DNA from: Baffinella frigidus
Lineage: Eukaryota; Cryptophyceae; Cryptomonadales; Baffinellaceae
Direction of reading: 5' to 3'
Assembly (NCBI GenBank): GCA_026770585.1
Contig: MU646303.1
Location: forward strand, 1,164,117 to 1,190,254
DNA: 26,138 bases
Both the position numbers and the translations under genes were made by a program. The notes below the pieces were generated by a model that worked only from the letters and a program-made list of their open reading frames with translations, searched no databases and was not told the DNA's origin. This document shows, in pieces, positions 1 through 26,138 of this stretch. Positions within the stretch are counted from its first letter, which is position 1; the number at the start of each line of letters is the position of its first letter.

Positions 1-15
1 AACCCTCAACCCTAG

Positions 16-237
16 GTGATCCTGCGGCTCCGGACCAAGGGCTTCATGGGTAGAGGGGCGGACATTACGTTCCTCGCTTGCCTCCCTGCGGAGTCGGAGG
101 TGCTGTTCCCGCCGCTGACCTACCTCGGTCCAGTGCGCGAGAAAGACGAGAACGGCGTGTTTCAGCCGAAACCGCCGCTTGTGGTCAGGGTCGCGGGCGC
201 GACGTACACCATCGTCGACGTGCGGCCGCAGAAGTGA
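16..237 (+). CDS. ADP-ribosyltransferase-like protein, C-terminal exon
   Basis: This is a terminal exon of 73 codons ending in TGA. It begins right after a heptamer-derived acceptor (CCCTCAACCCTAG) at base 15, so the rest of the gene lies left of the window. The peptide contains GADITFLACLPAESEVLFPP. The order GADI-x-F, then a short strand, then E-S-E followed by hydrophobics and PP, matches the third catalytic block of arginine-type mono-ADP-ribosyltransferases: the ExE motif, with the second glutamate catalytic, followed by the V-L-x-PP strand. The upstream NAD-binding R and S-T-S blocks are outside the window. In this family the domain transfers ADP-ribose from NAD to protein side chains; the substrate here is unknown. 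A terminal beta-strand (ATYTIVDV) precedes the stop. The family call rests on motif recognition only. The protein could also be an inactive relative. Confidence 0.72.
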   Translation: MILRLRTKGFMGRGADITFLACLPAESEVLFPPLTYLGPVREKDENGVFQPKPPLVVRVAGATYTIVDVRPQK

Positions 238-241
238 TGTT

Positions 242-337
242 TTCCGAGTGGTGCTCCACCAGGAGATCAAGGTTGGAGACGCCCAGTGCCACGTGGTCGA
301 CGTGGAACCGCTGCAACAGAGGGGGGTGGATTTGTGA
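242..337 (+). pseudogene. Second C-terminal tail resembling the end of the ART-like exon
   Basis: Five bases after the stop of the ART-like exon, in another frame, there is a 31-codon stretch ending in TGA that reads VVLHQEIKVGDAQCHVVDV followed by EPLQ. It resembles the end of the preceding exon (VVRVAGATYTIVDVRP): a strand, a V-G/A-G turn, then a strand ending V-D-V-x-P. It has no acceptor of its own at the junction. It may be a decayed duplicate tail, an alternative 3' end reached by frameshift, or chance. The call is tentative. Confidence 0.35.
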
Positions 338-339
338 GT

Positions 340-545
340 GCGAGGGGGCGGGGGGGGGGACAGTCAGAGGGCTTCAGAGGTTGGCGGTGGCGGATCGAGA
401 GAGTGCGTCAGGGGGGTGAGGAGTGTATCTATATACTGTAGCTCTCTGTCTGTCTCTCTGCCTCTCTCATATGCGAGGGAGGGAGGGGGGGGGGGCGCTC
501 GAGCGAGAGAGAGAGAGACAGAGCGAGAGCGAAAGGGAGGAAGGG
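340..545 (+). repeat. GA/CT-rich low-complexity tract with fold-back potential
   Basis: The tract holds G runs around 346-358 and 481-494, a CT-rich stretch at about 440-470 (repeated CTCTCTGT) and a GA-rich stretch at about 500-545. The CT and GA stretches are complementary and could fold back. It lies in the presumed 3' UTR or downstream region of the ART-like gene. An AATAAA occurs at 556-562 and TGTAA at 600-604. Either could be a polyadenylation signal; TGTAA is the usual one in chlorophytes. Confidence 0.6.
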
Positions 546-681
546 GGGAGGGTTCAAATAAAGGCCTCCTGCGCCGAACAAACGCGTTTCGCTTCTTCGT
601 GTAAACGGGGGTTACTCACGAATAACGATACACACCTCCCCACATGTAAAGTTCGACGGTAGGCCTATTCCTAGGAGCATA

Positions 682-799
682 CAGGGGTACCTCGCTCATA
701 AGAAACCGCCCGCCCCCCCTAGGACCACCATAGGGCCATAGGAATAGGCCTACTGTAGGGTCCTAACGGGGGGCGCTTCTTATGAGCGAGGTACCCCTG
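682..799. mobile_element. 118-bp palindromic MITE (family F1), copy 1
   Basis: The ends are long inverted repeats starting CAGGGGTACCTCGCTCAT and ending with the reverse complement. The core (CCTAGGACC, TAGGCCTACTGTAGGG, TCCTAACGG) is also largely self-complementary. TA precedes the left end at 680-681 and TT follows the right end. It lies 445 bp downstream of the ART-like stop codon. There is no coding capacity, so it is a non-autonomous element. Confidence 0.85.
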
Positions 800-906
800 T
801 TCGTTGACCATAACTCTCATCTCACCCTCCCCCCCCTCGCCATCTACATGAGGTGTCGTGAGAGAAAAATGCTGATCGTCCTCTCGAGCACGATCGAACG
901 TATTTG

Positions 907-1035
907 GTTCAGGGCTCAGGGTTGAGGGTTGAGGGTTGAGGGTTGCGGGTTGCGGGTTGAGGGTTGAGGGTTGAGGGTTTATGTTGCAGGGTTTGGGGTT
1001 TGGGGTTTGGGGTTTCGGTTTTAGGGTTTAAGTTT
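907..1035 (+). repeat. Telomere-like heptamer array, TTGAGGG/TTTGGGG variants
   Basis: Degenerate 7-bp units run on the plus strand as GGTTGAG and then GGTTTGG, each variant in a short homogeneous run. TTTAGGG itself is rare here. No gene is seen at 800-1250. A CTGAAGAGCTCTTCAG hairpin lies around 1190-1206. Confidence 0.85.
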
Positions 1036-1285
1036 TTTCGACTCTGTGGGATCTGCTGAAGTCGCTGCTGAAGGCGCCCAAACAGTCAGGTCCACCTGTC
1101 TCTCTAGAGCCCCCGCGACGCCATTGCACTTAGGTCATTAGGTTTTCTTGATTCCACACATAAGTGACTACAGGGTACGAGGCAGGCTCTGAAGAGCTCT
1201 TCAGAGCTTTGAAGGAGAGCTCTCTGTACGTCTTGTAGGATTTTTTAACGCCTACCATGAGTGGATAGTGGAACTGGTGCACCAA

Positions 1286-1332
1286 AAAAGCAATTCTTCC
1301 TTTCGGATCACATCAGCCCCCCCGGTGCACTT
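1286..1332 (+). repeat. Interspersed repeat family C, fragment
   Basis: AAGCAATTCTTCCTTTCGG followed by ATCACATCAGCCCCCC matches segments at about 3845-3890 and 18855-18900, where the same CTTTCGGATC...CAGTGCA order occurs. It is a short decayed fragment with no recognisable coding sequence. The surrounding 1036-1490 holds no convincing gene. Confidence 0.55.
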
Positions 1333-1496
1333 AGCCTATTAAACAAATTGGGTTTTGACCAGTTCGACAGCCACCGACATCACCAGCTCCTGCTCTGGGG
1401 ATACAGCCCCGTGTGTTCTGGGGAGACAGCCCCGTGTGGGATGACCGATGTGGCTTGACACAGCCCCACGCCGCGCGTCGAGGACCTTGAAGTGCC

Positions 1497-1840
1497 TTTA
1501 GGGTTTGGGGTTTCGGGTTGAGCGTTTCTAAACGCAAACCTTAAACCCTCAAGGGTTTGGGGTTTGGGGGTTGGGGTTTGGGGTTTGGGGTTTGAGGGTT
1601 GAGGTTAAGGTTTGGGGTCTAGGGTTTGGGGTGTATGGTTTGGGGTTTGGGGTTTGGGGTTTGCGGTTTGGGGTTAAGGGTGTAGGGTTTAAGGTGTAGA
1701 GTTTAGGGTTGAGGGCTTAGGTTTTAGGGTTCACGGTTCACGGTTCACGGTTCAAGTTTCAGAGTTCAGGGTTCAAGGTTTAGGGATTAGGTTGTAGGGT
1801 TGAGGGTTGAAGGTTTGTGGTTCAGGGTTTAGAATGCTGC
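1497..1840 (+). repeat. Telomere-like heptamer array with TTTGGGG, TGTAGGG and TTCACGG sub-blocks
   Basis: About 340 bp of 7-bp units. Consecutive sub-blocks use different variants: TTTGGGG at 1555-1675, TGTAGGG/TTTAAGG at about 1678-1700, and TTCACGG at about 1734-1755. The G-rich strand is plus. Each sub-block is locally uniform. Confidence 0.85.
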
Positions 1841-2734
1841 CTCGCGTGCATGCTCTGCTGCTCCTGCGTGGTGCGTCCTCACTTTCTACGCGCCGAAAAG
1901 GCGTCACATCATGCATGGCGTTCTTACAGCTTGCGATGGTGCCCCACTGTGCTCTCTGCCCACGCGCTCCCTACCTCCGCGTACTTGCTCACGCGGGTGT
2001 GCCCTGCTGCTCCCGTGTGCACCTCCGAACTTCCACCTACCCCGCTTTGCCGCTGCACCGCTGCCGCCGCACCGCGCCCATGTCCCCATTCCCCCTGACC
2101 CCACAACCTCTACGTGAGACAACGAACCCTCACCAGGCCACATCCCCTCCCTTCCCTTCATACTCACCGCCAACCTTTTGACCCCTAACCCTGAGGGTCC
2201 AAGCGGCCATGACCAGGAGGCCAAGACCAACATCTCCTGCCGCACATGATGAGCCCTCGCCATACTGCATCACCTCCCCTCCCTCCCCACCGAATTTGCT
2301 CTGCTGTCCCTATTGTCGAGGTTATCTCACTGACCCTTGCAACCCTCACACTACAGGTTCTAACCTTGTATCGATTGTAACCTTGCATCTCTCTGACCAC
2401 ACAAATCCTGAAACACATTGCATGCATCGACTTTGGGGGGGAAATTCTGTACACAGTTGCGAATTCGTGGATTGCTGCCCCTTCCCATACCTTCAACCAC
2501 ATGCTTTCGCTCAAAATTTCGGTGTGGCGCAGGTGGAGGCGAGCTCTCAAGGATGGGTCGTCGTGAACACCCGAAGGGGGGGGGGCGCATCACTGCACCA
2601 CGAGAAAGGGGCTCGGCCAAACCTGCATAGGTGGGTCGGGGAGCTCACCCGTAGATCGTTCCCAACTCCTCAAGAGTGAGGTGGGCGTGGCCTTCGATGT
2701 GAGTGTAAATAAAAGCACCAAAGCTCCAAAGGGT
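1841..2734. other. Region without a supported gene; possible polyadenylation signal at its right end
   Basis: The sequence is C-rich and several frames are open. The longest is 2209-2679 (+), 156 codons from an ATG. It has skewed composition, no recognisable motif and no clear splice sites. TGTAA (2704-2708) overlaps AATAAA (2707-2712) in GTGTAAATAAAAG, a plausible cleavage signal just before the next heptamer block. A real but unrecognised 3' exon at 2209-2679 cannot be excluded. Confidence 0.35.
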
Positions 2735-3290
2735 GTAGGGTTTAGGGTTTAGGGTTAAGGGTTTAGGTTTTAAGGTTTGTGGTTCAGGGTTGTGGGGTTT
2801 AGGTTCTACGGTTTAATATTTAGGGTTCAGGGTTCAAGGTTTAGGTTTGAGGGGTTAGGGTTAAGGATTTAAAATATGGGGTCCAGGGTTCAGAGTTCAA
2901 GGTTCAAGTTTCAGGGTTTAGGTTTCAGGGTTAAGGGATCATGATTCAGGGTTAGGGGTTAAAAGTTTGTGTTTTGTGGTTTAGGGTGTATGGTTTAGGG
3001 TTGAGGGTTGAGGTTTTAGGATTTAGGTTTTAATGTTCAGGGATCAGGGTGTGAGGGTTTAAGGTTTAGAGGGTTTAAGGTTTAGTGTTCAGGGCGTAGG
3101 TTTGAGGTGTTAGGGTTGAGGGTTGAGGTTTTAGGGTTCAGGGTTCAGGGTTGATGGTTGAGTGTTTTGGGTTTTGGGTTTAGGGACGAGGTTTTTGGGT
3201 GTAGGGTTTAGTGTTTAGGGTCTAGGCTTTAGGGTTTAGGGGTTAGGTGCCAGGGTTTAGGGTTTAGCGGTGAGGGGTTAGATCTCGCGT
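2735..3290 (+). repeat. Long degenerate TTTAGGG heptamer array
   Basis: About 550 bp built from 7-bp units related to TTTAGGG, mixing TTTAGGG, TTCAGGG, TTGAGGG and TTTAAGG, with the G-rich strand on plus. Decay is much greater than in the array at 12005. It reads as an old interstitial array. Confidence 0.85.
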
Positions 3291-3344
3291 GCCTGCGAGA
3301 GGGACAGGATCTCTCGTGTCTGAGCGTGGATCCAAGCAGCGTAT

Positions 3345-3440
3345 CAGCAATAGGGTTTAGCCTTTAGGTCCTTTTTAGCCTTTAGGTCCTTTTCAGTATC
3401 AGCAATAGGGTTTAGCCTTGAGGTCCTTAAAAGAAGCATC
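3345..3440 (+). repeat. Direct repeats of a 'TTTAGCCTT(T/G)AGGTCCTT' motif
   Basis: TATCAGCAATAGGGTTTAGC occurs at about 3347 and 3396, each followed by CTT(T/G)AGGTCCTT. Further AGGTCCTT copies occur at about 3493 and 3774-3793. No gene is seen at 3290-4000. Confidence 0.6.
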
Positions 3441-3583
3441 TGGTCTCGGAGGTGGATTTGCCGCGCAAGGTACCGCACCGGAGCTAACCTTGAGGTCCTT
3501 TAGATTTTAATTTCGCCCAACATAGCCCAACGTATTGAAGCTGGGAGAGTTGATGGTCAAATTTGATCATCAAAGAGGCTCTG

Positions 3584-3672
3584 TAACCCTGTACAGGGGT
3601 TACTTGCGAATAAGAACCCCCACCGGTATCACAGGGGTCCCAGACACCTAGAAATAGGCCTACTATCGGGCT
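3584..3672. mobile_element. Degenerate F1 MITE copy
   Basis: GTACAGGGGTTACTTGCGAATAAGAA, then CCCCCACC, then GAAATAGGCCTACTATCGGG follow the order of the F1 left end and core with many changes. The right end is not recognisable. Confidence 0.5.
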
Positions 3673-3796
3673 CAAGGGTTGTACCGTAGGGCTCTAAAAC
3701 ACTGGATGTACTGTAGGTAGGGTTCTAAAACCTCCAAAAAAAACTCCTGTCCTCGAGGTCATTTTTTTAGTAGGTCCTTTAGGTCCTTGAGGTTTT

Positions 3797-3898
3797 GAAT
3801 GCTCCCAACATAGCCCATCGACACGCCCTTCCGTAGAAAGGACTGCAGAGAAAGCATTTTTGCTTTCGGATCGCGTTTAGCTCTCCAGTGCAGAGGCT
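3797..3898 (+). repeat. Interspersed repeat family C, longer copy
   Basis: GAATGCTCCCAACATAGCCC at the left and GCTTTCGGATCG...CTCCAGTGCAGAG at the right match the order seen at 18824-18906 (GAGCTCCCAACATAGG ... CCTTTCGGATCACATC ... CCCAGTGCAGAG). It is a dispersed family of unknown type. Confidence 0.55.
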
Positions 3899-4006
3899 CG
3901 TCAGCCATGGAGACAGGCAAAATCCGGCAAAACGCTGAATGAGGCTCATGACCTCAGGACAAAACCGTTTTTTTTGTTGGCTGGCCGCCGTTGAACAGGT
4001 TGTTCG

Positions 4007-4180
4007 ATGGGTCGGGGTGGCAAGGACGTGCGGGCAGCGACCCCCGCCAAGGATGCCGTCGTTAGCCAACCCGCAGGGAAGGCCCCGATCAAAGGGTCCG
4101 CGATCCCGGCTGAGACTCCCGTTGACGCCAAGGCCAAGAAGGCCCGCAAGGTACTCTCCGGGCTGGTGACCATAGTCGAG
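4007..4180 (+). CDS. Exon 1 of the unknown small protein
   Basis: Starts MGRGGKDVRAATPAKD at ATG 4007, the first ATG of the open stretch. It ends ...LVTIVE before the donor GTATGTG at 4181 and is 58 codons, phase 0 out. The composition (K, A, P) suggests a disordered tail. A non-coding first exon may end upstream near the acceptor-like GAACAG at 3993-3998. Confidence 0.7.
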
Positions 4181-6955
4181 GTATGTGAAAGGACGGAAAG
4201 GACTGAACACCATGCGCGGCTGTGTTTTTGTCCCACGCAACGTATCGATCCCCGAAGTTATGATGGTAGAGGGGTACCTCTGGTCATAAACCTAGGACCG
4301 TGGGTTGATGGACTGCGCTGCTGATTTCTTTTCGCAATGATCCTTGCAGGTCAAGGAGAAACCCCTCATTCAGTTCATCCAGCCCGACATGGGAAGGATG
4401 CCACAAGGTTCCAGCACACCTCTCCTTTTGGGGCACCGAACACCAGCCTGCTCGCTTATCGAGGGCCACGCCTCCCCACCAGCCTTTGGAGGTGGCTCAA
4501 ATAGTGCTCTGGAACCTTTTCGATTTACTTTGACATCGGGGTCCGACCCCGACGCAAGGTAAATTCGAAGACCTTCCAGGGCACTATTCGAGCCACCTGG
4601 GATGGCTGGTGGCCAGGACCAGTGAGCGGGACACAGCGCACCCCTCCTGATGAACAACGGCCTGCTCGCTTACAAGGGGCCACGTCCCTCCACGACTAGG
4701 TTGTTATATCAGCAGCTCAACTTTCACGCATATCAGCAGATTGTCAGCCAGCTGCTGTTCACTCCTGGACCAGGACCGGTGAGCTGGGCACAGCCGCAGG
4801 CTGTGGACCCCCTTAGTTCATCTGAAAAGCTAACGCCAGCGATGTACTTAGAGCCTACGGATTGCCTACGGTAGAAGCCACCCTCCTACGACTTTTCAAG
4901 ACCTTTTTGTTTAAAACCTCATAGGAGGAGGGGGGGTTCCTACCGTAGGCTAAGGGGTCCGGTGACGTTAGCTTGTGGCATTATAGTCCCGCGCCTGACC
5001 GCGAGCACGCGCGCAGGGGAGCAGTGCATCTCATATCCCAGGGAGGGCTTGGTGAAAAAGCTGCCGGCACGCATCGCGCCGCCGCGCCCGGAGTTTGATG
5101 TGGAGGACACGGGGTACACCGTGCGGCCCTCAAACCCCCACGCGGTTCTCCCACAGGTGCCCCCACCCCTCCGAGACACCTCCCGCATCCCTCTCGTACA
5201 ATCCTTGGATGTAAGTACTTTGGGTGGGTGGAGAGAGAGAGAGATTTTTACTGACACTCGGGTGGATACATTCTATCCGCCTTCTGTTCCGCCATCCAAT
5301 TTACCCGCAGGGGAGGAACCCCCCCCCCCCCGCTACGGTGGGTGGGTAAGGTAGGCGGGTTTGCACCAGGTGCGAGCCTCCCCTCCCAGAACACTTATCC
5401 AAACTTGTTAACTGAAGTGCTTTGGCTGAGTGGGGCCCCGGAGTTTTGTACCCGGGTGGTACCGGGCGGTACCCCGAGGACACTTTCCGAGCGGCGACCG
5501 GAACGTGTCCGACAGCGATCCACTAGCCCTTGGAGGTGCCTCTAACATTTTTCTGGAACATTTTCGATTTACCTTGACATCGGGGTTAGTGAACACGATC
5601 CAAGGTAAAATCGAAGACCTTCCAGGACACTTTTTGAGCCACTTGGGAGGGCTGGTGGCTGGGGGAGGCGGTTTCTGTTTCCCGGACACACGGCTGGTTT
5701 CCGGAAACGGACACAGCTCGCTCTGGCTTTTCCTGTTCCCTGTGTTTCCGCCGAAAACACACCGGCTCCCAGTTCCACCGAATCCTCCCACGCAAGGGGG
5801 CTGGTGGCAGCTTCGCACGGTGATATCGAGTCAATCCTAAAGGTCCTGAGGGAGGGATGGATCGAGGTTGGGTTGGCATGGGGTACCGGCCGGGTTCCCC
5901 CCCTGGTATAAATCCGGGGACCGTAAAGATATGCTTCACGCCGGGGGGCTACAGGCTCATACGGCGCACCCCCCTAGGACCCTATAGTAGGCCTGTTTCT
6001 ATGGTCCTACGGCGGTCCTAGGGGGGGGGTGCAGTAGTGGTCGAGAGCCTTGCAGCTTGACCGCAGGGCGGTCGCAAGCCCTGGACCCTAAACCCTGAAT
6101 CCTGAACCCTAAACCATGAACACTAAACCCTAAACCATAAACCATAAATTCTAAACCCGAAACCCTCAGACCCTTAGCCCTAAACCCTAAAACCTAAACC
6201 CTGAGCCCTAAGCACCGATCCCTAACCCCTAAACCCTAAACCCTAAACCCTAAACGTATGCCCACGTGTTGGTTGCCGTTCTGGAGGCAGCTTGCGGTTG
6301 GTCACGTATCCACACCCTAAACCCTAAACCCTAAACCCTAAACCCTAAACCCTAAACTCTCAACCCTCAACCCCAAACCCTAAACCCTAGACCCTAAACT
6401 GTAGCACCCTTCTCAGCGTGGGTCTCGTTGGCATCAATGCGGCACATCGAATCGACGAATCTCAACCGGACGAGTGTTCCTCAGGAATACGATTTCGGGG
6501 ATCTCCGATTCTATTGTTGTGTATCTTAAGGCTATACACGAAGGCTAGATAGGCGACCGTCTAATTCTACCCTTTAAGATCCACCAAAATCGTATTCATG
6601 AGGAATGTTCGCCGGGATTAGATCTGAACCGTTACCTATGGCTGGCGCGACCCGTCGGATTGCTTAGAGGAGTATGTCAAGGGGTGTTGATGGTTTATTA
6701 TGTCATTTTTTTGACGTACCCCTGTTGGTCGGCTCAACACCTTTTTGCCTTCTGATCTGTTGCACCTGATGCAGGTTGGGTGGTTTCCGACGGGTGTATC
6801 CGTGAAGCCCCCGGTGGCTGCTAAGTGGTTCCCTGCTCGTTGACTAACGTGTGTTGATCTCTCGCGTGCAGGTTGAGTGGCGCGACCCGTCGGAATGCTT
6901 GGAGGAGTTTGTCAAGGGGAGCCAGATGCCCCGCGCTGTCTATCTCGGACTGTGA
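4007..6955 (+). CDS. Gene model: small four-exon protein (about 169 residues), function unknown
   Basis: Exons 4007-4180, 4350-4407, 5017-5210 and 6872-6955 join without frame conflict. The first junction is phase 0. The second joins one base (G) to two (GG). The third is phase 0. The gene opens at an ATG and ends at TGA. The N-terminal third is lysine/alanine/proline rich and probably disordered. The middle reads KEKPLIQFIQPDMGR. The third exon is proline rich (ARIAPPRPEFDVEDTGY, QVPPPLRDTSRIPLVQSLD). The C-terminus is an acidic/aromatic helix-like segment (EWRDPSECLEEFVKG). There is no signal peptide and no transmembrane segment. I do not recognise the family. The donors GTATGT and GTAAGT and the acceptor TCCTTGCAG are strong. 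Introns 2 and 3 contain palindromic elements and a CCCTAAA array. A lineage-specific or fast-evolving protein is likely. Confidence 0.7.
4350..4407 (+). CDS. Exon 2 of the unknown small protein
   Basis: The acceptor TCCTTGCAG ends at 4349. The exon reads VKEKPLIQFIQPDMGRMPQ plus one base, before the donor at 4408 (CACAAG|GTTCC). The single leftover G pairs with the GG that opens the exon at 5017. The reading frame stays open past the donor to 4562, so the donor choice rests on phase agreement. Confidence 0.65.
4476..4612. mobile_element. Palindromic MITE, family F2, copy 1
   Basis: 137 bp. The left arm starts CCACCAGCC and runs through GGTGGCTCAAATAGTGCTCT; the right arm is its near reverse complement ending GGCTGGTGG. 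The centre is GTTTGACATCGGGGTCCGAC-like spacer. A second copy lies at 5520. It sits in intron 2 of the small gene. Confidence 0.8.
4827..4974. mobile_element. Palindromic MITE, family F3
   Basis: About 148 bp. The left arm has AAGCTAACG and TTAGAGCCTACGG...CCTACGGTAG. The right arm has CTACCGTAGGCTAAG and CGTTAGCTT, the inverted counterparts. The GCCTACGGTAG core resembles the hairpin at 21767-21850. It lies in intron 2, 43 bp upstream of the exon at 5017. Confidence 0.75.
5017..5210 (+). CDS. Exon 3 of the unknown small protein
   Basis: The acceptor GCGCGCAG ends at 5016 and a perfect GTAAGT donor begins at 5211. The frame has GG carried over, then EQCISYPREGLVKKLPAR, a PPRPEFDVEDTGYTV segment and a proline-rich end (QVPPPLRDTSRIPLVQSLD). 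This is the longest exon and its frame is unambiguous. It supplies 64 full codons. Confidence 0.78.
5520..5658. mobile_element. Palindromic MITE, family F2, copy 2
   Basis: 139 bp with the same arms as the copy at 4476 (GGAGGTGCCTCTAACATTTT ... GAGCCACTTGGGAGGGCTGG) and a related centre containing TTGACATCGGGGTTAGTGAA. It lies in intron 3. Confidence 0.8.
5938..6045. mobile_element. Degenerate palindromic element related to the F1 core
   Basis: GCACCCCCCTAGGACCCTAT and its inverse ATGGTCCTACGGCGGTCCTA GGGGGGGG resemble the inner part of F1, but the CAGGGGTACC tips are missing. It lies in intron 3. Confidence 0.5.
6085..6400 (+). repeat. CCCTAAA heptamer array in intron 3 of the small gene
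   Basis: Plus strand CCCTAAA/CCCTGAA/CCCTAAC units in two blocks (6085-6255 and 6314-6400) split by about 60 bp of unique sequence. The C-rich strand is in the sense direction of the host gene. The second block is the most uniform. Confidence 0.9.
6459..6623. mobile_element. Palindromic MITE, family F4
   Basis: 165 bp. The left arm ATCTCAACCGGACGAGTGTT followed by CCTCAGGAATACGATTT is mirrored by AAATCGTATTCATGAGGAAT followed by GTTCGCCGGGATTAGAT. A second inverted pair sits inside (CTTAAGG / CCTTTAAG). It ends about 18 bp before an echo of the terminal exon. Confidence 0.85.
6641..6690 (+). pseudogene. Truncated upstream echo of the terminal exon
   Basis: Reads WRDPSDCLEEYVKGC then TGA, against WRDPSECLEEFVKGSQ in the functional exon at 6872. 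The substitutions are conservative (E/D, F/Y). It has no acceptor: the F4 element lies where the intron end should be. It is probably a dead copy; an alternative last exon is possible. Confidence 0.65.
6872..6955 (+). CDS. Terminal exon 4 of the unknown small protein
   Basis: The acceptor CTCGCGTGCAG ends at 6871. The exon is 27 codons, EWRDPSECLEEFVKGSQMPR near its start and VYLGL before TGA 6953-6955. It enters in phase 0, matching the exon ending at 5210. The last seven codons and the stop are repeated twice downstream within the GA tract. Confidence 0.75.
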   Translation, partial: VEWRDPSECLEEFVKGSQMPRAVYLGL

Positions 6956-7140
6956 AGAGAGAGAGAGAGAGAGAGGGAGAGAGGGAGAGAGAGGGAGAGC
7001 GAGAGAGACAGAGAGCTGTCTATCTCGGACTGTGAAGTGCGAGAGAGAGAGAGAGCGCGGGAGCAAGAGAAAGAGAGAGAGAGAACGAATGAGGGAGAGA
7101 GCGAGGGAGAGAGAGAGCTGTCTCTCTCGGATTGTGAAAT
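6935..7140 (+). repeat. GA microsatellite with three copies of the exon's last 23 bases
   Basis: GCTGTCTATCTCGGACTGTG occurs at 6935 (coding, ending in the stop codon) and exactly again at 7015. A diverged copy lies at 7117 (GCTGTCTCTCTCGGATTGTG). Long GA/GGGA tracts separate them. It is a tandem unit of about 80-100 bp in the 3' UTR. Confidence 0.85.
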
Positions 7141-7271
7141 GTATGGTGCTGAGAGTGTTCCACTTACATGTAGTGCGGTTCACTTGAGTAGGGAGAACCC
7201 TCTCCTCTGCTGTCAGATTCAGTGGAGGATGGGCGGGGGATAGGGTGTAGGGTGTAGGGTGAACAGGGGTA

Positions 7272-7389
7272 CAGGGGTACCTCGCTCATATGAAACGCTC
7301 GCCCTCCCTAGGACCATCGTAGGTCCCTAGGCATTGGCCTACTGTAGGGTCCTAGGGGGTGGCGCTTTCTTATGAGCAAGGTACCCCTG
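7272..7389. mobile_element. F1 MITE, copy 2 (TA flanked)
   Basis: 118 bp, CAGGGGTACCTCGCTCAT to its inverse, with TA on both sides (7270-7271, 7390-7391). It lies 317 bp downstream of the small gene's stop. Confidence 0.9.
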
Positions 7390-7390
7390 T

Positions 7391-7500
7391 AGGGCGTAAG
7401 GTGTAGGGCGCAGGGTGCAGGGTGCAGGGTGTAGGGTGTAGGGTGTAGGGTGTAGGGTGTAGGGTGTAGGGTGTAGGGTGTAGGGTGTTGGGTGTAGGCA
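7391..7500 (+). repeat. Heptamer array of the GGGTGTA variant
   Basis: AGGGTGT repeated at least ten times at about 7420-7495, bordered by GGGCGCA and GGGTGCA variants. This is a 7-bp variant block not seen elsewhere in the window at this purity. A short piece also precedes the F1 copy at 7238-7260. Confidence 0.9.
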
Positions 7501-7773
7501 TGGTTCAGCGGAGCGTTGAAAGTAGGTATGTGCGAATGCATGTATGCATGCGCGTTCTGTGTAGGTGTGATTAGTGAGATTATGTCTCTGAGGCGGGCCC
7601 GTTTCGGCTCATAGACTTTGGTATCACTCAACTCAAGGCTCAAGGGCCTGATTTAGGACCTGTATCGAGAGTAATAAAGAAGGGAGTAGTCAAATTATTG
7701 CTGGGTGTGTGGAGGAGGGCTCTCTGCAAGCTGACCAAACCTTCTACACAGGTTACTCGGAACTTTCGAAAAC

Positions 7774-7873
7774 ATCCCTTAAGTGACCAGGGTGAATATT
7801 CGCCCTAACTCGCCCTAGGCAGGTCCTGGGGCCCTACGGTAGGGCGTATGAGCCTACTGGTCACTTAAGGGAT
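7774..7873. mobile_element. Palindromic MITE, family F5
   Basis: 100 bp with exact 17-bp terminal inverted repeats ATCCCTTAAGTGACCAG / CTGGTCACTTAAGGGAT. The interior carries CGCCCTA...TAGGGCG, also inverted. Confidence 0.85.
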
Positions 7874-8006
7874 AGTCCTACAGGCCGAACGTGAGGGGAC
7901 AGCACGCTGGTGTACGTCGGGGATTTGGCACCAGCGAGAGACCTGTATCACTACCAACACGGCCGCATGTAGTATGCACCCCCACCGAGGCTGCGTCTGA
8001 GCAGTA

Positions 8007-8123
8007 CAGGGATACCTCGATTACAAGAAAACGTCACCCCCCTAGGACGACCATAGGGCCCTAGGCATAGCCCTACTGTAGGGTCCTACGGGGAGGCGTT
8101 TTCTTGTAATCGAGGTACCCCTG
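8007..8123. mobile_element. F1 MITE, copy 3 (TA flanked)
   Basis: CAGGGATACCTCGATTACAA at the left and its inverse with GAGGTACCCCTG at the right. TA flanks both ends (8005-8006, 8124-8125). The GATTACAA tip variant differs from GCTCATAA in other copies, and both arms carry the change. Confidence 0.9.
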
Positions 8124-8197
8124 TACCTACACGGCATGCATGCTGCGAGCCTTACTTGCACCCTGCGTTTGATGCGGGAGAAACTGCACAGCCTGTA

Positions 8198-8318
8198 CAG
8201 GGGTACCTCGCTCATAAGAAACCGCCCCCCACCTAGGACCACCCTAGGACCCTAGCTAGGAATAGCTCTAGTGTAGGGTCCTGAGGGGGAGTGGTTTCTT
8301 ATGAGCGAGGTACCCCTG
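8198..8318. mobile_element. F1 MITE, copy 4 (TA flanked)
   Basis: Standard tips with TA at 8196-8197 and 8319-8320, 121 bp. It lies only 74 bp from copy 3. Confidence 0.9.
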
Positions 8319-8532
8319 TACGACCCCCCGTGCGAATCCAGTGTACATAAGTTACATGTACTCACGAATTCATCGCCGCCCATACCGCGCTTGAGACCAC
8401 TTCCTCATGTGAGGACCGGGTCCTGGTCCCCTGAGGCGGGCCCATCCAGGACCCGGTCCTCACACCTCACGCACAGTACGACGTCTAACCTCCGAGCTCG
8501 AGAGACGTGATATGTCCCGAGGCGGGCCTATC

Positions 8533-8621
8533 CCATCCCTAGGACCCTACAGTAGGCGTATCTATGTTCCTACGGTGGTCCTATGGAGGGGCTCGGCTCC
8601 GTGTGAGCGAGGTGTCCCTGT
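8533..8621. mobile_element. Degenerate F1 MITE copy
   Basis: TCCCTAGGACCCTACAGTAG, then CCTACGGTGGTCCTATGG, then GTGTGAGCGAGGTGTCCCTG. The left tip is lost. An adjacent (CA)n run follows at 8626-8640. Confidence 0.7.
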
Positions 8622-8652
8622 GCACTCACACACACACACACCGCTGATCATA

Positions 8653-8770
8653 CAGGGGTACATCGCTCATAAGAAAGCACCTCCCGCCAGGACCCTACAG
8701 TAGCACCATGCCTAGGGCCCTATGGTGGTCCTAGGGGGGGGTGCTCTTTCTTACGAACGAGGTACTCCTG
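8653..8770. mobile_element. F1 MITE, copy 5 (TA flanked)
   Basis: CAGGGGTACATCGCTCATAA to the inverse ending GGTACTCCTG, with TA at 8651-8652 and 8771-8772. The core is inverted relative to copies 1-4 (CCTACAGTAG first). Confidence 0.9.
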
Positions 8771-8897
8771 TATGGCGGTCCTAGTTCACCAAGAATAAAC
8801 CTGGCGTAGGCTCCTCCGGCCGCATTGCGGGGCTAGCCCCAGCAGCCCTCATTTCACGTTGTTGCCATTTCCCGGCTTCTTGACATTTTCCGGCTTA

Positions 8898-9014
8898 CAA
8901 GGGTACCTCGCTCATAAGAAACGCCCACCCCCCTAGGACCGCCGCAGGGCCATAGGCATGATCCTACTGTAGGGTCCTAGGGGGAGGCGGGTTGTTATGA
9001 GCGAGGTACCCCTG
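8898..9014. mobile_element. F1 MITE, copy 6 (TA flanked)
   Basis: CAAGGGTACCTCGCTCATAA to the inverse ending GGTACCCCTG, with TA at 8896-8897 and 9015-9016. It lies 40 bp beyond the stop codon of the minus-strand membrane-protein gene, so probably in its 3' UTR. Confidence 0.9.
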
Positions 9015-9054
9015 TACAGGATCCGGGACCGGCTCGGACCAGGTAGCACAGCTC

Positions 9055-9489
9055 TTATTTGGTCTTCTTGCCTTTTCCCGGCGTGGCCTTCCCCGGCGTG
9101 GCCTTGTCCGACTTGACCTTTTCAAGCGGGGGGGGCGGGGACGCGTCCCACGACTTGACAGGCTCCGTCGTCAACTTTACAGCCGCCGTCAACTTTTCAG
9201 GCGTCGTCGACTTTTCGGGGACGGGCTTGTAGTGGAAGGGGAGATCCATGTTGGAAGGCGCGATGAGGATTGTGACTTTTGAGAGGAAGTTGTTGAGGAG
9301 GGGGAGGAGGTCGAGGCCGCAGATGTCGAGGGTGTACATGAACACTGCGCACGCGAGGCCGGGTGTGAGGAGTAGCGTGAGAAATCCCGCTTCGGGGGTT
9401 CTTGGAGCTCTTGGATACATGGATTGGGGTATTTCGGGAAGAGCCCGGATGAGGTCACGCGGCGTGCGAGAGTTAACTGAACCGTACAA
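9055..9489 (-). CDS. C-terminal exon of the membrane protein
   Basis: Up to 144 codons ending in TAA (9055-9057). It contains a long hydrophobic segment GFLTLLLTPGLACAVFMYTL, then LDLLPLLNNFL and ILIAPSNMDLPFHYKPVP. It finishes with a basic, proline/lysine-rich tail with a repeated KATPGKATPGKGKKTK. The true acceptor is uncertain; GGTTCAG near 9479 is a candidate. The hydrophobic segment followed by a charged cytosol-like tail favours this strand over the antisense frames. Confidence 0.65.
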   Translation of the reverse strand: MYGSVNSRTPRDLIRALPEIPQSMYPRAPRTPEAGFLTLLLTPGLACAVFMYTLDICGLDLLPLLNNFLSKVTILIAPSNMDLPFHYKPVPEKSTTPEKLTAAVKLTTEPVKSWDASPPPPLEKVKSDKATPGKATPGKGKKTK

Positions 9490-12400
9490 CAGTTAAGTCA
9501 ACCGGGGGGGCGGCGAATGTTGACTGGACCTAGCAGGGTTTGTTCGAACGGGAACACGAGCTGCTTCGGGCTTCCGGGCTTAGTACCGGAAAACGCTCGG
9601 ATAAGCACCAGGGAACTCTCGGATTCGTACATGGCGGCCGTGATGGTAACAACCAAGGTCTCTTTCTCTGATTCGTCAACGGTCGTGCAGGTTTAGTACC
9701 AGGATTCCTCTTGCTTCTCTCGACTTAGAGCGCGGCCCACCGAGACAAACGTCGAGAGTGGAACGTCTCAAAGCAAAAGTGGAACCTCTGTTAACTTAAG
9801 AAGTAACAGTGGAATATCTGTGGGTGTTCACCCAGAAGGCGTTGGACCCTCCAGACTGCATGCGGCGGCAGCCCAAGAAGCCAGGTGTAAACCCCTCAGT
9901 ATCTATCACTCAATACGCAGCGTCCCCCCCCCCCCCCCTTGGATGATTGCCGCGAGATTCGGCCGAGTCTTGCATCGAGCAAGTCTCGTCCGCTGAAATC
10001 ATCATTGAGTAGTTTCAGTTTCAAGGTAGCATTTTACGAAATCTTACCTGGATGTGTTCAACTCCCTTTTGGACGTCCAGGCCCTGGGCCGAGAGCCCAG
10101 GTGCAAACCCCTCAGTGACACTCCATACATGGTGGCCAGGTTGGCGACAATCCTTGAGAAACGTACGTCTCTCAACAGGCGTATGTGGGACGGGTGTTCG
10201 TACCCAAGTGGCAGCTGGCGATGACCACCTTGCCCGCGCTCTTCGAAAACGCCTCCCACGGGACAGTAACGCCCGTCGCATCTGTCACCCACATCGCTGC
10301 CCCTGCCGCGGGGCGCACGAACGGTTTCAGGGGGGGGGGGGCGAGTTATAATAAGTTATCGATGGCAACTTTGCCCGCGCTCTTCAAGAACGCCTCCCAG
10401 GGGACAGTATCGCCCGTCGCATCTGTCACCCACATCGCTGCCCCTACCGCGGGGTGCAAGAGCGGTTTCAGGGGGGTGGGGGGGGCGGGTTATAATAAAT
10501 TGTGAAACACGGCCGCAATGAACCAGAGGGCGAGACGAGGCGAGACATTCACATCTGTTGGGAAACACAATGAAACAGTGGCAAAGGTTGGCCATGCTGG
10601 TGCTAAACTGCCAATTTTGCCAATTTTGTTCTTTTCGTGGCCAGCAGATGTGACAACCACTCTTCAGTCGTTTGATGATCTCGTGGTCGGGGGCGGAGGG
10701 GCGCGTTCAACGAGCGAGGGGAGCGAGAGAGGTTTACTGTTTTTTTTCTCAAAAATGTCTTGCCAAATTATATCATTCATTCATCGCAAACAAAACAATA
10801 AAGGTGCCACGCCGACACGATCAAGTCGGCGGAGGAGACCTTTGCGTGGGAAGTCTAGCTATGTCTCACTCGGGTTGACAGACTATTCTCAAGTTGACAC
10901 GCTGGGTTTGCGGTACAACTCCGTCAACTTTAGAGCGGAAACAAGCCCGCGACCACCAACCTTGTGAAACCAAATAGACTGAGACAGAGCTGAGATGTGA
11001 AACTTCTTATCAGACTTGGCAAGCATTTTGTGAGACTGGTTGTGAGAAGGTGGTTTTGGTTTGGAGCAAACCGTTGCGTGTCTCTGCCAGGACGCTCGGG
11101 GGAGGGGGGGGGGAGGAGAAGACCTTTGCGGGTCTCGGCCATAAGGCCGTGCGGATCTGTAAGGAGGTAGTAGAGGGGCACCATGTAGAATGTCCTCTGC
11201 CATCACCCGCCGAGGGTTGAGAAGAAAAAGTTCGTTTATTCCGCATCGAAACCAAGATTGGCACCAACCATGGCGGGTTGAGGGTGGCGCCAAGGGCTGA
11301 TTTTGGTGTTGACCAAAACCAGACTGGTCCATGTTGCATGAGTCTGAGGCAGTCCCGGTGTAGTGCACCGTGTAGAACGTCCTCTGCCGTCGAAGGCCGC
11401 GGGTTCAGGGTGCGTTCCATGGGCAGTGCGCTCGCCTCAGGATTTCTTCACTCGGATGTGTGCTCGTCTGCTGCTTGCTTTCAGAGCGGTTGGTTTTCGT
11501 GGGTAGCATCCACTTTCAGTACAGTTGCTTTTGACCCGTTCTGTCCCGATGGGGCGTTTCGTGATCCAAAGGCCAAACATGGGGCCGTACGGAGGGTCCA
11601 GAGTGAAAGCTGACCTGCATTGCCCAAGTCGGGGCCGAAGAGCGAATCAACGCCCCGCCCGACTCAAAGTACGCCACCACCATCCACCTGCGCAGAGCAC
11701 ATTTATTTGGCGTTTAAGTCCTAGCCCACTGCTGCGGGAAAATTTTGCTTCAGTCAACATCCATGCAAACTGTCAACCTTTGAGTAGCCCCCCCGTGCCA
11801 CTGTTACTGAACCGCCGGTTATGTGTTCGGGCGGTGGTCAGTCCTCGCAGGGGTAGTGCCGAACAAACCTGTGATAATTCGCGAGTCGTGGGAATCGCAA
11901 CGTGACTGGTGCGAATCGTCACACAGGGAGCAGCTTCAAAGCGGGGAAGAAACAAGAGAGAACGGTTGTGCATCCTGGGTCGCACGCATGGTCGGGTCGA
12001 GCAGGGGTTTAGGGTTTAGGGTTTAGGGTTTAGGGTTTAGGGTGTAGGGTTTAGGGTGTAGGGTTTAGGGTGTAGGGTTTGGGGTTTAGGGTTTAGGGTT
12101 TAGGGTTTAGGGTTTAGGATTTAGGGTTTAGGGTTTAGGGTTTAGGGTTTAGGGTTTAGGGTTTAGGGTTGAGAGTTGAGGGGTTAGGGGTCGAGCAGGG
12201 CGATCACCCCATGCTTCCCGAGAGGTATCCGCACACCAGCGCCCCGAACACTGCGCACACATTGTCACGCGTCGTCAGCGCTTTGCACGCCGGATGTAGC
12301 TGAGACCTCGCTCTGCATCACGCGGGTTGACCGACTGTTCTCAAGTTGACACGCTGGGTTCGCGGCCCAAGCGCGTCAACTCTGACGCTCGCGGCAACTT

Positions 12401-15400
12401 TGTCGCGACAAAGCGCCCGGGCTCCTCACCACATTCGCCCAGACTGAGACATAGCTAGGCGTTGGGAAAGGACCTGAGTTGTGCATCCGCGGGTGCTCCG
12501 AGGTAACGGCTTTCTCGAGGCCCCAAGAGGTGACCGCGTGGCTGCGTTTGAGGTTTGGGGGGGAGGGTGTAGGGTTTGGGGTTTAGTGTTTGAGGCTTAG
12601 GGTTCGGGGTTCGGGGTTGGGTGTTTAATGTTTAGTGTTTGGGGTTTGGGGTTTGGGGTTTGGGGTTTTGGGTTTNNNNNNNNNNNNNNNNNNNNNNNNN
12701 NNNNNNNNNNNNNNNNNNNNNNNNNNNNNNNNNNNNNNNNNNNNNNNNNNNNNNNNNNNNNNNNNNNNNNNNNNNNNNNNNNNNNNNNNNNNNNNNNNNN
12801 NNNNNNNNNNNNNNNNNNNNNNNNNNNNNNNNNNNNNNNNNNNNNNNNNNNNNNNNNNNNNNNNNNNNNNNNNNNNNNNNNNNNNNNNNNNNNNNNNNNN
12901 NNNNNNNNNNNNNNNNNNNNNNNNNNNNNNNNNNNNNNNNNNNNNNNNNNNNNNNNNNNNNNNNNNNNNNNNNNNNNNNNNNNNNNNNNNNNNNNNNNNN
13001 NNNNNNNNNNNNNNNNNNNNNNNNNNNNNNNNNNNNNNNNNNNNNNNNNNNNNNNNNNNNNNNNNNNNNNNNNNNNNNNNNNNNNNNNNNNNNNNNNNNN
13101 NNNNNNNNNNNNNNNNNNNNNNNNNNNNNNNNNNNNNNNNNNNNNNNNNNNNNNNNNNNNNNNNNNNNNNNNNNNNNNNNNNNNNNNNNNNNNNNNNNNN
13201 NNNNNNNNNNNNNNNNNNNNNNNNNNNNNNNNNNNNNNNNNNNNNNNNNNNNNNNNNNNNNNNNNNNNNNNNNNNNNNNNNNNAGGGAGGGAGGGAGGGA
13301 GGGAGGGAGGGAGGGGGGGGGGCGAGAGAGAGAAATTGGTAGTGATAGAGATAGGGAGGGAGGGAGGGATAGAGACCACGCGTCGAAGGGGCACGAGAAG
13401 GTGAGCCACCACGCGAGGAGGAACGCGAGCACCACGTGGTTCCCGCACGACCAACTCCAAACCTGTCCACGCGTCTCCACGTCAGGACACGACCTCATCA
13501 CGTCCGGGGGTGTGGTACTGCTGAGGTCGTTACGTCCGGGGGCGTGGCGTGGTACTACTGAGTGTGATCGCGACCACTAGCACGTCCTGAATTAGAGAGG
13601 AAACACCACGCGAGGAGAAACGCGAGCACCACGTGGTTTCCGCACGACCAACTCCAGATCTGCCCCCGCGTCATCTCGTCAGGACGCGACAGGAATAAGT
13701 AGTACTGCTGAGAGGACGCGACAGGCCTGCACGTCCGGGATGGTGCTGCTGAGATCATCACGTCCAGGGGCGTGCTACTTTGGAGCGTGTGCGCGTCCAC
13801 CAGCACGTCCTGAACCAGGAAGGAACTCCTGAACCAGGGAGGAACGCGGCGCTGGACCTGGCCCTCTACTGCAAAGCCACAGGGGAAGTCTCAATTTCTC
13901 TGGACACGACACTATTGTTACCTTTTGACGATTTTTGGTCATGTCCTTGGGGCAGAAATTGCCTTTTGAGGTGAAAATGGCTCCAAAGTAGCGGCAAGAA
14001 TCCTTGCCGCTACTTTTTGAAACTTCCCCTGGGTTTTTCCAGTAGCTGCCTCACTCGGGTTGACCGACTATTCTAAAGTTGACACGCTGGGGTCGCGGTG
14101 CACATATGTCAACTTTGCAGCGGGGAAGAGCCTGAGGTGAACAAATTGGTGAGCCGATATAAATTGAGACAGAGCTAGCAAGTCGCTAACTCTGCATCTG
14201 TCAATCTGGGCTCCTCAATAAAATTCAACTAGTTCAGGACACCGTTCTAACGCTCCAGTTCAAAGAACATCTAAATGTATTTCATGAGGAGCTCTGATAA
14301 ACTGGGGCAGAGCTACCACGCCAGATTGCTCATGGGGTGCGGCTCTTTCCGAACGCCAATTCTGGCGTTCAACCATGCCAAAAGTAAACAACTTCTTCTC
14401 ATTCCTTCTGGGGAATTGACTTTCGGCGACCCCTTTCAAGACTCTTGGAGTGGAAAAAAACCCGCGCGCACCAATTTGCTTTGCCAAAATAGACTGCGAC
14501 AGCGCTAGGGTGCGGGTTGTCGATTTCAGGGGTTTGAGTTGGGGGCTCGAGTCCAGGGTGTGGAGTTTGGGGATTCGCGAGAGAACCTGTCCGAGGAAGA
14601 TGCCCGTGAGGGACGTGCCCCCGAACTGGAGGAACGTGCAGGTTATGAGCGTCGAGGCGTGGTGCGAGAGGAGGGAGTGGTGCGTCTCCCGCGCGTGCTT
14701 CTCCCCTTCGAGCAGCGCCTTTTCTGCCGCCCGCCTGTAGCCTGCGAAACGCAAAGGGTGATGTGAGACTACGTGTGAGACTTGACACGCATGTGCTAGC
14801 TCTGCCTCGGGACTGCAAACGCCGCCCGGCATGATGTGAGACTGCTGATGGATTTTTTTGGATACCTGCTATTTCATCCGGACGAGTATTTATGATAAAT
14901 ACGCACCGGCAACGAATTTTACTACACAAATGCTTTTATAATCACTAGTATGATCCATTTATGTAGTGAATTGCGCGTATTTATCATAAATACTCGCCGC
15001 GATTATATTGGATATCTGAATAAATTTGTTGGATATCTGAATTTATTGGATACATGTAAAATCGCGACATCCTGGATGGTGTGGCGCGGAATGGTGTACT
15101 GATTATGAGACTTGGTAGGCATGCTGTGAGACAGGTTGTGGGAAGGTGAATTTGGTTTGGCGGAGGATGCTGGTGCGTTACAGAGATTTCACAGGGAGGG
15201 TATGAATGAAGATATTGAGAGACAGACCCATAAATCACGAATTTCTCGGTGTTACAGAGCGGAACACGGCCGAGCGCGAGGGTATGTAAGCATAGAAGAG
15301 GGGGCGGGGGTGCACCGAAGCAGACCATGCATGATCCGCACCAATCCAAGAAGGAAATGCGCCCCCCGACTTTCCACCCCTCGAGCCACTCCATGTGGAC

Positions 15401-15476
15401 CTTAGCCCACTCGAGGTTGTCAGGGATGAAGAGGAACCCGACGATGCACGCCACCATCGCGACTGCGAAGGCGTAC
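9055..15476 (-). CDS. Gene model: probable multi-pass membrane protein, incomplete
   Basis: Minus-strand exons at 15476-15326, 14741-14587, 13462-13377 and 9489-9055 each encode a hydrophobic stretch. They share the strand, order and GC-rich codon use. The exon ending at 14587 leaves phase 0 and the one opening at 13462 enters phase 0. Other junctions are not resolved: a 608-bp gap (12676-13283) and unassigned DNA at 9500-12600 lie in between. The combined features are membrane segments VAMVACIVGFLFI, STLITCTFLQFG, HVVLAFLLAW and GFLTLLLTPGLACAVFMYTL, and a lysine-rich C-terminal tail ending GKGKKTK. I do not recognise the family. The exons might belong to more than one gene. Confidence 0.5.
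10048..10130 (-). CDS. Possible minus-strand exon with a GTAAGA donor
   Basis: CACATCCAG|GTAAGATTT on the minus strand is a near-consensus donor at 10048/10047. Upstream of it one frame reads EGFAPGLSAQGLDVQKGVEH then IQ in phase 0; a second frame is also open. CTGAGGGGTTTGCACCTGG here recurs with changes at about 9880-9900. The acceptor is undecided. It may be an internal exon of the membrane-protein gene. Confidence 0.4.
10229..10302 (-). CDS. Possible 74-bp minus-strand exon, downstream copy
   Basis: On the minus strand the segment is bounded by CGCGGCAG and GTGGTC. In one frame it reads AAMWVTDATGVTVPWEAF; another frame is also open (GRYCPVGGVFEERG). A close copy lies at 10370-10443. Only five positions or so differ, and they do not decide between the frames. 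Plus-strand frames are open too. Coding status is uncertain. Confidence 0.4.
10320..10505. repeat. Right half of a tandem duplication with poly-G tracts
   Basis: GGTTTCAG plus a G run plus GTTATAATAA occurs at 10323-10353 and 10464-10500. Together with the 74-bp copies it forms two tandem units of about 140 bp (from 10220 to 10500). Confidence 0.75.
10370..10443 (-). pseudogene. Upstream (minus sense) copy of the 74-bp exon candidate
   Basis: About 90% identical to 10229-10302, with acceptor AG (GCGGTAG) and donor GT retained. In minus sense the similarity stops soon after the donor, as in the other exon echoes. Both copies are preceded in minus sense by a C8-12 run and TTATAACTCG-like sequence. 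Confidence 0.45.
10864..11064 (+). repeat. Interspersed repeat family F8, longest copy
   Basis: CTCGGGTTGACAGACTATTC, then TCAAGTTGACACGCTGGG, then GTCAACTTT, then AGACTGAGACAGAGCT, then GGTTGTGAGAAGGTGGTTTT. The same order occurs at 12316 and 14047, inverted at 25215, and as pieces at 14458 and 15105. No open frame is shared between copies. Confidence 0.75.
11065..12004. other. Region without a supported gene
   Basis: Contains a short direct repeat (GCACC(A/G)TGTAGAA(T/C)GTCCTCTGCC at about 11179 and 11367). Several overlapping frames of 60-160 codons are open on both strands, and none shows a motif. One plus-strand frame ending at 11613 has aromatic-rich SGWFSWVASTFSTVAFDPFC and might be an exon, but no boundaries are clear. 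Confidence 0.3.
12005..12190 (+). repeat. Nearly perfect TTTAGGG array
   Basis: About 25 units of TTTAGGG on plus, with a few TGTAGGG and one ATTTAGG unit. This is the most uniform canonical array in the window. It lies inside the minus-strand gene, so the C-rich strand is in its sense direction. Confidence 0.95.
12316..12459 (+). repeat. F8 interspersed repeat copy
   Basis: GCGGGTTGACCGACTGTTCT, CAAGTTGACACGCTGGGTTC, GTCAACTCTGAC, AGACTGAGACATAGCTAG in the family order. An extra GGCAACTTTGTCGCGACAAA hairpin lies inside. Confidence 0.75.
12550..12675 (+). repeat. TTTGGGG/TTCGGGG heptamer array abutting the assembly gap
   Basis: Units of GGGTTTGG and GGGTTCGG run directly into the Ns. The gap probably reflects an unresolved repeat. 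Confidence 0.9.
12676..13283. other. Assembly gap (608 Ns)
   Basis: Bordered on the left by TTTGGGG units and on the right by GGGA units, so both edges are simple repeats. The stated length may be only an estimate. Reading frames spanning it are meaningless. Confidence 0.99.
13284..13372 (+). repeat. GGGA/GA microsatellite
   Basis: AGGG repeated about eight times, a G run, then GA-rich sequence and a second AGGG block at 13353-13368. Confidence 0.9.
13377..13462 (-). CDS. Membrane-segment exon, downstream copy
   Basis: Minus strand, after the acceptor GTGGACAG. Reads VWSWSCGNHVVLAFLLAWWL, then TFSCPFDAW. It enters in phase 0, matching the exon ending at 14587. Two donors are possible: GTGGCTC at 13409, giving 53 bp, or GTCTCT at 13376, giving 86 bp. 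Both leave two bases. One predicted transmembrane helix (HVVLAFLLAWWLTF). Confidence 0.65.
13480..13850 (-). repeat. Tandem repeats of an 'ACGTCC(G/A)GGGG...TACTGCTGAG' unit
   Basis: CACGTCCGGGGGTGTGGTAC then TGCTGAGG recurs with changes at about 13524, 13730 and 13758. CCTGAACCAG(G)AAGGAAC recurs at 13810 and 13830. This surrounds the duplicated exon and fits a local tandem duplication of roughly 197 bp. Confidence 0.6.
13607..13659 (-). pseudogene. Membrane-segment exon, upstream echo
   Basis: 53 bp differing from 13410-13462 at four positions. Two are synonymous and two change the first codon I/V. The acceptor GGGGGCAG and donor GTGTTT are retained. Reads IWSWSCGNHVVLAFLLAW. Similarity ends near the donor, so the longer form of the exon is absent. 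It could be an alternative exon: 53 bp is not a multiple of three, so joint inclusion would shift the frame. Confidence 0.6.
14047..14180 (+). repeat. F8 interspersed repeat copy
   Basis: CTCACTCGGGTTGACCGACT, AAAGTTGACACGCTGGGGTC, GTCAACTTTGCAGCGG, AAATTGAGACAGAGCTAG. A partial piece with CACCAATTTGCTTTGCCAAA ATAGACTGCGAC lies at 14458-14507. Confidence 0.75.
14587..14741 (-). CDS. Membrane-protein exon with helix and hydrophobic segment
   Basis: The minus-strand acceptor TTTGCGTTTCGCAG is strong and the donor is GGACAG|GTTCTC. The exon carries two bases in, then 51 codons: YRRAAEKALLEGEKHARETH (amphipathic, charged), HSLLSHHASTLITCTFLQFG, GTSLTGIFLGQ. It leaves phase 0. A soluble helix followed by a hydrophobic membrane segment. 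The plus-strand frames through here are rich in charged residues and lack splice sites. Confidence 0.7.
14881..14998. mobile_element. Palindromic AT-rich MITE, family F6
   Basis: 118 bp. The arms GACGAGTATTTATGATAAAT and ATTTATCATAAATACTCGCC are inverted copies, and each contains its own palindrome GTATTTATGATAAATAC. Inner parts (GAATTTTACTACACAAATG / CCATTTATGTAGTGAATT) also pair. It is much more AT-rich than the exons and lies in an intron of the minus-strand gene. Confidence 0.85.
15001..15055 (+). repeat. Short TTGGATATCTGAAT direct repeats
   Basis: TTGGATATCTGAAT occurs at about 15008 and 15030 and in degraded form at 15046. It lies beside the F6 element. Confidence 0.7.
15326..15476 (-). 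CDS. Membrane-protein exon, most 5' one identified
   Basis: Minus-strand acceptor GTGCCGGCAG and donor ATGCATG|GTCTGC. One base in, then exactly 50 codons: YAFAVAMVACIVGFLFIPDN (hydrophobic), LEWAKVHMEWLEGWKVGG (tryptophan-rich helix), RISFLDWCGSCM. It leaves phase 0, while the next exon at 14741 needs two bases, so an intervening exon or another splice site is missing from this model. Upstream exons must exist beyond 15476. Confidence 0.65.
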
Positions 15477-15615
15477 CTGCCGGCACGCGTGCTCGTGTCA
15501 GCTAACCCCCCACGCAGCGCTCTGGGCAGGTTACGCAGCAGCGGACGTAACTAGCTCGGGCACGGCGTCTCCCAACTCACGGCTTTACACAGGTGGCTGA
15601 AGGCTGGTGCGTTTG

Positions 15616-15807
15616 TCAGGAGGGGTACCCTGTCGCGGCTGACACGTTCGGCCCATCTCCGACGCGCCACGTGACCTTGGCTTTGTCGACCACGGCAGCG
15701 CCATGGTCCTTCGGCCTGGCTCCGAGCCCTGCCCAGATCCTGTTTGCCAGCTGCGAGGTGGCAACGGGGTTGCCCCCGGCCGCCCCCTGCGTCTCCTTGC
15801 TCGGCAT
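15616..15807 (-). CDS. Possible small minus-strand reading frame
   Basis: 63 codons from an ATG, ending in TGA. Reads naturally: NPVATSQLANRIWAGLGARP, KDHGAAVVDKAKVTWRVGDG. The opposite strand is also open over the same bases. No family is recognised and no clear splice sites were found. It may be an exon of the gene at 16004-16543 or an independent small gene. Confidence 0.35.
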   Translation of the reverse strand: MPSKETQGAAGGNPVATSQLANRIWAGLGARPKDHGAAVVDKAKVTWRVGDGPNVSAATGYPS

Positions 15808-16003
15808 GGCTCGGCACCTGCCTGTCCTTTGTGGAAGGAGGTCTGTGCGCGCTTAACAGCACGCCAGCAAGGATCTATGACGTACAAAATAGAAAAATAG
15901 AAAAAATAGAAATCCCGGACAACTCCGAAGAGGACCACATTGAAGATGTGGGTCGGGCCATTTTCCTCCTGAAGCGATTCGAAATGGAACAAAAGCCAGC
16001 AGG

Positions 16004-16543
16004 TTATAGACAAAGCTTCAAAAAGGAGATTTGTACCACTTCGGAAGAAGAAAAAAGTGTACAGAGCTGGACGCTTCCGTATTCAGTTTTCTGGTTTTGG
16101 GTCGGGGGATGACCGCGGCACGAATGGCGGTCGCCGCCCTCAGCTCCATCTCCAGGGGCGCGGTCTTTGGGAGCAGAGCTGCGATCCCGCGCGGAGCTCT
16201 TCTTCCAGGCCGTCCTAGAGGCGGCAGCTCGGGTTACCAGGGGAAGAAGCCTGCCGTCGCGGGAGGTGCTTCCCCGGCCTTCTTTCGATGGGAGGACGCG
16301 CATACCTGGTCCTATCATTGTTGAGTACACTCCAAGCATCTCGAACATCGCCCCTTTGTGAATCCTTGCTGTCCCTCCGCCGCGTGCGCGTACAGACTTG
16401 CCGCCATGGGCGTGTCCTCCAGGGTTGCTGACATAGGGCATCTTGGTTTCAAGGCACCTGCAAACCCACTGTATCCCCTTGTTGCAGACTTGGTTCTTGC
16501 TAGCTGCCAGCTTGAAGTACGGGCCTGCTTGCGTGCGCGCCAT
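16004..16543 (-). CDS. Hypothetical protein, minus strand, upstream of and divergent from the OPR-like gene
   Basis: Open for 179 codons from ATG 16543 (MARTQAGPYFKLAASKNQVC) to TAA. The first 80 or so residues look protein-like: NKGIQWVCRCLETKMPYVSN, PGGHAHGGKSVRARGGGTAR, KGAMFEMLGVYSTMIGP. At ATAGGACCAG|GTATGCGC a good donor occurs (about 16300), so the real exon may be 16543-16301 only, with the rest intronic. The plus strand is also open in shorter pieces. Family unknown. Confidence 0.4.
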   Translation of the reverse strand: MARTQAGPYFKLAASKNQVCNKGIQWVCRCLETKMPYVSNPGGHAHGGKSVRARGGGTARIHKGAMFEMLGVYSTMIGPGMRVLPSKEGRGSTSRDGRLLPLVTRAAASRTAWKKSSARDRSSAPKDRAPGDGAEGGDRHSCRGHPPTQNQKTEYGSVQLCTLFSSSEVVQISFLKLCL

Positions 16544-16626
16544 AGCGCTCCTCCTTCTTTGCGAGCAAGCAGAGCTCGTCACTGAGAAACTTGCCGCTCA
16601 AGGACCTTTAGGCATGCAGGTCAGGG

Positions 16627-17589
16627 GTGATTGTAACGCGTGTCTTGACAGGTGAGCACTGCAGCGGCCTTCGCCCGGCGTGTGCGCTGACCGTCGTGCC
16701 GCCTCACCTTCTGGCATGGCTGTCACTGGGCGGGGGAGTCCGCTCGGCGGGAGCTCGAGTTGGCACAGACGCTCTGGTACCCTCGGCAAAGGGGCCGGGC
16801 AAGCGCAGTGGCTGGGGCGGTGTCTCGAGGCCACTCACGGTCTCGAGCGGCGGGGCCAATGTGGGCGGGGGAGACTCGGGTGAGGCCAGCAACGAACCGG
16901 CCACGTTGGTGAGTGACATCATGGAATGCACCGACGCGCGGGGGCTCCTGAAGCTGGTTCAGCAGCATGGGCAGAGCTTCGAATCTGGGCATGTCGGTGT
17001 TACGTGGGGCAAATTGTCTGAGATGCCCAAGAACACCGAGATGGGGGTCGACGAAGGGGTGGCCATCCAACTGCTTCAAGTCCTGACGAGGGCAAAGCTA
17101 CCGGAGTGGGGGGCGCCGCAAATTTCAGATGTTTTTCACTGTATGGTCGTGCTGCATGGAAAGGGGCGAATGGTAATCGATGGTGAGCTGGCGGGAGAGC
17201 TGCAGGCTCGCGTGACGGCGACGGCGGGTGACTTCGAGCCTGTGGAGGTCGGGATGCTGATGTTTGGGCTGGTCACGATGGGCATCACGCCGGATGCAGG
17301 TCTGCTGGAGGCGATGCAGGGGCGGGCGACGGCGACGGCGGGCGACTTCACTCCTCCGGATATCACGATGCTTCTGCATGCGCTGGTGAAGGTGGGCGCC
17401 AAGCCGGAACCAGGTCTGCTGGAGGCGATGCAGGGGCGCGCGAGGGAGACAGCGGGCGACTTCAGTCCGTTGGAGGTCTCGATGTTCATGTCCGCGCTGG
17501 AGCAGATTGGGGTCACGCCGGGGCCAGGGCTGCTGGCGGCGATGAAGGAAGGAGCCAAGGTCGAAGTTCCTCCAAAGGGTGATGCATAG
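16627..17589 (+). CDS. OPR-like 38-residue helical-repeat protein, 3' exon
   Basis: One long frame ending in TAG at 17587. The upstream limit is not a true start: it opens at GTG, and acceptor-like CTTGACAG ends at 16651. The first in-frame ATG is 16921. The N-terminal part (to about 16900) is low-complexity G/S/A/P with a hydrophobic patch, which would suit an organelle-targeting region. From 16921 comes a capping segment with LLKLVQQHGQSFESGHV and LPEWGAPQISDVFHCMVVLH. Three tandem repeats of exactly 38 residues start at 17230, 17344 and 17458, with pattern DF(E/T/S)P..(V/I).ML(M/L).(A/G)L...G..P..GLLEAMQ. This period and the F-x-P...A-L-x-x-x-G pattern match OPR repeats, which in green algae bind specific chloroplast or mitochondrial RNAs and control their stability or translation. 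There are few repeats and no RAP or other effector domain, so it may be a short family member or a truncated copy. Confidence 0.75.
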   Translation: MIVTRVLTGEHCSGLRPACALTVVPPHLLAWLSLGGGVRSAGARVGTDALVPSAKGPGKRSGWGGVSRPLTVSSGGANVGGGDSGEASNEPATLVSDIMECTDARGLLKLVQQHGQSFESGHVGVTWGKLSEMPKNTEMGVDEGVAIQLLQVLTRAKLPEWGAPQISDVFHCMVVLHGKGRMVIDGELAGELQARVTATAGDFEPVEVGMLMFGLVTMGITPDAGLLEAMQGRATATAGDFTPPDITMLLHALVKVGAKPEPGLLEAMQGRARETAGDFSPLEVSMFMSALEQIGVTPGPGLLAAMKEGAKVEVPPKGDA

Positions 17590-17606
17590 GCTGTGTGCGT
17601 GTGCTG

Positions 17607-17699
17607 CAGGGGTACCTCATGTATGAGGAGCCCTCCCCCGCCCTAGAACCAGCGCAGGGCCCTGGGGGCATCCTAGCTCCACCGTAGGGCACTAGGAAT
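17607..17699. mobile_element. Partial F1 MITE next to the OPR-like stop codon
   Basis: CAGGGGTACCTCATGTATGA starts 17 bp after the stop codon. Core pieces CCCTAGAACC, GCAGGGCCC, GTAGGGCACTAGGAATA follow. The right tip is missing: a second left tip (17701) begins where it should be. Confidence 0.7.
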
Positions 17700-17700
17700 A

Positions 17701-17730
17701 CAGGGGTACCTCGTCCATAAGAAACGGTTT
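17701..17730. mobile_element. Solo F1 left arm
   Basis: TA then CAGGGGTACCTCGTCCATAA GAAACGGTTT, after which F1 similarity stops. It is a truncated copy or a recombination product with the adjacent partial element. Confidence 0.7.
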
Positions 17731-17838
17731 CCACAAGAAATATGACGTTTTTGAGGTGTGGGTTTATGATAATTAAGAAAGAAGAGGCGGGCGTTCCCCC
17801 CCTGCGTTTCTGAATAATTAAATATGAGGAGGCGGGCA

Positions 17839-17953
17839 CAGGGGTACCTCGCGCATTAGAAATCGCCACCCCCTAGGACCCTACAGTAGGACTATCTAGG
17901 GCCCTATGGTGGTCCTAGGGGGGTCGGCGTTTCTTATGAGCGAGGTACCCCTG
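17839..17953. mobile_element. F1 MITE, copy 7
   Basis: CAGGGGTACCTCGCGCATTA to the inverse ending GAGGTACCCCTG. CA precedes it and TA follows. Core order is as in copy 5. Another degraded tip (GTACAGGAGTATCTCGCTCA) follows at 17972-17991. Confidence 0.85.
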
Positions 17954-17991
17954 TACAGGGGCATGTGTATGTACAGGAGTATCTCGCTCAC

Positions 17992-18734
17992 AAGATGCCT
18001 TGAATAAAAACGTAGCCTTTTCGGTCGTAATATTTGTGAGCAACAATGAAAACGCTCGCTCTGTTTCTGAATCCTCGGCCTCACTGCTCGTGCTGCTCTC
18101 GCCGCCCCCTCCCTTCCCCTAGCGCCCCCCCCCCCTCACTCTCTCCAATCCAGATTCGGCGTCCGTGGTCACCCCGCCTACATGTACAGATTCTGAGCCA
18201 AAAGTGATATCGCTATCGGAAATGGATGAGGTTGAGAAGCGGGACCTTCCAATTCGAGACCTTCGGCCATAAGAAACGTTCTTACCCGTAAGGGTCCATT
18301 GCTATTGGAGGAGGCCCTCCCTACGGCACCACCCTGCAATGGATCCACCACAAGTCAGAATTCGGGCGTTTTCGTGGATTTCGGAGACGCGAGTTTATTC
18401 TTGATTGACGTTAGTTTAATCTCAACCGGGGGGGGGAAGCCCACCGATTGCTGTGGCCCTGCTACAGTTGTTTTTTTTGGGGGGGTATCCCGGGCTAGCG
18501 TCGAATTCTCGGTTCGTGGCCTTTTCCTGGGTGCCATTTTACAGACTCAGCCCCTAGGTGCCATTTCACAAACTCACACTCAGGAGGCTCGGACATGGTG
18601 GGCAACACTTTGCGTCTCCTCTGCTATGTATTTTTGGGAGACACTGTAATTGGGGAAGATAGCAAGTGGATGGCAAAAGCCAGACCCACGATTTGGTCAA
18701 CTCCATAGGACTTGTTGACAAAAAAGTGAAACCT
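17992..18734. other. Region without a supported gene
   Basis: C-rich stretch at 18100-18140, then mixed sequence. A plus-strand frame 18299-18649 is open (116 codons) but has no ATG-led motif or splice evidence. GGTGCCATTT(T/C)ACA is directly repeated at 18531 and 18558. Confidence 0.3.
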
Positions 18735-18830
18735 ATTGAGGGTTTTCGAGCTCCCAACATTGAGGGTTTTCGAGCTCCCAACATTGAGGGTTTTCGAGCT
18801 CCCAACATTGAGGGTTTTCGAGCTCCCAAC
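18735..18830 (+). repeat. Perfect 24-bp tandem repeat, four copies
   Basis: The unit ATTGAGGGTTTTCGAGCTCC plus CAAC, exactly 4 x 24 bp, no differences between units. Being a multiple of three, it reads IEGFRAPN four times in one plus frame. The last unit runs into repeat family C (CCCAACATAGG), so the unit seems to be an amplified family C edge, not an exon. Confidence 0.95.
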
Positions 18831-18906
18831 ATAGGCGGACGCTGGACCTGGTTCTGCAGAAAGATCATCCTTCCTTTCGGATCACATCAGGCCCCCCAGT
18901 GCAGAG
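18824..18906 (+). repeat. Interspersed repeat family C copy
   Basis: CTCCCAACATAGGCGGACGC, TGCAGAAAGATCATCC, TTCCTTTCGGATCACATCAG, CCCCCCAGTGCAGAGC. Matches 3797-3898 and the fragment at 1286. Confidence 0.6.
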
Positions 18907-19114
18907 CATCGCACCAGAAAACGGCTAAAGGGTATCTTGATCGGGCGTTTGAGTGAACCAAGAGGATCTTGCTCGCACACACAGCATGACCACAAGTCGC
19001 ACGAAGACACGACTGCGTCAAGCTCCACAGGGGTTATGAGAGGTGCATGGGGCTACGAGAACTGCATGGGGTTACGAGAGCTGCATAACCGGGAACAAGG
19101 GAACACGAATCTAG

Positions 19115-19218
19115 AAAGCGTTCATCATGGAGCTTATGGAGCTTTAATGAACGTCATACAGCAGCACGAACGTTTCTTGGTCCGATGGACCGAAACGCCG
19201 TCAGTGTGGCTGAAAAAG
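19115..19218 (+). CDS. Possible first visible exon of the Sfi1-like gene
   Basis: A frame reading GAYGALMNVIQQHERFLVRW then TETPSVWLKK ends at a strong donor AAAAAG|GTGAGC (19219). FLVRW has the L-x-x-W form of the downstream repeats. The acceptor may be ATCTAG at 19114. It leaves phase 0 whereas the exon at 19849 needs one base, and the tryptophan interval is 24 plus whatever is missing. A short exon of about nine codons is therefore not found here. Confidence 0.45.
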
Positions 19219-19848
19219 GTGAGCGGGCAAGCGATTTGGTTCGCTTCAGCCCCTTAAAGCCATCCAGGAATGAACACTTCGTCCGAGGATCGCGCTCGGG
19301 TGGGGACCGGAAGAGATCTCCTGCAGAGCCCTTGAAATGGTAGGCGACAGCTGGTCACCCGTCGGTGATGCATGGGCGCCGCACAACCCCATCCACCTGG
19401 ACCCTGGCTTCGGTGCCAAACGCCTCTCTCACGACCCCCCAGCAGACCGCCGCGCTGGGCGCTCCTCTTCAGCCTTCTACCGCCAACAGGATGGGCGCCT
19501 TCGCCGTCTCGCAGGTGTCCGTCCAACGACTGCTGAGATCCCTGGCACCTGTCCTCTGCACCACGTCCCCTTCCCCTCGGGCTCCCGCCACCGACGCAAG
19601 CTAATCTCCCGTCACCGTCGCCCGCTAATCAGCTGTGAAGGGGGCATCTCCCAAGACCTGCCCCGTTGACAGAGGGGTGTGGGGTGAAAGAGAACGATCC
19701 GCATGGTCTTGAAGCCAAGCAGCTCGGCAATGCGTTGTCTGGGGTCGCAGGGAGCGTTGGACAAGGTATTCACAAATCGTTCGAGGTACAGAGGCTGTGG
19801 CATGTTTCCCGACTTAGCCACGGGGCCTGAACCGCGTGCCACCAACAG

Positions 19849-20098
19849 GTATGACGATCCTGCGCAGCCTGCGCGACGCACTGCGGTGCTGGCGCGCAGA
19901 GACCGAGGGCGCGCGCCGGCTCGACCGCTGCGAGTATCGCATCCTCGTCCGGCGCCTCACAGGGCAGATGCGCGCGGCCATGCTGGAGTGGGCGCGGTAC
20001 GCGGGGCGGCAGGGGGAGGCGCGGCGGCGGGCCATCGGCGCGCTGATGCGCGCGTTCTTGAAGCTGCGCTCGCGCGCGTTTGGGGAGTGGGTGGGGCG
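19849..20098 (+). CDS. Sfi1-like exon with three repeats
   Basis: Acceptor CCACCAACAG, then two carried bases and 82 codons. Motifs LRDALRCWRAE, QMRAAMLEWARY and LRSRAFGEWVGR place three tryptophans exactly 33 residues apart. Strongly arginine/alanine rich and helical. Donor GGGCG|GTACGG at 20099 leaves CG, pairing with the G opening the exon at 20952. An alternative donor at 20091 would break phase. Confidence 0.8.
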
Positions 20099-23000
20099 GT
20101 ACGGCCCCCAACCCCTTTCACACATGCAGTTGAGGGTATTCCCGGAAGTAAACGATGGTATCCCTCGGAGCAAGGGTGGCCGACCTAACTCCGGCGTCAA
20201 CCTACTTACGGCATTCCCTATCACCCTACCGTACTGCATACAGTACAGTAGGACCCTACGGAATGCCGTAATTAATTTTGACTCCGGAATTAGATCGCCC
20301 ACCCTTATATAACCTCTAGCCGGTTTCATTTCGTAAGTCATAAATGGAGGTTACCGGTATTCTGCTGAATTTCACCCCTAAATTTCATCCTTTTTGAAAT
20401 CTGAAAGCGCAGATCCTCGAGATTTGGCCTTCAGCTCCAGAATCTGCTAAAAAAATTCGAGCTGCGATGAAATCTTGAGATCTTTACTACAGGCCAAAGG
20501 TCGTATAAATGGCTCCAACTAAAGGGATTATATTCCTATAAAACCGGCTAGAGGATATCCCTCGGAACAACTGGGGCGCACGGGCAGGGTGCTGGCGCAG
20601 ACGGTAGTGTCGCGTGCGTGCGGCAGTAACCGAGGGTATTTACGGCAGTGCACGATGGTTTTCTCAAAGTGTCCTAACGGTCCTAGGAGTACATCCCTCG
20701 AGTTAACTGAGCCCTTGTCATTCTGAGCCGTTAACTTCTCAGACCTTGTCATTCTGAGCCCTCAACATTCTGGGCAGGGTGAGGGCACGGTCGGTAGCAT
20801 TCCTTCAAGGAAATATCGTTTCGTGGCGTCTCGCAGGGGTGCTCCGGACGCACCTTACCAATTTTCCAAAACAGTTTTAAAGGGGATGTAAAACCGCACC
20901 GGTCCGCAATTACTGGTACAACTCTGAGTTACTGGCGCCAATCTCGTGCAGGGTTCGGGCGCAGACAGTAGCGTTCCGCGCGCGGGGGAACATCGTGGCG
21001 CGGCGGCTCGCGGGGGTGCTGCGGACGCACCTCGCTTTCTGGCGGGAGGTTAGCGGCGCCGTGGCCAGGTTGTGAACCCCTTCCGTACGGTTGTTGACTG
21101 ACCCCCCGTCCCCGCTCAAAGACAGCCTCCGTTTAAAAAATGCACGGCGGCTATGGTGGCATCCACAAAGGTTTGTATCTGGGCGCCTAGACCCTTAACC
21201 CTTAAGCCCAAACCCTCAACTCTAAACCCTAGACCCTGAACCCTAAACCCTAAACCCTAAACCCTAAATCCTGAACCCTGAACGTTAAACCCTAAACCCT
21301 AAATCCTTAACCCTAAGCCCTAAGCCCTAAGCCCTAAACCCTAAACCCTGAACCCTAAACCCTAAACCCTAAACCATACACCATAAACCCTAAACCCTAA
21401 ATCCTAAACCCTGACCCCTCAACCCTAAACCCTAAACCCTAAACCCTAAACCCTAAACCCGAAACCCGAAACCCGAAATCCGAAACCCGAAACCAGAAAC
21501 ACGGAACCCTCAACCCGAAACCCTCAACCAGATTGCGAAACGACGGGGTGAATGTCATGGAACGGTGGCTGCTGCGGGCTTTGAAACAGAACCTTTCCGC
21601 CTGGAGGGACCAGGTCACATGCCATTCAGTAGCCACCGTTGTCCTCCCCCCCCGGATCTCCGGGCGAGATTCGCTGACATTTGGCGTGTTTACCGGTTGA
21701 GAATCAACTTGGGAGAGATTCCCGAAGTCACCGGTGCCTGCGGAGTGGACAACCAAGACTTGGTTAGGAATCCGTAGGACAACCCTATGTTCTTACGGTA
21801 TTGCCTACCGTGGGGACGGTATTGCCTACCGCAGGATCCTATGGATTATTCACTGAGGGGTATTCACGAAATCCCTTCGTAGCCCTGCGGGTGATGCAGC
21901 ACACTATTTGTAAGTGTGTTGTAGCGTCACGACCTTTTTGGTACTGAGGGTTGTCACGTTCCCTCCGGAATAACCGGGGTGGTGCCCATGCGGGTCCGTG
22001 TGAAGACCTAGTCCAAGACGAGCCCGCCTCGGGCCATTAGGTCGACTGAAATTGGGGTAAGCTCCTACACGGGCTACACGGGGATAGTTCCGCTGCACGC
22101 AGGGCCTTCACGGCCAGCCTCACAGTGAGGACATTGCGCCATGCAGCTTTTATCTCCCCCAGAGGTTTTGCGTGACTCAGGTGCGGGGGCTTGTGAGAAG
22201 ACCTGTCCCCCGTGTATAGCTGCGCCGCGAGCGCGCAGAAGCGCTACATCCGCCGTCATAGTTTCGGTGTTATGTTTTAGAGCTCGTTGGGATTTGGCAA
22301 GCAAGATTTAGGGTTCAGGGTTTAGGTTTTAGGGTTTAGGGTTCAGGGTTTCAGGTTTCAGGTTTAGGGTTTAAGGTTTAGGGTTTAGGGTTTAGGGTTT
22401 AGGGTTTAAGGCAGTTATCAGCGCCCTCCTTGGCCTCAAAGTCGCGGGCCGCTTTAGGATTCAACCTAGACCCTAAACTCTAAACTTTAAACCATAGACC
22501 CTAAACTCTAAACCTTGCTCCCCGGCCATCAGGTCACGCATCAAAAAGTGGTGCGCCAGTACGAGGCAACCGCGCCGGTGCCCCCCCTCCTCCCCCCTCA
22601 CCGCCACTCACCCTCTCCCTCACCGTCACCCACCCTCGCCCCCACTCCTCGAACCTCCAACCCACCCTTCCCAGCTCTGCCTGATCCGGTGGGCGCTGGG
22701 TAACACGACACAAACATGTTGCGGCGGAAAGTTTTTCCAGAAAGTGGTGCGAAAAGTGATGGTAACAGCGCCGGTGCATACCCACTCCTCCAACCTTTTT
22801 CTTCTTCATCACTCTCAATCCTGGAGACGCGTGATCCAAAAAGTCTCTGATCCTCAAGACGAGCCCGCCTCGGTATATAGGCAGTCACAGCGCCGGTGTG
22901 TACCCCTTCCTGTAACCCACTCATCCTCCACATCCCTCCCCCTGATGTACACCAACTACAGCCCTACCTCCAACACACTCCTCCTCAAACCACACAACAT

Positions 23001-25742
23001 CGCTCTGCCTGCGCCGATATGCGCTCGCTATTTCGGCGGTGGGTAACACGATACAAAAACTCTTATGGGAAAGCTGGTAGCAGTTTCAGGGTTTGGGTTT
23101 GAGGGTTTAAGGTTTAGAGTAAGTGCATTCGCTGAAACACTCCGCCGAGAAGCCCTCTACGGAAAGCGGGTTATGTGAACCGTTGCAATCCTGCGGACAG
23201 CATTAGGTTCAGCGCATGATGTGAAACATTCCGCACCAAACCTCTGGTGCGAAAAATTCCGCTCCTTTATGTGAAAAAAATCGCACCAAGCCCCATGATG
23301 TGAGACGATCCGCGCATGCACCCCCCGTGGCCGACAGATGAGAAAATCGTTCTAACATGCCTGTGAGTTGTGGCCAAGCTGGTGCAAACTCGATGCGAAA
23401 ACTTTCTAACATTTCGTGGAAAACCCGGCAGATTGAGCGGATGGCGGGGACCGGGCGTCGCGCACTCGACGCCTGGCGCGAGAAGACTGAGCAGGTCCGT
23501 CCCACCGCTGTACTGTGATCTATTCTTCCTCTCTCTCTCAATATTCCTAGGAGCCTTAGAACCGTAGGCGATCCCATATGCTGAATGAACCTGACTTCGA
23601 AGGAGTATTCTGGGCGAGGTGCCTTCCTGAGGAGACCCTGGCGGCTGTTGACCGTTCCGAGGGTTTTCAAACACCACAGGTGCGCATGAGAGCACCACGG
23701 ACATTTGACTGTTCCAAGTTTCATCGGATCTTTGACTTTCCCGAGTTTCGCAGGATCCTTGACTGTTTCGAGTTTCGCAGGATCACCATCGCCCGCCCTG
23801 GCACCAAATGGGGATGTCAATAGTGGTAGCAGTGTCCGTTGAAAAGCCTGCTGCATAATCGAACGCGGTGTTGACCTTGGCGCTACTCCCCTCAGGCGAA
23901 ACGCATGCAAGACACGGGGCTCCAAATTCTCGCGCGGCGGATGACTCGCACCCTCCAGCTGGGGTCGGCTGCCTGGGCCTATCTGTGCACACGAACGCGG
24001 ATGTGGGCCGTCATTCGCCTGAAATCTGTACCCCCCCCCCCAACCCCCGGACGCACCCGAAACATACCCACGCACGGCCCTAGGGCAGGGTGTTTCATGA
24101 CTGCTTCCCGAGGACAGGTTGGCTTGGTGATGTTTGCGTGGGCACAGACATTAGCACTCGAGCCGATAGTAAGGTTCAGTGCCTGAAGTCAATTTTGCAG
24201 GTTTAGCCCCTGAACTGAATTTTCCAACCATCCACAGTCAACTTAACATCGAATAGCAACTATGCAGGAGAAGAAGCTTCGATGGAACCTGGCGGAGGTA
24301 GTCATTTCCGTGTGGCGAGACGACCCGGCGCGCTTCATTTCTGCAAAATCAGAAATTTCCAGAGGACTGGACGTCCAGTCGTTACTGCTGGGTTTTGTGA
24401 AAATTGGGTGAAAATTACTAGAATTTCCACAAGATTCAGCCGGAATATCGTCCCCGAGCATTGAATTTAAACACTCGGCGGATTTTTGCAGGAGAAGATG
24501 CTACGGTGGAACCTGGCGGAGGTAGTGATTTCCGTGTGGCGAGATGAGCTGGCGCACGGCCACTACAAAGAGCTCCAGCGCCGCAGGCACCCTCCTCTCC
24601 CGAACCCTAAATCCTGATCCCTAAATCCGGACCCCTGACCCCTGACCCCTGAACACTGAACACTGAACACAGACCACTGAACACTGAACACTGAACACTG
24701 AACACTGAACACTGAACTTTAAATCCCAAACCCCGAACCCTGAACCCTAAGCCCCACACCCTGAGCACTGAACCCTCAACCCTCAACCCTCATCCCTCAA
24801 CCCTGAACCCTACACCCTAAACCCGAAACCCCATGCCCTAAATCCTAAACCCGAAACCCGAAACCCTAAACTCTGAACCCTAAACCTTAAACCCTAAACC
24901 CTAAACCTTAAACCCTAAACCCTAACCCCCACACCCCTAAATCAGGTCCGGGGTGGCGCGGGGCCTAATCATAGTGGGGGCGGCGCAGTCCCTCAACGCT
25001 AAACCCTCAAATCACATTCGGGGTTGCGCGGGGGTTAATCCTGGTAGGCGCTGCGCGGTCCCTAAACCCTAAACCCTAAACCCTGAAACCAGGTCGGGAG
25101 TGGCGCGGGGCTTAATCCTAGTGGGAGCGGCGCGATGTCTCCACCGCTGGCGCCGCCACACCCTCGGCCGCCTACGCCTTCGCGCATGCGGGTGCGAACC
25201 CCACACCTGCATCATAGCTCTGTCCCAGTCTATTCGGGCTCACCAATTCGTCGAGAACGGGCTCCTTGGTGCTCCAAAATTTACGAATGTGTACCGGCCA
25301 CCCGGCATGTCAACTTGAGAATAGTCAGCCAACCCGGCGTGGGGGGCTTAGCCACCGCGCAAAATCCCCTCCCAGACCCAACTGGCGTTAGACCTAAATA
25401 TTCCACCCAACCCCCAAAACGCAGGACACGCGCGATGCAGCGCTGGGCGGGGGCGTGCCTCTCGCTCTCGTTCATCGCGTGGAAGCACGTTGCCCAAAAC
25501 CCCAAACCTGCTTAGTGTTTTGAGTGTTAAGGGGTTTGGTTTCGGGGTTCAGCCACCGCGCAAACTCCCCTCCCAGGCCCAACTAACGTCTGCCCTAAAT
25601 GTTCAACCACACCTAATTATTGCACCCAAACCCCGCGCAGGACACGGGCGATGCAGCGGTGGGCGGGGGCGTGCCTCTCTCTCTCGTTCATCGCGTGGAA
25701 GCACGTGACTCAACGCGCGGCTGATTTGTACCACGGCACCAG
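19849..25742 (+). CDS. Gene model: Sfi1-like centrin-binding repeat protein, partial
   Basis: Exons 19849-20098, 20952-21068, 21532-21613, 22533-22577, 23432-23494, 23896-24027, 24492-24586, 25093-25191 and 25641-25742 join with no frame conflict. The key tryptophans of the L-x-x-W or A-x-x-W motifs are spaced 33, 33, 33, 33, 33, 33, 33, 35 and 33 residues along the joined product, giving ten repeats. Splice sites were chosen by phase, and the spacing was then counted. A 33-residue period with a conserved W, preceded by aliphatic residues and followed by R/K/A, is the hallmark of Sfi1 repeats. In Sfi1 each repeat binds one centrin along a long single helix, forming the spindle-pole half-bridge; in algae such fibres connect basal bodies and nucleus. 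Both ends of the gene are missing. Roughly one exon carries one repeat. Introns hold MITEs, heptamer arrays and exon echoes. Confidence 0.8.
20172..20306. mobile_element. Palindromic MITE, family F7
   Basis: Arms AAGGGTGGCCGACCTAACTC CGG and CCGGAATTAGATCGCCCACC CTT are inverted. Inside, TTACGGCATTCC / GGAATGCCGTAA pair. A centre GTACTGCATACAGTAC is itself palindromic. Confidence 0.85.
20307..20560. mobile_element. Element with terminal inverted repeats adjoining F7
   Basis: ATAACCTCTAGCCGGTTT at the left and AAACCGGCTAGAGGATAT at the right, about 250 bp apart. The interior is AT-rich with GATTTGGCC/GGCCAAAGG pieces. F7 and this element together are bracketed by TATCCCTCGGAGCAA (20159) and TATCCCTCGGAACAA (20556). 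Confidence 0.75.
20588..20635 (+). pseudogene. First echo of the exon at 20952
   Basis: GGCAG then GTGCTGGCGCAGACGGTAGT..., reading VLAQTVVSRACG against VRAQTVAFRARG. About 45 bases retained, then unrelated sequence. The acceptor AG is intact. Confidence 0.7.
20778..20864 (+). pseudogene. Second echo of the exon at 20952
   Basis: GGGCAG then a frame VRARSVAFLQGNIVSWRLAG VLRTHL, one codon shorter than VRARG-type exon sequence at 20952, otherwise alignable for about 85 bases. It then diverges before the tryptophan. The acceptor AG is intact. The open frame suggests it arose recently or decays slowly. Confidence 0.7.
20952..21068 (+). CDS. Sfi1-like exon, full copy (repeat 4)
   Basis: Acceptor CTCGTGCAG. 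One base in, 38 codons, two bases out at GCCAG|GTTGTG. Reads VRAQTVAFRARGNIVARRLA, then GVLRTHLAFWREVSGAVA. Its tryptophan is 33 residues after the last of the previous exon. Two truncated echoes precede it. An earlier donor (GGGAG|GTTAGC, 21049) would not fit the next exon's phase. Confidence 0.8.
21190..21531 (+). repeat. CCCTAAA/CCCGAAA heptamer array ending at a splice acceptor
   Basis: About 340 bp of CCCTAAA, CCCTGAA, CCCTAAG and, at the right, CCCGAAA units. The last unit is CCCTCAACCAG, whose AG is the acceptor of the exon at 21532. The C-rich strand is in the sense direction. Confidence 0.95.
21532..21613 (+). CDS. Sfi1-like exon (repeat 5)
   Basis: One base in, 27 codons: LRNDGVNVMERWLLRALKQN LSAWRDQ, phase 0 out at CCAG|GTCACA. 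The carried AG plus A gives R. The tryptophan of LSAW lies 33 residues after the previous one. The upstream heptamer array supplies the acceptor. Confidence 0.8.
21767..21850. mobile_element. Short palindromic element
   Basis: AATCCGTAGGA and TCCTATGGATT at the ends, ACGGTATTGCCTACCG twice inside. Related to the F3 arms (GCCTACGGTAG). Confidence 0.6.
22306..22410 (+). repeat. TTTAGGG array (G-rich strand sense)
   Basis: TTTAGGG/TTCAGGG units inside an intron of the Sfi1-like gene. It faces a CCCTAAA block at 22463-22516, so the pair could fold back. Confidence 0.9.
22463..22516 (+). repeat. CCCTAAA-type block upstream of an acceptor
   Basis: ACCCTAAACTCTAAACTTTA AACCATAGACCCTAAACTCT, ending 16 bp before the AG at 22531-22532. 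Confidence 0.85.
22533..22577 (+). CDS. Sfi1-like 45-bp exon
   Basis: Acceptor GCCATCAG, then VTHQKVVRQYEATAP (15 codons, phase 0 to 0), donor GCGCCG|GTGCCC. It was picked because the exons at 21532 and 23432 alone would leave the tryptophan interval at 18 residues. These 15 residues bring it to exactly 33. Two shorter copies of its 3' end follow. Confidence 0.65.
22741..22773 (+). pseudogene. Donor-side echo of the 45-bp exon (33 bp)
   Basis: TTTTTCCAG then AAAGTGGTGCGAAAAGTGAT GGTAACAGCGCCG before GTGCAT. Reads KVVRKVMVTAP against KVVRQYEATAP. Phase 0 on both sides, with a strong pyrimidine-rich acceptor. It could equally be the used exon or an alternative one, but would leave the repeat four residues short. 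Confidence 0.55.
22881..22895 (+). pseudogene. Donor-side echo of the 45-bp exon (15 bp)
   Basis: GCAGTCACAGCGCCG before GTGTGTACC, matching only the last third of the exon. GGGTAACACGA(C/T)ACAAA at 22698 and 23041 marks the same duplication units. Confidence 0.5.
23087..23122 (+). repeat. Short degenerate TTTAGGG block
   Basis: AGGGTTTGGGTTTGAGGGTT TAAGGTTTAG, G-rich strand sense. The following 23130-23345 holds repeated (A)TGATGTGA(A/G)AC...CCGC motifs. Confidence 0.8.
23210..23320 (+). repeat. Repeated 'ATGTGAAACATTCCGCACCAA'-like units
   Basis: GATGTGAAACATTCCGCACC, TATGTGAAAAAAATCGCACC, GATGTGAGACGATCCGCGC at about 23217, 23260 and 23297. The period is near 40 bp. Similar ATGATGTGAGAC occurs at 14832. 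Confidence 0.6.
23432..23494 (+). CDS. Sfi1-like exon (repeat 6)
   Basis: Acceptor AACCCGGCAG, then IERMAGTGRRALDAWREKTE Q, 21 codons, phase 0 to 0, donor GAGCAG|GTCCGT. ALDAW is the repeat core. The alternative frame across this region is open on plus and minus but lacks the W spacing. Confidence 0.75.
23707..23787 (+). repeat. 27-bp tandem repeat, three units
   Basis: GACTGTTCCAAGTTTCATCG..., GACTTTCCCGAGTTTCGCAG..., GACTGTTTCGAGTTTCGCAG..., each 27 bp and about 80-90% alike. It lies in an intron. In the antisense frame it gives a 9-residue repeat (KDPAKLGKV-type), which I treat as incidental. Confidence 0.9.
23896..24027 (+). CDS. Sfi1-like exon (repeat 7)
   Basis: Acceptor CTCCCCTCAG. 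44 codons, phase 0 to 0: AKRMQDTGLQILARRMTRTL QLGSAAWAYLC, then TRTRMWAVIRLKS. Donor AATCT|GTACCC. Tryptophan of SAAW is 33 residues after the previous repeat and 33 before that of the exon at 24492. Confidence 0.78.
24268..24335 (+). pseudogene. Echo of the exon at 24492
   Basis: TATGCAG then 68 bases about 90% identical to 24492-24559, reading EKKLRWNLAEVVISVWRDDP. It diverges at GGCGC and runs into non-homologous AT-richer sequence with a stop. Acceptor intact, no matching donor. Confidence 0.75.
24492..24586 (+). CDS. Sfi1-like exon (repeat 8)
   Basis: Acceptor TTTTTGCAG. EKMLRWNLAEVVISVWRDEL AHGHYKELQRR plus two bases. No GT donor occurs before the heptamer array. CGCAG|GCACCC would be a GC donor, and it leaves AG, which fits the one-base entry of the exon at 25093. 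The following interval is 35 rather than 33, so this boundary is the least certain of the chain. Confidence 0.7.
24603..24942 (+). repeat. Heptamer array with CACTGAA, CCCTCAA and CCCTAAA sub-blocks
   Basis: CCCTGAC/CCCTGAA, then GAACACT repeated about eight times (24650-24715), then CCCTCAA, CCCGAAA and CCCTAAA. It ends at AATCAG (24945), an acceptor-like AG before the first echo of the exon at 25093. C-rich strand sense. Confidence 0.95.
24946..24990 (+). pseudogene. First echo of the exon at 25093
   Basis: AATCAG then a frame SGVARGLIIVGAAQS, 45 bases matching the exon's start, then it reverts to heptamers. Acceptor AG intact. Confidence 0.75.
25016..25060 (+). pseudogene. Second echo of the exon at 25093
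   Basis: FGVARGLILVGAARS, again about 45 bases, preceded by AATCAC: the acceptor G is lost. It is followed by CCCTAAA units. Confidence 0.75.
25093..25191 (+). CDS. Sfi1-like exon, full copy (repeat 9)
   Basis: Acceptor GAAACCAG directly after CCCTAAA units. One base in, 32 codons, two bases out (99 bp, exactly 33 residues): SGVARGLILVGAARCLHRWR, RHTLGRLRLRAC. Donor TGCGG|GTGCGA. The exon equals one repeat period. The next tryptophan follows at 33 residues in the exon at 25641. Confidence 0.78.
25215..25339 (-). repeat. F8 interspersed repeat copy, inverted
   Basis: TAGCTCTGTCCCAGTCTATT, then ATGTCAACTTGAGAATAGTC, then AGCCAACCCGGCGTG: the reverse complement of the order at 10864 and 14047. 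Confidence 0.75.
25425..25490 (+). pseudogene. Echo of the exon at 25641
   Basis: ACGCAG then 64 bases differing from 25641-25704 at three positions or so, same peptide TRAMQRWAGACLSLSFIAWK. After GTGGAAGCAC it departs and meets an in-frame stop at 25513-25515. The upstream intron end (AGCCACCGCGCAAA(A/C)TCCCCT) is duplicated as well, about 200 bp apart. Confidence 0.75.
25641..25742 (+). CDS. Sfi1-like exon, full copy (repeat 10)
   Basis: Acceptor CCCCGCGCAG. One base in, 33 codons, two bases out (102 bp): TRAMQRWAGACLSLSFIAWK, HVTQRAADLYHGT. Donor GCACCAG|GTTTCG. A donor at 25705 is possible, but the one at 25743 keeps the one-in/two-out phase of its neighbours. The gene continues beyond the window or past 26138. 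Confidence 0.75.
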
Positions 25743-26027
25743 GTTTCGCGCCTCCCCCTCCACACCCCACACCCCCAATCCGGAACGGCCTACAAGTTGG
25801 GGAAGCTCACAACCTGTTTCCCCTCCCGCATAGTAGCCACCGGAGACTTTGAGAAACGGTCCATCTAAACTATTATGGTACAAATCGTATCCATTGTTGA
25901 GGATTCCAAACGGAATTTTCCTCGGAAATCCGGGGGGGAAGGTCTACAGTGGCTGCTAAGTGGGTACATCAACCCCCAAACCGAAACGGCCTAGAAGTCG
26001 ATGAGACTCATAACCTGTACCCGATAA
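25743..26027. other. Intronic or unassigned sequence with a short direct repeat
   Basis: AATCCGGAACGGCCTACAAG TTGGGGAAGCTCA...CAACCTGTTTCC at about 25779 resembles AAACCGAAACGGCCTAGAAG TCGATGAGACTCATAACCTG T at about 25978. No exon is recognised. Confidence 0.5.
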
Positions 26028-26138
26028 ACCCTAAATACATCCATGAACCCTGAACCCTGAACCCTGAACCCTGAACCCTGAACCCTGAACCCTGAACCCT
26101 GAACCCTGAACCCTGAACCCTGAACCCTGAACCCTGAA
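26028..26138 (+). repeat. Pure CCCTGAA heptamer array at the window end
   Basis: CCCTAAATACATCC leads into about 13 consecutive perfect GAACCCT units to the last base. The TTCAGGG variant, not TTTAGGG, is amplified here. Confidence 0.95.

Follow-up and report, generated by a model that had tools for sequence, protein, structure and literature searches.

Short local tandem duplications as the probable source of partial exon copies in gene regions of the cryptophyte Baffinella frigidus

Several described systems resemble the exon copies reported here. In the AGGT model of Rogers and Hellsten, it is purely exonic DNA containing AGGT that is reportedly duplicated. In the potato RdRp gene, a tandem duplication crossing an intron-exon boundary gave rise to a new intron, and another tandem duplication of 83 bp occurs in the first intron of the gene (Ma, Lan and Niu 2016; PMC4974935). 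In Exonize, a survey of 20 annotated genomes, exon duplications are classed as partial, inter-boundary, or intronic (PMC12343006). CST-guided Pol alpha-primase is described as a source of small tandem duplications at DNA breaks (PMC8355091). The published genome of Baffinella sp. CCMP2293 was assembled from Illumina reads with AllPathsLG and amounts to 534.5 Mb, of which 41.1% are repeats (PMC9756366). Among the matches listed from open-licence PMC papers, no paper on such exon copies in cryptophytes was found.

The copies described below, hereafter echoes, occur in a stretch of 26,138 nucleotides of the Baffinella frigidus genome (the window; positions 1164117-1190254 of contig MU646303.1) and in further loci of the same assembly, which comprises 382 Mb in 1364 contigs. 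We take them, with good confidence, for what is left of short tandem duplications that arose locally in the gene regions of this cryptophyte. As in the potato RdRp event (PMC4974935), the duplicated unit covers an intron tail and an exon head in direct tandem copies, the formerly exonic piece of the upstream copy turns intronic, and the AG and its tract are inherited from the parent intron. The potato case, however, is one event in one gene, documented by genome and RNA reads, whereas Baffinella offers many events at both exon ends, with putative new splice sites. The phenomenon is real and ordinary in kind, and its basic event is already known from the potato gene; the first-pass annotation, which knew of no named description, had missed the boundary-crossing tandem duplication that makes a new intron, as described in the same paper. 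Two features retain their interest: certain loci are densely populated with echoes, and the exon pieces are conserved beyond expectation. Exon copies located in introns are likewise found in the Exonize classes, which outnumber full-exon duplications; an order rule is seen in Baffinella, whereas none is given in the excerpts of that survey (PMC12343006). Short direct tandem copies are also the products of CST-guided Pol alpha-primase (PMC8355091), and the likeness to Baffinella lies in the product.

The genome sample comprised 29 stretches of 10 kb, mostly N, with 118,369 readable bases including the window's 25,530. The main set of 19 exons consisted of 14 exons of three genes outside the window and five exons of the window's Sfi1-like gene, and 1 kb on each side of every exon was searched with other exons masked, thresholds taken from shuffles, and misses counted. 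The three outside genes, which we presume to be a PDI-like gene in locus L030 and CCA-adding-like and ERI1-like genes in locus L029, are named on our own assumption, as Pfam shows domains only: the joined exons match Thioredoxin_6 (64 bits, cut-off 27), PolyA_pol (113 bits, cut-off 23), and RNase_T (58 bits, cut-off 24), respectively. This set omits CCA-adding exon 1, the ERI1-like exon with which L029 ends, and a PDI piece whose AG is unclear. Both loci were chosen since their pairs resembled protein exons, and the echo rates are therefore not genome estimates. A second set of 52 exons was predicted ab initio by a small codon and splice-site model; it includes the 10443 and 13659 pairs of the window and repeats some L029/L030 pairs, is not independent of the 19-exon set, and may contain wrong-strand exons or echoes themselves. 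Because its exon finder overlaps just 10 of the 19 known exons, it serves as supporting evidence.

The features of the window are collected in Table 1. The gene whose exons 1 to 5 lie between 19849 and 25704 is one that we take, by eye, to be Sfi1-like; the joined exons matched no Pfam family at E 0.5 and no PDB chain at E 10. No annotated protein for this gene emerged at E 1 when 7994 candidates, of a length limited by the query, were scored.

Table 1. Exons, echoes and other local copies in the window
Feature	Position	Strand	Remarks
Echo of exon head at 6878	6643..6684	+	AG lost; 93% over 42 bases
Matching head of intact copy	6878..6919	+	
141-bp tandem repeat, two copies	10219..10498	-	Intron tail and exon
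Downstream copy of minus-strand pair	13407..13493	-	
Upstream copy of minus-strand pair	13604..13690	-	Possibly itself the intact exon
Sfi1-like exon 1	19849..20090	+	Echo-free; open frame bounded by AG and GT
Exon 2 echo, weak	20581..20618	+	Acceptor side; exon bases up to 33 of 97; score 37 (threshold 36), 50 (shuffled maximum 41)
Exon 2 echo	20774..20855	+	Acceptor side; first 81 of 97 exon bases, 74% alike; AG kept
Sfi1-like exon 2, intact copy	20952..21048	+	
Further predicted exon (IERMAGTGRRALDAWREKTEQ)	23432..23494	+	Echo-free
Exon 3 echo	24263..24331	+	Acceptor side; first 64 of 95 bases; AG kept; 90% over 69 bases
Sfi1-like exon 3, intact copy	24492..24586	+	End placed by analyst at AG/GC, without GT
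Exon 4 echo, first	24933..24986	+	Acceptor side; first 41 of 99 bases; AG kept
Exon 4 echo, second	25001..25057	+	AG changed to AC
Sfi1-like exon 4, intact copy	25093..25191	+	
Intron part of duplicated unit, copy 1	25343..25407	+	83% to 25544-25608
Exon 5 copy	25420..25490	+	Entire exon if exon 5 ends at 25704; 96% over 71 bases
Intron part of duplicated unit, copy 2	25544..25608	+	83% to 25343-25407
Sfi1-like exon 5, intact copy	25641..25704	+	

Direct local copies were present at all nine places where the first-pass annotation had listed echoes, eight of them well above shuffled controls. In the Sfi1-like gene, local alignment scores (against the best of 300 shuffles) were 82 against 30 for 20778/20952, 106 against 28 for 24946/25093, 78 against 30 for 25016/25093, and 205 against 33 for 25425/25641, with just 50 against 41 for the marginal 20588/20952; the exon-flank search gave 24268/24492 a score of 103, the shuffle-derived threshold being 36. 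On the same scale of 300 shuffles, the remaining pairs scored 72 against 32 (6641/6872), 186 against 30 (13659/13462), and 218 against 34 (10443/10302). The last of these had been offered with a 'perhaps' and is a 141-bp head-to-tail tandem repeat. The 13659/13462 pair also stands, but its assignment as echo and exon is less certain: in an ab initio exon scan, the copy at 13659 is part of a longer open exon on the minus strand (13607-13868), and the intact member could be this upstream copy. The view that every echo is truncated held except for 25425, which spans the entire exon provided that exon 5 is taken to stop at its GT (25704). A genome search with one echo (25420-25497) returned two matches, both local, with no introner-like spread. 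Also within the window, a run of 608 N lies at 12676-13283, near the minus-strand copies at 13407-13690. An open reading frame at 16612-17586 (plus strand) is long and carries tandem repeats with a 114-base period; its best match is a Baffinella frigidus hypothetical protein (99% identity over 97% of the query), and its relatives include many hypothetical proteins of Baffinella, with PF26188 present in the majority of the relatives. The exon end at 24586 is followed by GC instead of GT, as are the ends of CCA-adding exons 3 and 6 (L029, minus strand), which suggests either that GC serves as the donor or that the donor was lost next to a repeat insertion.

Echoes recur elsewhere in the genome, as had been anticipated, with local exon copies in the PDI-like, CCA-adding-like, and ERI1-like loci. 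In the main set, 13 of the 19 exons had a local copy and six had none in their 1 kb flanks. Partial upstream copies were all acceptor-side (11/11) and downstream copies all donor-side (12/12), an association of position and side with a Fisher value of 7e-7 by copy and of 9e-5 with one copy per exon and side; in each of the 23 partial copies the truncated end faces the intact copy. The 24th copy is whole and lies upstream. Tandem exon duplication with both splice sites, as for mutually exclusive exons, does not describe these copies, of which one in 24 is whole. PDI exons B, D, F, and G have acceptor-side and donor-side copies at once. Copy offsets are 68-510 bases, and no exon copies were detected in 48 windows located 2-4 kb away. 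Among the 52 ab initio exons, 14 had a copy; eight copies were upstream and acceptor-side, seven downstream and donor-side, one upstream and donor-side, two internal, and two whole (of 20 copies), with none inverted. The lone upstream donor-side case lies in L025, where both members resemble copies of a third exon.

A short tandem duplication forces this order, which is why upstream copies are acceptor-side and downstream copies donor-side. If the duplicated segment ran from an intron into the next exon, the upstream copy would consist of the intron tail, the AG, and the exon head, and the downstream exon would stay whole; if it ran from inside an exon into the next intron, the downstream copy would consist of the exon tail and the GT. 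Such segments may have been produced by break repair or by replication error. Partial copies, in which one splice site is missing, would be skipped and could survive, whereas complete extra exons with both splice sites would be spliced into mRNA and removed by selection; the intron parts would later lose their likeness through insertions and deletions. Tandem duplication had already been put forward in the first-pass annotation, and it accords with direct, local copies that obey the order rule. A nearby exon piece might instead have been copied as templated filler into a break elsewhere, and many pairs do look like short patches with unrelated spacer. Patch insertion of this kind would, however, permit any part of the exon, on either side and in both orientations, whereas all 23 partial copies are in tandem order and none of the 19 exons has an inverted copy within 1 kb; we hold it to be very unlikely.

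It had further been proposed that the process is directed, with breakpoints landing time and again at the acceptor end of exons. Within the window the acceptor-side polarity is indeed seen: all six copies in the Sfi1-like gene lie upstream, five of them acceptor-side (one marginal) and one whole. The window cases, however, come mostly from one gene and were picked by that very pattern, and the polarity does not extend to the genome sample. When acceptor-side and donor-side copies were counted in the sample of 19 exons, the 14 exons outside the window gave six acceptor-side copies, all upstream, and 12 donor-side copies, all downstream, with five exons copy-free; there is no acceptor excess (6/18 copies, p 0.24; 6/13 exon sides, p 1.0), and both exon sides are affected. 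The polarity is geometry and not breakpoint bias, because order alone decides which side appears, and a directed acceptor-side process can be given next to no credence. A striking one-sided pattern can therefore arise from order alone. The AG or GT is kept in most copies, so decoy splice sites are present as sequence. Another upstream acceptor-side copy, in which the AG has been lost (AC), occurs at L011:1149-1196 and 1362-1409, with differences spread across all codon positions.

Assembly artefacts, in which a second haplotype or a contig overlap is set in tandem, also have to be weighed. The published Baffinella sp. CCMP2293 genome is a short-read AllPathsLG assembly (PMC9756366), and pairs with conserved exons and divergent introns would resemble two alleles. 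On the other hand, at least three copies are found at window exons 2 and 4, at PDI exons B, D, F, and G, and at ERI1-like exon A, which disfavours a second haplotype as the main cause; in addition, copy identities are 74-98%, the copies tested have no N between them, and an artefact gives no reason for the order rule. Such an origin appears highly improbable.

If the duplicated unit extends into the intron, a partner of the flanking intron sequence is expected at a predictable place. Such a partner, scoring above all of 200 shuffles, was found in 14 of 26 junction tests, which omit the short PDI exon E copy; it was present at 6/15 upstream and 8/11 downstream junctions. At PDI exon F, 68 intron bases are repeated at 99%, and at 13659 and 10443 the partner is 74% alike over 104 bases and 85% over 60 bases, respectively. 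Among the 14, the partner at ERI1-like exon C (15 bases) is weak, and those at ERI1-like exon B and, by eye, PDI exon G downstream consist of simple or repeated sequence. The Baffinella events are like the Rogers/Hellsten model in that tandem duplication puts exon sequence into an intron, but unlike it in that the units include intron wherever the partner is visible. AGGT is present, by eye, in both exon 3 copies of the window. In the other 12 tests nothing passes at the predicted place, and the missing partners are the weak point of a simple tandem account; insertions, such as the inverted-repeat element seen by eye between PDI exon B copies, may explain part of them. The wrong side passes in seven of the 26 tests; four of these passes are to be expected, as the exons concerned (PDI exon B in two tests, PDI exon D, and ERI1-like exon A) form arrays. 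In the PDI-like gene (L030:4535-5160), an array was also noted by eye in which the tail of exon B is fused to the following coding piece and repeated several times with intron between, that coding piece having no visible preceding AG.

Exon parts of echoes often outlast the adjoining intron. When the 20 intron bases that precede the final five were compared without gaps, nine of 15 upstream copies agreed at 9/20 positions or fewer (one recovers after a gap), while the exon part is 74-98% alike. Substitutions between echo and intact exon numbered 23, 29, and 88 at codon positions 1, 2, and 3 in 25 pairs, so that 88/140 (63%) are at third positions; the count covers 25 of 27 copies, with the copy of PDI exon E and one of those of PDI exon B omitted. 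The counts are 7, 14, and 43 in the window (third 43/64) and 16, 15, and 45 elsewhere (third 45/76). When an echo dead since birth was simulated alongside an exon under constraint, 45-52% fell at position 3, and the excess over it has p 1.6e-5 to 0.006 overall, 0.0003 to 0.01 in the window, and 0.009 to 0.13 elsewhere. This suggests past or present constraint, or conversion, in some of the echoes; selection on the echoes, an earlier time as working exons, or conversion from the exon could each produce such an excess, to which base composition may add.

The same counts bear on the idea that most echoes are real alternative or repeat-encoding exons under coding selection, whose apparent truncation is the exon's own end. 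The third-position shares in the window and elsewhere fit it, as does the likeness that often falls at the AG, and the whole-exon copy 25425/25641 differs in its exon part by three synonymous changes and no others. Nevertheless, 23 of 24 copies fail to reach the end of the exon on the side of the intact copy, a single domain is encoded in frame when ERI1-like exons A, B, and C are joined and the echoes skipped, and two listed copies, 25016 and 6641, have lost their AG (a single loss had been reported earlier). We judge it unlikely that most echoes are such exons, and prefer duplication remnants. From 15 exon-side events, 9.1 whole copies would be expected and one is seen (p 0.001), with PDI exon F upstream entered as 135 where the measured offset is 270 after an apparent later insertion; without units longer than 300 bases, the expectation is 4.3 against one (p 0.07). 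These figures are only a hint that whole-exon copies are depleted relative to partial ones. A bold idea, to which we assign quite a low probability, is that selection maintains the half-exons with their splice sites, or conversion restores them, while the surrounding intron is lost, so that introns of this alga would contain banks of half-exons whose live decoy sites shape splicing. If the density seen in these loci holds genome-wide, Baffinella would serve as a natural test case for how short tandem duplication creates introns and decoy splice sites, with many events of varied likeness at both exon ends in one genome, and it would become testable whether exon definition filters the duplications that survive.

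With regard to non-exon DNA, 130-base segments from the same loci had a direct local copy in 26/67 cases, compared with 11/19 exons under the same masking (p 0.19), so local direct duplication extends beyond exons. By locus, non-exon segments and exons with a direct copy were 21/31 and 5/6 in L030, 0/2 and 3/8 in L029, and 5/34 and 3/5 in the window (p 0.049), and within the window exons may be richer in local copies than non-exon DNA, which tells slightly against the present reading. The readable 118,369 bases hold 73 direct pairs of at least 40 bases, in which a mod-3 survey detected no codon-like rhythm overall (z 1.1). Among local pairs at large, 54 were inverted and 75 direct in 91,188 bases, and inverted local copies occurred in 9/67 non-exon segments; some inverted pairs are, by eye, short inverted-repeat elements. 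Several such elements around 'gaaaattactacac' were noted by eye in L016 near 1301, 7012, and 8490, possibly a small non-autonomous transposon family.

Telomere-like filler at break ends was considered and rejected, as telomere-like sequence lies within 40 bases at 7/26 junctions and at 24% of random positions. Telomere-like heptamers (CCCTAAA and close variants) are nevertheless oriented, with the C-rich strand mostly the sense strand of genes: sense and antisense counts are 63 v 14 at window 19849-25760 (plus strand), 29 v 0 at 9000-14300 (minus), 77 v 12 in L029 (minus), and 17 v 2 in L030 (plus). As an idea only, these heptamers may supply pyrimidine tracts and the branch-like CTAAAC.
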